Made by a program: the position numbers and the translations under genes | Assembly: GCA_038831005.1 (NCBI GenBank) | Contig: JAWBKZ010000007.1 | Coordinates: 1-53,521, forward strand | Reading direction: 5' to 3' | Length of the DNA stretch: 53,521 bases | DNA from: Ignisphaera sp. | GTDB taxonomy: Archaea; Thermoproteota; Thermoprotei_A; Sulfolobales; Ignisphaeraceae | Notes under the pieces: generated by a model | The model's database searches: none | What the model was told of the DNA's origin: nothing | What the model saw: the letters and a program-made list of their open reading frames with translations, nothing else | In this document: positions 1-53,521 of the stretch, piece after piece | Layout of the letters: each line of letters begins with the position of its first letter | How positions within the stretch are numbered: the stretch's first letter is position 1

Positions 1-121
1 CCAACAACAACTCCTTCACCAACACCAACAACACCAACAACAACTCCTTCACCAACACCAACAACACCAACAACAACTCCTTCACCAACACCAACAACAC
101 CAACAACAACTCCTTCACCAA
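1..121 (+). repeat. 33-bp coding tandem repeat (about 3.7 copies)
   Basis: Copies begin at 1, 34, 67 and 100 and are identical until the last copy diverges at 122. Each encodes the 11-residue linker unit PTTTPSPTPTT. The array may continue upstream of the window. It forms the stalk of the anchored binding protein, and its perfect identity suggests recent expansion or slippage. Confidence 0.9.
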
Positions 122-318
122 TAACGACTCCAGTAGCTCCTAGAGCTACAGTTACTGTTACAGTTACATTAGTTCAACAAATTGAGAGAACTGCATACTC
201 TACTGTGACTATTAAGGAAAGAGAAGTAGACTGGATGACTGCCGCAGTGGTTTGGGCTGTCCTATTGGTAGTAGGCGCTATAGTTGGATGGTTTATATTA
301 ACTCTAGGTAAGAAATAA
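1..318 (+). CDS. C-terminal end of an anchored ABC-transporter solute-binding protein (partial)
   Basis: The reading frame is open from the first base, so the gene starts upstream of the window. What is visible is a Pro/Thr/Ser linker made of repeats of an 11-residue unit (PTTTPSPTPTT), then a Val/Thr-rich stretch, then one hydrophobic segment (roughly VVWAVLLVVGAIVGWFI) ending in LGKK. Archaeal Dpp/Opp and sugar-binding proteins often have a signal peptide, a large binding domain, a Thr-rich stalk and a C-terminal membrane anchor, and this tail matches that plan. Two Dpp-type permease genes follow on the same strand, which supports the assignment. The binding domain is outside the window, so the substrate cannot be judged. 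Confidence 0.7.
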   Translation, partial: PTTTPSPTPTTPTTTPSPTPTTPTTTPSPTPTTPTTTPSPITTPVAPRATVTVTVTLVQQIERTAYSTVTIKEREVDWMTAAVVWAVLLVVGAIVGWFILTLGKK

Positions 319-324
319 AACCAA

Positions 325-336
325 TTTTTTATTTTC
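325..336 (+). terminator. T-rich archaeal-type terminator
   Basis: Two T runs (325-330 and 332-335) lie just after the stop codon of the binding-protein tail. Poly-T tracts terminate transcription in archaea without needing a hairpin. No stem is visible. Confidence 0.4.
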
Positions 337-445
337 TATATTTCCATAAAATATGTTTCATAATGGTCTTGTATACTTGCTTGCTACATCAATATTCTCT
401 ATACATTACTCAGTAATCATTTTTCTTGAACACTAATCATAAAGA

Positions 446-453
446 TTTAAAAG
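446..453 (+). promoter_or_regulatory. TATA box upstream of the first Dpp-type permease
   Basis: TTTAAAAG lies about 26-30 bases upstream of an expected start site near 476-480. This placement would put the transcription start after the ATG at 461 and just before the in-frame ATG at 485, which favours the later start and a nearly leaderless message. Confidence 0.45.
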
Positions 454-484
454 CTTTTATATGGTCAATGTTTTTGGTGTTGAT

Positions 485-1513
485 ATGGTTAAATTGGGTA
501 TCGATAAAACATTGTTGCTATATATAGCAAGAAAGGTTGCATTGTTTGTAGTAACGTATTTTATAGCGGTGTGTGCAGTTTTTATACTGCCTAGAGCTAT
601 TCCGGGTAACCCTTTAGCCATAAGGATGCAGCAAATAATCATGCAGTGGATATACAATCCGGTTATGGTTCCAGAAATATATAGGCAGCTTCTAGATATA
701 TTTCAATTCGACAAACCTCTACATGTTCAATTCTTTACGTTTTTGAGCAGAGCTTTTAGAGGTGATTTTGGAATATCTGTAGATATGTATCCAATGAAGG
801 TAACAGACGTTATAGCTATGTCTCTACCCTGGACACTAGCTCTTGTTGTTCCAGCAGTACTAGCTGCATGGTACACAGGCAATACAATAGGGGCCTATGC
901 AGGCTACAAGAGGGGAAGCATAGTCGAGAAATTGGTTGTTGGATACTCATTTATAGTGGCTAGAATACCCTACTACTGGCTAGCAATGCTCCTACTCTTT
1001 GTCTTTGCCTTTAGATTAAGGTGGTTCCCAGAATCAGGTGTGTACTCCTCTGGACTAAAGCCCTCGTTAACACTCGAGTTCCTGGTAGATTACCTATGGC
1101 ATTACACATTACCGTTCCTATCCATATACATAGTTGAATCAGCTAACTGGATGGGATCAATGAGAGTAGTGATCTCGGCTGAACTTGGATCTGACTATAT
1201 AGCATACACAGAATCTCTAGGTGTTAAAGATAGAACTGTGTTTAGATACGCATATAAAAACTCACTATTGCCACAGGTAACAGGGTTAGCTCTACAGCTT
1301 GGCTTCGCTATAACTGGTGTATTCATAGTAGAGACGGTATTCAATTATCCTGGTGTAGGCTACTTCTTATCTAGAGCTATAGGTGCTCTAGACTATCCAT
1401 TGATACAAGGTATATTCCTTATAGTTATAGCTACAGTTTTTGCAGCAAACTTCTTAGTGGACTTCATCTATGCTCTAATAGATCCAAGGATTAGAATAGG
1501 AGGAAGGGGATAA
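485..1513 (+). CDS. ABC transporter permease, DppB/OppB family
   Basis: This is an inner permease subunit for peptide or oligosaccharide import. There is an N-terminal membrane segment (LLLYIARKVALFVVTYF region), an extracytoplasmic loop, and a core of about five membrane spans. The C-terminal part carries the family signature, with the EAA-type loop near YTESLGVKDRTVFRYAYKNSLLP and the ending DFIYALIDPRIRI, both typical of DppB. An in-frame ATG at 461 would add eight residues, but a TATA-like element sits directly before it, so I chose 485. It is followed three bases later by the DppC partner. ATPase genes for this pair are not in the window and may lie upstream with the binding protein. Confidence 0.85.
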   Translation: MVKLGIDKTLLLYIARKVALFVVTYFIAVCAVFILPRAIPGNPLAIRMQQIIMQWIYNPVMVPEIYRQLLDIFQFDKPLHVQFFTFLSRAFRGDFGISVDMYPMKVTDVIAMSLPWTLALVVPAVLAAWYTGNTIGAYAGYKRGSIVEKLVVGYSFIVARIPYYWLAMLLLFVFAFRLRWFPESGVYSSGLKPSLTLEFLVDYLWHYTLPFLSIYIVESANWMGSMRVVISAELGSDYIAYTESLGVKDRTVFRYAYKNSLLPQVTGLALQLGFAITGVFIVETVFNYPGVGYFLSRAIGALDYPLIQGIFLIVIATVFAANFLVDFIYALIDPRIRIGGRG

Positions 1514-1516
1514 CGC

Positions 1517-2371
1517 ATGAAGATACCTCTAGTTGTTTACGCAATATTTACAAACAAACGATTCTTGATAGGATTCATAGTATTCATAATAATACTGTTT
1601 ATGGGTCTCGCTGGACCACTAATATATGGACGTGATCCTTTTGCCAAAGGATCTCGAAATCAACCTCCATCACTTGAACGTCCCTTGGGCACAGACGGTT
1701 TTGGAAGAGATGTTTTTGCTCAATTCCTCTACAGTATAAGAGTCTCACTAATGATAGGATTCCTAACAGCGGTTATAGCTATGTCTATAGGGCTCGCAAT
1801 AGGTTCAATAGCAGGTATAAAGGGTGGTATTGTAGATGAGATCTTAATGTCTGTGACAAACATATTTCTAGCAATACCTAACTGGCTTGTAGCTGTACTA
1901 ATAGCTTCGTATCTTCCACCAGAGGCTAGAGGTCCCCATATAATAGCTACAACTCTTGGTGCATTCACATGGCCATGGTTTGCAAGAGCCATTAGAGCCC
2001 AGTTCATGAGCTTAAGAGAAAGAGAGTTCGTGGCGTTATCGAGAATGGCAGGTTACGGTGATACAAGGATAGTATTCGAGGAGTTGATACCAACCATTGG
2101 ACCATATATTGTGACAGCTTTCGCAATATTCATGGCTACAGGTATAGCAGGTGAAGCAGGTTTAGCATTAATACTATCTACAGAAGGTATGGCTAAACAT
2201 CTATCGCTAGGCATGATGCTCTTCTGGGCAAACTACTTCTTAGCCTATGTAACAGGTGCTTGGTGGCTGTTTTTACCACCAGGATTAACAATAGTAGCTT
2301 TAACTACATCGCTATCACTCATAGCTGTAGGTCTAGAGAATATATTTAATCCTAGACTAAGAGAATCTTAA
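1517..2371 (+). CDS. ABC transporter permease, DppC/OppC family
   Basis: Second permease subunit of the same importer. It has an N-terminal membrane segment after about 18 residues, then the DppC hallmark PLGTDGFGRDVFAQFLYSIR around residues 55-75, a multi-span membrane core, and an EAA loop (EFVALSRMAGYGDTRIVFEEL). It ends in GLENIFNPRLRES, the usual DppC C-terminus. The length of 284 residues is normal for the family. The gene starts three bases after dppB with a GGAAGGGG ribosome binding site, so the two are co-transcribed. Substrate specificity cannot be read from permeases; archaeal members import either peptides or sugars. Confidence 0.88.
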   Translation: MKIPLVVYAIFTNKRFLIGFIVFIIILFMGLAGPLIYGRDPFAKGSRNQPPSLERPLGTDGFGRDVFAQFLYSIRVSLMIGFLTAVIAMSIGLAIGSIAGIKGGIVDEILMSVTNIFLAIPNWLVAVLIASYLPPEARGPHIIATTLGAFTWPWFARAIRAQFMSLREREFVALSRMAGYGDTRIVFEELIPTIGPYIVTAFAIFMATGIAGEAGLALILSTEGMAKHLSLGMMLFWANYFLAYVTGAWWLFLPPGLTIVALTTSLSLIAVGLENIFNPRLRES

Positions 2372-2515
2372 TATAACAAGCTATAAACAATAATTAAGAG
2401 CATACATAATACAGTATTCTATGAATACAATATTTGCAATATTTTATTTTCATGTTATTTTACATTACTCGTTATACCATATTTAATATTGACAAAAATG
2501 TAAGAAATAATAAAG

Positions 2516-2524
2516 TTTATTAAG
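2516..2524 (+). promoter_or_regulatory. TATA box (TTTATTAAG) for the anchored surface protein
   Basis: TTTATTAAG lies 39 bases before the ATG at 2563, predicting a start site near 2547-2550. A GGTGA ribosome binding site (2553-2557) follows with a 5-base spacer. The same nonamer precedes the 908-residue binding-protein gene on the other strand at 30171-30179. Confidence 0.55.
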
Positions 2525-2562
2525 TGAACACATACAATACATGTGATAGTAGGGTGAAGTAA

Positions 2563-3840
2563 ATGAAGAGAATAAGCTCTATAGTGGTATTCGTCCTTCT
2601 ACAATTAATTTTAGTAGTAATACCCATAGTTAGTGTTTATGGAGAAACTGGGGGTTTGGCGGTAATATTTCCAACAGCATTCAAGGGTACAAGAACAGCT
2701 GGACCTGATAACAGATGGACTACGGTTGACCTTGATCATGCATCGTTTATAGCTAATCTCTGGAACCTGGCTGCAGGAGCTCAAGGAACAATGACTATGA
2801 ATTTTACGGGAACATATGCTGAAGTCTATGGAGAGTTCACAAATCTTCCTGAACAGTTAGGTGTGCAAGGTGGTCCAGGTATCAGGTATGGTAGAAATAT
2901 ATGGGGTAGTAATCCACCTGCTCATCCACTCTACAGAATACCTAAGAAATTGACAGAACTTCCATATGCCATATTCTTTGCAAACTACACCATATACGAA
3001 GAAGAATGTACTCTACCTGTTACTGTTGCACTCTATCTGTGGACTGTTAAGTCTATTCGTGATGGAGGTACAAAAGCTGGTGATGTTCTGGTAATAGTTA
3101 GACACTATAGACATCCAACATGGCCTGTAACAGGTGAACCTCAAGCTGTTGCTGTTGCACCAATCCTCATAAACAACATTCTTGAATATAGAGAATTCAA
3201 TGTTTATGTAGGTAATATTGATAGATCTGCAGATAGCCATACAACAGTATCTTTCGAGATCACTACTCCAATAAGCAACGGTAGAGTTGGTATACCCATA
3301 CAAGAATTCATAGCTCTTGCAACAAATATACTATCATCACTAAAACCAGATCTCTGGACTAAAGAAGACGTCATAAATAACACTCTTCAAATGATAGACT
3401 ACACGATTGAGTGGGGATCTAATCTAGTAGGTGGAGGTAAATTTAAGTGGAGACTTTATGAGGCTTCATTCCTTGTTGGCGCAACAGTTATAAAATCTGT
3501 AGAAACAGTAACTATTGCACGCACAATAACTGCTGTAAGCACAATAACTGCTGTAAGCACAATAACAGAAAAGAGTACCATTGCTACTACAGTAAGAGAA
3601 ACAGTAAGAGAAACAGTTACCCAGCCTGTAACATCAACTATACCTGTAACATTAACTGTGTCAACGGTATCAACAGCAGTATCAACAGTATCAGTACCAT
3701 CGACTGTAATGGTTACTCAAATAGTTACTCAAACAGTGAGTAGAACAGATTTCACGTACATTGCTGGAGTAGGTGTAGCTCTTCTATTGCTTGGTATACT
3801 TGTTGGCATAATTATTAGGAGGCATCTAGCTTCAAAGTAG
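2563..3840 (+). CDS. Secreted, membrane-anchored surface protein of unknown function
   Basis: The protein has a clear signal peptide (hydrophobic residues about 7-27), an extracellular domain of about 280 residues with no family I recognise, then a long Thr/Val/Ser stalk (about residues 310-395, with repeats such as TITAVS, TVRE and VSTVS). One C-terminal membrane span (about 400-418) and a short basic tail (RRHLASK) end it. This is the same architecture as anchored archaeal binding proteins, but the globular part does not resemble an SBP. It lies between the Dpp permeases and a glycosidase-like gene and has its own promoter. A role in binding or processing the transported substrate at the cell surface is inference only. 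Confidence 0.7.
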   Translation: MKRISSIVVFVLLQLILVVIPIVSVYGETGGLAVIFPTAFKGTRTAGPDNRWTTVDLDHASFIANLWNLAAGAQGTMTMNFTGTYAEVYGEFTNLPEQLGVQGGPGIRYGRNIWGSNPPAHPLYRIPKKLTELPYAIFFANYTIYEEECTLPVTVALYLWTVKSIRDGGTKAGDVLVIVRHYRHPTWPVTGEPQAVAVAPILINNILEYREFNVYVGNIDRSADSHTTVSFEITTPISNGRVGIPIQEFIALATNILSSLKPDLWTKEDVINNTLQMIDYTIEWGSNLVGGGKFKWRLYEASFLVGATVIKSVETVTIARTITAVSTITAVSTITEKSTIATTVRETVRETVTQPVTSTIPVTLTVSTVSTAVSTVSVPSTVMVTQIVTQTVSRTDFTYIAGVGVALLLLGILVGIIIRRHLASK

Positions 3841-3964
3841 TCTTAAATTAGCTGTCCATATATGTAACGTATAATGATTTTTTATCTATATACTCTATTA
3901 CTCTATAATTGTCTATGCATACGCTTATTAGTATCCCTAATGTCTAATTTCTTGGGGTGGTTGG

Positions 3965-5833
3965 TTGAAAACTAGGTTAGCTCTATATATCACTACCTAT
4001 TCAGTTAAGGATCTTTTGAAGAATAATGAGCAGTTAGATTTGTTATTAAGGTTCTTGAAGGATTTTGGTTTCGAGAAAGTCTATATAGAGAACTATAGAG
4101 AGGGTATGTTACTCAATACCGATGTAGTATCGAGACTTGCAGACGCATTCGAGAAGGATTTCAGGATTGCTGGAGGTGTTGCTATAGGTACGTGGGGATC
4201 TGGTATGGGTGATAATGCTGATTGGTGGAGAGTTCTTGCATGTATAAGTGACGATAGGAATATGGAGATTTTTGAGAAGGCTGTAGTTCAGCAGGCACAG
4301 ATATTCGATGAGATTATTGTTGATGATTTTTGGGTCAACTGGTGCTATTCTCAGAGAGATCTAGAGAATTTCAATAAGATGTTTGGGTTGAACCTCAGCA
4401 ACTTATCGCTTTTGAAGCTCCTTCAATTTGATGAAGAGATCCAGAGAATGTGGTCTATATACTCTAGAAACCTACTTGAATCATTATCAAAAAGAATTGT
4501 TAGCAAAGCTAGAGATGTTAATAAAGGTATCGATATTGTGTTGAAGGTTGCTGAATGGCGTGAAGAATTTCTCCATAGAGGTCTAGACCTCTATGCTATG
4601 GCCAGTATATTCGATGGTATATATGTTGGTACAGAATCAAGAGAAGGCACATATAGATACGGCTCTCTATTCATTATAGACTATATAAGAGGTATTGTTG
4701 GTAACAAGCTTAGGGGCGTTTGGTTCGATTCCTATAACGGTTTAGGTATACCTACAACCATTGCTCCAGAGTTCTTTGTTGAACAGCTTTGGTATAGTTT
4801 TCTCGGGGATGTTGATGAAATAACGTTTTTCCAGGGACTTGAGTATGTATCTAGAGATAGAGAAGAACATGTAGAATTAGCTAGAAACGTGTTGCATAAC
4901 CTTAGAAAGATTGAGGACCTTGTCACATCTAGCAGACTTGGGCTTATATCTATAGCTCTTCAAATAGCTGTAAGAAAACCATACGATAACTATGTAGAGG
5001 ATGTTCTAGGGCTTATGGGGATACCTATAACCGTTAAGAGATACGAAGATATTGGTCAAAACGATATGGTTCTCGTTAGAGAAGATCATGTAAGGTACAT
5101 AGACATAGCCAGACTTATAGATAGAGGTGTAAGTGTATTTCTAACAGCTTCAGCTGTTGAGAAAATAGTTGAAGGTGCTCTAGGTATCGATGGCTACGAT
5201 ATTATTGGTATTGATAGAGATAGCCCTATTATTGAGAGAATTATAGAGGCTATAGGTTTTACAGATGGAAGAAGTTTCTATAGTAGAAGTCATAGAAAAC
5301 AGTATGTTTATCCGCTAGGTCCAGTCCTAAAGACATCTGGAAAAGTTTTAGTTCATATGTATGCTGTAGATAGAAGAGGTAGAGTATATCCAGCTCTATA
5401 CGAAGTTAATCATGGTAATGCAAGTGTATTTGTGGCACCCATAACTAGATATCCTCATAACCTCTTATACCATTTCCCAGAACCAGTTAGACAAGCTATA
5501 AGAGATATTGTGTATAGATATGTAGGTGTTAAGATGGATTTCAGGATACAACAAGATGAAGAAACAACGCTTCAGTTAAATCAAGCTGAAGTAGCTGAAG
5601 TATCGAATACCTCTGTTATCGTCTATAACTCAAAGAGTATAGCTATAGTGAACAATAATATGCATCAACACTACTTCGATATTGTTGTAGATAGATCTAA
5701 GCTAAATATTGATAGAATAGAGGGATCAGCTTTAGGCAATACCGTTATAGAGAAGGTAAAAGAGAGAGAGAATATGATTAGAGCTACAGTAAAAATCTCT
5801 AGACATTCTTTCGATATACTGAAATACAGATAG
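3965..5833 (+). CDS. Putative TIM-barrel glycoside hydrolase-like protein
   Basis: A 622-residue protein with no signal peptide, so probably cytosolic. The first 330 residues alternate strands and helices as in a TIM barrel, with conserved-looking acidic pieces (IIVDDFWVNW near 118-128, GIYVGTESREGTYRYG near 215-230, LRGVWFDSYNG near 250). Residues of about 335-430 (RKPYDNYVEDVLGLMGIPITV...) resemble the flavodoxin-like middle domain that follows the barrel in GH42-type enzymes, and a beta-rich C-terminus completes it. The start is TTG at 3965, preceded by GGGGTGG with a 4-base spacer. The location after an importer suggests intracellular breakdown of an imported oligosaccharide. The exact family and catalytic residues are not established. 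Confidence 0.45.
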   Translation: MKTRLALYITTYSVKDLLKNNEQLDLLLRFLKDFGFEKVYIENYREGMLLNTDVVSRLADAFEKDFRIAGGVAIGTWGSGMGDNADWWRVLACISDDRNMEIFEKAVVQQAQIFDEIIVDDFWVNWCYSQRDLENFNKMFGLNLSNLSLLKLLQFDEEIQRMWSIYSRNLLESLSKRIVSKARDVNKGIDIVLKVAEWREEFLHRGLDLYAMASIFDGIYVGTESREGTYRYGSLFIIDYIRGIVGNKLRGVWFDSYNGLGIPTTIAPEFFVEQLWYSFLGDVDEITFFQGLEYVSRDREEHVELARNVLHNLRKIEDLVTSSRLGLISIALQIAVRKPYDNYVEDVLGLMGIPITVKRYEDIGQNDMVLVREDHVRYIDIARLIDRGVSVFLTASAVEKIVEGALGIDGYDIIGIDRDSPIIERIIEAIGFTDGRSFYSRSHRKQYVYPLGPVLKTSGKVLVHMYAVDRRGRVYPALYEVNHGNASVFVAPITRYPHNLLYHFPEPVRQAIRDIVYRYVGVKMDFRIQQDEETTLQLNQAEVAEVSNTSVIVYNSKSIAIVNNNMHQHYFDIVVDRSKLNIDRIEGSALGNTVIEKVKERENMIRATVKISRHSFDILKYR

Positions 5834-5853
5834 ATTCAGCTAACTAATACAGT

Positions 5854-6369
5854 ATGGTGTATAATAGGATGGATATTTTTTTCCATGTGGTAGTTGTAAG
5901 CGATACTGTTTCTAGAGATCATTCAAAAGATGTTAGTGGTAAGAAAGCTGTAGAGCTTATCAAAAGTAGAGGGTATAGTGTTGTTAAGGTAGATATTGTT
6001 CCGAATAGTTATAGAGATATAGTTCGTGTAGTAATGGAATCACCTAGAGAAGCAAACGTTATAGTTTTTCTAGGTGGTACAGGTCCAAGCCCTAGAGATA
6101 TAACTGTTGATGTAGTTGAGTCAATGGCTTGGAGAAGGCTTCAGGGATTTGGAGAATTATTTAGAAGATTATCGTATGAATTAGAAGGAGCTAGAGCTAT
6201 ACTCAGTAGAGCAGAACTATACATACTATCTACAGGAAAAATAGCTTCTGTTTTACCAGGTTCTCCTAGAGCTATAGAGATAGGGGTGAAGATACTGCTA
6301 GATATAGTTGAGCATCTAGTAGAAGAGGTACACAGATTTGAGGAACCCCATAGAGATACACATAGGTAG
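5854..6369 (+). CDS. moaB: MoaB/MogA-family molybdopterin adenylyltransferase-like protein
   Basis: A single MoaB/MogA domain: an N-terminal strand followed by SDTVSRDHSKDVSGKKA, the nucleotide/MPT-binding loop FLGGTGPSPRDITVD around residues 68-82, and the late motif LPGSPRAIEIG near 142-152. Family members adenylylate molybdopterin in the cytosol during Mo/W cofactor synthesis, and tungstoenzymes are common in anaerobic thermophilic archaea. Length (171) is normal. An internal ATG at 5869 is an alternative start, with a GGTG element nine bases before it. It sits 20 bases after the glycosidase-like gene and 66 bases before the KaiC-like gene. Confidence 0.85.
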   Translation: MVYNRMDIFFHVVVVSDTVSRDHSKDVSGKKAVELIKSRGYSVVKVDIVPNSYRDIVRVVMESPREANVIVFLGGTGPSPRDITVDVVESMAWRRLQGFGELFRRLSYELEGARAILSRAELYILSTGKIASVLPGSPRAIEIGVKILLDIVEHLVEEVHRFEEPHRDTHR

Positions 6370-6435
6370 AATTTTCTCTATAGTTTCTGTAAGATATTTA
6401 TTCTCGACCACAACTGTGGGTATACGGTAGCAATA

Positions 6436-7845
6436 TTGAGTAAAGATACAAAATATGTTTTTGGTGTTAATGAACTAGATGAACTTTTGGGTAGTTCACT
6501 ATCCCCTAGATCTATGGTTGTTGTTGCTGGTCATCCTGGTTCAGGTAAAACAACACTTGCATCAACAATATGCTACTCAAATGCATTAAGAGGACACAGA
6601 TGTCTATACATATCTTTTCAAGAAGATAGAGAAAAGCTTTTCAACAATATGAAGAAACTGGGTATAGATCTAGAAAAGCAAGAGAAACAGAACATGTTAC
6701 TGTTTCTCAGAATTCCTACAGCTAGAGATATTGATGGAGTTGTTAAAACAGTTTCTGAAGTTATTGATAGTTATAGTCCTAAGGTTATTGTGGTAGATTC
6801 AATTAATGCGCTATTCACATATGTTTCTGATCCAGATAAACGTGCATGGCTACAGAACTACTTCTATCAGTTAACGCTAGTTATAAATGGTATCATCATA
6901 GTTGTTGCAGAGATGCCTATAGATGTAGAGAGAATAGATATTGGCTCTATAGAGTTTGTAGCTGATGTTGTTCTAATGCTTAAATCTAGAATAGAAAGAA
7001 AGATAGTCTCTAGGTATATAGAGATTAGAAAAGCTAGAGGATCTCCTATCCATATATCAGAAATACCGTTCCGTATTGTTGAAGGAAAAGGTCTAGAGGT
7101 CTTTATCCCACCAGTGCCTATTAAGATTAATAGAATTGGTAGATTCTATAATCTGAAGATACCTCTATTCAGAGATGTTTTAGGTGGTATACCTGCTGAT
7201 GGAGTTATACTGATAGTCTATCCACCAGACTCCAGGATGTATATATCTACACTCTTTATAGCTGAACCTGTTCTAGAGAATAATCTAAAGATCTTGGTTA
7301 TAAGCTTTACAGAACCTCCACATGTGGTAGAGTACTTTATCGAGAGTATGGCGTCAAGATTTGGAATAGATATTGATGATGTGAAGAACTTGGTATCGAG
7401 ACATGTAGTAGCAATAGAATCTATAAATCCATACTCAATGTCTTCTGACGAAATCATTATACATATAGTGAGTAGTATCGATAGATATAGACCAGATATA
7501 GTTGTTGTACACGGTCTAGAGATCCTATATCCACTTATCCATGGAGATATAGCCAAAGGATTTAACGATATAAGCAACCTGGTTCAGGCATTAAGGTCTA
7601 GAGGTGTTCTTCTCATAGGATTAATGTCGTATATAGAGGAGGTATATAAGATTCTCTCATCTTTATGCGATATAGTTATAAGATTCTTCTACGAAATCGT
7701 TAATAAAAGTATAGAGAACTATGTCTATGTATGGAAACAAAACGATTTCCCTAGACTATACAAAGTTGATTTTGATACTCTTCTAGAAACTCTATCAGAG
7801 GCATTAAAACATATAGTAGCTCCATACAAAATCAATATCAGGTAA
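6436..7845 (+). CDS. KaiC-like RecA-superfamily ATPase with two domains, the second degenerate
   Basis: Residues 1-230 form a KaiC/RadA-type domain with Walker A GHPGSGKTT at 32-40, a SFQEDREKL stretch after strand 2, and Walker B KVIVVDSINAL near 115-125. Residues from about 235 repeat the fold (strand-loop at GVILIVYPPDSRMYIST, then ILVISFTEPPHVVEYF, then PDIVVVHGLEIL). However, the second loop lacks the GxxxxGK[TS] lysine, so only the first half should bind ATP in the usual way. The start is TTG at 6436. Archaeal KaiC-like proteins are regulatory ATPases of mostly unknown targets. The small gene that follows is probably co-transcribed. Confidence 0.8.
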   Translation: MSKDTKYVFGVNELDELLGSSLSPRSMVVVAGHPGSGKTTLASTICYSNALRGHRCLYISFQEDREKLFNNMKKLGIDLEKQEKQNMLLFLRIPTARDIDGVVKTVSEVIDSYSPKVIVVDSINALFTYVSDPDKRAWLQNYFYQLTLVINGIIIVVAEMPIDVERIDIGSIEFVADVVLMLKSRIERKIVSRYIEIRKARGSPIHISEIPFRIVEGKGLEVFIPPVPIKINRIGRFYNLKIPLFRDVLGGIPADGVILIVYPPDSRMYISTLFIAEPVLENNLKILVISFTEPPHVVEYFIESMASRFGIDIDDVKNLVSRHVVAIESINPYSMSSDEIIIHIVSSIDRYRPDIVVVHGLEILYPLIHGDIAKGFNDISNLVQALRSRGVLLIGLMSYIEEVYKILSSLCDIVIRFFYEIVNKSIENYVYVWKQNDFPRLYKVDFDTLLETLSEALKHIVAPYKINIR

Positions 7846-7869
7846 CATGTCTCGAGGTAGAGAATATCT

Positions 7870-8205
7870 ATGAATATCCATAGATTTAAGAAAGTTATTA
7901 AAGAGATCTCAAGAGAATATGTTCCTGGGCTATACGATATGATTGATATTGTTTGTCAAATCAGTTACGGTAGAGACTGTATATCTCTTGTAGTAGAAGA
8001 GCCAGACAAATTCCTAGATGTTTTGAGAAATCTCTACCATAACGATGATGATATCAGATTCGCAGCAAAGACAATTGTTAAACCTATAACAAAAATTGCT
8101 AGCAATTGCGATACATGTGAAGACGAATTAACCGAACTTCTTTTAACATATCCTCAGAAATTTAAGGAGAGACTATCTAAATTACTTAACAAATATGTTC
8201 CGTAA
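7870..8205 (+). CDS. Small conserved-looking protein downstream of the KaiC-like ATPase
   Basis: 111 residues, predicted mostly alpha-helical, no membrane segment. It has four cysteines (two in CQISYGRDC and a CDTC pair) with no recognised metal-binding pattern. A GAGGTAG ribosome binding site lies nine bases before the ATG. It begins 24 bases after the KaiC-like stop, so the two are likely one transcription unit and the product may be a partner of that ATPase. I do not recognise the family. Confidence 0.6.
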   Translation: MNIHRFKKVIKEISREYVPGLYDMIDIVCQISYGRDCISLVVEEPDKFLDVLRNLYHNDDDIRFAAKTIVKPITKIASNCDTCEDELTELLLTYPQKFKERLSKLLNKYVP

Positions 8206-8405
8206 TCAAAGCCTAACATTGTTGAATTGATCATCATTTCCCAAACCCTCTATCACAAGAGATCGGGTCTTCTATATAGATACCTAAAACCTTACGTAAA
8301 TCAATAAAGCTCCCCACCACCATGCTTTATCGCTTGAATTAGAAGATGAGATGAAGTCCTCTATGCTATACTGTGATGTAGATGATTTCGATAGAGATAG
8401 TTTAG

Positions 8406-9686
8406 CTATTTAGTTGAAGCTCTATGTATCTTTATCGGTATAGTGTGTACTGAACATGAGATACATGGATCAAATGCTACAGCTATCTTCCTAGCCATCG
8501 ATACTGTTTCTTCATCATCTATCTTTCTTCCTCTAAGTCTTTCTGAAGCTATATCCTCCATTGCAGCTAGATTTTGAGCTGTAGGTGTAACTATATCGCA
8601 TGACTCTATTCTTCCGCCTTGGTCAATCCTATATCTGTGATAGAGAATACCTCTAGGGGCTTCTACAACAGCTTCACATTCACAAACATCCATAGATTCT
8701 CTATCTCTGTATCTCTCATTCTGTATATGGATATACCTATAATAGTTGTTGAAGAACTCTTCTAGATATAGTAATGCTTCATATGTTTCAGCAATACGTG
8801 CCACAAATCCCTGGAATATACTCTCTAAAGGTTGTCTCCATCCATATAGCTCAATAAACTCTCTAACTGTTTTCGACAGATAGCTATAGAACTGGTTAAA
8901 TCTAGCTATAGGTCCAACTATATAGCTTTCAATACCTTTTATCCTATAGTGTAGAGCGTTTGAGTATCTTTTCTGAATACCTATAGAGATATCTCTATAG
9001 AATTTGCTTACACTATAGATCGTTCCGTTAAGAGAGATATGGTCACCTGTATGTGGATACTCTTTACTGTATATAGATGCTACAGAAAGTTTATGCTGAT
9101 GCTTTGGAACAGTTCTTAAACTTAGACAAAATTCTGCAAACCTTGTGAAACTCTCTATAACTTCACTAGATTCTCTATAGAGTTTCTCTATATCATTTCT
9201 CTCTGGTGCTCTATAGATACCGCCAATCCTTATGTTCACGACGTTATGGGATCTTCCACCAAATATCTCCATAGCTTTTCTAGACCATGCTATAACTCTT
9301 AAAGCATCTTTAGCTATCTTTGGATTCCTATCGATGAACTCTATAGACGATCTTGTATGCACGAGGTCCGGTAGATTTAGATAGAATATATGTATCATGT
9401 GGCTCTTAACTCTTTCAGCTAGATGTAGAGCAACCCTAATTTTTTCAATTTCTTCATCTACATCTATGCCTAGACATTTTTCGAAAGCTTTTGATGCTGT
9501 ATATACATAAGAAACACCACATAATCCACATATTCTGCTAACAATATCGATAGCACTCCATATATCTCTACCTCTAACAATGTACTCGAAGAATCTAGGG
9601 CTTTCAGAAATTCTGTATACAATAGAATCAACACTACCTTCTCTATCGATAATCACTATCTCTCCCTCTCCTTCGACTCTAGTCAA
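8406..9686 (-). CDS. hydA: NiFe hydrogenase large (alpha) subunit, sulfhydrogenase type
   Basis: Catalytic subunit of a cytosolic NiFe hydrogenase. Near the N-terminus is TRVEGEGEI, then the first Ni-ligand motif RICGLCG with Cys53 and Cys56. Near the C-terminus is DPCISCSVH with Cys408 and Cys411. Twelve residues follow His414 and are presumably removed by a maturation protease, as in other NiFe enzymes. Length (426) fits the group 3b sulfhydrogenase family. The start is TTG eight bases after the delta-subunit stop, with AAAGGG as the ribosome binding site. Last gene of the hydBGDA operon. The enzyme would couple H2 with NADPH through the other subunits and may reduce polysulfide. Confidence 0.93.
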   Translation of the reverse strand: MTRVEGEGEIVIIDREGSVDSIVYRISESPRFFEYIVRGRDIWSAIDIVSRICGLCGVSYVYTASKAFEKCLGIDVDEEIEKIRVALHLAERVKSHMIHIFYLNLPDLVHTRSSIEFIDRNPKIAKDALRVIAWSRKAMEIFGGRSHNVVNIRIGGIYRAPERNDIEKLYRESSEVIESFTRFAEFCLSLRTVPKHQHKLSVASIYSKEYPHTGDHISLNGTIYSVSKFYRDISIGIQKRYSNALHYRIKGIESYIVGPIARFNQFYSYLSKTVREFIELYGWRQPLESIFQGFVARIAETYEALLYLEEFFNNYYRYIHIQNERYRDRESMDVCECEAVVEAPRGILYHRYRIDQGGRIESCDIVTPTAQNLAAMEDIASERLRGRKIDDEETVSMARKIAVAFDPCISCSVHTIPIKIHRASTK

Positions 9687-9694
9687 AACCCTTT

Positions 9695-10462
9695 CTATAC
9701 ATCACCACCTACGAGCTTTTTATACAACTTGAAGCTATATCCTTTAACTAATGTAGAGACGCTATCTCTATCCATACCTTTATCCAGCAACACCTTAATG
9801 AACTCACTAAAGTTGTGTTCATCTATATCGTAGCTCTTTATACCGTAACAGCCATAGCATCCACGGTTAAACAATGGACATAGAGCTCCACATCCATTAA
9901 CTGTCACAGGTCCTAAACAAGCTATACCTTTCGAAACCATTACACACGATATATTCCTTCTTTTACATTCACCACAAACACTCTCATATATATGTATAGG
10001 CAGACCACCTAAAGAGAACTTCTTAAGGAAAGACGTAACTGCATCACTATTTACAGGACATCCGGGGAGAAAGAAATCTATATGTATAACTTGATCCACA
10101 GGTTTCACATCACCATAGACATCTACTAGATGAGGTTCTGGATATACACACCTCTTAACCTCATCAATACTGCTTCCCGATCTAAGGCTCTGTATACCAC
10201 CCATTAATGCACATGTACCTAAAGCTACAACAATTCTTGCTTTCTTTCTCAAATCGATCAATAGTTTCTCTTGTTCTTCACTAGATATAGAGCCTTCTAC
10301 AAACAGTATATCTACTTCATCAATAGTCTCTCTATCTACAAGCTCTAGAAAGAAATCTATTCTGTATGTCTTGATCATATCGAGATCAGATGTTAAAGAG
10401 TATATGAGTTCATTTATACAGCCGGAACAAGAAGTTGCTTTAACTATAGCTATACCATACAT
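9695..10462 (-). CDS. hydD: Sulfhydrogenase delta subunit (NiFe hydrogenase small subunit)
   Basis: Iron-sulfur small subunit that carries electrons to and from the NiFe site. Cysteine motifs for the proximal cluster are visible in order: ATSCSGCINEL at residues 9-19, GTCALMGG near 82 and PGCPVNSD near 125. Further Cys groups (CGECKRRNISC and CLGPVTVNGCGALCPLFNRG) would bind the medial and distal clusters. There is no twin-arginine signal, so the enzyme is cytosolic. Length 255 is normal. It is separated from the gamma subunit by one base and from the alpha subunit by eight bases. Confidence 0.92.
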   Translation of the reverse strand: MYGIAIVKATSCSGCINELIYSLTSDLDMIKTYRIDFFLELVDRETIDEVDILFVEGSISSEEQEKLLIDLRKKARIVVALGTCALMGGIQSLRSGSSIDEVKRCVYPEPHLVDVYGDVKPVDQVIHIDFFLPGCPVNSDAVTSFLKKFSLGGLPIHIYESVCGECKRRNISCVMVSKGIACLGPVTVNGCGALCPLFNRGCYGCYGIKSYDIDEHNFSEFIKVLLDKGMDRDSVSTLVKGYSFKLYKKLVGGDV

Positions 10463-10463
10463 T

Positions 10464-11324
10464 CTATATCCCTTCTACCCATATGTAGTCCTCTATATCA
10501 CTATAGCTAAAGACAGGGCCGTTTCTACATATGAAGTAGTGACCAAATTGACATGTACCACAAACACCTACACCACACCTCATCCTTCTCTCTAGAGACA
10601 GAAAAACCATATCTTTTCGGAACCCTCTATCCAGAAGTTTTCTAATACTTGTTCTCATCATAACCTCGGGTCCACATATAAAGGCTATAGAGTTACTTAC
10701 ATCAATATCTATATAGTCTATCAGATCGGTAACAAATCCAACATGATGCCTCCAATCACTTGAATAAGTATCAACAGATAGCATAAGCTTTGTGTTCGGT
10801 ATAGATCTATAGGAATCTAGTTCATATTTGTAGAGGATATCTCTAGGAGATCTAGCACCAAACAGTATATTGATTCTACCGAATCTCTCTCTAAATTTCT
10901 CTAAATACTTTACAACAGGTCTTAGAGGAGCTACACCGATACCTCCGCCAATGATAACCAGATCCCTACCCTCTGCCTCATCCAAAGGCCATCCTCTCCC
11001 ATAAGGACCTCTAATCCCTACAATAGAACCTACACCAACTTTATATACAACAGCTTTCGTTATAGCTCCAACACTTTTGATAGTATGTTCAATAGCTATA
11101 GATCTACCTATAGATGTAGGGAGACTAGCTATAGATATCGGTACTTCTCCTAAACCATAAACATAGAGCATATTGAATTGACCTGGCAATGCATTATAGT
11201 CATTGTCGATCTTTAGGGTAAGCGTCTTTACATTAGGTGCTTCTTCAACTTCATTAACAACCATAGCTCTCTTAACTGTGAATATGTTTTGTTTCTCTAT
11301 ACCCTCTCTATCCATATTCAGCAA
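10464..11324 (-). CDS. hydG: Sulfhydrogenase gamma subunit, FAD/NAD(P)-binding reductase
   Basis: Ferredoxin-NADP reductase-like subunit. It has an FAD-binding barrel with PGQFNMLYV near 42-50, an NAD(P)-binding domain with IIGGGIGVAPLRPV near 125-138, and a C-terminal 2Fe-2S loop CGVGVCGTCQFG plus a later Cys. It passes electrons between NAD(P)H and the Fe-S subunits. The first possible start is TTG at 11324, inside the end of the beta gene; the ATG at 11315 has an AAAGG element nine bases before it and is the more likely start. The 17-base overlap with hydB shows tight operon organisation. Confidence 0.9.
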   Translation of the reverse strand: MLNMDREGIEKQNIFTVKRAMVVNEVEEAPNVKTLTLKIDNDYNALPGQFNMLYVYGLGEVPISIASLPTSIGRSIAIEHTIKSVGAITKAVVYKVGVGSIVGIRGPYGRGWPLDEAEGRDLVIIGGGIGVAPLRPVVKYLEKFRERFGRINILFGARSPRDILYKYELDSYRSIPNTKLMLSVDTYSSDWRHHVGFVTDLIDYIDIDVSNSIAFICGPEVMMRTSIRKLLDRGFRKDMVFLSLERRMRCGVGVCGTCQFGHYFICRNGPVFSYSDIEDYIWVEGI

Positions 11325-12393
11325 CCTTTCTAAGTGTATCCCTTATATCTATTCCTAGAGGACACCAAGTAACACATCTACCACATCCAACACATCCTAT
11401 ACTATTTATCTGCATAGGATAGAAAATGAATTTATGTAGTACAAAATGTCTATACCTTGTATAGAGGTGGATTCTAAAATGACCTCCAGCAACTTGGCCA
11501 TAGGTATACGTTAAACATCCAATCCATTTGGCTACTCTTTTGCTAAATCTTTCTGAAACTTGATCCTCTATCTCGATACAGAAACAAGTTGGACACACAT
11601 AGTTACAGTTTCCACATCCAATACACCTAGATGCTAATCTGCTCCATAGCTCTGTATCGCTTATAGATTTCTTTAGTTTTTCATTTACTTCGTTAATCCT
11701 GGGTATACGAGCTTCTGTAGACCTCCTAGCTTTTTCTATAAGTTCTCGATATATAGAGACGGTATCTTTATCAGCTTTCTCTAGATTAGCTCTATAGATA
11801 ATCTCTCTACCAGTATTGCTACCATACTTAAACAGAACAACATCTTCATCAAGTCTAGCATAAGCTATATCGAAACCTCGATGAACATCAGGACCTGCAT
11901 CAAGAGCACCACAGAAACATGTTTCTCCAGGCTCTAGACACTCTTCAACAACAATACACTCTATAGAGCTTCTTCTTCTAGTATAGATAGGATGTTTATT
12001 TAGACCTAGAATAGAGTCTAGAATCATGATAGACTTTAGATCGCAAGACTTAATACCAAACAATACAACTCTATCTACATCAACAACATCACTATCTATA
12101 GATTCATAGTTCGGTAATACAATTGAAATTACTTGTTCAGGTGGATGGAGATATATCTTTGGTGATAAAAAACTATGCCTAAATCTACCACCTCTAGATA
12201 GTCTATAGAAGCCTGGTTTCTGAATATCAGAAACATTTAGAGGGAGATCATCTACACCATTTATTTCACCCCAAACAATATCTCCATCAACACTTCTATA
12301 TCCAAAGACTCTAGCACCATTAACAACGTTTTTGATTATCTTAATGATGGTATCTAGATCTCTACATCTACCAACGAAAAATTCGCTAGAAAT
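11308..12393 (-). CDS. hydB: Sulfhydrogenase beta subunit (4Fe-4S protein), apparent ATT start
   Basis: Electron-transfer subunit with two 4Fe-4S motifs: CIGCGNCNYVCPTCFC and, near the C-terminus, CVGCGRCVTWCP. Counting only ATG, GTG and TTG starts, the frame would begin at a TTG at 12063, inside the conserved piece LFGIKSCDL. That would lose about 110 residues. The frame is open for 110 further codons upstream and encodes family-like sequence (FLSPKIYLHPPEQVISIV). No ATG, GTG or TTG occurs there before the stop at 12400-12402. An ATT at 12391-12393 lies six bases after a perfect GGTGA (12400-12404), giving 361 residues, the usual family length. Alternatively a one-base deletion near 12359 displaced a TTG start. 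First gene of the operon. Confidence 0.82.
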   Translation of the reverse strand: MSSEFFVGRCRDLDTIIKIIKNVVNGARVFGYRSVDGDIVWGEINGVDDLPLNVSDIQKPGFYRLSRGGRFRHSFLSPKIYLHPPEQVISIVLPNYESIDSDVVDVDRVVLFGIKSCDLKSIMILDSILGLNKHPIYTRRRSSIECIVVEECLEPGETCFCGALDAGPDVHRGFDIAYARLDEDVVLFKYGSNTGREIIYRANLEKADKDTVSIYRELIEKARRSTEARIPRINEVNEKLKKSISDTELWSRLASRCIGCGNCNYVCPTCFCIEIEDQVSERFSKRVAKWIGCLTYTYGQVAGGHFRIHLYTRYRHFVLHKFIFYPMQINSIGCVGCGRCVTWCPLGIDIRDTLRKVAEYG

Positions 12394-12579
12394 GATGTAT
12401 CACCATCTATAGCGCTAATGCTACTCTCCTAAAGTCTAGATGTAGACAGAATTCAGACTTAAAAGCTTGGATCCAGATGTAGTTGTATATCTAGATGTAT
12501 GGTTATCGACTATGATGCTTCTTGGCTAGAGCATTAGTGATAGAAGTCTTATTTTGTTTAATCTTTCTACTTTTTTCTG

Positions 12580-13386
12580 GTGAAGAATAAATTGTTGATG
12601 GATGTTGTTAAAGCTGTTTTCTATACATGTGGTAGTTATCCCAAGATTGCTGCTCCTCATAGATACAGTATATCTAATGATTATGATCTCTGCATACTCT
12701 CATCTATTTCTTCAGCTATAGAGATATATAGCAAAGTTCTGAGGATTGTTGATGAGTTTAAGAGAGGTGAGAGAGGTTTAGGCGGTATAGAGATCGGTAG
12801 AAATATCGCTAGAGCTTTATCAACTACTCTACAAAACATTGGCTATAATATGTCTATAGAAATGTGTATAGCGTCTGTATATCTCATATATATTGATGTG
12901 TTTCAAGAAGAAGCTGAAGCTGATTTCCGTAAAGCTCTACGGAGAGTCTTTAACGCTACACTTTCTACAGATGCTCTAGACTCGATAGAATTTATCAAAG
13001 TTTTGAAGAATATTGGTGGAGGATACCATAATCTACTCGATAAAGCAGATATATCCGAGAGGAGAATATCTCTAGAAGGATTATCTCTAGGACATGTAAT
13101 GGATGTTCTATCGAAGCATCATCCAGTCTTTGAATGTTTCTCAAATGTACAGAAGGTTCTAGATATAGTCAATCAAGGTGATAAAGTGTATACCGAGACA
13201 CGAGATATTAATAAAACGTTATCAAGACTATTCATAGAGATTGCTAAAAAGAGTATAGATATACCGAGAGAATCGTTAACAGAGCTACTTAAGGTAGATA
13301 CAATATATAGAAAGAAAGGTATAGATCTAGGCCATATAGTCCCATGCCTAGTCTATCCAGCTCTATACATTATAAAACAGAAGTAG
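12580..13386 (+). CDS. Helical protein, possibly a divergent CitG-family (triphosphoribosyl-dephospho-CoA synthase-like) member
   Basis: 268 residues, nearly all helical, no membrane span. The N-terminal part (YPKIAAPHRYSISNDYDL, then SSISSAIEIY) has the spacing of the archaeal CitG-like motif, where KPG, an Arg and acidic residues precede a Ser-Ala helix. The later GGYHNLLDK and LSLGHVMDVLSKHHPVF are also reminiscent of that family. The glycine-rich Asn motif of true CitG is poorly kept (QNIGYNMSIEMC), so activity is uncertain. The start is GTG at 12580 with no ribosome binding site, suggesting a leaderless message; the ATG at 12598 is an alternative. It is divergent from the hydrogenase operon. 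Function remains open. Confidence 0.45.
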   Translation: MKNKLLMDVVKAVFYTCGSYPKIAAPHRYSISNDYDLCILSSISSAIEIYSKVLRIVDEFKRGERGLGGIEIGRNIARALSTTLQNIGYNMSIEMCIASVYLIYIDVFQEEAEADFRKALRRVFNATLSTDALDSIEFIKVLKNIGGGYHNLLDKADISERRISLEGLSLGHVMDVLSKHHPVFECFSNVQKVLDIVNQGDKVYTETRDINKTLSRLFIEIAKKSIDIPRESLTELLKVDTIYRKKGIDLGHIVPCLVYPALYIIKQK

Positions 13387-13422
13387 AGACTCATACAATA
13401 GTGTAACTATACAAAAAGGATC

Positions 13423-13484
13423 TGTTTCAGACGGCTACGGCACCAACATCATTACTCAGATGTGCCACGGCTCATCATCTACAG
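13423..13484 (-). ncRNA. C/D box small RNA (2'-O-methylation guide)
   Basis: Read on the minus strand this stretch shows every box in order: C box ATGATGA (13472-13478), a 12-base spacer, D' box CTGA (13456-13459), a 3-base gap, C' box ATGATGT (13446-13452), a 15-base spacer and D box CTGA (13427-13430). CTGT before the C box pairs with ACAG after the D box, giving the short terminal stem of a kink-turn. The spacers are GC-richer than their surroundings (GCCGTGGCACAT and TGGTGCCGTAGCCGT), as expected for rRNA or tRNA guides. Targets were not identified. It lies alone between the CitG-like gene and XPD. Confidence 0.72.
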
Positions 13485-13642
13485 CAAACCGCACTAAAAA
13501 ATTTTGAGAACTGAATATATTGCTTTCTGATCCTAACTGTCGTATGAGGGTTAATGTATCTAGAAGCTGTAGTAGATATGTTTATGTAGTGTGAAAGAAG
13601 GTGGATAGCTGAAGAACCTATACTTATGTTTATCTAGCCGGT

Positions 13643-15451
13643 TTACTGGTTAAGTGATGATACTATCTTTTCTATTGTGTTGATGCTGTCTGTAACAGCT
13701 TTTATGTTTAGCTTTATCTTTTCTAAAAGTTTCTTCTGTCGATACCTTCTATCTGCTAACACTATAAGTGCATAATCTTTTTCTGATCTTATGGCTCTAC
13801 CAACTGCTTGAAGAACTCTCATTATAGCTAGATCTCTATAGTATTCTGTATAAATGTATCCTTTCTTCTGCAGATCTCTTTTAATGAACTCTATATAGTC
13901 GTCTGGCTGAGGATAAGGTACACCAACAACAACTACAGTTTTAATCAAGCTCTCTCCATTTACTGTAAGCTCTATTCCTTCAGCTAACCTACCACCTGCA
14001 ACAGTATTTACCACAACTTTCTCTTTTCTCGCTATCTCGTCTATTATCTGTGATAATGGTTTTAGAGATTCTATAACCATCTCTATATCGCTGGAGATAA
14101 GCGATACTATAGAGTTCATAACCTCATAGCTAGGGTAGATAACCATAATCACACCTCCTCTATGAACTCTGTAGAGAGTCTCGATGAGCTTGCTATATGT
14201 TTTAAACATTCTTTCTGTTCTCTCTCTATAGCTTGTTGTAGCACCTGTAAACATTATTGCTACAGCATTTTCTCTCAGATAGTTCCTAGCTCCATATTCT
14301 TCAACATCTACAACCTCTATATGCTTCTTGATCCCTACGCCTTTCTCGATAAATGATTTATCTGGAGAAGTACCACTCATAAGTATAGCTGATGGGAATT
14401 GCTCAATAATTTCTCTAACTACATCGAAATCTATAGGTAGTGTATGTATCGTTAATCCTTTAGGTCTTTCTCTAGACACAAATATCTCGAAATGATTGTT
14501 TACAGCTGATTTAACGAACTTAGCTACTCTATATATCGATAAATCAAGATCCTCTACATTATCTATATCATTATGTTCTCTAAACATCTCGAGCGATGCT
14601 TCAATAGCTATCTCCATCAACCTATCTGCTACCCCTTTATCAAGACCCACTCTATCTCTACCTATGAATGTGTATCCTTTCCCAACATCATCTACCTTAA
14701 TACTGGTTAGATTCTTTAGAAAATCCAGAGTATCTGTATCTAGAGAAAGTTCTTCTAATTCTCTGATAGCTCTATCTAGAACATCTATAGATATTGATTC
14801 ACCCATCAAGCTACCTATATTCAGTATATTGTGTGCTTCGTCAATAACTAGAAGTGTTTGTGAAAAATCTCTATCACTAAATATCCAGCTCTTGATGCTC
14901 TCCTTAAATATGTATGGATATGTAGCTACATAGAGATCTACATAATCCAGTAACTCAAGAGATGTGAAGTAGGGACAAACACCAATTTCTTTAGACAATC
15001 TATCTGCAAAATCTGTATGGTCTCTAGAACTCGATATCGATGAGAATATCTGGGGAATATCTAGAGATCTCGTTCTTCTATAGTATTCACATAAACCCTT
15101 AATCCTTAGCAAACTACATACAGCCCAAAATCCATCAGATGATATGTTTTTACCTCTAGCAAGAGGACACATTCTAGCTATACTATATAGTATCGAGAAT
15201 CTCATCCCAACTTTCCTACCATCTCTAATAACAGGATCAAGCTCATTTCTAGTTCTAACCACATAGAATACCTTATCAAATCTACCTTCATCAACTAGAG
15301 CTCTAGATGCATACAGAATAGAAATAGTTTTACCGAAACCTGTTGGAGCAGACACAATAGCTACAACATCTTCTCTAAGATTCGTATAGAGAAATTTCGA
15401 GAGCTCTATCTGCCCAATTCTAGGTCTATCGTAGGGAAACTTGTTCACCAA
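13643..15451 (-). CDS. xpd: XPD/Rad3-family Fe-S DNA helicase
   Basis: Superfamily 2 5'-3' DNA helicase. Walker A is APTGFGKT at residues 35-42, followed by four cysteines at about 95, 112, 121 and 159 that match the XPD 4Fe-4S cluster domain. The DEAH box (VIDEAHN) is at about 202-208, and motif VI (QAVGRAIRSEKD) is near the C-terminus. Length (602) is slightly above other archaeal XPDs. The protein would unwind DNA during repair. The start is TTG at 15451, with GTG next. A GGTGA lies just inside the coding region rather than before it, so translation may be leaderless. It is divergently arranged with the HypE-like gene. Confidence 0.92.
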   Translation of the reverse strand: MVNKFPYDRPRIGQIELSKFLYTNLREDVVAIVSAPTGFGKTISILYASRALVDEGRFDKVFYVVRTRNELDPVIRDGRKVGMRFSILYSIARMCPLARGKNISSDGFWAVCSLLRIKGLCEYYRRTRSLDIPQIFSSISSSRDHTDFADRLSKEIGVCPYFTSLELLDYVDLYVATYPYIFKESIKSWIFSDRDFSQTLLVIDEAHNILNIGSLMGESISIDVLDRAIRELEELSLDTDTLDFLKNLTSIKVDDVGKGYTFIGRDRVGLDKGVADRLMEIAIEASLEMFREHNDIDNVEDLDLSIYRVAKFVKSAVNNHFEIFVSRERPKGLTIHTLPIDFDVVREIIEQFPSAILMSGTSPDKSFIEKGVGIKKHIEVVDVEEYGARNYLRENAVAIMFTGATTSYRERTERMFKTYSKLIETLYRVHRGGVIMVIYPSYEVMNSIVSLISSDIEMVIESLKPLSQIIDEIARKEKVVVNTVAGGRLAEGIELTVNGESLIKTVVVVGVPYPQPDDYIEFIKRDLQKKGYIYTEYYRDLAIMRVLQAVGRAIRSEKDYALIVLADRRYRQKKLLEKIKLNIKAVTDSINTIEKIVSSLNQ

Positions 15452-15583
15452 GACGAGATACCTATATACTTGTTCCGTAGATAAGATATAGGTCTATACT
15501 TCAATAGCTTTTGAACCTATATAGTATATAGAGATAAAAACACTAATCAAACTATACTCCACATGAAATTTATGGTGATCTTG

Positions 15584-16603
15584 TTGAGCGGTAAACTACC
15601 TCCAGAACTATTAACAAGATATATATTGAGTAGAACAGGTATTAGAGATCCCTCGGTTATAGTCGGCCCCTCTATAGGTGAAGATGCCGCTATCATAGAT
15701 ATCGGTAATGGGAAAATTTTGGTAATGCATGTCGATCCTATAACTGGTGCTGTAGAGAATATTGGGTGGCTTGCTGTCCATATAGCATGTAACGATATTG
15801 CTGTTAGAGGTGTTAAGCCTAGATGGCTTCTTCCTGTACTCTTTCTACCTAGAGATATAGATGAATCAGTTATAGACTCTATAACCAAGGGTATAGATGA
15901 AGCTACTAAAGATTTAGAGGTATCTATTGTTGGTGGACATTCTGAATATACTCTAGATCTAGATAGAGTGCTTATATCTATGACTGCTATAGGTGTTGGA
16001 GATAAGAATAGATATGTTTCGACAAGAGGAGCTAGAGTAGGCGATGTTGTTATTGTAACCAAGACTATAGCTATAGAGGGTACAGCTATCCTGTCTACAG
16101 ACTTTAGAGATATCTTGATTAAGCTTGGCGTTTCTAGCGATATTGTTGAAAGAGGAAGCAGATTCATTAAGGATATAAGTGTTGTTAGAGAAGCTCTAGC
16201 TCTAGCTGAAGCAGGCTATGTATCTTCAATGCATGATCCTACTGAAGGAGGTTTGCTTGGAGGCTTAATAGAGATAGCGTATGCATCTAATAAAACTATA
16301 GAGGTTTGGGAAGAATCGATACCTATAGCTGAAGAGACTATGGCTATAGCTAGTGCTCTTAAGATAGATCCACTAAGACTGATAAGCTCAGGTACATTAA
16401 TAGCTGTAGTCTCTAGTAATAGAGTTGATGAAGCTTTAAACTTGTTGAATAGCTTGGGAATAAGAGCAACAGTTATAGGTAGAGTTGTAGATGCTCTAGA
16501 TGGTTATGTCATTCTCCATAAAGAGAACGGATCTATAGAGAAGATAGCTACACTATACGTAAGAGATGAACTCTATAGAGTTTGGGAAAAATGGCGTAGA
16601 TAG
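15584..16603 (+). CDS. HypE-like AIR synthase-family protein without the C-terminal cysteine
   Basis: PurM/HypE fold: GKLPPELL start, IGEDAAIIDIG near 40, VHIACNDIAVRGVKPRW near 75-90, IVGGHSEYT near 115, and the late ATP-binding loop SMHDPTEGGLLGGL near 215. These match HypE, which dehydrates a carbamoylated C-terminal Cys to make the hydrogenase cyanide ligands. True HypE ends in PRIC, but this protein ends in WEKWRR with no terminal Cys. It is therefore either a paralogue with another AIR-synthase-like reaction or an altered HypE. An ATG at 15563 is in frame, but GGTGA at 15574-15578 with a 5-base spacer points to the TTG at 15584. Confidence 0.78.
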   Translation: MSGKLPPELLTRYILSRTGIRDPSVIVGPSIGEDAAIIDIGNGKILVMHVDPITGAVENIGWLAVHIACNDIAVRGVKPRWLLPVLFLPRDIDESVIDSITKGIDEATKDLEVSIVGGHSEYTLDLDRVLISMTAIGVGDKNRYVSTRGARVGDVVIVTKTIAIEGTAILSTDFRDILIKLGVSSDIVERGSRFIKDISVVREALALAEAGYVSSMHDPTEGGLLGGLIEIAYASNKTIEVWEESIPIAEETMAIASALKIDPLRLISSGTLIAVVSSNRVDEALNLLNSLGIRATVIGRVVDALDGYVILHKENGSIEKIATLYVRDELYRVWEKWRR

Positions 16604-16688
16604 TATAGGTAGAAGCTATAGAGACATACATAGTGTTTGGTAAAGGATCTCTATATAGATACACCATATCTATAGGTTTACTCTATAT

Positions 16689-17576
16689 CTAGCTAGTTAA
16701 TGTATCGAAGCTTCCAGACCTATAGCCATTGAGATCTAGTGTTACATATCTATAGCCAAGCCTATTTAGCTCTCTAGCCACTCTATCCATAAGCTCTTCA
16801 CTAAAAAACTTCCTTCTCTCGTTTCTATCAACTTCTATCCTAGCTATATTTCCATGATCCCTGACTCTAACCAGAGATAAACCTGTTAGATCCTTAATTA
16901 TTCTTTCTGCTTTAGCTATCCTCACAATCTTTTCTAGAGTTATTGGAGAACCATACGGTATTCTTGTAGCTAGACAACTCGAAGAAGCTCTACTCCAGTT
17001 AGGGAGATTGAAAGCTTTAGCAATTTCTCTAGAATCTTCTTTCGTTATACCGATTTCTGCTAATGGACTTCTAACACCATACTCTCTCAAAGCTCTATAT
17101 CCAGGTCTATATGTATGTAGATCAGATGCATTTGTTCCATTGATAACCACATCTATATCCAGAAGATCTATATACTCGTTCAATTTCTCAACCATCTTCC
17201 TCTTACATACATAGCATCTGTCTACAGGATTTGAAACAAACTCTTTCTCAGAAAGAATATCTACCTCAATAACTATTCTTTCAACACCTAGAGATTTAGC
17301 GATCTCACTAGACCAATAAAGATCTTCTTCATCAACAATAGGCATAGAGAAGGTAACAGCAACAACTCTACTTGTACCGAGAACAGCTGTAGCAGTAGAT
17401 AGAACAACAGAACTATCAACACCACCAGAGAACATAACCATAACCTTTCCATCTATAGATCTAAACCAATTAACAAGACGCATAAACTTTGTATAGACAT
17501 CTACATTCATTTTCTTGAGCTTCTCCAAAACATCACCTAGATCAGTAAACACCATATATGCATCAACCATAGACAA
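16689..17576 (-). CDS. LarE-like PP-loop sulfurtransferase with three conserved cysteines
   Basis: ATP-pyrophosphatase of the LarE/COG1606 family. The PP-loop SGGVDSS is at 50-56, NGTNASD near 145-151, and the CYVC pair (Cys120, Cys123) and Cys200 in SSSCLATRIPYG are present. LarE activates a substrate carboxylate by adenylylation and inserts sulfur. Some members use one sacrificial Cys, whereas those with this three-Cys pattern bind a 4Fe-4S cluster and can be catalytic. In known systems LarE helps make the nickel-pincer cofactor. No larB, larC or larA is visible here, so the substrate is unknown. TTG at 17576 and ATG at 17570 are both possible starts. It converges with the HypE-like gene. 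Confidence 0.82.
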   Translation of the reverse strand: MSMVDAYMVFTDLGDVLEKLKKMNVDVYTKFMRLVNWFRSIDGKVMVMFSGGVDSSVVLSTATAVLGTSRVVAVTFSMPIVDEEDLYWSSEIAKSLGVERIVIEVDILSEKEFVSNPVDRCYVCKRKMVEKLNEYIDLLDIDVVINGTNASDLHTYRPGYRALREYGVRSPLAEIGITKEDSREIAKAFNLPNWSRASSSCLATRIPYGSPITLEKIVRIAKAERIIKDLTGLSLVRVRDHGNIARIEVDRNERRKFFSEELMDRVARELNRLGYRYVTLDLNGYRSGSFDTLTS

Positions 17577-18099
17577 CAGAATACTCTCAAAACCTAATAT
17601 ACTCTAAAGAAAACCATAGACTCAAAACATGTTCATAGCTTTAGTCATGGATGGCTCTGCTTACCGGCATATCCTAGATACATCTATATACATCTATTAG
17701 TATTGCACAGTCTCTTGGTACACTATATTCCATAATTAGAGACAAGATACTAATAGTATAGATATCGAGATCAAGACACTAACAACGGTTATGTGTCATC
17801 ATAGAAACTTTGAAGAAACTGGAAAAGATAAGTCTAGATCCTATAGATTTACTGAATAACCATAAAACTATGCTAGACTTAGCGAATATATTTTAGAGAT
17901 ATACTAAACAGTTACTACAGGATTATCTCTAGTAACGATTTTGCGCTACTCTAGAGGTGTCAAGTAGATTGATATGTTCTTGATTATATCAATAGGTAAA
18001 AATCTATATTCATATCTTTCACATGAATTCCAAAAAAGTTATAAACTTCCTAGAGCATAACCTTCTACATCCTGATTCAAATCACTATAGTGATGTTAA
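17577..18099. other. Intergenic region with one short coding-like remnant
   Basis: No complete gene seen. On the plus strand about 33 codons ending at TAG near 17898 read as a plausible helical protein fragment (ETLKKLEKISLDPIDLL...), but there is no start codon and it is too short to call. Before the next gene, GTGA with a 6-base spacer serves the ATG at 18100. Confidence 0.3.
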
Positions 18100-19284
18100 A
18101 TGTTTTCACGAAAACACCTATATATAGTGATAGTTATAGCCTGTATAGCTATAGCCTGCATAATTGCTACAGTTTTGTTCATTACTGAATCGTCTAGATA
18201 CTCCTCAAATCCTACAGTTACACCAACAGCTATAGTTACATCAACAAGTAGTACTCCAATAGCAGGTATCCCAGTTTATAGGGGATCTATAGAACATTTT
18301 CTGGCTAGCTATTATTATACACTATTGGGTATACCACGTGAAGGAGTTATCTATAAAGTTTATCTCGTTGGAAATGCTACTGCAAAAGATATCCTGAATT
18401 GGTATAAGAGTAATCTAGCTGGTTATGAAGTTGTTGCAGACTACGGGATCAATACTATATCAACACCTGAAGGTTCTGTTGAGTGGGGAGCAATACTGTT
18501 TAAGAAGGATAGAGAGGGGGTTGGGATTTGGGCTTTGAGTGGAGCTCCAACAAAAGTAGACGGTAAACCAGGTACAGTCTATTGTGTGGTTGTAGGTGAT
18601 ATCGAGAAATTAACTAGTGAAGGAATTACAACTACTCCAGTTTCTGAAGGATTACCAAATTCAGATCAAGTTGGTGGAGAAGAGCCTATTCAGAGGTATC
18701 CTGGTTCTGTAATGCTTTCATATCGTAGAGAGGAAGGTTTTCCAACAATTATATTGATAGAATATGGAATCACAGCTGATATTAGTACAGTAGCAGAATG
18801 GTATAAAAACGAGCTTCAATCCAGAGGATGGACAGTAAAAAGTGAGGGAAAAACTTCAGAAAAGATAAGTCTACATCTTCTAAAAGCTCAGGAAGAAGTC
18901 GGAGTTATAATTAATGCTCCCACAAACGAAAGAAAATACACCTTGATATCTATTCACTACGGTTCGTATAAGCTTCCTTCTAAAGATGTTGAATCAGGAA
19001 CAGAACCAATTGAGAGATATCCCGGTTCTGTAATGCTTAAATACCACTCGATGGTAATTAGTGGAATAAAGATTATAGAAATAACCTATGGTACTTACGA
19101 TAGTGTAGACAATGTAGTATCATGGTATAGAGACTATCTAAGGGCAAACAATTGGCAAATATTGATGGAGCAAACTGAAGATGAAGGAAAATCCTTTTCA
19201 TACACTAAAGAGAGTGCTGTTCTTCAGTTAACAGTTTCGTCAAAAACTTATACAGAGATAGAGATATTGTATCAAGGACCTTGA
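18100..19284 (+). CDS. Anchored surface protein with three copies of a YPGS-type domain
   Basis: An uncleaved signal anchor (hydrophobic residues about 8-28) and a short Thr/Ser linker (about 35-55) are followed by three related domains of about 95-110 residues. The second and third begin with nearly the same words, EEPIQRYPGSVMLSY and TEPIERYPGSVMLKY. Each domain contains a WYK/WYR motif followed by L..RGW or L..NNW (WYKNELQSRGW, WYRDYLRANNW); the first has WYKSNLAGY. This pattern of a YPG strand then a helix in which a Tyr and a Trp flank a chain reversal is seen in many secreted proteins of unknown function. It is probably co-expressed with the beta-propeller protein that follows. Confidence 0.65.
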   Translation: MFSRKHLYIVIVIACIAIACIIATVLFITESSRYSSNPTVTPTAIVTSTSSTPIAGIPVYRGSIEHFLASYYYTLLGIPREGVIYKVYLVGNATAKDILNWYKSNLAGYEVVADYGINTISTPEGSVEWGAILFKKDREGVGIWALSGAPTKVDGKPGTVYCVVVGDIEKLTSEGITTTPVSEGLPNSDQVGGEEPIQRYPGSVMLSYRREEGFPTIILIEYGITADISTVAEWYKNELQSRGWTVKSEGKTSEKISLHLLKAQEEVGVIINAPTNERKYTLISIHYGSYKLPSKDVESGTEPIERYPGSVMLKYHSMVISGIKIIEITYGTYDSVDNVVSWYRDYLRANNWQILMEQTEDEGKSFSYTKESAVLQLTVSSKTYTEIEILYQGP

Positions 19285-19291
19285 ACGGTGA

Positions 19292-20962
19292 TTGATCATT
19301 AAACAGAAAATAGTTTTTGTTTTAATAGTTCTCTTAATAATCTCTTTATCAGTTTTTGCCATGTATATCATCTATTTTATGAAGAGAATAGTTTTAGAGG
19401 AAATAGCTCCATCTAAGGAACCTGGGAATATCCCAATGGAGTTCTATCCACCTAAGCTTCCATGGATTATGGAGAAAGGTGATGAAGAAAACGACATGTA
19501 TTATGCTTCTAATCTGCCTAGGGTTCCAGAACTAGCCTTTAAGATCAGTATTTCAGCCAATATTGGTGGAGTATTAGCTGAAGCTCTTGTGGAGAAAGAC
19601 AAAATCCTCTTAGCGGACTATCAAGGTGTCTACACACTCAATAGAGAAAATGGAGATTTGGTGTGGGGTGTTGAAGTCTACTCTGATAGTCTTGAAGGAA
19701 GAGCTGTATCTTATCCACAACCAGTATCTAGATGGAAAGCCTTAGGTTTATGGAGATTTGTTGAAGCTTATGGATTAGGGAAGTACCTATATGTTGGAAC
19801 TTCTTCGACGCCCGAAGGCGATGCCTATCTCATTGCCTTCGATAAAGATAGTGGTGAAGTTGTTTGGAGTGTTAAGCTTGAATCTGAAGTTAATGCATCA
19901 TCTAAAGCTTCAGTAACATCAAATCTTATAGTTGCTGGAGGAAGAATTTTTGTTGGAAGTGTTAGAGATGAGGGATATGTTTTCTGTGTAACAGAAGATG
20001 GTGTTCTTCAGTGGCGTAGTAAAGTTGGGGCAAATGTTAGAGGTCTAACCTATGGACATGATGTTCTCTACGTGACTTCAGAACCATCAACAAATCTTTA
20101 TGCACTAGACCCAAAAACAGGAGAAATTCTATGGATTTTTAAATACAGCAACATAATAGGTACACCTATATATAGGAAGGATAGAGTTATACTCTCTGAC
20201 TCTATAGGTAATATTTTGGCTATTTCTTGGAATGGAACACTGCTGTGGAGGAAATACTTAGGGGTAGGGGGAGACATTAATACCAATCCCTATATCGCAG
20301 TTGATAACCAATACATATATGCTGTTAGAGATTTGGGAGAAAAACCGCTGAACATCTTCAAGCTTGATCTCGATGGAAACACTTTAGGGAACTTCACTAT
20401 AGAGAATAACGAATATGGTGGAAGACCTCTAACATCAAATGATGTTGTGATCCTACCGATTCTGTACCCCAATAAGTATAGCAAGCTCTACTTCTTATGG
20501 AGAGGACTCTTTAAGCTCTATGAACTTAGATTTGAAGAAGAAGAGATCTGGATGCCTAAAGTTAGTACGGCTTATGGCGAGATATACGTTATTGTAAATC
20601 CAACTACTCTATACAAATTCGTAGACCCTAGCAAGCCTACCATATATAGCGTAAATACTGAATTAAGTGATGGAGAACTTCTAGTAAATGCATCAGTTTG
20701 TGATAGAGAAAGCGGTCTCTATGGAGTCTATCTAGTTTATAGTCTTAATGGACTAGAATGGAGCTACCAACCTATGCATATTTCGATAAGATATATTGTG
20801 GAGCCCATAGGAGGTTACGGTTTTGGAGAAAAACCATTCCCATACACTACAAAAATCAAAATACCTGAAGAAACTAGAGAGATCGAGTTCTATGTATTGG
20901 CTATAGATAATATCGGAAACCATGAAGCTACAAGAGTATATGCATACTCCATACATAGATAA
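19292..20962 (+). CDS. Membrane-anchored PQQ-like beta-propeller protein
   Basis: An N-terminal anchor (about residues 7-28) is followed by propeller blades with the usual Trp-containing strand endings: GDLVWGVEV, GEVVWSVKL, LQWRSKV, GEILWIFKY and LLWRKYL. A C-terminal Ig-like domain starts near residue 460 (CDRESGLYGVYLVYSLNGLEW). No cofactor-binding residues are evident, so a structural or scaffolding role outside the cell, like BamB-type propellers, is more likely than dehydrogenase activity. TTG at 19292 is the formal start, but it touches the GGTGA at 19287-19291 with no spacer. ATT at 19298 has the preferred 6-base spacing. The gene is seven bases downstream of the YPGS-domain gene, suggesting one complex. 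Confidence 0.72.
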   Translation: MIIKQKIVFVLIVLLIISLSVFAMYIIYFMKRIVLEEIAPSKEPGNIPMEFYPPKLPWIMEKGDEENDMYYASNLPRVPELAFKISISANIGGVLAEALVEKDKILLADYQGVYTLNRENGDLVWGVEVYSDSLEGRAVSYPQPVSRWKALGLWRFVEAYGLGKYLYVGTSSTPEGDAYLIAFDKDSGEVVWSVKLESEVNASSKASVTSNLIVAGGRIFVGSVRDEGYVFCVTEDGVLQWRSKVGANVRGLTYGHDVLYVTSEPSTNLYALDPKTGEILWIFKYSNIIGTPIYRKDRVILSDSIGNILAISWNGTLLWRKYLGVGGDINTNPYIAVDNQYIYAVRDLGEKPLNIFKLDLDGNTLGNFTIENNEYGGRPLTSNDVVILPILYPNKYSKLYFLWRGLFKLYELRFEEEEIWMPKVSTAYGEIYVIVNPTTLYKFVDPSKPTIYSVNTELSDGELLVNASVCDRESGLYGVYLVYSLNGLEWSYQPMHISIRYIVEPIGGYGFGEKPFPYTTKIKIPEETREIEFYVLAIDNIGNHEATRVYAYSIHR

Positions 20963-21324
20963 GTAAAAGAAAGATATCTATGTAAGCTAAACTGCTGGAA
21001 TATAGATAGATTTCCCTTTTCTTTTGGTTAAGCAAAATGTAGCTATATTCATCACTATTTTCTCTATCTAGATTTCCTTATCGTATCATGTTTTATTCAT
21101 GTTTTGTAGATCTATAGTGTTTTTATCTAGAGTGAAGCAAGAGCTTATCATAGCTTCAACTATGGACATTATCTTTATACCTATTTATGGCCAGCTACTA
21201 GCAGAACTTTTTACAGTATTGGTCTACCTTATCTTGCTATATCACTTATTGGTTTACTGTATAGGTAGTGTTAAGCAGTATTTGTGAGCAATAATTATGT
21301 ATCTGTTGAATTAACTCTTATGAC
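20963..21324. other. Intergenic region, no convincing gene
   Basis: The only open frame of note is 21099-21287 on the plus strand, 62 hydrophobic residues from an ATG without a ribosome binding site. It could be a small membrane protein, but nothing in sequence or context supports it. Confidence 0.3.
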
Positions 21325-21735
21325 TTATGTAGCAATATCAGGGGTATTGTATCGATTATCAGTATTGTTTATTATGGGTATCCCATTATCTATAGCATCT
21401 ACTATAGCTGGATTCTTCTTCTTTTTTAGATTCTCAAACTCGTTTCTCGAGATTATTATAGGCTCTATTGGAGCTTCTACAGCAGTTATACAGGGTACAA
21501 CCATATCTATTCTCTCTGTAGGTTTTTTCGGTAGCACATCATCAACCACTATCAGAATATCTATATCGCTCCACTCATTAAAATCACCTCTAGCATAAGA
21601 GCCAAAGAGCACAACTAAAACGATGCTTCTAAATATCTTCTTTATGCATTCAGTAAACTCTTTCGCTTTACTTAAAGCCCATCCAGCTCTCTTTATCCGC
21701 TTTTCAACAACTTTCTCCAAACACTTATCACCCAA
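21325..21735 (-). CDS. MNT-type minimal nucleotidyltransferase
   Basis: A single nucleotidyltransferase domain with the signature VLFGSYARGDFNEWSDIDILIV around residues 43-64 (GS, then two catalytic Asp in SDID), and a later IDMVV strand with the third Asp. In HEPN/MNT pairs the MNT protein can act as antitoxin by AMP-modifying or masking the HEPN RNase. The start overlaps the upstream HEPN gene by 43 bases; an internal start is possible but no better one is visible. The KKKK stretch in the C-terminal half is normal for the family. Confidence 0.82.
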   Translation of the reverse strand: MGDKCLEKVVEKRIKRAGWALSKAKEFTECIKKIFRSIVLVVLFGSYARGDFNEWSDIDILIVVDDVLPKKPTERIDMVVPCITAVEAPIEPIIISRNEFENLKKKKNPAIVDAIDNGIPIINNTDNRYNTPDIAT

Positions 21736-22115
21736 TCAATAACTTTTTCAGCAAATTCTATAGCTTCTCTAGATTCACTTTCTGTGTAATAGTCTTCAGG
21801 TACCCCTTCACTCCATACATCAGGATACCTCGTAGGTATATAGAATTTACTCAATCTCACGAGAGCTTCATAGATATCAATAGAGATCTCTATACCTATA
21901 CTCTTCAAGACATTACCTAACTCAACTAGCGAATGCCCTATTCTCGGGCTACCTAATCCCCATAGAATAGCTTTGAGAGCTTTTTCAGCAGCTTGATGAG
22001 CTTTAAAACAAGACCAGTTGTAATCTCTATTAACATGATCTCTTTTAGCAGATTCAAGCGTTAGTCTAGCACTCTTAATCCATCTATTGAACTCACTCTC
22101 ATCAAAACTATACAA
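21693..22115 (-). CDS. HEPN-domain protein paired with MNT nucleotidyltransferase
   Basis: A four-helix HEPN domain: an N-terminal helix (WIKSARLTLESAKRDHVNRDY), then CFKAHQAAEKALKAILW around 38-54, a GHSLVELGNVL turn near 61-71, and YIPTRYPDVW with the final helix EAIEFAEKVIDWV. The QAAEKALKA and GHSL signatures match the Pfam HEPN family found beside MNT proteins in archaea. It overlaps the MNT gene, so translation is coupled. The start is TTG at 22115. This is either a toxin-antitoxin module or a nucleotide-modifying pair. Confidence 0.82.
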   Translation of the reverse strand: MYSFDESEFNRWIKSARLTLESAKRDHVNRDYNWSCFKAHQAAEKALKAILWGLGSPRIGHSLVELGNVLKSIGIEISIDIYEALVRLSKFYIPTRYPDVWSEGVPEDYYTESESREAIEFAEKVIDWVISVWRKLLKSG

Positions 22116-22541
22116 AACTATAACCCGTAGACAATATTTTGTGTACCATATATAATAGTTTTTCAGTTACAACAGAAAACCTCCTAAAGCATGTAAACCT
22201 GTGCACTAGACACAATTTAAGATTTAAGAAGTTGAGAAGACTAAGAGATGATTATGATAGGTATTTTATCGTAGTAGCTATAACGTTATTATAATACTAT
22301 GTATTTCATTACTTGATTACAAGGCATCTAACGGTAGGGTATATAGCCTGTATATCTCTATAGTTATACCCACTAATTGCTTTACTGTCTATAGGTTATA
22401 GTCTGAGAATTGCGGACTAGTTGCTTTCTTCTTAATGCTGTTCCTTGTTCTATGCATAAACACCTTCACATCATAGAAATAGAAGATCAAAACTAAGAAC
22501 AAGAAACCTAGGTGGTTCACATTAATGTAGTAACAATTGTT
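22116..22541. other. Intergenic region with a possible short remnant
   Basis: No gene. About 25 codons on the plus strand (reading FKKLRRLRDDYDRYF) ending near 22292 look like the C-terminus of another HEPN-like protein, but the match is weak and no start exists. Confidence 0.25.
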
Positions 22542-22754
22542 TTATTTAATTTTCTTTTTCTTAACAAAAAGGATAGATGATAAACCATATGTTGAGAGAA
22601 TTAGGCCTATTAAAGATAAGATATAGCTTAATATGGATATAGGTACGCTGTAGCATGTTTCGTATATGACCATTAGGAACGCTATGATCCATCCTAGGAA
22701 AAGAAGAATTAAACCTATGACAAGCTCTCGTAATCCTATGGTAGTTCTAGGCAT
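22542..22754 (-). CDS. Small two-span membrane protein at the end of the Dpp operon
   Basis: 70 residues with two hydrophobic segments (about 10-30 and 36-62) and a highly basic tail (KKKKIK). Its ATG overlaps the end of the DppF gene by eight bases, so it is translated from the same message as the ABC transporter. I do not recognise a family. A role as a small accessory subunit of the transporter is inferred from position only. Confidence 0.6.
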   Translation of the reverse strand: MPRTTIGLRELVIGLILLFLGWIIAFLMVIYETCYSVPISILSYILSLIGLILSTYGLSSILFVKKKKIK

Positions 22755-23739
22755 AGAGCCAACACTTGACTTGTATATTTGTTTTTAGCTGAACCATGGG
22801 CGGTTCCTGGTTTCTACACTTATCCATTGCTTGTGGACATCTTGGATAGAATCTACATCCAGAAGGAGGATTAATTAAGCTTGGTGGTTCACCTGGAAGA
22901 GTTTTACGCATTATAGATCTATTTCGGGGATCTGGATCTGGTAACACACTTAACAGAGCTCTTGTATATGGATGCTTTGGGCTATGTATTACCTCCATGG
23001 ATAGCCCTTTTTCTACAAATTGACCTGCATACATAACGATTATGTTATCTGAAAAATATTTTGCTGTTGCAAAATCATGTGTTATGTATATTACTGATAA
23101 GTTGTACTTCTCTTTTAACTCCTTAAATAAGGTGAGTATCTCAATACGAACAGATGCATCAAGCATAGACACAGGTTCATCAGCTACTACAAGCTTAGGT
23201 CTAAGAACTAGTGCTCTAGCTATAGCAACACGTTGTAGCTGTCCACCGCTAAGCATATGAGGATATTTATTCATAAAATCTTCTGGAGGTGTTAATCCAA
23301 CCTCCATCAGTATACTGTATACTTTTTCTATACGCTCTTGCTTAGATACACCATGTATCTTCATAGGTTCTTCAAGTATCGACTTTATATTCATGAATGG
23401 AGGCATAGCACCGTAAGGATCTTGCTGAATATAGCCTACCTGTCTTGAGTACCATCTCCTTATCTGGGTCCTCGGGATCTTCGTTATATCAACTCCATCG
23501 AATACTATTCTACCGCTCGTTATGGGTATAAGTCCAACAATTGTTTTAGCTAGTGTTGATTTACCGCAACCACTTTCACCTACAATAGCTGTTATCTCGC
23601 CTCTTTTTATGTTGAAAGAAACTCCATCAACTGCTCTAATATACCCTATTATCGAGAACAGTTTTCTTATTGGATACCAAACTTTTATATCTTCTACAAC
23701 AAGTATATCGTTTTTCTCTTGATCGTTATTTTTCTGCAT
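22747..23739 (-). CDS. dppF: Oligopeptide/dipeptide-type ABC transporter ATPase, DppF/OppF
   Basis: ABC ATPase with Walker A GESGCGKST, the signature LSGGQLQRVAIARAL, Walker B LVVADEPVSMLD and the H-loop ITHDF. The C-terminal extension PPSGCRFYPRCPQAMDKC is the conserved Cys-rich oligopeptide-transporter domain that can hold an Fe-S cluster. Length 330 is standard. It overlaps DppD by 14 bases and the small membrane protein by eight bases. It energises import together with DppD and the two permeases upstream. Confidence 0.92.
   Translation of the reverse strand: MQKNNDQEKNDILVVEDIKVWYPIRKLFSIIGYIRAVDGVSFNIKRGEITAIVGESGCGKSTLAKTIVGLIPITSGRIVFDGVDITKIPRTQIRRWYSRQVGYIQQDPYGAMPPFMNIKSILEEPMKIHGVSKQERIEKVYSILMEVGLTPPEDFMNKYPHMLSGGQLQRVAIARALVLRPKLVVADEPVSMLDASVRIEILTLFKELKEKYNLSVIYITHDFATAKYFSDNIIVMYAGQFVEKGLSMEVIHSPKHPYTRALLSVLPDPDPRNRSIMRKTLPGEPPSLINPPSGCRFYPRCPQAMDKCRNQEPPMVQLKTNIQVKCWLYA
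22825..22887. repeat. 63-bp perfect direct repeat, copy 1 (in dppF)
   Basis: Identical base for base to 23810-23872 in dppD. It encodes the C-terminal PSLINPPSGCRFYPRCPQAM segment in both ATPases. Identity at every third position suggests gene conversion between the paralogues rather than protein-level constraint alone. Confidence 0.9.
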
Positions 23740-24697
23740 ATAACCAACACCTCACGTAATCTTCTGGACCTGTCGCTATTACTGGAGGAGGAGTCTTTTC
23801 ACATATAGGCATTGCTTGTGGACATCTTGGATAGAATCTACATCCAGAAGGAGGATTAATTAAGCTTGGTGGAGTTCCAGGAATAAAAACTACTTGTTTA
23901 TCTGTGTGTATCCTAGGAACACTACCAAGTAGACCTCTGCTATACGGATGTAGAGGATCTGTATACATTTTCTCTGCAGATCCTAGCTCAACGATTTGAC
24001 CTGCATACATAACAGCAACTTTATCGCTTAATTCACTAGATACAGCAATATCATGTGTTATAAATATAAATGATAGATTCTCAGTATTTTTAAGCTCTTT
24101 CAACAAGTTCATTATATTGGCTTGCGTCATAACGTCTAGAGCTGATGTCGGTTCATCTAGAATCACAACCCTAGGGTTCGTTATTATAGATAAGGCTATA
24201 ACAACTCTTTGCCTCATACCACCACTTAATTCAAAGGGATATCTCCATAGAAAATCTTCTGCAATACCTACTTTTTTAATAACTTCTCTTGCCCGTTCTA
24301 TAGCCTCATTTTTAGACATATTTGTGTGTAGAACTAGTGGTTCTATCAAATGGTCTACAACTTTTATAACAGGGTTCAGCGAGTTTATTGCGGCTTGAGT
24401 TACATAGGCTATTTTCTTCCATCTTATCTGTTTATCGAATTCCGCATCACTTAACTTCATAACCTCGATGCCATCTAACTTTATACTACCTGAGAACTCG
24501 TATACATTTCTAGGTAAGAATCTTATAAGAGCTCTAGATAGACTTGTTTTACCGCAACCAGATTCCCCAATTATTGCTAAGGTCTCTCTTTCTCTCAAAG
24601 TAAAGCTAACTTCATCAACCGCTCTAACAATACCAGCTAAAGTTCTATAGTAAAGCTTTAGATTTTTAACCTCTAGTACTTCACTCATAGCTTTCAC
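23726..24697 (-). CDS. dppD: Oligopeptide/dipeptide-type ABC transporter ATPase, DppD/OppD
   Basis: ABC ATPase paired with DppF: Walker A GESGCGKTS, signature LSGGMRQRVVIALS, Walker B VVILDEPTSALD, H-loop ITHDI, and the same C-terminal Cys-rich extension (GCRFYPRCPQAMPIC). The first start codon is GTG at 24697, but the ATG at 24688 has GTGA five bases before it and is more likely, giving 320 residues. It follows the DppC permease by about seven bases in the operon. Confidence 0.92.
   Translation of the reverse strand: MKAMSEVLEVKNLKLYYRTLAGIVRAVDEVSFTLRERETLAIIGESGCGKTSLSRALIRFLPRNVYEFSGSIKLDGIEVMKLSDAEFDKQIRWKKIAYVTQAAINSLNPVIKVVDHLIEPLVLHTNMSKNEAIERAREVIKKVGIAEDFLWRYPFELSGGMRQRVVIALSIITNPRVVILDEPTSALDVMTQANIMNLLKELKNTENLSFIFITHDIAVSSELSDKVAVMYAGQIVELGSAEKMYTDPLHPYSRGLLGSVPRIHTDKQVVFIPGTPPSLINPPSGCRFYPRCPQAMPICEKTPPPVIATGPEDYVRCWLYAEK
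23810..23872. repeat. 63-bp perfect direct repeat, copy 2 (in dppD)
   Basis: Partner of 22825-22887; see that entry. The flanking sequence diverges at once on both sides. Confidence 0.9.
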
Positions 24698-24704
24698 ACA
24701 AAGT

Positions 24705-26141
24705 CTACATCTCTTTTAGTCTAGGATTGAATATTCTGTCTAGCGTAAAGCCTATTGAAGCAAAGGCTATTGATATTAGGACTAGCATTACGGAGGGAAA
24801 CAAGATCCAGTGATAATAGCCTCTATACATAGCTGCACCAGCGTATGCTTCCTCAAGAACCTTACCCCAGGTTATAGATGTAGGGTCAGAGAGACCTAGA
24901 AGAGCTAATGCAGCTTCTAAAAACACATACGAAGGAGTTGCTATAACAATTGTCGGTATAATAACGGGTAAAGCTCTTGGAAGCATGTACCGAATTATTA
25001 TCCTCATACTTCCTGCACCATAAGCTCTAGCAGCTTCTATATATGGCATCTCTTTAATCTGTAGAAACATAGCCCTAAAAGTCTTTAGACCACCACCCCA
25101 TATACCAAGCGCTACTACTACAGCTAGCAGAGACCATATCGTAAGTCTATAGAAAAGCGCTATCATTGCAACTATAGGTAGAAACGGTAACACCATAAAT
25201 ATTTCGTTGACCCTCTGTATAACCATATCAACTTCTCCTCCATACCAAGCACTTAGAGCTGCAACAAACATCTGAATAAAGGTTGTAAGTACTGAAGCTA
25301 CAAGACCAAACCCTAGTGCTAGCGGTGCACCCCAGGCAATAGCTATGAACAAATCCCTTCTACGATCATCTGTTCCAGCAATACCATAGAGAGTTCCATA
25401 GATATTTATTTTTATATCTACGTTAGCGTTAACATCGCTGGATTCAGCTCTCACAACAACTCTGTATGTACCCTTAGAAGGAGTCACAGTGTTTCTATAG
25501 AGGATACTTTTATCTTCTTTTCCCATCAACACAATAATTCCATCTAAAAGATACTTTGGAGATTCACCTAGTTTCAAGGTTATGTATTTAGAATACTCTA
25601 GCACAAAATCAAGACCTTCTCCTGATAAATCAGCATAGTATTCTCCCTGATTAAGCATTAACTTTGATACGTTTATAGCTGTACCATCGGGTTTAATCCA
25701 CTCAATAACAATATACACAGGTTTTGTCGAGTTTACATACAGCCATCTAACTATTTGGCTTGGCAAAACATCGTAGTTATATCTAAAGGAAGACTCTAAG
25801 ATTATGTAAATACCCTTAACTTCGCCTCCATAAACTATAGGTTTACGTGTTTTAACAAAACCACCTCTAGCTAATCTGCTATCTAGTGTTATTGTTCCTT
25901 CGAGTTCGTTTAACCCTGTAAAAAGTTTAATCCATGCAGGTCTAGCTAACCGTGGATAATCCTCCCATGCTCTAAAATCGTACCAAATCTTGATGGTTCT
26001 ATCATAAGGATAAGCTATTGTTGCATATATAGATAAACCTACCATAAACACTAAAATAACTAAACCAATAAGGAACGATTTATATCGTATTAATGGTCTT
26101 AGTATCTGTATAGCTCTTTTGTTTAATGACATTCTATCCAC
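24705..26141 (-). CDS. dppC: ABC transporter permease, DppC family, with a large extracytoplasmic insert
   Basis: A first membrane span (about residues 19-42) is followed by about 210 residues without membrane segments, rich in beta-type sequence. Then comes the usual DppC core from RDLFIAIAWGAPLALGFG (about 262) with an EAA loop (PYIEAARAYGAGSMRIIIRYMLP) and the ending LDRIFNPRLKEM. Typical DppC proteins have fewer than 300 residues, so the 478 here come from the insert, which should face outside and may contact the binding protein. GTG at 26141 is the first start; ATG at 26132 has GGTGG five bases before it and is preferred. It overlaps dppB. Confidence 0.88.
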   Translation of the reverse strand: MDRMSLNKRAIQILRPLIRYKSFLIGLVILVFMVGLSIYATIAYPYDRTIKIWYDFRAWEDYPRLARPAWIKLFTGLNELEGTITLDSRLARGGFVKTRKPIVYGGEVKGIYIILESSFRYNYDVLPSQIVRWLYVNSTKPVYIVIEWIKPDGTAINVSKLMLNQGEYYADLSGEGLDFVLEYSKYITLKLGESPKYLLDGIIVLMGKEDKSILYRNTVTPSKGTYRVVVRAESSDVNANVDIKINIYGTLYGIAGTDDRRRDLFIAIAWGAPLALGFGLVASVLTTFIQMFVAALSAWYGGEVDMVIQRVNEIFMVLPFLPIVAMIALFYRLTIWSLLAVVVALGIWGGGLKTFRAMFLQIKEMPYIEAARAYGAGSMRIIIRYMLPRALPVIIPTIVIATPSYVFLEAALALLGLSDPTSITWGKVLEEAYAGAAMYRGYYHWILFPSVMLVLISIAFASIGFTLDRIFNPRLKEM

Positions 26142-27213
26142 CTAGCCCTTCTACTCTTATACGTGGATCTATTAATGCGTAGGCAATATCAAGAGCTATA
26201 ACGCTTACACCAAGAAGATAGGCATATATGGTTACAACTCCTATAACCACAGGGGGATCTGGATTAGCAGGGTTTATAGCAGTATAGAGAAGTTTCCCTA
26301 GACCAGGCCAATTAAATATACTTTCTGTAACAATTGCCCCCATCCATGAGGATATGAGGACTAGGACAAAGTTTGTTACTATTGGGGGAAGTGTTGGTCT
26401 TAAAATATACCTTCTCTCTATAATTCTACCAGGAACACCTCTTACTCTAGCGTATTCAACATATTCCTCCGTAGAGAACATAAGGAAAAAGGTCCTCATG
26501 TTGTATATGCCTATGGGAACGTACGCTATAAGCCAAGAGATCATAGGAAGCACCATGTGTTTAAGGACACTTAAAGCGTACATAAGCGGGTCTTGGGGAG
26601 GTGGAGCATCAACCATTCCTCCCCATGGAAGTATGCATAGCCATGCAGCGAAAATTAGTATCATGAATATTCCATAGAACCAGCCAGGCATAGATGATAG
26701 AGGTGCTAAAGCTATAATTAGTTTATCTAGTAGAGAACCGTATTTTCGGGAGAGGTAAAGTCCTCCGAATAGCTCTATGAAGAATATTAAGAGGTTCGCG
26801 GTTGTAAAGAGAAGAACTGTAGGTGGGATCCTCTCCCCAATTATTATTCTAACTTGTCTAGAACCAGAGTTACTCGTTATATGCATCGATCTACCTAGGT
26901 TGAGCGATAAAGCATCTTTTAAGTATATAAAGATTCTTACAGCGAAAGGTTTATCTAGCCCTCTAGCTCTAAGCTCGTTCTCGATGAATTGTTTAGCAAG
27001 GTTAGCTCTCTCTTCTTCGCTTAAACTTCTTAGTGCAGGATTCCTATTTATTGCATCCCAGATGTAGAACTCTGCCTCAGCTTTAACAATTTCATCTACT
27101 TTCCCCCCAAGGTTTGCAATTACTATTGTGAGAAGAATAGCTATAACAACAGAAAAAGCTACAGAGACCACCCTAATACCTACAAATTTAAGCAGTCTTC
27201 TACTTTTAACCAT
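26134..27213 (-). CDS. dppB: ABC transporter permease, DppB family
   Basis: First permease gene of this operon. A first span (about 10-32) is followed by an extracytoplasmic stretch containing EEERANLAKQFIENELRARGLDKP and SLNLGRSMHI, the latter typical of DppB. The membrane core carries an EAA loop (EEYVEYARVRGVPGRIIERRYILRP), and the protein ends in ALIDPRIRVEGLGG. Length 359 is slightly long. The ribosome binding site is GTGA six bases before the ATG. It lies 185 bases downstream of the binding-protein gene and overlaps dppC by eight bases. Confidence 0.9.
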   Translation of the reverse strand: MVKSRRLLKFVGIRVVSVAFSVVIAILLTIVIANLGGKVDEIVKAEAEFYIWDAINRNPALRSLSEEERANLAKQFIENELRARGLDKPFAVRIFIYLKDALSLNLGRSMHITSNSGSRQVRIIIGERIPPTVLLFTTANLLIFFIELFGGLYLSRKYGSLLDKLIIALAPLSSMPGWFYGIFMILIFAAWLCILPWGGMVDAPPPQDPLMYALSVLKHMVLPMISWLIAYVPIGIYNMRTFFLMFSTEEYVEYARVRGVPGRIIERRYILRPTLPPIVTNFVLVLISSWMGAIVTESIFNWPGLGKLLYTAINPANPDPPVVIGVVTIYAYLLGVSVIALDIAYALIDPRIRVEGLGG

Positions 27214-27397
27214 ATCGGATCACATTTCTACATTATGTAGCATTAGCTTAATTATGTACATTGTTTACTTTATTAATATAATGCAGGTAAATAAATTTTA
27301 ATAAATTTCTTAGAACATTTATACTCAAATTACTTGAAACAATTGCACATTACTTAAAAAATAGATGTTTATTAATTAAAGATTAACTTATATACAT

Positions 27398-30124
27398 TTA
27401 GTGACCTGCTACACTACCTCTCCTTAGTAATAAGCCTAGCGCTATGCTTACAACTATAGCAACTACTGCTACACCAATTGATATATACAGCATTGTTCTT
27501 AAGCTCTGTATCTCCGACCTTAAAGCATTTATAGTTTCTTCTTGTACTGATAGCTTATCTGTTAACGTACTCTCTAACCTTGACATTTTAGCACTTAGAT
27601 CAGCTTCTGTTTTTGCAAGCTGAAGCGCTACATAATCGATAACTGTTGAAACTCTTAGCACACTACTTGCTATTGTCGGTATACCTACAAGCTTCGAAAC
27701 ACCGATGACGGTTACTTTAGCAGGACCTGGTACCATTAAAGCTGTTTGTGTTCCATCCAACTCAATAACACATTTACCATCAGCAATACATCTAGCGTAG
27801 CCTGTTAAAGATCCACCTGCATGCGATATTACGTATTTAACATAGTCTATGTATGTAACCTCGTATGGTTTTCCATCAACTGTTACCTCAATTGGTATTT
27901 CAGCTTTAGTGCCTGGATAGATAGTATCTGGAACTTTTATGCTAATAGCCGCTACTGGTGGTTTTGAGAATATAGCCCATCTCTCAGCAGTATCTATGTA
28001 TTCCCTATAAGCAGCTAGTGTTACTATCTTTGCAGTTACATCAACAGACTTTAGGGAGAATGGTCCATTGCCAACCCAGAAGTGTTTGTAGTTCTGGTAC
28101 CACGTCTTTAGGTTCTGGTACCTGGTAACAGCTTCATCCTTAGTTAGGTATCTACCTAGCACCGGCTGATATGGTATGTATCCATCTTGGATACATTTAT
28201 CTAGTGTTTCTGCTAATATTGCAAGAGATGGACCTGCTATAAGGTTCATCCACTCAACATTAAGTTTCCCAGATTTATCGGCTGTAAATGCAAGCCTTCC
28301 TTCTGCTTCAGTGCGAGCAGCTACAGCTACTACATGCCAAGGACCAGGTCCTTGGCTATAGTATGGCCAGAAAGCATTTGCAGCTGTTGCAGCTATCCAT
28401 TCAGCGTCCATGTACCATGTATCTGTGTAGTACTCTATTACAAGAGGATCTTCTTTAACAATTCTAAATCCTTTGAATACCTGCATAAATGCTTGGAATG
28501 AAGATATATATGCTTCATCGTATAGCGGGCTAGCTGGGTTAGCTCTATCGAATGTTAATAAGAATATGTATACTATGTCAGCTAAATCGAATGTACTTCC
28601 ATCGTGCCATCTATAGTTCTTGAATAGATCATCCTGGTATTGAACAACAACCTTGACTTTTGCTTTTGTGCCTGGAGGTACAGTCTCTATAATGTTTGTT
28701 GTGCTGTTGAATTTCCACCAAGCATCTGTTGGAACTGTTATCTCGTTAACGTATTCTAGGCTTACCCACGGTAGTGATGCTCTAATCTGTCCCTCGAGAT
28801 CTTTAGATACATAGACCTCTGCTTTCTTAACTCTAAGCGGATGGTATAGACCTGTGTAGGGGTCTGGGAGTACTGCTACTTCACCTGTAGCCCTTATAAT
28901 GGTTTGATCGAATATCCAGTTGCTGCCACCTATTGGGTTCCATGGCTGGGTCATTATGCTAGGTATACCTACCTTTACTGTACCCCCAATTTTGTTGGAG
29001 AACCTTATAGTGTAGGGCCATAACCACGAACCTGAGTATCCACCAGCAAGATCAGCTGCTAGCTCAAGTTCAGGTCTTCTTACCCATATAGATGTTAGGT
29101 GGACTACCCATATTCTCTGGGATTCCTTCATGGATAGCCAAAGAGCTTTCCTCATGAGCTCGTCTCTTTCTGTAATTGATTTGTAGTCTCTATTCCATAG
29201 TCTTTCTGCTACAACATAGAACTCGGGGTCATTTACGTATGCTTGCCATAGTGGTTCTGGTCTACCTAGCTTAGTGTAGAAGTAGCCAAAGTTATCAGCA
29301 TCATCTCTGGAAATAGCTGTTGTTATCCATCCACCTGTATATAGATGCCATCTACCTTCAGCAGGGTCTCCTCTTAGCCATAGCGGGGCTAGATCTGCAC
29401 TTTTACCGTATACTCTCTCAACGATGAAACCTATTTTCTCTAGCTGGGACGCTACATAGTCTCCTATAGCTCTTCTAGCATCTTCTACTCTTATCAAGAA
29501 TATCAATTTCACAGGTTTATCTTTATAGTACCATTTACCTTCGCGCATTTCTGCACCCATCTTAACCATTTCTTCGTATATAATGCTCTTACCTTTCTCG
29601 AAGTTGTATCTATACTCGTTTTCAATCTCCATAACTAAGTCAGCATATCTAGCGTAATCGGGGAAGCTAGGTGTTATAGCTGTAAACCTTGGTATAGCTA
29701 GTCCTCCTAAGATCTCGTTTGCTACGTACTCTCTGTCTATTATATAGTTAAGGGCTTCCCTAATCTTTGGATTAGAGAACGGATTGAATATAACATCTTC
29801 TCTCTGTGGCTTAGGGAACTCAGGACCTACAGGGTTAAGAGTTATCTCGTAGTACAAGCCATACGATATATCGTAGGCTAGTCCTCTCTCTCTTACAGTC
29901 TTAAAGAGCTCTGGATCACCTATATCGTCGAAGTATATGTGTATATCGCCTACTAAAAGTCTTTCAACTGCTTTAGCTGCTTCAGCTTCTTCAAGAAATA
30001 CAACTTCATCTACCCATGGTCCATGTGGTACTGCTTGAGCAGTTAATGGCGCTACCACACCAAGAACTACGTTCAATAGCAATAACGATATAGCGAATAT
30101 AGGTATTAAACCTTCTTTACTCAT
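27398..30124 (-). CDS. dppA: Anchored extracellular solute-binding protein, family 5, 908 residues
   Basis: A signal peptide (hydrophobic residues about 8-29, then AQA) is followed by a family 5 binding domain, with NPKIREALNYIIDREYV near 117-133 and MREGKWYYKDKPVKL near 195-210. It continues through TQPWNPIGG and a second region with WHDGSTFDLADIVYIFLLTFD. A beta-sandwich-like segment (about 730-825), a coiled coil (about 840-880) and a membrane anchor (about 880-900, ending LLLRRGSVAGH) complete it. Usual members have 500-600 residues, so the extra length is the stalk plus inserts. AGGTGGG lies four bases before the ATG. It captures the peptide or oligosaccharide imported by the downstream DppBCDF. 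Confidence 0.92.
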   Translation of the reverse strand: MSKEGLIPIFAISLLLLNVVLGVVAPLTAQAVPHGPWVDEVVFLEEAEAAKAVERLLVGDIHIYFDDIGDPELFKTVRERGLAYDISYGLYYEITLNPVGPEFPKPQREDVIFNPFSNPKIREALNYIIDREYVANEILGGLAIPRFTAITPSFPDYARYADLVMEIENEYRYNFEKGKSIIYEEMVKMGAEMREGKWYYKDKPVKLIFLIRVEDARRAIGDYVASQLEKIGFIVERVYGKSADLAPLWLRGDPAEGRWHLYTGGWITTAISRDDADNFGYFYTKLGRPEPLWQAYVNDPEFYVVAERLWNRDYKSITERDELMRKALWLSMKESQRIWVVHLTSIWVRRPELELAADLAGGYSGSWLWPYTIRFSNKIGGTVKVGIPSIMTQPWNPIGGSNWIFDQTIIRATGEVAVLPDPYTGLYHPLRVKKAEVYVSKDLEGQIRASLPWVSLEYVNEITVPTDAWWKFNSTTNIIETVPPGTKAKVKVVVQYQDDLFKNYRWHDGSTFDLADIVYIFLLTFDRANPASPLYDEAYISSFQAFMQVFKGFRIVKEDPLVIEYYTDTWYMDAEWIAATAANAFWPYYSQGPGPWHVVAVAARTEAEGRLAFTADKSGKLNVEWMNLIAGPSLAILAETLDKCIQDGYIPYQPVLGRYLTKDEAVTRYQNLKTWYQNYKHFWVGNGPFSLKSVDVTAKIVTLAAYREYIDTAERWAIFSKPPVAAISIKVPDTIYPGTKAEIPIEVTVDGKPYEVTYIDYVKYVISHAGGSLTGYARCIADGKCVIELDGTQTALMVPGPAKVTVIGVSKLVGIPTIASSVLRVSTVIDYVALQLAKTEADLSAKMSRLESTLTDKLSVQEETINALRSEIQSLRTMLYISIGVAVVAIVVSIALGLLLRRGSVAGH

Positions 30125-30816
30125 TTAACCCACCTAATGTATATCTATATCCATATATCTTGTGATTCGACTTAATAAACATTAATGATAGACATAATAA
30201 AATATACACCAAGAAATATGTATCAAGCATTACAAAAAAGAGACACTAGTTAGAGATAAAAAAACTTATGTGACTAAACTTGTTCAAATATGTAAGAGAA
30301 TTATATAACGCATATTCGTACTCGATTGTAGTTATAAATAAACTCTCCTTCAGCTATTGTCTGTATACGTTATTTTTTAAGTGCTGTAAACCACCTTTTA
30401 CTTCGTTAATGGATACAATAAAATCACTCTCTATTGAATCATTATGACTGATGTTAAGAATTTATCGATGGCTGTAGAGAAGTAGACTTGATGTATAGTT
30501 TGGGAAAAACTGTCTTTATCAGTTAGAATTTAATTTCTGTAGCCATATTTACCACACATACTTCATATATAGATTACTGAAAAAGATAAGGTTAACGAAT
30601 AAAGAAGAGGCTGTATCAACTATGAAAACCTGATTTTCTAGTATATAGATCGATATTTCTTTTACTCTCTGCAGTAGTGTTAATGAGAACAATATTGAAT
30701 GTATTGCTAGATCACCACAGTACTTGATACTCTAGCTATAGGAGGCTATATGAAAGATACCCACATAATTATTTATCTACTGCCTAAAGAAGCATTCTGT
30801 TTATGTCTGAATAGCT
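30125..30816. other. Intergenic region; promoter of the binding-protein gene, otherwise nothing seen
   Basis: Besides the TATA box at 30171-30179 I see no open frame with coding character and no RNA-like structure. The stretch is AT-rich with many stops in all frames. Confidence 0.4.
30171..30179 (-). promoter_or_regulatory. TATA box (TTTATTAAG) of the Dpp operon
   Basis: On the minus strand TTTATTAAG lies 46 bases before the ATG of the binding protein, predicting a start near 30147-30150 and a short leader with an AGGTGGG site. It is the same nonamer as at 2516-2524. Confidence 0.55.
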
Positions 30817-31245
30817 CTACTTTGATATGCTTTCAATAAATCTGTTGCTGATTAATGTGCTTATCACTAGTATTGTGAGCCATATTGGTAACACGATTAT
30901 AAAGTCTATATCTGGAGCTCTTCCCAATAGTATCTTCAGCATCATAAAGTATAGTGTGCCTGTGATATAGTATGCTGAAACTGAGATATATATTCTACTT
31001 CTTAATCCAAGATCTATGTATTTAGATAATAGAAATCCAATCACCAGAGATATCGAGATGGGTACAATTGTTGATAAGAGGATATATAAGGCTATATCTA
31101 CAGATGGAAATACATCGAAGATCCAGAAGATCCAGCCCCACCACCCAATGAAACTAACACAGTATCCAAGGCTCATAAGCAGATTGTGTGTTAAAGTAAA
31201 CATCAGTAACATGAGAATTGCTACTGCAAAAAGATACGACATCAA
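30817..31245 (-). CDS. Four-span integral membrane protein of unknown function
   Basis: 142 residues with four strongly hydrophobic segments (about 4-26 with a following GWWGWIFWIF region, 50-72, 84-104 and 116-135) and a short charged tail. It is isolated on both sides. No family is recognised and no catalytic motif is visible. The long hydrophobic frame with basic residues placed on one side of the spans supports a real gene. Confidence 0.5.
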   Translation of the reverse strand: MMSYLFAVAILMLLMFTLTHNLLMSLGYCVSFIGWWGWIFWIFDVFPSVDIALYILLSTIVPISISLVIGFLLSKYIDLGLRSRIYISVSAYYITGTLYFMMLKILLGRAPDIDFIIVLPIWLTILVISTLISNRFIESISK

Positions 31246-31592
31246 AATACCTACGAAAGTCTGTAAAATCTTGTTAATAGCTCATCCCAGGCCGAATTAA
31301 TCTGCATTAGGGTTAATATTTGTTTACGAACATAGGACACAAAGCATTCTAGAGTAGCTCTAAGCATCTAGCCTATTGACACTATCCTAGATACAGAGTA
31401 TACAAATCGGATACAGTATGTAGATCAGAATTAACAAGGAATGAACAACAGAAGAAAACCATTTTTATGTAGAAATCTTCAAAATGTAGACAATCTCGAC
31501 ATAGTTAAATGATCCAGGTTTTTTACATCAACATATCAATGTGGATATTATCTGGCTTAGCTTATGTAGAACAAGTCTACTCTATAGCTTAT
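31246..31592. other. Intergenic region, nothing recognised
   Basis: No coding frame, RNA motif or repeat noted. Confidence 0.3.
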
Positions 31593-32342
31593 TCAATCTA
31601 TTAGTTCCCCGTAGATAATATCTATTTCGTATTTCTTTGCTTGAGCTAGCGCTTCTTTAACAGAGTGTATCGATACCATGATTTTTCTCTTCGGCTCTTT
31701 TCCAATTATTCTCGATGCTATACTGCATTTATGGTTAAACCACATAACATCTTCTACATCAACAAAGCTCTTAACCTCGATAAAGAATATCTCCTTGTTG
31801 TGGATATAGATATCTATCTCTAAGGTATCCCCTTTACCCATATACCTACCCTCTGCGTCTATGTAAACAAATTTCTCGACTTTATCAACATCCTCTACAC
31901 CAAACCAAACAAGAACATCTCTATATAGACTAAGAATAGTTTTCTCTAAGTCAATTCCAACTCTACGTGTTACAGAACCAACAACAACCTCAAACCTTGC
32001 TACACGCTTAGATAGTTCTTCAATCCTTTTAGAATGCTCCTCCAACCTCTTCGAATGTTCTTCAATCCTCCTAGACAATTCCTCAATCCTTTTAGAATGC
32101 TCCTCCAACCTCTTCGAATGTTCTTCAATCCTCCTAGACAATTCCTCAATCCTTTTAGAATGCTCCTCCAACCTCTTCGAATGTTCCTGTAGCACTTGGA
32201 ATACTTTCTCGAAACCTATCTTCATATAGTCTGCTAAAGTTTTAACGGCATCAGCAACATCTTTGAGTTCCTCAGCTCTAGCTCTCCTAACAGCCCTCTC
32301 AACAACTTCCTCAAGAGTCCTCCAATCAAACGCAAAACCCAA
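31593..32342 (-). CDS. Coiled-coil protein with C-terminal PD-(D/E)XK nuclease-like domain (DUF3782 type)
   Basis: A helical start (EEVVERAVRRARAEELKDVADAVKTL) is followed by a coiled coil made of three copies of a 21-residue unit (EHSKRLEEHSKRIEELSRRIE; residues 53-115). The C-terminal domain contains LEIDIYIHNKEIFFIEVKSF, the D...ExK core of PD-(D/E)XK nucleases. This plan is common in Crenarchaeota as DUF3782 proteins, whose function is not known. The start is TTG at 32342 with GGTGA six bases upstream. A second gene of the same design lies at the right edge of the window. It borders the accessory zone with remnants. Confidence 0.78.
   Translation of the reverse strand: MGFAFDWRTLEEVVERAVRRARAEELKDVADAVKTLADYMKIGFEKVFQVLQEHSKRLEEHSKRIEELSRRIEEHSKRLEEHSKRIEELSRRIEEHSKRLEEHSKRIEELSKRVARFEVVVGSVTRRVGIDLEKTILSLYRDVLVWFGVEDVDKVEKFVYIDAEGRYMGKGDTLEIDIYIHNKEIFFIEVKSFVDVEDVMWFNHKCSIASRIIGKEPKRKIMVSIHSVKEALAQAKKYEIDIIYGELID
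31998..32186 (-). repeat. 63-bp coding tandem repeat, three copies
   Basis: Three near-identical 63-base units encode the 21-residue coiled-coil repeat of the DUF3782-type protein. Only the end of the third copy differs (SKRVA instead of SRRIE). The copy number fixes coiled-coil length and could vary between strains. Confidence 0.9.
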
Positions 32343-32658
32343 TAAACTTCACCTATTCTATATGCTAGATCTAGAACTATAATACTTAAATACTTAACGT
32401 ATATACAATAAAATACTAACAACTATCTCATACAATCTACAACACACTAGCTATTTCCGCTATTTCTAAGTAGAAAATGATTTAACTAGTTAATTAACGT
32501 TAACCTATTAACCTCTATACTCAGCTCAACATATCTTCTTATCCTTCTATTAATCATATATTTGCCTCATACAACTATTGGGTGATTTATTGGTTTGGAA
32601 GAAAGAGAGAAATTAAACTTACTGAGAAATAACTATGATTCCCCATTTTAGGCTTTGT

Positions 32659-32814
32659 CTAAGCAGTTCTGATAACATCATCAACCCAGTACTTAGTGTA
32701 TGGGCATTCGGTGAGCAATATATCTCTAAGCATCTTCTTGAACTTCTTGTTAGCAGATGCTCTAGGAACCTTATTCTTGTATCCTAGTTTAACATTAACC
32801 TCTTCTCTTCTTAC
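32659..32814 (-). pseudogene. Remnant of an IS605-type OrfB (TnpB-like) transposase
   Basis: Fifty-one codons between a TAG and a final TAG read VRREEVNVKLGYKNK, then FKKMLRDILLTECPYTKYW, then VDDVIRTA. The segment resembles the N-terminal region of archaeal TnpB-like proteins, where a CPYTKxWVDxAIRTA motif precedes a basic stretch. Neither a start codon nor the catalytic RuvC-like part is present, so this is a fragment. No TnpA partner was found nearby. Confidence 0.5.
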
Positions 32815-32920
32815 CTATATATGACTACATCTGGAAACATTTAATTATTGGAAATATCTGGAAAAGTATAGCTTTATGTTGCCAATATAAATCATCTGGT
32901 ATCCCTTGAAGTACTATTAA

Positions 32921-33001
32921 TTATGCCTGTAATGGGCTTCTGCACTTCATACAAAGTTTTGCTTTAGCAACATTTATTGTGCCACATTTTTGGCATATTT
33001 T
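32921..33001 (-). pseudogene. Zinc-ribbon fragment
   Basis: Twenty-six codons after a TAG read KICQKCGTINVAKAKLC, then MKCRSPLQA and a stop: two CxxC knuckles spaced as in a zinc ribbon. There is no start codon, and the preceding coding-like sequence (VLFSQLLENM) is in another frame. This suggests the C-terminal zinc ribbon of a decayed gene. Confidence 0.45.
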
Positions 33002-33106
33002 CTAGTAATTGACTGAATAAAACCTCGCTTTATTTCGTGATAATAGTAGACGATCATTATCGCTCCAATAATAATAATTAAGTTACTTGAATAAATTACT
33101 TTCTAT

Positions 33107-33841
33107 GTGATAGATGATCATGAAAATTTATTAGAAAGATTAATAATGTTTTTATTGACGTGCATGTGTTTGGATTATCGGGTATTATTAGAAGGAGTTG
33201 AATTGTTCAAAAGAGATCAGAGGAAATTCGACCTAGCTTACGAGAAGTATGTTTTAGATCGTAGACAAGTTTGGGAAAATCTTAGTCAAATCAATGAAGA
33301 CCAAATAAGAGATACTATAATTGGGTTTCTTAAAACCTGGAATATTAGAAACGTTAACAGGATCAACCCTAATTCACTTGGAGAGGCTTTAAAAGAACTT
33401 AATAAATACTTTAATGTGCTCCGCGGCAAGAGCCTGCTAAGCCTTAATTTTGATGAAAAAGTAAATGTTGAGGGACAGGAAATGAAGATTTCAGATGTCA
33501 TAAAGAAAATCTATAATAGGCTTTCTAATGTCAACGGTATTGGATCTACATCAGCCTCCAAAATCATGCATGGTGTTATCCCTGAACTTTTTATGATGTG
33601 GGATGAAAGTATTAGAAAAGGATACGGCTATGCTGATAATGAAGTAGGCTATCTTAGGTTTATGCATGAAATGCAGCGAATTCTTAGAAGGGTGATTGAA
33701 ACATATGGTAGATCTCCAGAGGAATTATGCCGTGAAGCTTATCCAGACACGAAGAAGCCACTAACTAAGCTACTTGACGAGTTCAACTACATGAAGTTCA
33801 CGAAGAAGAAGGATCTTCCAAATCCTATTGATGAGTGTTAA
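33107..33841 (+). CDS. Unknown protein with a helix-hairpin-helix-like segment
   Basis: 244 residues, helical, soluble. The segment NVNGIGSTSASKIMHGVIPELF (about 143-164) resembles a helix-hairpin-helix, and it is followed by MMWDESIRKGYGY, a pattern seen in proteins of unknown function that test whether a root or partner fits around a central Asp. GTG at 33107 is the start, without a ribosome binding site. It is the only apparently intact gene between the TnpB-like remnant and tRNA-Arg, and it uses fewer CTAG and CTATAG words than the core genes, consistent with acquisition. Binding of nucleic acid is inference from the hairpin motif. Confidence 0.6.
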   Translation: MIDDHENLLERLIMFLLTCMCLDYRVLLEGVELFKRDQRKFDLAYEKYVLDRRQVWENLSQINEDQIRDTIIGFLKTWNIRNVNRINPNSLGEALKELNKYFNVLRGKSLLSLNFDEKVNVEGQEMKISDVIKKIYNRLSNVNGIGSTSASKIMHGVIPELFMMWDESIRKGYGYADNEVGYLRFMHEMQRILRRVIETYGRSPEELCREAYPDTKKPLTKLLDEFNYMKFTKKKDLPNPIDEC

Positions 33842-34072
33842 GTAGCCAGTTTAAGGTAAAGCATCCATATAATGTTTGATAGTAACTGCTAAGCAAGCTA
33901 TATATACTGAGCACATTTTACGCTTGGCTAATCCTGAGCAGAATTCTATTAGAACTTTCTAAAACACAGCAGGAACTTAGCCATTGCCAGAAGAGATGCA
34001 TGATGATAATAATGGAAAGATTTTTCATTCAGCCCTTTAATCCTTTAATCATTAGTACAAAGCCGTTTCTTA

Positions 34073-34426
34073 TTATAGAAACCTAGACATCGTCTTCCCT
34101 TCTTCCTCGAGTTTTAGAGTAACACAGAACCTCGTTAATACCTCTAGCTCGTTGTTCAATAAGCCCTTAAATATGTACATCCTGTTCTTGAAGTCCTTGA
34201 GTCTATACCTATTCTTCAATACACCAGTCACTTCCTCGTTTCTAGCTGTTTTATGCTTTTCTTAATACGGTAGCAACGACATTAGCATTGACTTGTTGTA
34301 TAAAATATTCTGATGCTCATCCTCTTGACCCCATTTGACTCCATCTGCAAAAATCGAGTATTTATCCCTTGATAAACTTTCTTCATAATAGATGAGAAGC
34401 TCCTTCAAATTTCGGATGTTCCCTTA
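34073..34426 (-). pseudogene. Decayed gene of unknown family
   Basis: In one minus-strand frame two coding-like blocks are separated by a TAA. The first reads NIRNLKELLIYYEESLSRD... SIFADGVKWGQEDEHQNILYN... up to LLPY. The second continues EKHKTARNEEVTGVLKNRY... LKLEEEGKTMSRFL and then stops. The two blocks have consistent composition and phase, so this was one protein, now interrupted and without a start. Further coding-like pieces in other frames extend to about 34545. I do not recognise the family. Confidence 0.5.
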
Positions 34427-34547
34427 TCCTCACAAGACAGAACTTAAATCAAGGCTTAAACCTCTAGGACTTGTGTAGCTGTTCGAAGCTTTCAAATAGA
34501 TTCTTGTAGACACAAAAAGGATGTTCCCACTAGTTTTCAGCTACACA

Positions 34548-35449
34548 TTACACCTCCTTAGCATCCAATATTTTTTCGAGGGCTCTACCCCATTCGTCTT
34601 TCAATCGATACCTCTTACTTTCATCTTTATAGTATTCTTCACCTAGTTCTTTTTTCGATGGTAGAGGAGGTGGTAAACCGTATTTCTTAGCACATTTAGT
34701 GATACCACTCTTAACACCAGTAAAACCTCTTCTGTCAACTTCTATGCCTCTTTTTTCATCTCCTCAATAATTTCATCTTTACTTAATAATATTCCTTCCT
34801 TCCACGCTTCATATGCTATCTCGATTAGGACTTTCCCAGAATCTGTTAAGCAATCATAGAACTTTTTAACTTGCTCGAGGTTTAGCTCTTCAGGTGCGGG
34901 CTTTTTCCCCTCAACTGCTGGTGGTTGTGCTTTAACTTCCTCTATTAGGGGTTTGACTAGCTCGATTTTCTTCTGAGATGCAAAAAGAGAACGCCATAAC
35001 GGTAAAAGTCTCAATACCACCTCTCCTGGATCTCCTTTTGAAATACTTATTGAGGTTACTTTTTTGCTTCCAAGTTCTCTTAAATCGTATATATCCCATC
35101 TATCGCCGTTGGTAATGATGAAGTAAGGTATCTTGTTTTGCCAACCATACTTAAAGCCTAGTTCGATAATTTGCTTCTCGTCTAGACTGGTTCCCAGACT
35201 TTTTGCCTCTATCGCTATGATTCTCTCCTCACCTACGTAGAGAACGTAGTCCGGAACCCCTGCTCCCTGTTTCTCTTCAGATCTAACCTGCTCCGGATTT
35301 TCAATATCCCATCCAAGTGCCCTAAGCAATGGGTCTATCAGTACGTATCGTGTCAGCATTTCGTTCTTCTCAAGCAAGTTTCTGTACCTCTCGATGCGTT
35401 CCCTTAGCTTCTTAATTATTTCAATAAGATTATCGAGACAACTCACCAT
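34548..35449 (-). pseudogene. HsdR_N-like nuclease gene with a one-base frameshift
   Basis: The N-terminal part reads as a coiled helix followed by a PD-(D/E)XK domain of the type I restriction HsdR N-terminal kind (PDYVLYVGEERIIAIEAKSLG). The frame ends with EEMKKEA at 34742, right after an A6 run (T6 at 34751-34756 on the plus strand). Adding one base to that run lets it continue as EEMKKRGIEVDRRGFTGVKSG through GLPPPLPSKKE to EKILDAKEV and a stop at 34548. The tail is clearly the missing C-terminus. The likely start is the ATG at 35449; an in-frame start at 35503 would run through the AbrB gene. This is a sequencing error, a real lesion, or slippage on A6. Confidence 0.65.
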
Positions 35450-35600
35450 CTTCACCACAAGCATTCCTAATATAAACCACTCCGTTCTCGAAGACTCACT
35501 CAACCTCGTCGCTCTCCCTCAACTCTAGTAGTTTATGGACCTCTCTGGGAATAGTTGTCCTATAATATCTACCAATCCTGGTGCGAGCCATAACGGGCAT
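35430..35600 (-). pseudogene. AbrB/SpoVT-type DNA-binding protein gene with an in-frame TGA
   Basis: From ATG 35600 (or 35591) the frame reads MPVMARTRIGRYYRTTIP, then REVHKLLELRESDEVE, the swapped-hairpin AbrB fold. A TGA follows at 35496-35498 and the same frame continues as VFENGVVYIRNACGEDGE to a TAA at 35430. Family members have DEVEW at this point, so the stop is best explained by TGG changing to TGA. The end of the read-through frame overlaps the start of the HsdR_N-like gene, so the two formed an operon resembling an antitoxin-nuclease pair. Confidence 0.65.
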
Positions 35601-35755
35601 AAGCTCTATAGCACCTACTACAGAATTCTCTAAGAGAATATAAAAAACTTGAGTACTAAAGATTGTTTGCAGATCTATTCATGAAGCGAACTGTTTTTAG
35701 AGGTTTTCTCTAACTACATGCTCTACATACAGAAGTGAAGTGATTTGATTCTTTG

Positions 35756-36370
35756 TTAGAATATTCCCGCAGGTCTGTAGAAGTATGAGTGCTTTGTGTG
35801 ATTGAACATGAGCCCCTCATCAAAACTCAATTCCTTCAAGAGTTCTGGGAGTCTGTGGTATTTGAAGTAGTGGAGGAACCCCGTCTTCTCCTCACGATAT
35901 ATGAAGAAATTGTTTACCCAGAGGAACAGATCCCCGTTCCCAAACCCCCAGTGGCGTGTGTGCGATTAAATCAACAGCTCTCCAGTAATCTTTTTAGCAA
36001 TTTGTGAAACTCTCTAAGAGCTCTCTAATCTCGTAAGGAATCTTCGAGCTATCCACATCAACTATGTTAACAACTATTCTCTGCTGACTACTCATCGCCC
36101 CTCGTTTCCCGTTTAGAGATCTCTTGATGTCTATAGCTCTCAATGCCTCATGCATAACAATCTTTGGATTGAATGTATATCCCTCTAGTTTACAAACTAC
36201 TAGCCCCTTTCTAATCATTCTCTTTAGAACTTCGTATACTGTTCCCTTGGATAGACTTCTCGCCACCAACATTTCATATATCGCTTTGATCTCTACAAAA
36301 GTGAATACTATATTTCTCCAGTCCCAGAGTCGCTCCTCTACTGCTCAGAACTACTATTGCCCAAAGCCAT
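35756..36370 (-). pseudogene. Winged-helix regulator-like gene with several lesions
   Basis: The intact piece (35994-36272) encodes a winged helix (LSKGTVYEVLKRMIRKGLVVCKLEG) and a following domain. The coding sense continues upstream as VEERLWDWRNIVFTFVEIKA, but it is joined to the only nearby ATG (36370, MALGNSSSEQ) by a frameshift. Downstream the frame hits TAA, then goes on as KDYWRAVDLIAHT, shifts by one base and reads RHWGFGNGDLFLWVN through FFIYREEKTGFLHYF to PAGIF before a stop at 35756. At least three lesions are needed to restore one protein of about 200 residues. Its target is unknown. Confidence 0.55.
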
Positions 36371-36447
36371 CAAATCTGATGTTTCAATACACACCAAGAA
36401 ACTGAAACATTGGGAAAGTTAATAAACTTTTTACTTGAATTGAAAGC

Positions 36448-36525
36448 TGGCGGGCCCGCCGGGATTTGAACCCGGGTCCTCCGGCTCCGGAGGCCGGCGC
36501 CCTCTCCTGGCTGGGCTACGGGCCC
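36448..36525 (-). tRNA. tRNA-Arg (anticodon CCG), CCA encoded
   Basis: On the minus strand a full cloverleaf is visible: acceptor GGGCCCG/CGGGCCC, D stem GCCC/GGGC, anticodon stem CCGGC/GCCGG with loop CTCCGGA (anticodon CCG, decoding CGG), and T stem CCGGG/CCCGG with loop TTCAAAT. The discriminator is G, followed by encoded CCA at 36450-36448. No intron is present. The stems are nearly all G-C, as expected for a hyperthermophile. The accessory zone with decayed genes lies directly beyond its 3' end, the usual side for integration. Confidence 0.97.
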
Positions 36526-37377
36526 TACTATGTGCGGAGTTACTGGTGTCTTTTGTGTTGTGGTTTTTGGGTTTCAGGTATATCGTGGATCATTCTTGTC
36601 TGCTGCTTTATTTCTTCGTGTGTATTACTGTCTATAGCTGTTAAAAACATATAGATACTATCTTTAAAGAGTATTCGAATTAATCTATAGTGAAGCCTAT
36701 ATATTGCTACTCTATTGCCATCTTTTTTAGTTATCTAGTTTTCCGTATCCTCGGTATAATGTGGGATGATGTGGATCCGTAACAGAATTATTGAAACTAA
36801 TAGTGTAGAGAGTATTAACAATAGCTTGATAAAAGTAGTCAACTATAGTTACCAAAATCATTGAGATAATTAAACTGATCTAAAGTGTTTTCCAGAGATT
36901 CTCTAGAAGATTCTTCAGCAATTAGATGAAGTGAATAAGATAGAAAGCTTAGAGAATGTGATACTAATAGTATCTGCATTAGTATCGCTATCTAGAAAGA
37001 ATAGAGCGGATCATGATGTAGAAACAATAGTGTTAAAGGATCTACATAGCTTCTCTAACTAGATATGATGTTATCTCTCATCAATATGTATTAACTTGAT
37101 TAACTATAATTCTATATCGAGACACTATCCATTTGTAGAGTTTAGAAGATGTTTGTTAATCAGTATAGATATCTCGATTTAGAGAGCAATATATCTAAGA
37201 GATCTTGGTTTATGAAGCTTCTTAACTATAAATATCTAGTTGATTACTATATTCATGAGCTCTACATTATGTGTTGTAGTGCTTAATAGTGTCGATACAT
37301 TAGATATTTATACTATATACATAAAGTCTTGTTTATTACTAGTTTCATCAATACTCAGATAATTAACTATATGGAGG
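36526..37377. other. Intergenic region between tRNA-Arg and the Nfn genes
   Basis: No complete gene is visible. About 50 codons on the plus strand ending at TAG near 37062 (VNKIESLENVILIVSALVSL, then SRKNRADHDVETIVLKDL) look protein-like and could start at GTG 36931, but they are not supported by a ribosome binding site or a known family. The ribosome binding site of the next gene, GGAGG, touches its ATG. Confidence 0.3.
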
Positions 37378-38253
37378 ATGATTAAAATATATGGAGCTAC
37401 AAGATATACTGTATTGAGGAAGCGGATACTAGCTCCAAAGATCAAGGAGATCGATATCTATTCTCCAAGGATAGCTAGAGCTGCTAGAGCTGGTCAATTC
37501 GTTATGGTTATGGTTGATAGAGTGAGTGAGAGAATTCCGTTGACTATAGTTGACTGGGATAGAGAGGATGGATGGATTAGAGTAGTGTTTCAAGAAGTTG
37601 GTGTAAGCACAATTAAGTTGGGCTTAGTGGATATTGGAGAAGATCTATACCATGTCTCTGGCCCTCATGGTGTTCCAACACATATCTCTAGGTTTGGAAC
37701 TGTGGCTGTTGTTGGTGGAGGTGTTGCTGTAGCAGCTTTGTATCCTGTTGCTAGAGCTTTTAAAGAAGCTGGGAATAGAGTTGTAGCTATTATTGGTGCT
37801 AGGAGTTCTAATTTGCTTATATACGAAGATAAGGTTAGAAGTATATGTGATGAACTCTACATCTCTACAGACGATGGTAGTAGAGGAATTAGAGGCTATG
37901 TATCTAGTGCTCTAGAGAAGATCTTTTCTGAAGGCCTTAAACTAGATCTAGTTTGGATAGTGGGGCCTGTTGCTATGATGAAGATGTGTAGTTCTGTAGC
38001 TAGAAGATATGGTGTTAGAGCTGTAGCTAGTTTGAATCCTATAATGGTTTGCGGTATTGGTATGTGTGGTGCTTGTAGAGTCAGAGTCTACGGTAAAACT
38101 AGATTTGCTTGTCTTGAGGGACCAGAGTTCGATGCTCTTGGTGTTGACTGGAACGAGCTTGAGCTCAGATTACAGATGTATAGAGATGAAGAGAACATTT
38201 CTTTAAGAAGATTTCTAGAGAGTGGTGGCTGTATTGGTCAAGATAAGACCTAG
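37378..38253 (+). CDS. NfnS/SudB-type ferredoxin-NADP reductase subunit
   Basis: Small subunit of an NADH-dependent ferredoxin:NADP oxidoreductase or sulfide dehydrogenase pair. It has an FAD-binding barrel (AGQFVMVMVDRVSERIPLTI), a nucleotide-binding domain (VAVVGGGVAVAALYPVARA) and a 2Fe-2S loop CGIGMCGACRVRVYGKTRFAC. The same fold occurs in DHOD electron-transfer subunits, but the partner gene that follows is NfnL-like rather than pyrD. The two genes overlap by 32 bases. The complex would move electrons among NADPH, NADH and ferredoxin, and so complement the NADP-linked hydrogenase encoded elsewhere in the window. Confidence 0.85.
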   Translation: MIKIYGATRYTVLRKRILAPKIKEIDIYSPRIARAARAGQFVMVMVDRVSERIPLTIVDWDREDGWIRVVFQEVGVSTIKLGLVDIGEDLYHVSGPHGVPTHISRFGTVAVVGGGVAVAALYPVARAFKEAGNRVVAIIGARSSNLLIYEDKVRSICDELYISTDDGSRGIRGYVSSALEKIFSEGLKLDLVWIVGPVAMMKMCSSVARRYGVRAVASLNPIMVCGIGMCGACRVRVYGKTRFACLEGPEFDALGVDWNELELRLQMYRDEENISLRRFLESGGCIGQDKT

Positions 38254-39613
38254 AGTATCTATCCCAAAGAGAAATCCTCTAGATAGAGTAAAAGACTTTG
38301 ATGAAGTTGTTCTAGGGTATAGTGAGAAAGAAGCTATAGAAGAAGCATCTAGATGTATACAGTGTTCTACTAAACCATGTGTACAGGGATGCCCTATAGG
38401 AATAGATATTCCGCGATTCATAAAGCTGATCAAGAAACAGAGATATGAAGAAGCTTACAGAGTTATCATAGAGAGATGCCCTATACCTGCTGTAACTGGT
38501 CGTGTATGTCCTCAAGAAAAACAATGTGAAAAGTTCTGTACATTAGCTAAACTGGGTGAACCAATAGCTATAGGTGCTCTTGAGCGATTTGTAGCTGATT
38601 GGATTCACCAACACGGTGTGGATATAGAGGATAAGTACAGAGGGTGTAGAAGAGGTAGAATTGCTATTGTAGGTTCTGGACCAGCTGGAATAGTTGTTGC
38701 TTACGATCTAGTTCGACTCGGATACGAAGTAACAGTATTTGAGGCTCTTCATGCTGCTGGAGGAGTTCTGATGTACGGTATCCCAGAGTTTAGGTTACCG
38801 AAGAAGATAGTTGATTACGAAGTAAAACGTCTACTTGATCTAGAGATCAACATAGAACTTGGGGTCATAGTTGGTAGAACAATCTCTATCTATGATCTTT
38901 TAGACAAATTCGATGCAGTATTCATAGGTACTGGAGCAGGTCATCCACGACTTCTAGAGATTCCTGAAGAAAATCTTAACCACATCTATACAGCTAACGA
39001 GTATCTAACTAGAGTAAACTTGATGAAGGCCTACCTCTTCCCATGTTATGATACACCAATACGTAGAGGTAGATATGTAGCTGTTATTGGTGGAGGAAAT
39101 ACAGCTCTAGATGTAGCTCGATCAGCTCTTAGGCTAGGAGCAAAAGAAGTTTTTGTTGTTTATCGTAGATCTAGAAACGAGATGCCTGCAAGATCAGAAG
39201 AGATAAGCAATGCTGAAGAAGAAGGTGTTAAGTTTTTGTTCTTAGTTCAACCAATAGAGTTCATAGGCAATGGCTCTGTCTCAGAGATAAAGTTAATGAA
39301 AATGAGGCTTAGTGAACCAGATGAAACTGGAAGACCGAGACCTATACCAACAGGTGAAACAATATCGCTACAAGTTGATACAGTTGTTAATGCTATAGGT
39401 TTTCACCCCAATCCATTAATACCTATGACTGTACCCGAGATAAAGATAGACAATAAAGGGAGGATAGTAGTTGATAGAGAAGGGAGAACAACTCTATCGA
39501 GAGTCTATGCTGGAGGAGATATAGTGGTAGGAGAAGGGACAGTAATAGAGGCTATGAGATGGGGTAAAATAGCTACACAAACAATACACAGAGACTTATC
39601 GTTAGAGAGATAG
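38222..39613 (+). CDS. NfnL/SudA-type (GltD-like) flavoprotein subunit
   Basis: Large subunit of the Nfn/Sud pair, also resembling glutamate synthase small chain. N-terminal Fe-S motifs are CIQCSTKPCVQGCP near 40-53 and CPIPAVTGRVCPQEKQCEKFC near 78-98. An FAD motif (IAIVGSGPAGIVVAYDL) and an NADPH motif (VAVIGGGNTALDVARSA) follow, with the C-terminal FAD contact RVYAGGDIVVGEGTVIEAM. No glutaminase or glutamate synthase large chain is present nearby, so an electron-bifurcating transhydrogenase or sulfide dehydrogenase role is favoured. The start is GTG at 38222, inside the end of the small subunit gene. Confidence 0.87.
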   Translation: MVAVLVKIRPRVSIPKRNPLDRVKDFDEVVLGYSEKEAIEEASRCIQCSTKPCVQGCPIGIDIPRFIKLIKKQRYEEAYRVIIERCPIPAVTGRVCPQEKQCEKFCTLAKLGEPIAIGALERFVADWIHQHGVDIEDKYRGCRRGRIAIVGSGPAGIVVAYDLVRLGYEVTVFEALHAAGGVLMYGIPEFRLPKKIVDYEVKRLLDLEINIELGVIVGRTISIYDLLDKFDAVFIGTGAGHPRLLEIPEENLNHIYTANEYLTRVNLMKAYLFPCYDTPIRRGRYVAVIGGGNTALDVARSALRLGAKEVFVVYRRSRNEMPARSEEISNAEEEGVKFLFLVQPIEFIGNGSVSEIKLMKMRLSEPDETGRPRPIPTGETISLQVDTVVNAIGFHPNPLIPMTVPEIKIDNKGRIVVDREGRTTLSRVYAGGDIVVGEGTVIEAMRWGKIATQTIHRDLSLER

Positions 39614-39753
39614 TGATTGTGTGTACATGACATTGATTCTAGACTATTCAGATAATGTTACAAAGTATAGAGATTGTTTGATTTAACTATTCTAAGAAAA
39701 TCTAAATTCTATACAATAGTCTAGATAAATAAACATCAAAAACTAGGGTAAAG

Positions 39754-39761
39754 CTTTAAAG
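39754..39761 (+). promoter_or_regulatory. TATA box of the O-phosphoserine sulfhydrylase gene
   Basis: CTTTAAAG would place the start site near 39784, downstream of the TTG at 39769 and upstream of the ATG at 39805. This argues for the ATG start. Confidence 0.45.
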
Positions 39762-39804
39762 ACACTCTTTGTTATCTAGTAGTGATGGTGATCAGTATCT
39801 GTAT

Positions 39805-41013
39805 ATGCAAGATGTTGAAAATCTCTACTGTGAAGAAGGTATAGATACTCAAGAATTCATTAGTTTAGCTAGAGAGATTTTGAGTAGAGGTGGTATAGAT
39901 AGAGCTATTGTTGTTGATGGATATAGAGTTATAGAGAACTGCAAGCTTTTCCAAACACTTAAGAAACTCGGGGTTAGAAGAATACCTGTATCTCGTGGCA
40001 TTGAGAATACATTTGTACCTCTCGAGGTAATGGGATTTTTCGAAGATATTCAACCCAGTATCTATAGAGTTTTTAGAGATACTGAAGAACTTCTCTACAA
40101 GAATTGGCCAACACCTCTAGTGAAGCTCTCTAGAGTCTCTATAGATGATAGAGTTGTTTGGGCTAAACTAGAGGGATTCAATCCATGGAGTATGAGTATT
40201 AAGGATAGAGTGGGATGGTATATGTATAGAAAAGTTGCTGAAGCCTACGGCAGAAGAAATCTGGGGCTTCTCGTGGAATCAACATCAACAAACACAGGTC
40301 TAGCTATAGCTGCTATAGCCAATATGTATCTCTCTAAACTTAGAGCATACATACCTTCAACAGTTTCACAAACAGGTGAGCTTATGTTAAAGGTATTTGG
40401 TGCTGATGTTGTAAGATCTACTAAACAGTTAACAGTAGAGCTTATAGATGAAGTTAATGAGATAGCTAGAAAAGAGAAGGCTATACATCTTAACCAGTTC
40501 TACAATGATGCTAATTTCGAGGTTCATCTAAGGTATACAGCAAAAGAGTTAGAGCTACAGATCAGAGAAGCAGGTATAGCTCCTAGAGCCATAATCGGTG
40601 GCCTAGGGACCTCTGGACATATGTCTGCCATAGCCCTCTACTTCAAGAGCAGGTTCAGAGGAATCAAGATCTATGGTGTAGTACCTAGAGAAGGAACAAT
40701 TATACAGGGTATAAGGCGAATCGAATCAGGTATGAAGTGGATACATTATATCGATATAGATGGAGTTATAGAGGTTTCACTCGAAGAAGCTATACAGTCT
40801 ATCATACATATAGCTAGAAGAGAAGGTATACTAATTGGATTAAGCAGTGGCGCTGTATATACAGGTTATAGAAAACTTGTAGAAAATGGTGAACTAAATG
40901 AAGGTGACTATATACTGGTGTTCCCAGATCATGGATACAAATATACTGAACATCTACAGAGATACCTAAACAGTATCAATAGCAATATAAAACCTATGGA
41001 TTCAGAAATTTGA
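39805..41013 (+). CDS. O-phosphoserine sulfhydrylase (cysteine synthase), Aeropyrum type
   Basis: PLP enzyme that makes cysteine from O-phosphoserine and sulfide. After an N-terminal extension of about 95 residues, the fold-type II core shows WPTPLVKLSRV, the Schiff-base Lys in NPWSMSIKDRVGW, the substrate loop STSTNTG, LNQFYNDANFEVH, GGLGTSGHMSA and IQGIRRIESGMKWI. The first Arg of GIRR corresponds to the phosphate-binding Arg of the Aeropyrum enzyme, as I recall that sequence. The N-terminal extension is also shared with it. An in-frame TTG at 39769 lies between the TATA box and the predicted start site, so I chose ATG 39805. It stands alone after the Nfn pair. Confidence 0.88.
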   Translation: MQDVENLYCEEGIDTQEFISLAREILSRGGIDRAIVVDGYRVIENCKLFQTLKKLGVRRIPVSRGIENTFVPLEVMGFFEDIQPSIYRVFRDTEELLYKNWPTPLVKLSRVSIDDRVVWAKLEGFNPWSMSIKDRVGWYMYRKVAEAYGRRNLGLLVESTSTNTGLAIAAIANMYLSKLRAYIPSTVSQTGELMLKVFGADVVRSTKQLTVELIDEVNEIARKEKAIHLNQFYNDANFEVHLRYTAKELELQIREAGIAPRAIIGGLGTSGHMSAIALYFKSRFRGIKIYGVVPREGTIIQGIRRIESGMKWIHYIDIDGVIEVSLEEAIQSIIHIARREGILIGLSSGAVYTGYRKLVENGELNEGDYILVFPDHGYKYTEHLQRYLNSINSNIKPMDSEI

Positions 41014-41330
41014 AGTAACATAAGAATGATAATAATTGATAAACTATATAGCTTAAGATATAGATTAACAATTATCAAGCTACATGATTATCGATAAAAA
41101 GTATCTGTTTGATTATGATAGAACTGAGTATATTACTATAATAACTTATTGAGGTTATATTGATAATGATAAAGATAATACTCTATCTAGAGAAGCGATA
41201 CTGCTTATCTCAAGAGCATACACTATATCTTAGGTATGTTTCTAAAGATACAGAGTTGATAGAGGAGCATCATCACATGTACATCATTTCTCTATGCTAG
41301 TATCTATATATCTATGGTGTTTAATAGCTT
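41014..41330. other. Intergenic region, nothing recognised
   Basis: AT-rich, many stops in all frames, no RNA motif noted. The decayed vapC begins at its right edge. Confidence 0.3.
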
Positions 41331-41717
41331 CTATGACCATCTTCTGTTTGTATTCTTATTTGATTTTAGTAATTTTGTTCTATTTTTTCTTGTTTGCGTT
41401 ATATGGAGTGTATCGTATATAGGCAGTAAATACTCAAGAAATATCTTGTAATGCTCTTGAAAGATATTCATCCTGATTCTCTAGAACTATAGCTATTTTG
41501 TCTATGAGTATCTTTAGCATCTTTACTAGCTTCAATACTGTATCTCTATATCTCTATCTATCTTCCTATATATAGCATAGTGTTTCCATATAGTGTTAGA
41601 AATCTCTTTAACGATATGTTCTATAGACTATCCTTAGAGACAATAGAGCTCTACCTTAATTCAGTCGAGTTCTCTCAAAACATACTTGACTAGAGATGAA
41701 GCATCAATTATTATCAT
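41331..41717 (-). pseudogene. vapC: Decayed VapC-type PIN-domain toxin gene
   Basis: From ATG 41717 the sequence reads MIIIDASSLVKYVLRELD and hits TGA. Continuing with frame changes gives ELYCL, EHIVKEISNTIWKHYAIYRK, MLKILIDKIAIVLENQDEYL and finally PIYDTLHITQTRKNRTKLL. These are the N-terminal Asp motif, the Glu helix and the YD...A..NRTKLLTSD region of crenarchaeal VapC in the right order. At least three frameshifts or stops are present, so no active toxin is made. Confidence 0.7.
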
Positions 41718-41826
41718 GACCCTTCCTCACATAACCTATAGCATTACTAGAGATGCTTCCTGGAAGACTATCGATAACGTTATGAATTTTCTTCAGTATC
41801 TCTAACCTATAATTCTTTTTTACCAT
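41704..41826 (-). pseudogene. vapB: VapB-type antitoxin remnant
   Basis: A 40-codon frame from ATG 41826 reads MVKKNYRLEILKKIHNVIDS, then LPGSISSNAIGYVRKGHDNN and stop. The tail matches the C-terminal toxin-binding end of crenarchaeal VapB proteins (SLP ... VREGHDN), and its stop overlaps the vapC start as in intact pairs. The DNA-binding N-terminal half is missing. Confidence 0.5.
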
Positions 41827-42335
41827 ATATACATATAGAATTATGTGTCGAGTTCTTTCACAAAATCTAAACCACTATTCACATCTTCTGTTTCTCATAT
41901 CTAGATGTCGATATGGCTTTGAGAATTAATTGCATCAGCATCTCAATGGATCTCAGAGTTACATGTGTTGCATTCTTCTTAATCGTCTTACTGTTTACAT
42001 GTTTTAAACCACTTGGATTTAGGTTTCTATGTCTCTATCTGGTGAGCACAGTATATTGACAACACTTCTACATAGTGATTGGGAATCATTTTGCTACTAG
42101 ATATAGATATAGATACTTATTGTTGACTCTTACACTAGATCTATAATAACACTAGATCTATAATACTTGGTTTGTGTATCTAGATAGAACAGTTTACATA
42201 AACTCTATATATAGGTCGAAGCTATGGATTACTACATATGTATTGTTTATGTTTTCTAGTAAATAAAATATATATAATATTATGATATATGTTTAGGGAG
42301 TAAGGGCATCTGTTTTGCTATTTCATAGCTAATAG
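41827..42335. other. Intergenic region, no gene recognised
   Basis: A short minus-strand stretch (ETEDVNSGLDFVKELDT, ending at TAA near 41841) may belong to the lost N-terminal part of vapB or to another decayed gene. Nothing else is seen. Confidence 0.25.
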
Positions 42336-43232
42336 CTATAGCCATTCACATTGAGTACACTTTGTTGTGTATTCTTCTTCATATGGTAGAGTAGCTCTCC
42401 TGATAATGAACTGCTCATCAAAATCTTTCATATACTCTAGCACCAAGTTTTTCATTTTATTTGTTAGTATATAGACAGGTATTGTTACACCTAACTGTAT
42501 TAGTGTTTTCTTTGCTAATGCTTTTCTCAACATATGGTTTACGCTTGTACAAACGTAATCAGCTTTCTCTATATATGTAATACAGCTAGCCTTAGTTAAG
42601 GTATTACAGGTAGAGAATACTGTTACACTAACACTATACCTATCCTCTATTCTCCTAATCTCAGATATCTCCCAGCATCTCAAACCTATAACACTAACAG
42701 CAATTTTCCTACATCCTAACTCAATAGCTTTTACAATACCTTCAACTTGATCTATAGTCGCATTATCTTTATCTAGAACAAAACCTTCTAGTTTCTCAAT
42801 ACTCTCAATAACCTCATTGATAGGGTAGGTCTTGAGAAGACCATTCATAACTGCTCCAACACCTTGAACCAATTGTGGAGATCTTGCAATAATAGTTCCA
42901 GCTCCATCACATACAATTACAGCACAATCAAAAAACTCTTTCTCTATTCCCCAAGACATGATCTCAGAAGTTCCGAAAGCAACTATTCTCCCTAAATCGA
43001 ATCTTCTTTTAGGTGTAAATAATCCGTATTCCTTTATCTTAAGCTTCAACACATATTTTACAACATCTTCACAAACTTTTCGTATACCATAAACTCTATG
43101 CATATAGGTACAATGCTGAAGTTTTGGTTCTGAAATAACTTCTATTGATTCATCTTCATATACTCTCGCTATAGCCCCCATAATAAGGGTTTCATGATAC
43201 CTCATTCCATAAACCTCTTCTCCAGACCACAT
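42336..43232 (-). CDS. DUF2099 protein, methanogenesis marker protein 8-like
   Basis: 298 residues, cytosolic. Characteristic pieces are HCTYMHRVYGI near 40, YGLFTPKRRFDLGRIVAFGTSE near 68-90, FFDCAVIVCDGAGTIIARSP near 100-119, LVQGVGAVMNGLL, ATIDQVEGIVKAIELGCRKIAV, and a Cys-rich C-terminus (TTKCTQCEWL). These match the DUF2099 family known in methanogens as marker protein 8, whose function is unknown. The conserved FDCAVIVCDGAGT block is the most telling. ATG at 43232 is the first start; the ATG at 43205 (MRYHETLIMG) fits the family start better. It is flanked by a decayed vapBC and an AAA ATPase. Confidence 0.75.
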   Translation of the reverse strand: MWSGEEVYGMRYHETLIMGAIARVYEDESIEVISEPKLQHCTYMHRVYGIRKVCEDVVKYVLKLKIKEYGLFTPKRRFDLGRIVAFGTSEIMSWGIEKEFFDCAVIVCDGAGTIIARSPQLVQGVGAVMNGLLKTYPINEVIESIEKLEGFVLDKDNATIDQVEGIVKAIELGCRKIAVSVIGLRCWEISEIRRIEDRYSVSVTVFSTCNTLTKASCITYIEKADYVCTSVNHMLRKALAKKTLIQLGVTIPVYILTNKMKNLVLEYMKDFDEQFIIRRATLPYEEEYTTKCTQCEWL

Positions 43233-43373
43233 GTTTTGTGCATAACTACTTTAAGATTATGTTTCAGATTGCTCTAAACTATTGAGCTTTACACATACCT
43301 AGTAATGCTATATTTATTAAAGAACGATATTTATTGAGTTCTGTGTATCGAGTAGCGGTGCTTAAGTTATATA

Positions 43374-43571
43374 TCAAAGAGTTAGAGTATCATGTTTCAA
43401 CATTCTTTCATCAGCTTTAAGACATATAGGTTGCTTAATAGTATCGAATTTTATGTTACAATAAACAAGAGCTAAGGTTATAGCACTTTTTTCTAGCAAG
43501 TTAACGAAATTGTTGAAGCCTTGGCCATAAACATCATCAGTAATCAGAATATCTTTGAATAATGCCTTAAG
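43374..43571 (-). pseudogene. Coding-like C-terminal fragment, possibly phosphoribosyltransferase-like
   Basis: Sixty-five codons after a TAG read FKDILITDDVYGQGFNNFVN, then LLEKSAITLALVYCNIKF, and end at TGA 43374. The ILITDDVYGQG piece recalls the PRPP-binding loop of phosphoribosyltransferases, but this is a weak likeness. There is no start codon. The 300 bases to its right, up to the ATPase gene, hold nothing I recognise. Confidence 0.35.
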
Positions 43572-43878
43572 CTATCTAAAAGAACCATATATATAGTTTC
43601 TCATTGTGTGATTTATTTTTGTATTGCTCAAATGTTTAGAGCAATACTTGCTTTATCAACCTAAAAACTCTTTAGAGAAGAGGTTATCAATAAACATAAT
43701 ACATTTTCTATAGATGCGTTAAAGTTTTACTATATGGGATAAGGACTAGATGTTCAGTACTTCCATAAGGTATTGAACACATGCTACGTTATCTAGAGTA
43801 CTAGAGTATAGCGTCTAGGTTAAACAGAATTGTGTAGAGATAGTTTCATCGAGAAAGTGGTTCATTAATGATATAGCG

Positions 43879-44922
43879 CTATGTTATCTGAATTCTTAGC
43901 GATGCTTCTCGATATATAGGGTCTAGAAACTGATAATTATGGATTATACTCATATCTTCAAGGTTCTTCACGATATTGTATAGTATGCTAGAGGATATCG
44001 TAACACCCTCTTTTTCCTCAACATACCTCTTTAGACTACTCCACGTCGTAATTCCTTTAGCGATTCCTTTTAAAACCAATGCATACCTCTTACCTCTCTC
44101 TCTAACAATATTCTGTAGCTCTCCTAAAGCAACACCTATTGCTAGCTCTTTTATCTTAACGATATCCTTATTTCCTTTAGAATATTCATTACCAAAGAAT
44201 GTTAGCCAACCCGGTATTCCACCAAATTCTTCAACAGCTATTTCCAGAACATCCATTTTTACATCTATTCTCAGCTCTCTGAATCCAGTCTTTAAGAACT
44301 CTAGTGAAGTATCTCTATCAAACCTTTCGAGTTTGAGATTAAAACAGTATCTACCGTAGAGAGGTGAGTTATGTTTATCGATTCCCAGAAATCCGTAAAG
44401 TAAACCGATCTCTGAACCAGTAAGTATGAATGTAATGTTTCTATCGTAATCATAGGCATGTGCTAAAGCATTGAGAAACTCTTGAGAACGAGGACCTCTG
44501 AGTTTCTGAGCTTCATCAAAAGCCACTATAATTCTCTTCCTATTGAGAGCATCGAAAAGTGAAGAAAGAGTAATAGAACCTCTACCTCTCCACTTAATCT
44601 CTACCTCAACACCCCTAATACTTATACCAGATATAGATTTAAGAACATCATACAGCTTATCGAGTCTCGATGAAAACGCTTTTGAAATCAATGAATATAG
44701 ATCACGTAGACCATAGTTAGTATGTAGACTCCTTAAATCAATCAATACACTCGGAATATCAACTTCATTAAGGAAAACACTCAATAGAGAAGTCTTACCT
44801 ATCCTCCTGATACCAGAAATAATTGTGAGAGGTGAATCTATATTTTTGTGCAGTATCTCGAGTTCTTGATCTCTTCCGAAAAGCTCATTTCTATTAGTTT
44901 TAGGTCTAGGATCAAATAACAA
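43879..44922 (-). CDS. Archaeal AAA/STAND-type ATPase with C-terminal winged helix
   Basis: Member of the archaeal ATPase family. An ELFGRDQELEIL start is followed by Walker A SGIRRIGKTS around 36-45, an IDLRSL strand, Walker B RIIVAFDEAQKL near 130-141 and sensor ILTGSEIGLL near 170. A lid region (GGIPGWLTFFGNEY) and a C-terminal winged helix (SSLKRYVEEKEGVTISSSILYNIVKNLEDM) complete it. Such proteins are abundant in hyperthermophiles and their roles are largely unknown. The start is TTG at 44922. A TATA box and a perfect palindrome just upstream suggest strict regulation, possibly through the protein's own winged helix. Confidence 0.82.
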   Translation of the reverse strand: MLFDPRPKTNRNELFGRDQELEILHKNIDSPLTIISGIRRIGKTSLLSVFLNEVDIPSVLIDLRSLHTNYGLRDLYSLISKAFSSRLDKLYDVLKSISGISIRGVEVEIKWRGRGSITLSSLFDALNRKRIIVAFDEAQKLRGPRSQEFLNALAHAYDYDRNITFILTGSEIGLLYGFLGIDKHNSPLYGRYCFNLKLERFDRDTSLEFLKTGFRELRIDVKMDVLEIAVEEFGGIPGWLTFFGNEYSKGNKDIVKIKELAIGVALGELQNIVRERGKRYALVLKGIAKGITTWSSLKRYVEEKEGVTISSSILYNIVKNLEDMSIIHNYQFLDPIYREASLRIQIT

Positions 44923-44931
44923 TTATTCTAC

Positions 44932-44951
44932 CCCAGAATCTAGATTCTGGG
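44932..44951. promoter_or_regulatory. 20-bp perfect palindrome, operator-like
   Basis: CCCAGAATCTAGATTCTGGG is fully symmetric. It lies between the TATA box at 44959-44965 (minus strand) and the start codon at 44922, so it covers the expected transcription start. This is the normal position for a repressor site in archaea. Confidence 0.6.
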
Positions 44952-44958
44952 TCAGAAC

Positions 44959-44968
44959 TTATAAATTT
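44959..44968 (-). promoter_or_regulatory. TATA box of the AAA ATPase gene
   Basis: On the minus strand AAATTTATAA lies about 25 bases before an expected start inside the palindrome, giving a leader of some 15 bases. Confidence 0.55.
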
Positions 44969-45375
44969 TGAGGTAGAACATTGGATACTATACACAGTCT
45001 AGGTTCTCTCTAAAGACTTTAGATATTGATGCTCTCTTCTCTATAACAAGTATTGAGGATTCTCAATAGATCTTCAACTACATCTAGCTTCAAGATGATA
45101 TAGAAATGTATTATTGTATTATTTTGATTCTAAACACATTATATAGGTTTGGTTCAAATACAAACCTTATTGATATAGCTTATACAGATTCTTGTCGATG
45201 TGGTTATAGTTGAAGTAGATTGCTATGGAAAAGGTTCAGAGGTTTATTTGAGACATAGTTGGTGTTTATATGAACTTAAGATAGTTCTGGATTATTTTGT
45301 ATAGCTATAGAAACCATAGATTTGCTAGATATCTATATTAGTCTAGCTGACCCTATGTTAGTGCTAAAATGAGTT
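44969..45375. other. Intergenic region, nothing recognised
   Basis: No coding frame or RNA motif noted between the ATPase promoter and the phosphatase gene. Confidence 0.3.
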
Positions 45376-46191
45376 GTGGTGTTGTCTAGAATGTGTAGCT
45401 CTGTTGCAGAAATACTGGGGATAGGAGTTCTCCAAGGCATCTTTGAATGGCTTCCTGTTTCTAGCAAGACTATAGTTATGCTTTTCTCATCACTTGTGTT
45501 AAGAAGACCTCTCACTATTTCTTACTTAGTCGGATTAGCTGTTCAGGGTGGAACAGTTTTTGCAGCAATAGTTTATTTTAGGCGTGAGGTTCTCGATATA
45601 ATTTTGTTTAAGAATACAAAGTTGTTAACATATTTAATTATTACAACATTTTCATCGTGCTTAACAGGTCTACCTATATACATAGTGTTCACCAAGTTCT
45701 TATTACTAAGAGAAGAGTTCATAGGTTTTATAACCATTGCAATAGGCTTCATTCTCCTACTTCAAGCATTAGTCTTAAGTAGATTAGATACAGGATTGAA
45801 GAAAATCACAGATATAGATATATTCGACTCACTTGTTCTAGGCCTTATTCAAGGACTTTCTATAGCACCTGGTGTAAGTAGGTCAGGTGTAACAGTAGCA
45901 ACACTACTCTACCTAGGCTATACTATTGATGATGCTCTTAAGCTAAGCTTTCTAGCCTCTATTCCTGTAAATCTTGGAGCCACAATCCTTACAATAACAT
46001 TAGAAGAACTAACTACTATACACCTTGACATCACATTACTAGGACTAGCATCTCTAGTATCAGTAATCACAGGTTTTGCCACAATCAAACTATTACTGTT
46101 CATAGCCAAGAAATACAGATACAAATTAACAGCAGGACTAGGCATAGTAGCACTTTTAATTGGATTAGCTACAGCTATAACCATACACTAG
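45376..46191 (+). CDS. uppP: UppP/BacA-family polyprenyl-diphosphatase
   Basis: Integral membrane protein with about eight spans. The two family signatures are present: GVLQGIFEWLPVSSKT near residues 17-32 and APGVSRSGVTVATLL near 169-183, holding the catalytic Glu, Ser and Arg residues. Bacterial UppP recycles undecaprenyl diphosphate. In archaea, which have no peptidoglycan, the likely substrate is a dolichyl-type diphosphate used in glycosylation. ATG at 45391 is an alternative start with GGTG upstream. Length 271 is normal. It stands alone. Confidence 0.9.
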   Translation: MVLSRMCSSVAEILGIGVLQGIFEWLPVSSKTIVMLFSSLVLRRPLTISYLVGLAVQGGTVFAAIVYFRREVLDIILFKNTKLLTYLIITTFSSCLTGLPIYIVFTKFLLLREEFIGFITIAIGFILLLQALVLSRLDTGLKKITDIDIFDSLVLGLIQGLSIAPGVSRSGVTVATLLYLGYTIDDALKLSFLASIPVNLGATILTITLEELTTIHLDITLLGLASLVSVITGFATIKLLLFIAKKYRYKLTAGLGIVALLIGLATAITIH

Positions 46192-46774
46192 ACACAAAAC
46201 AACACCTTGAACTAATTGAAGAAACAGCAACATAAGGTATAACCATATCTATATCTACATCATCACTTCACTCAATGACCTAAAAACATTAATCAGATCG
46301 TAGATAATCATAACTATAACAATACTCTTCTTTAACTAAACCTTTAACCAGCTTCAACACATCCAGCCAATACCTAGAACACAAATCAACAACAATATTC
46401 ACTAAATAACAGAACTTCAAGATACATGAACTCTAGCTACAACTTCTCTATAAATCATCATGTTAAACCAACATAATTCTCTACGAACAATATTCTCTAT
46501 CCCATAAACATAAGAACTTTTATAACCTCATAATAGATAGGTAGAGAAGCACGTCAAACACTATAGACTCACACATTGAGAGAACTCAATAGTGCTAAGG
46601 TCTCTAACTCAAAGATCATTATCAATAGTGTTAGAAACTATCAAAGGATGCAGAAAGTCTGTAGAAGGTTTATTTATTGAGACTTTTGTATAGTCTAGTA
46701 TAGAATTGTTGCAGAAGGTTATGTTTGTATTGATTTGAGAAAGACTTAAAGTAGTGTAGAGAGTTTGATGATGT
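46192..46774. other. Intergenic region, nothing firm
   Basis: Some plus-strand pieces around 46620-46670 look weakly coding (RNYQRMQKVCRRF) but are broken by stops. No gene is called. Confidence 0.25.
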
Positions 46775-46836
46775 TTGATGATGAGTTTTTCGGGGAATGT
46801 GAGGATACCGATGATTGTGTGGTTACCCACTGAGTT
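46775..46836 (+). ncRNA. Possible C/D box small RNA
   Basis: C box ATGATGA (46778-46784), a 14-base spacer, a degenerate D' box GTGA (46799-46802), C' box GATGATT (46810-46816), a 13-base spacer and D box CTGA (46830-46833). Order and spacing fit a C/D sRNA, but the D' box deviates and no terminal stem is evident. Confidence 0.35.
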
Positions 46837-46863
46837 TTTGTTTATGGAAATATTTGTTTTGTT

Positions 46864-47481
46864 TTATGTTAGTAGTTTTAGGTGGTCTTCTATGTAGTTT
46901 GCATGATCTACTATTCTCTCTATATGCCTCATTATGAGTACTTTTAGTGATGTTGATCGATCTACATATTCTCTCGATATAACCTCTTTTAATAGTGCTC
47001 TATATTGTGTATCTACATTATTGTCTATCTCCAGAATTGCTCTTTCGTTTACTGGTTTAAGCTCTACAAGATCTTTTAATGCATTTTCAACTGCTTTAAT
47101 TGCATATCTGAACATTTCTGAAGCTCCCTTGATACTTGCTATACTTTCTGGTGTCAGCATTATGTCTATTCTTGCTATCTCTCTACAGTATCTAGATATT
47201 CTATAGACATCGTATGCTATACTTATCAATGTATGAGCAATGAGGAGCTCTTTACCTAAAGGCTGTCTTCTGGCTATGAATACCAGAACCTCATTTACGA
47301 ATTCTCTCCTTATCCTATCGAGTATAGATGAGATCTCGTCTATCTCTCTCCATAGACTTTCTCTAACAGAGGTATTGCTTTCGTTAAAGAGTTCAGAGGT
47401 CTTGATCATTACCTTGTGTGTATGTTCAGCCATATGGAGTAGTATAGATCTAAGTCTCTCGAGCTCATCTATCAAGAGCAT
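46864..47481 (-). CDS. phoU: PhoU-domain phosphate regulator
   Basis: All-helical 205-residue protein with two PhoU-like three-helix repeats. Typical pieces are LRSILLHMAEHTHKVM near 10-25, EIDEISSILDRIRREF near 46-61 and the closing helix IMRHIERIVDHANYIEDHL, where the acidic/His pattern binds metals in PhoU proteins. It follows pstB by two bases at the end of the phosphate operon. PhoU proteins down-regulate the Pst importer when phosphate is plentiful. Confidence 0.9.
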   Translation of the reverse strand: MLLIDELERLRSILLHMAEHTHKVMIKTSELFNESNTSVRESLWREIDEISSILDRIRREFVNEVLVFIARRQPLGKELLIAHTLISIAYDVYRISRYCREIARIDIMLTPESIASIKGASEMFRYAIKAVENALKDLVELKPVNERAILEIDNNVDTQYRALLKEVISREYVDRSTSLKVLIMRHIERIVDHANYIEDHLKLLT

Positions 47482-47483
47482 AC

Positions 47484-48236
47484 CTATATCTCACCTCTAA
47501 GGAACTTAGCTGTGAACTCATTCGATGGATGGAGAAATATTCTTGAAGCAGCCCCTTGTTCAACTACAGCTCCATCATATATAAGTGTAACACTATCAGC
47601 AACTCTAGCTGCTTGATGTGGTGAATGAGTCACCATAACTATCGTTACATCGTTTTTAAGCGACACTATAGCCTCCTCAAGTTTTCTAGCATTAACAGGA
47701 TCTATATTTGCTGTTGGTTCATCTAGTAGAAGTATCTTTGGCTTCATGGCTAACGCTCTAGCAAGACACAGTCTCTGTCTCTGACCTCCACTAAGCTCGT
47801 TTGGATACTTATTCAGTCTATCCTTAACCTCGTCCCAAAGCATAGCTTTTTCTAAAGCCCATCTAACTACTTCATCTAGATCTCTCTTGTTTCTAGCAAC
47901 ACCATTGAGTCTAGCAGCTATCGCTATATTCCAGTATATAGACATATGGGGAAACGGGTTAGGTACCTGGAAAACCATACCTATATCTCTCCTTAGAGTA
48001 TATGGATCTATCTCAAATACATTTCTACCCAATACATATACCTCTCCAGAAACTTTAATATTCGGTGTCAAGTCTATGAGTCTGTTTATAACCCTCAATA
48101 AAGTTGTTTTACCTGAACCAGAGGGACCCATAATTACATGAATTGTGTTGGGCTCTATATCCATAGACACGTTCTTAAGGATATGTCTATCACTTATATA
48201 GAGGTTCAGATTCTTGATCTCTATAGCATACCTCAT
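47484..48236 (-). CDS. pstB: Phosphate ABC transporter ATPase PstB
   Basis: ABC ATPase with Walker A GPSGSGKTT, a Q-loop at VFQVPNPFPHMSIYWN (the PNPFP motif is typical of PstB), signature LSGGQRQRLCLARAL, Walker B ILLLDEPTANIDP and H-loop VTHSPHQAARVAD. 250 residues is the normal length. The ATG overlaps the pstA stop in an ATGA arrangement, showing translational coupling. Confidence 0.95.
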   Translation of the reverse strand: MRYAIEIKNLNLYISDRHILKNVSMDIEPNTIHVIMGPSGSGKTTLLRVINRLIDLTPNIKVSGEVYVLGRNVFEIDPYTLRRDIGMVFQVPNPFPHMSIYWNIAIAARLNGVARNKRDLDEVVRWALEKAMLWDEVKDRLNKYPNELSGGQRQRLCLARALAMKPKILLLDEPTANIDPVNARKLEEAIVSLKNDVTIVMVTHSPHQAARVADSVTLIYDGAVVEQGAASRIFLHPSNEFTAKFLRGEI

Positions 48237-49078
48237 AACTTCACCTCTTTAACGATTGTTTTAACTGTGATAAATATAGCTATATAGATGAATAGAAGTA
48301 CTAGTGCTGCTCCCCAAGCTATCTCGTGATAAACTTTGAATGGAGTTGTTATGAAATCGAATATAAGTAGAGGTATAGTATCTGTAGGAGCTCTAATATC
48401 TATGTTTACACCAACTCTATATCTTCCAACAGTAAAGAGTAGAGTTGCTGTCTCCCCCATAGCTCTTGCAAACGTTATCAATATGCTTACAACAATAGCT
48501 TTTCTAGCTATTGGTATAAACACCTTGATTACTGTTTGCCACCTGTTCATACCTATAGAGTAAGAGGCTTCTCTATAGGTCTGTGGAACAGATCTTAATG
48601 CAGATGAAAATGATGTATATGCATATGGGAGAGATATCAGGGATAAAGCTACTGCTCCCGCTAGAGCAGAGAACCTATTCATCGGAACAACAACTAGTGC
48701 ATAGACAAACATTGATACAACTATAGTGGGTATACTTGCAAAAGATCTAGAGAGAATATCTGTAAGTCTGGATAGAGGGTTAGAGGGAAATTCTGTAGAA
48801 AGTATTGCCGCCGATAATGCTAAGGCTATGGTTATAGGTAGAGATGTTAGTGTAGTTATGAAGGAGCCTACAAGTGATGGAGCTATACCGCCTATATCTC
48901 TCGATATGGGTGGTGGAGGTATATCTGTAAAGAATCTAATACCTGCTCTAGCTATAGTCTGTATACCGTTTATTGCTATAGTTATAATCATGTGTAGTAA
49001 TGGCAGTAGAGCTATAGCAGACATCAAGATCACTAATAATATAAAGAGCTTATCTCTCACATCTCTCCATCTAGACAA
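48233..49078 (-). CDS. pstA: Phosphate ABC transporter permease PstA
   Basis: Six-span permease. An N-terminal span (about 10-36) is followed by FFTDIPPPPISRDIGGIAPSL, a loop typical of PstA, and the binding-protein-dependent transport core with an EAA-type loop (TYREASYSIGMNRWQTVIKVFIP). The phrase ARAMGETATLLFTVG near 205-219 is characteristic of Pst permeases. It overlaps pstC by eight bases and pstB by four. Confidence 0.94.
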   Translation of the reverse strand: MSRWRDVRDKLFILLVILMSAIALLPLLHMIITIAINGIQTIARAGIRFFTDIPPPPISRDIGGIAPSLVGSFITTLTSLPITIALALSAAILSTEFPSNPLSRLTDILSRSFASIPTIVVSMFVYALVVVPMNRFSALAGAVALSLISLPYAYTSFSSALRSVPQTYREASYSIGMNRWQTVIKVFIPIARKAIVVSILITFARAMGETATLLFTVGRYRVGVNIDIRAPTDTIPLLIFDFITTPFKVYHEIAWGAALVLLFIYIAIFITVKTIVKEVKL

Positions 49079-49988
49079 CGATTTTCACCCTCCATCTATC
49101 TAGAATCATCAATCCAGCGAAACTAAGGATAAGTGTTGCAAAAAGTATCACTAGTGCAGATGCATGTAGAACTGATTCAGCGTATATATACAGACCTGCG
49201 TTTTCGTAGTTAGAGGCTATTAATGCAGATACTGTGTACCCAGGTGCAAAAATACATGGGCTTAGATTCATCGAGTTCCCTATAGTCACTACAGCTATAG
49301 TTGTTTCTCCAGCAGCTCTAGCGAAACCAAGTATAGCTGATGCAAGTATCGCTGGCTTGGCTAGAGATAGAAGTATCTTTGTTGTTTCGTATCTAGTAGC
49401 CCCTATACCTAGACAAGCTTCTCTGTATATCGATGGAATCAATCTATAGGATTCTACTATAATCGATGTCATGTAGGGCACAATAGATATACCTATAGCT
49501 ATTCCAGCAGTAAATATAGAGAAACCTGTTACAGGTCTACAGGAGAAGAAAGGTATAAATCCTAGATACATATGTAGAGGCTCCATGATGTAACTCCGAA
49601 GGAAGGGCGCTAAATAGTTTAGAGACCAGACAGCATATACGATCGTCGGTATACCGCCCATAAGCTCTACAACTGATGAAAATATATCCCTAATTCTACC
49701 CCTCAAGAACTCGGTGATGAGTATCGATAGAGGTAATGAAAAGAATAGAGAGATAAAGACAGCGATAAAAGAAGCTGTAAATGTACCGATAATAGGTGCC
49801 AGAACCCCATACACCTCTTTCTCTGGATCCCATATACTTTCCGTAAATAGTTTTACTCCAAACATCTTGATAGAGTCTAGAGAATTGGAGGAGAATATTA
49901 TGAGAAAGAGCACAAGAATGCTCGAGATTATGAAAGCTGTAGGTAGAAAGGAAATCAAAAAAAGCCTATCATGTTTCGATCTAGACAT
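49071..49988 (-). CDS. pstC: Phosphate ABC transporter permease PstC
   Basis: Partner permease with six spans. Recognisable parts are LFTESIWDPEKEVYGVLAPIIGT near 45-68 (WxP...YG), MGGIPTIVYAVWSL near 110, the EAA loop IYREACLGIGATRYETTKILL and ARAAGETTIAVVTIGN, the usual Pst hallmark. The 305-residue length is normal. It follows pstS by about 80 bases, so it is in the same operon. Confidence 0.95.
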   Translation of the reverse strand: MSRSKHDRLFLISFLPTAFIISSILVLFLIIFSSNSLDSIKMFGVKLFTESIWDPEKEVYGVLAPIIGTFTASFIAVFISLFFSLPLSILITEFLRGRIRDIFSSVVELMGGIPTIVYAVWSLNYLAPFLRSYIMEPLHMYLGFIPFFSCRPVTGFSIFTAGIAIGISIVPYMTSIIVESYRLIPSIYREACLGIGATRYETTKILLSLAKPAILASAILGFARAAGETTIAVVTIGNSMNLSPCIFAPGYTVSALIASNYENAGLYIYAESVLHASALVILFATLILSFAGLMILDRWRVKIVV

Positions 49989-50067
49989 ATACCATACCTT
50001 GCATCTTAATAGTGTCTCGAAATCTCTAGCTAATAGGATCAGTATTTAACTCTATATCAGCTATTAC

Positions 50068-51318
50068 CTAGCTCTCTAGTAGTCTAGCTGCAGATAAAAG
50101 TAGTTCTACTACTTGTTGCGGAGGAGCTACATATCCTTGAACCATATTGCTGTATCCCTCTATAGCTATCCACTTCAGAAACTCACTAAGAGCTAGAGCT
50201 TTGTTGCGATCTCCATATTCTCTCCATACAAATAGGAATGCCAGAGATGATATCGGGTAAGAACCTTCATGTGGAGAGTATATTACTTCTACAAACATTT
50301 CACTAAAATCCTCTAGAGGCGAAGAGGGTATAGGTACACCTTTAGCTGCATTCCTTATAGCTTCATCTGTAGGTAGAACAAATCTTCCTGCTGCATTCCT
50401 TATAGCTGCTATAGGTAGATTGTTCTCTAGCGCATAACTTAGTTCAACATATCCAATAGAGTAAGGCGTCTGTAAAACTGTAGCTGTAACTCCTTCATTA
50501 CCTTTAGCACCAATACCTCTCCCAGTAGCATCAATAGGCCAGTTAACTACCTTACCAACGAGGTCCTTACCCCATATGTTTGGTGCAGCCTTGTTTAGGA
50601 ATACCGTGAATATCTCTGTAGTACCACTTGAATCTGATCTGTGGATAGCTATGATCTGTTTACGTGGAAGGATATTGGCTATATCTGGGTTCAACTCTTT
50701 TATTGCTGGATCATCCCAGTACTCTATTTCTCCACGATATATCTTGGCTATGACTTCTCCAGTAAGCTTAAGATTATGTCCCTTAATCTCTGGAACATTG
50801 TATACAACAACAACAGCCCCCATAATCCATGGAATCTGCATAACCTGACCTCTATACTGTTCATATTGAGATTTAGTTAAAGGTGGATCACTAGCAGCAA
50901 AATCAGTAACACGATCAACTAGAAACATCTTCTGACCAGCACCACTTCCAACAGACTGATAAGTAACCTCAACACCAGCAACCTCCTTGAATAGACGAGC
51001 CCATTGAGCTATCTGTGGATACTGAAAGGAAGCGCCAGCACCAGATACAGATAAGCCTCTGACTTCTGGTCTAGGTGTATATCTTACGGTAGCTGGAACA
51101 GTGACCGTTGTAGTAATTGGGGTAACCGTTGTCATAATTGTAGTTGTCTGTAACACAGTAACCGTTTGGTGAATAGTTTGCTGGACAGTTCTAGTTAGAG
51201 TAACATATTGCTCTTTTCTATCGCTAGCTAACATTATGTGTGTTAATGAGTATACAGCTATAGCTGTAACTATAACAGCTACAGCTATAACTATAACCAT
51301 TCTACTTAAAGTTATCAT
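50068..51318 (-). CDS. pstS: Phosphate-binding protein PstS, membrane-anchored
   Basis: An N-terminal hydrophobic anchor (about residues 5-27) and a Thr-rich stalk (about 35-75) lead to the phosphate-binding domain. Binding loops are visible: SGAGASFQYPQ, SVGSGAGQKMF, DFAASDPPLT and HRSDSSGTTEIF. It captures phosphate outside the cell for PstCAB. GTG at 51327 is in frame, but GGTGA at 51324-51328 is five bases before the ATG at 51318, so I chose that start. First gene of the pstSCAB-phoU operon. Confidence 0.95.
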   Translation of the reverse strand: MITLSRMVIVIAVAVIVTAIAVYSLTHIMLASDRKEQYVTLTRTVQQTIHQTVTVLQTTTIMTTVTPITTTVTVPATVRYTPRPEVRGLSVSGAGASFQYPQIAQWARLFKEVAGVEVTYQSVGSGAGQKMFLVDRVTDFAASDPPLTKSQYEQYRGQVMQIPWIMGAVVVVYNVPEIKGHNLKLTGEVIAKIYRGEIEYWDDPAIKELNPDIANILPRKQIIAIHRSDSSGTTEIFTVFLNKAAPNIWGKDLVGKVVNWPIDATGRGIGAKGNEGVTATVLQTPYSIGYVELSYALENNLPIAAIRNAAGRFVLPTDEAIRNAAKGVPIPSSPLEDFSEMFVEVIYSPHEGSYPISSLAFLFVWREYGDRNKALALSEFLKWIAIEGYSNMVQGYVAPPQQVVELLLSAARLLES

Positions 51319-51351
51319 CACGTTCACCCAAGTATCTGTACATTAATTCAA

Positions 51352-51361
51352 CAATATAAAC
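51352..51361 (-). promoter_or_regulatory. TATA box of the pst operon
   Basis: GTTTATATTG on the minus strand, with an expected transcription start near 51330 and a leader of about a dozen bases containing the GGTGA site of pstS. Regulation by phosphate is expected from the gene content; no operator is recognised. Confidence 0.5.
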
Positions 51362-51861
51362 ATTAATTTCTATACTCTATAATATCTTCAGCAGAATTAT
51401 AGATTGCATTAAACAGTATACACACTCTAATATACATATATACATAGCTCATTATAAACATATATAGTTACCGTAGGTATTTATATAGTATGATCAGGAT
51501 GTATCTTGATTTAGAGTCATGAATAGTGATTGTATGAGATTGGTAGAGAATACCTTTATTCTATTGATCTATACTATGTGAAGAATACGATGTAAGGAAT
51601 CTAAAGTAGTTAAGATAATGTCAAACGTATATACTAAGGTCTACTACAATAAATGAATAATGTTTACTTTGTTCTATGGTTTGATATAATCATTATTTTG
51701 GCTAGGTTTTCAATACAATAAACCTAGGTTTTTATAATTGTTTTCTTTTTAGCTAAGGGCCGCATGTATTTCTATAGATAGTGTGTATAGGCATTAGCCC
51801 TAAAATTACTATAATCATTATGAGTGCTGAAAATACTGTTCTAAACTCTCCTAAGGCATCT
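51362..51861. other. Intergenic region with a possible short coding tail
   Basis: The minus-strand frame that starts with VMKIVRDALGEF near 51876 continues through a hydrophobic stretch (FSALIMIIVILGLM) to a stop near 51760. It may be the end of the decayed binding protein or the start of a lost permease gene. The rest shows nothing. Confidence 0.3.
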
Positions 51862-52606
51862 CTAACGATTTTCATCACCATGGCTTCTATTAAAACAGTT
51901 ATTGCTTAGAATGTAGTTCTCGTCTATGGGTATGTAGTCAGCATACTTAAACACAATCACATCGTTTACAGATGTATTTACCAAGTACTGTATAGTAGAA
52001 TCCTGATACAGCATCAACCTCACCTTTAACAAGTATAGGCTCTCTAAATACATCCATAGTGACTCACGAAACCTTGTCAATTTATACCAACAGTTTTTGC
52101 AAATGCTGGAAAAAGTCTTCTGAAAACATCGCCTGTGAATGCCTCTAGCTCCTTCCCTTCTAAGTTCCTTGGATCCTCTATACCCCTGTCCCTTAGCGTA
52201 ACGATAGAATGAGGAGCCCTTAGATGAGCAATAGCTACACATTTTAACTCTTTCATCAGGATTCTTAGCTTTAAACTCAACCAAAGAGCTAAAGTCACCG
52301 AAACTCATATCGAACACCCCTGTAGCTACATCACTAACAGCTTTAGCTGAATCATAGCCTCTATCAATAGTTACTGAAAGTACTTCTTCAGCAAAGAACC
52401 CTTTGTATAGAGCACTAAGAAAAGTGCTTGAGGACCTTGATGTGCTCAGTCAAGAGTAAACTTTGTATGGTCAGTAACAAGTTGCTGAAGTTTTACTATA
52501 TAGGGAAGCGATATGTATCCTGCTAAGTAGCCTATGGCTATACCAATAACAATACCTATGGCAAGAGATGTTAAGTTAAATCATGATCTTTTAGTACACG
52601 AAACAT
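51862..52606 (-). pseudogene. NMT1/SsuA-type ABC solute-binding protein gene, multiply frameshifted
   Basis: Reading across frames from ATG 52606 gives a signal anchor (SLAIGIVIGIAIGYLAGYI), VTDHTKFTLD, a TGA where Trp is expected, then AHQGPQALFLV. Next come YKGFFAEEVLSVTIDRGYDS, SFGDFSSLVEFKAKNPDERV, VAIAHLRAPHSIVTLRDRGI, LEGKELEAFTGDVFRRLFPA, MDVFREPILVKGEVDAVSG and VIVFKYADYIPIDENYILS. This is the complete order of an NMT1/THI5-like binding domain for sulfonates, nitrate or pyrimidine precursors. At least five frame changes or stops break it. No cognate permease or ATPase gene is seen beside it. Confidence 0.75.
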
Positions 52607-52883
52607 GCTTTTCAATAATTAACTTAACTAACGAAACTCTTTTAAAAAATCTATGGCTAGCTTCTACATAATTTTTATATAATTTAAGATAACATCACTT
52701 GTTAAACAATAAATAGATAAAATAGTCATGGAGTTTATATGTATTTATTAGAATTCAAGATGGAATAGCATTACCTTGAACCTTTGTGTCACATTTTTCT
52801 TGTCAAAACTAGAAAATTAAGTAACAAATAGTTCTTTGTATCCCTTAATAACAACGTAACGAGGTTTAGTAAATATAGATGTT

Positions 52884-53521
52884 TCAACTATACGCTTTAA
52901 CTATAGGTTTTAATTCTATTCCTAAGTCTTTTGCTAATTCATCAACACCTTTGGCAAAGAATGCCCCTATTATTACTAGCTTTGGCTTTAGGTTATGTAC
53001 TTCTCCATATAATTTTCCTATTCTGTAGAGCTCGAGAAGATCACTTTTATCAACTCTTGATTTAACCTCTAGCAATATGTGTTCCTTATCTCTTATAACA
53101 ATATCGACTTCAACAATAGAAGGTCTCTGATAAACAACACCTTTATCGTCATAGTAAATCCATCGAGATACTCTAGCAACACCTAGAGCTTCTTCAACAA
53201 CATACTTCATAGCTTCTCTAAATCCTTCATCAGTTAGAATACCAAATCTATGAGCTATAGCATTCATAATTCTACCGAAATCCCGTAACTCTTCTTCAAC
53301 TCTTAGAACTCTTTCTTCTAATTTTGCAACTCTTTCAGAGAGTTCAGCAAATCTCTCTTCAAGCTTAATCACCCTCTCCTCCAATCTAGCAAACCTTTCT
53401 TCTAATTTTGCAACTCTTTCAGAGAGTTCAGCAAATCTCTCTTCAAGCTTAATCACCCTCTCCTCCAATCTAGCAAACCTTTCTTCTAATTTTGCAACTC
53501 TTTCAGAGAGTTCAGCAAATC
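52884..53521 (-). CDS. Coiled-coil protein with PD-(D/E)XK nuclease-like domain (partial)
   Basis: The frame is open to the right edge, so the N-terminus lies outside; any internal Met is not the real start. A coiled coil of 28-residue repeats (FAELSERVAKLEERFARLEE and continuation) is followed by a domain with LRDFGRIMNAIAHRFGILTD, an EALGVARVSRW segment and the nuclease-like core VEVDIVIRDKEHILLEVKSR. It has the same architecture as the gene at 31593-32342, but the repeat and domain sequences are clearly different, so they are distant paralogues. Function unknown. Confidence 0.75.
   Translation of the reverse strand, partial: FAELSERVAKLEERFARLEERVIKLEERFAELSERVAKLEERFARLEERVIKLEERFAELSERVAKLEERVLRVEEELRDFGRIMNAIAHRFGILTDEGFREAMKYVVEEALGVARVSRWIYYDDKGVVYQRPSIVEVDIVIRDKEHILLEVKSRVDKSDLLELYRIGKLYGEVHNLKPKLVIIGAFFAKGVDELAKDLGIELKPIVKAYS
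53317..53521 (-). repeat. 84-bp coding tandem repeat (at least 2.4 copies)
   Basis: Units begin at 53317, 53401 and 53485 with a period of exactly 84 bases and almost perfect identity. They encode the 28-residue coiled-coil unit. The array is cut by the window edge. Confidence 0.9.

Follow-up and report, generated by a model that had tools for sequence, protein, structure and literature searches.

The hydB gene of an Ignisphaera genome, encoding the beta subunit of a group 3b-type hydrogenase, is most probably translated from an ATT codon (probability about 0.85), as a case of a genus-wide class of near-cognate start codons positioned by Shine-Dalgarno (SD) sequences. An ATT start had been proposed from the letters of the DNA alone, and it is now well supported by conservation of the frame, by the SD spacing and by recurrence of the arrangement in many genes of the genus. 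The stretch analysed (the window, 53,521 nucleotides) makes up the entire contig C7 of a genome (G000) that totals 1.70 Mb in 9 contigs.

The hydB start region and its product

Read on the minus strand, hydB has an open frame from 12399 to its stop at 11308, bounded upstream by TGA at 12402-12400. From the proposed ATT (12393-12391) it encodes 361 amino acids (11308-12393), the strand reading TGA, TAC, ATC (12396-12394), ATT, then TCT AGC GAA TTT TTC GTT GGT. The SD sequence GGTGA (12404-12400, minus strand) is separated from the ATT by TACATC, and its duplex with the 3′ tail of the genome's own 16S rRNA (GGAUCACCUCCU) is put at -9.4 kcal/mol. Two features on which the sequence-only reading had relied, the spacing of exactly 6 nt from GGTGA to ATT and the lack of any ATG, GTG or TTG in the 110 codons before the first TTG, are both there in the minus-strand sequence. 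That TTG, at 12063, has no SD (duplex -3.0 kcal/mol). The spacing and the near-cognate character of ATT 12391-12393 are common to other genes of the genome, and the in-frame ATC 3 nt upstream is a possible alternative start codon. Overlapping the SD is an out-of-frame ATG (12404-12406, minus strand) that opens six codons, ATG GTG ATA CAT CAT TTC TAG. Its register differs from that of hydB by one nt, and it lacks an SD of its own, with a duplex of only -2.2 kcal/mol.

The protein matches Pfam PF17179 (Fer4_22) above the cut-off, with E = 4.9e-28, and the sulfhydrogenase beta families ShyB/HydB with E = 2.6e-41 and 2.3e-34. Against the NCBIfam equivalog models NF040829 and NF040833 its scores, 141.7 and 118.9 bits, are below the cut-offs of 690 and 750, and as judged from these profiles HydB is related to both named sulfhydrogenase beta equivalogs and a member of neither. 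A search of viral and genome contigs for a close relative gave a sole match, 53% identical, from an Ignisphaera MAG.

Recurrence of the arrangement in Ignisphaera

Three independently sequenced Ignisphaera genomes were used to assess how general the pattern is, the regions covered being roughly half of the G000 sequence, 1.2 Mb from I. aggregans and 400 kb from G006. One test was free of homology. It took each GGTGA followed, at a set in-frame spacing, by an open reading frame of at least 80 codons that was not covered by a longer one and whose first 10 codons contained no canonical start. Of the frames at spacing 6, 18 opened with a near-cognate codon and 3 with some other codon; at the control spacings (0, 3, 9, 12, 15 and 18) the split was 16 to 95 (Fisher p = 2.8e-10 against spacing 6). 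By genome the spacing-6 ratios were 7:2 for G000, in which the combination of GGTGA, 6 nt, near-cognate codon and long frame is strongly non-random, 7:0 for I. aggregans and 4:1 for G006. Since canonical starts at the same spacing number 28, 30 and 24 respectively, near-cognate codons would make up roughly a fifth of the starts set by a strong SD.

The other test ignored the SD, and conserved genes in the three genomes were checked for a canonical start close to the expected position. One was present in 619 genes and absent in 30 open reading frames. Seventeen of the 30 have an in-frame near-cognate codon (CTG, ATA, ATT, ATC or ACG) at GGTG spacing, exactly +6 in nearly all; the remaining 13 have no GGTG pattern and, by eye, mostly look like alignment overruns or antisense frames. 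Examples in G000 are a type-4 uracil-DNA glycosylase with a putative start at ACG (family match), a Trm112-like protein with one at CTG (family match below cut-off) and an LSm-like protein, so named by eye, also with one at CTG. In I. aggregans they include PurQ (CTG) and the initiation factor aIF1A (ATA), both with family matches, and in G006 aMBF1 (CTG) and an NcsA/TtuA-like protein (ATA; below cut-off). From sequence considerations it is very likely that hydB is one member of this class.

A second member is probably to be found in the same operon, whose order, hydB-hydG-hydD-hydA, is present and intact apart from the question of starts. The two middle genes, for the FAD/NAD(P)-binding subunit (hydG, 10464-11324, minus strand) and the small-subunit-like Oxidored_q6 protein (hydD, 9695-10462, minus strand), have a canonical start and an ATG start respectively. 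The alpha subunit gene hydA (8406-9698, minus strand; 430 amino acids, with family matches) has a frame that opens at 9701 with CIERVLTRVEGEG and contains no canonical codon until TTG 9686, a possible alternative start. Its proposed start is ATA at 9698-9696 (IERVLTRVEGEG), which lies 6 nt after the SD sequence AGGTGG (9705-9710, minus strand; duplex with the 16S tail -12.9 kcal/mol). Relatives of the protein begin M(K/E)xVLTRVEGEG, the ATG of the G006 gene aligns with ATA 9698-9696, and the arrangement AGGTGG-N6-ATA recurs at position 1162964 of I. aggregans.

Sequencing error, a later start and frameshifting

An indel in the assembly, though unlikely, is the alternative that fares best. Were one T of CATTTC (12391-12389) surplus, ATG 12406 would come into the hydB frame (MVIHHSSEFFVGR); for hydA the corresponding error would be an extra G or T in AAAGGGTTTT, giving MYRK(V/G)LTRVEG. 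Lending it some appeal, a short homopolymer in each gene adjoins an out-of-frame ATG that is off register by one nt, and the relative in G010 reads ASSSELFVG. However, a comparison of G000 with I. aggregans covering about half of G000 was free of internal frameshifts across 359 orthologs and 103,199 aligned residues. With G006 a single frameshift candidate among 118 emerged (C4 55588), by eye a spurious antisense frame. Further, the ATG that an indel would bring into use is the one lacking an SD, whereas GGTGA-N6-ATT fits the genome-wide pattern. The same class of conserved genes without canonical start is moreover present in I. aggregans, a finished genome with a reported error rate of less than 1 per 100,000 bases (PMC3035270).

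That hydB is made only from TTG 12063, as a protein of 251 amino acids, or that the gene is decaying, is very improbable. This TTG is indeed the first canonical codon in the frame, but the 110 codons that it would discard are conserved. In seven relatives the alignment with HydB begins at residue 2-14; identity is 34-45% across residues 1-110 and 44-63% elsewhere. The three closest align from residue 2-6, with 42-45% and 58-63% identity respectively, and that of G010 is identical at 7 of 10 positions over residues 2-11. Alignment of the N-terminus in close relatives, advocated when the ATT start was first suggested, thus carries the conserved frame to within 2-6 residues of the ATT, and by this conservation the upstream 110 codons are shown to be real coding sequence, as had been supposed. 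The absence of an SD before TTG 12063 and the intactness of the rest of the operon also argue against a late start or decay. A point counting against the ATT reading itself is that the nearest homologs, 54-57% identical, start at ATG, GTG or TTG, and in hydB relatives one of these codons lies a few codons before a conserved [LF][FY]VG motif.

The same alignments bear on a missing base near 12359, which the sequence-only reading had offered as its other explanation and which would have translation really begin in the same frame at TTG (12374). The string TTG GTA GAT GTA GAG does exist, but relatives are continuous in the present frame and align on both sides of 12359 (FFVGRCRDLD in HydB, LFVGNFRDLE in G010). 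Since they share the hydB frame there, an extra base would break conserved sequence, and the ortholog comparison, with its lack of internal frameshifts, also speaks against one. The suggestion was not borne out; we accord it a negligible likelihood. Programmed +1 frameshifting from the short ATG frame (12406), which stops at TAG 12388-12386 within the hydB start in an arrangement similar to that of hydA, is just as implausible, inspection revealing no recognisable slippery codon and the single-codon ATA, CTG and ATT cases in other genes being left unexplained.

Two loci on other contigs of G000 also stand out. At C2:206276 (plus strand) a TATA-binding protein look-alike, 81% identical to its I. 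aggregans counterpart, has 56 codons of aligned frame without ATG, GTG or TTG and with no clear GGTGA. At C1:15581 (plus strand) a metallophosphoesterase-like start runs on in frame into a pyrimidine-dimer glycosylase-like protein (both names by eye), as a result of gene fusion or of an assembly join.

Initiation components, aIF1A and parallels elsewhere

For the SD-positioned class, hydB included, the proposed mechanism is that pairing of the 16S tail with GGUGAU would bring the codon that lies 6 nt downstream into the ribosomal P site, and the ordinary initiator tRNA, with its CAU anticodon, may there accept a codon one base off AUG. A strong and correctly spaced SD would in this way let AUA, AUU, AUC, CUG or ACG serve as start. 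Initiation at such codons in Ignisphaera genes is expected to occur in vivo, judging by their sequences, and the weak start codon presumably lowers or tunes output. The 16S tail of G000 reads GGATCACCTCCT, and aIF1 is encoded in all 11 Ignisphaera genomes, with an ATG start in each. Loss of aIF1 as a cause was rejected given its presence in the 11 genomes. Altered initiator tRNA was considered because G000 lacks the GGGCTCATAACCC motif; yet the gene (L207 1501-1594) is there, its anticodon loop interrupted by an intron not present in the ten other Ignisphaera genomes, and the rest of it matches the genus. With no obvious peculiarity in 16S tail, aIF1 or initiator tRNA, placement by a strong SD is the simplest account. 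Counted against the ATT reading is that aIF1 reportedly disfavours non-AUG initiation complexes in S. solfataricus (work cited in PMC6237735).

Archaeal GUG and UUG starts, which account for about 37% of the 619 supported canonical starts, resemble the proposed class in being non-AUG initiation by ordinary initiator tRNA, though AUA, AUU, CUG and ACG fall outside the ATG/GTG/TTG set. Near-cognate initiation in eukaryotes, at CUG, ACG and others, uses the same one-base variants, and there is a likeness to the control of stringency by eIF1 in that choice of the start codon involves e/aIF1 and aIF1A (PMC6237735); the difference is that the Ignisphaera codons would be placed by an SD at 6 nt and not by long-range scanning. 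In the literature searched for AUU, AUA, near-cognate and non-canonical archaeal starts, the coverage being incomplete, no description of such a class was found. From a practical perspective, gene finders limited to ATG, GTG and TTG would truncate or miss genes with near-cognate starts. For hydB 110 codons would go, and aIF1A, PurQ, aMBF1, type-4 uracil-DNA glycosylase and the LSm protein are at similar risk. The class is also a natural set of genes with which to address how an archaeal ribosome having aIF1 and normal initiator tRNA accepts near-cognate codons.

The factor aIF1A, which acts with aIF1 in start-codon selection (PMC6237735), is itself pertinent. Of 18 Ignisphaeraceae genomes, 17 have an apparent AUA start for its gene, preceded at 4-7 nt by GGTG(A); they are all 11 Ignisphaera and 6 of 7 others, the exception (G012) having ATG (loci include L158, L160, L162, L163, L165, L170, L171, L174, L175 and L213). 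An in-frame canonical codon is present upstream in G001 and G014-G017, making the AUA start less certain in those genomes. Three genomes that belong to another family, G023, G042 and G052, have CUG as the apparent start with GGTGA 7 nt upstream, and in the latter two no canonical codon precedes it. Most other families have TTG, GTG or ATG.

Bacterial infC, encoding IF3, has an AUU start codon and is autoregulated. The Ignisphaera cases are like it in the use of a one-base variant of AUG after an SD and, for the Ignisphaeraceae aIF1A AUA, in residing in an initiation-factor gene and in being conserved within the lineage. They are unlike it in being archaeal, in that AUA, AUU, AUC, CUG and ACG are spread over many ordinary metabolic genes, and in that autoregulation of aIF1A is something we infer. 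By this analogy the conserved AUA may constitute an autoregulatory loop of the infC type, to which we give slightly less than an even chance. The broader proposition is held just as tentatively, at a shade under evens. By it, Ignisphaera would routinely initiate at AUA, AUU, AUC, CUG and ACG 6 nt after a strong SD, and the aIF1A AUA in Ignisphaeraceae (CUG in the other family) would be a feedback loop of a start-selection factor, convergent with bacterial infC. The conserved AUA makes autoregulation of an archaeal initiation factor directly testable.

Two more features of initiation genes were noted in the genus. The initiator tRNA genes of G007 and G008, which lack the anticodon-loop intron, carry an insertion in the T loop, and most Ignisphaera genomes share, immediately ahead of the aIF1 ATG, a conserved TGGGCATGCAA-like string with an ATG that is out of frame (L136-L146).
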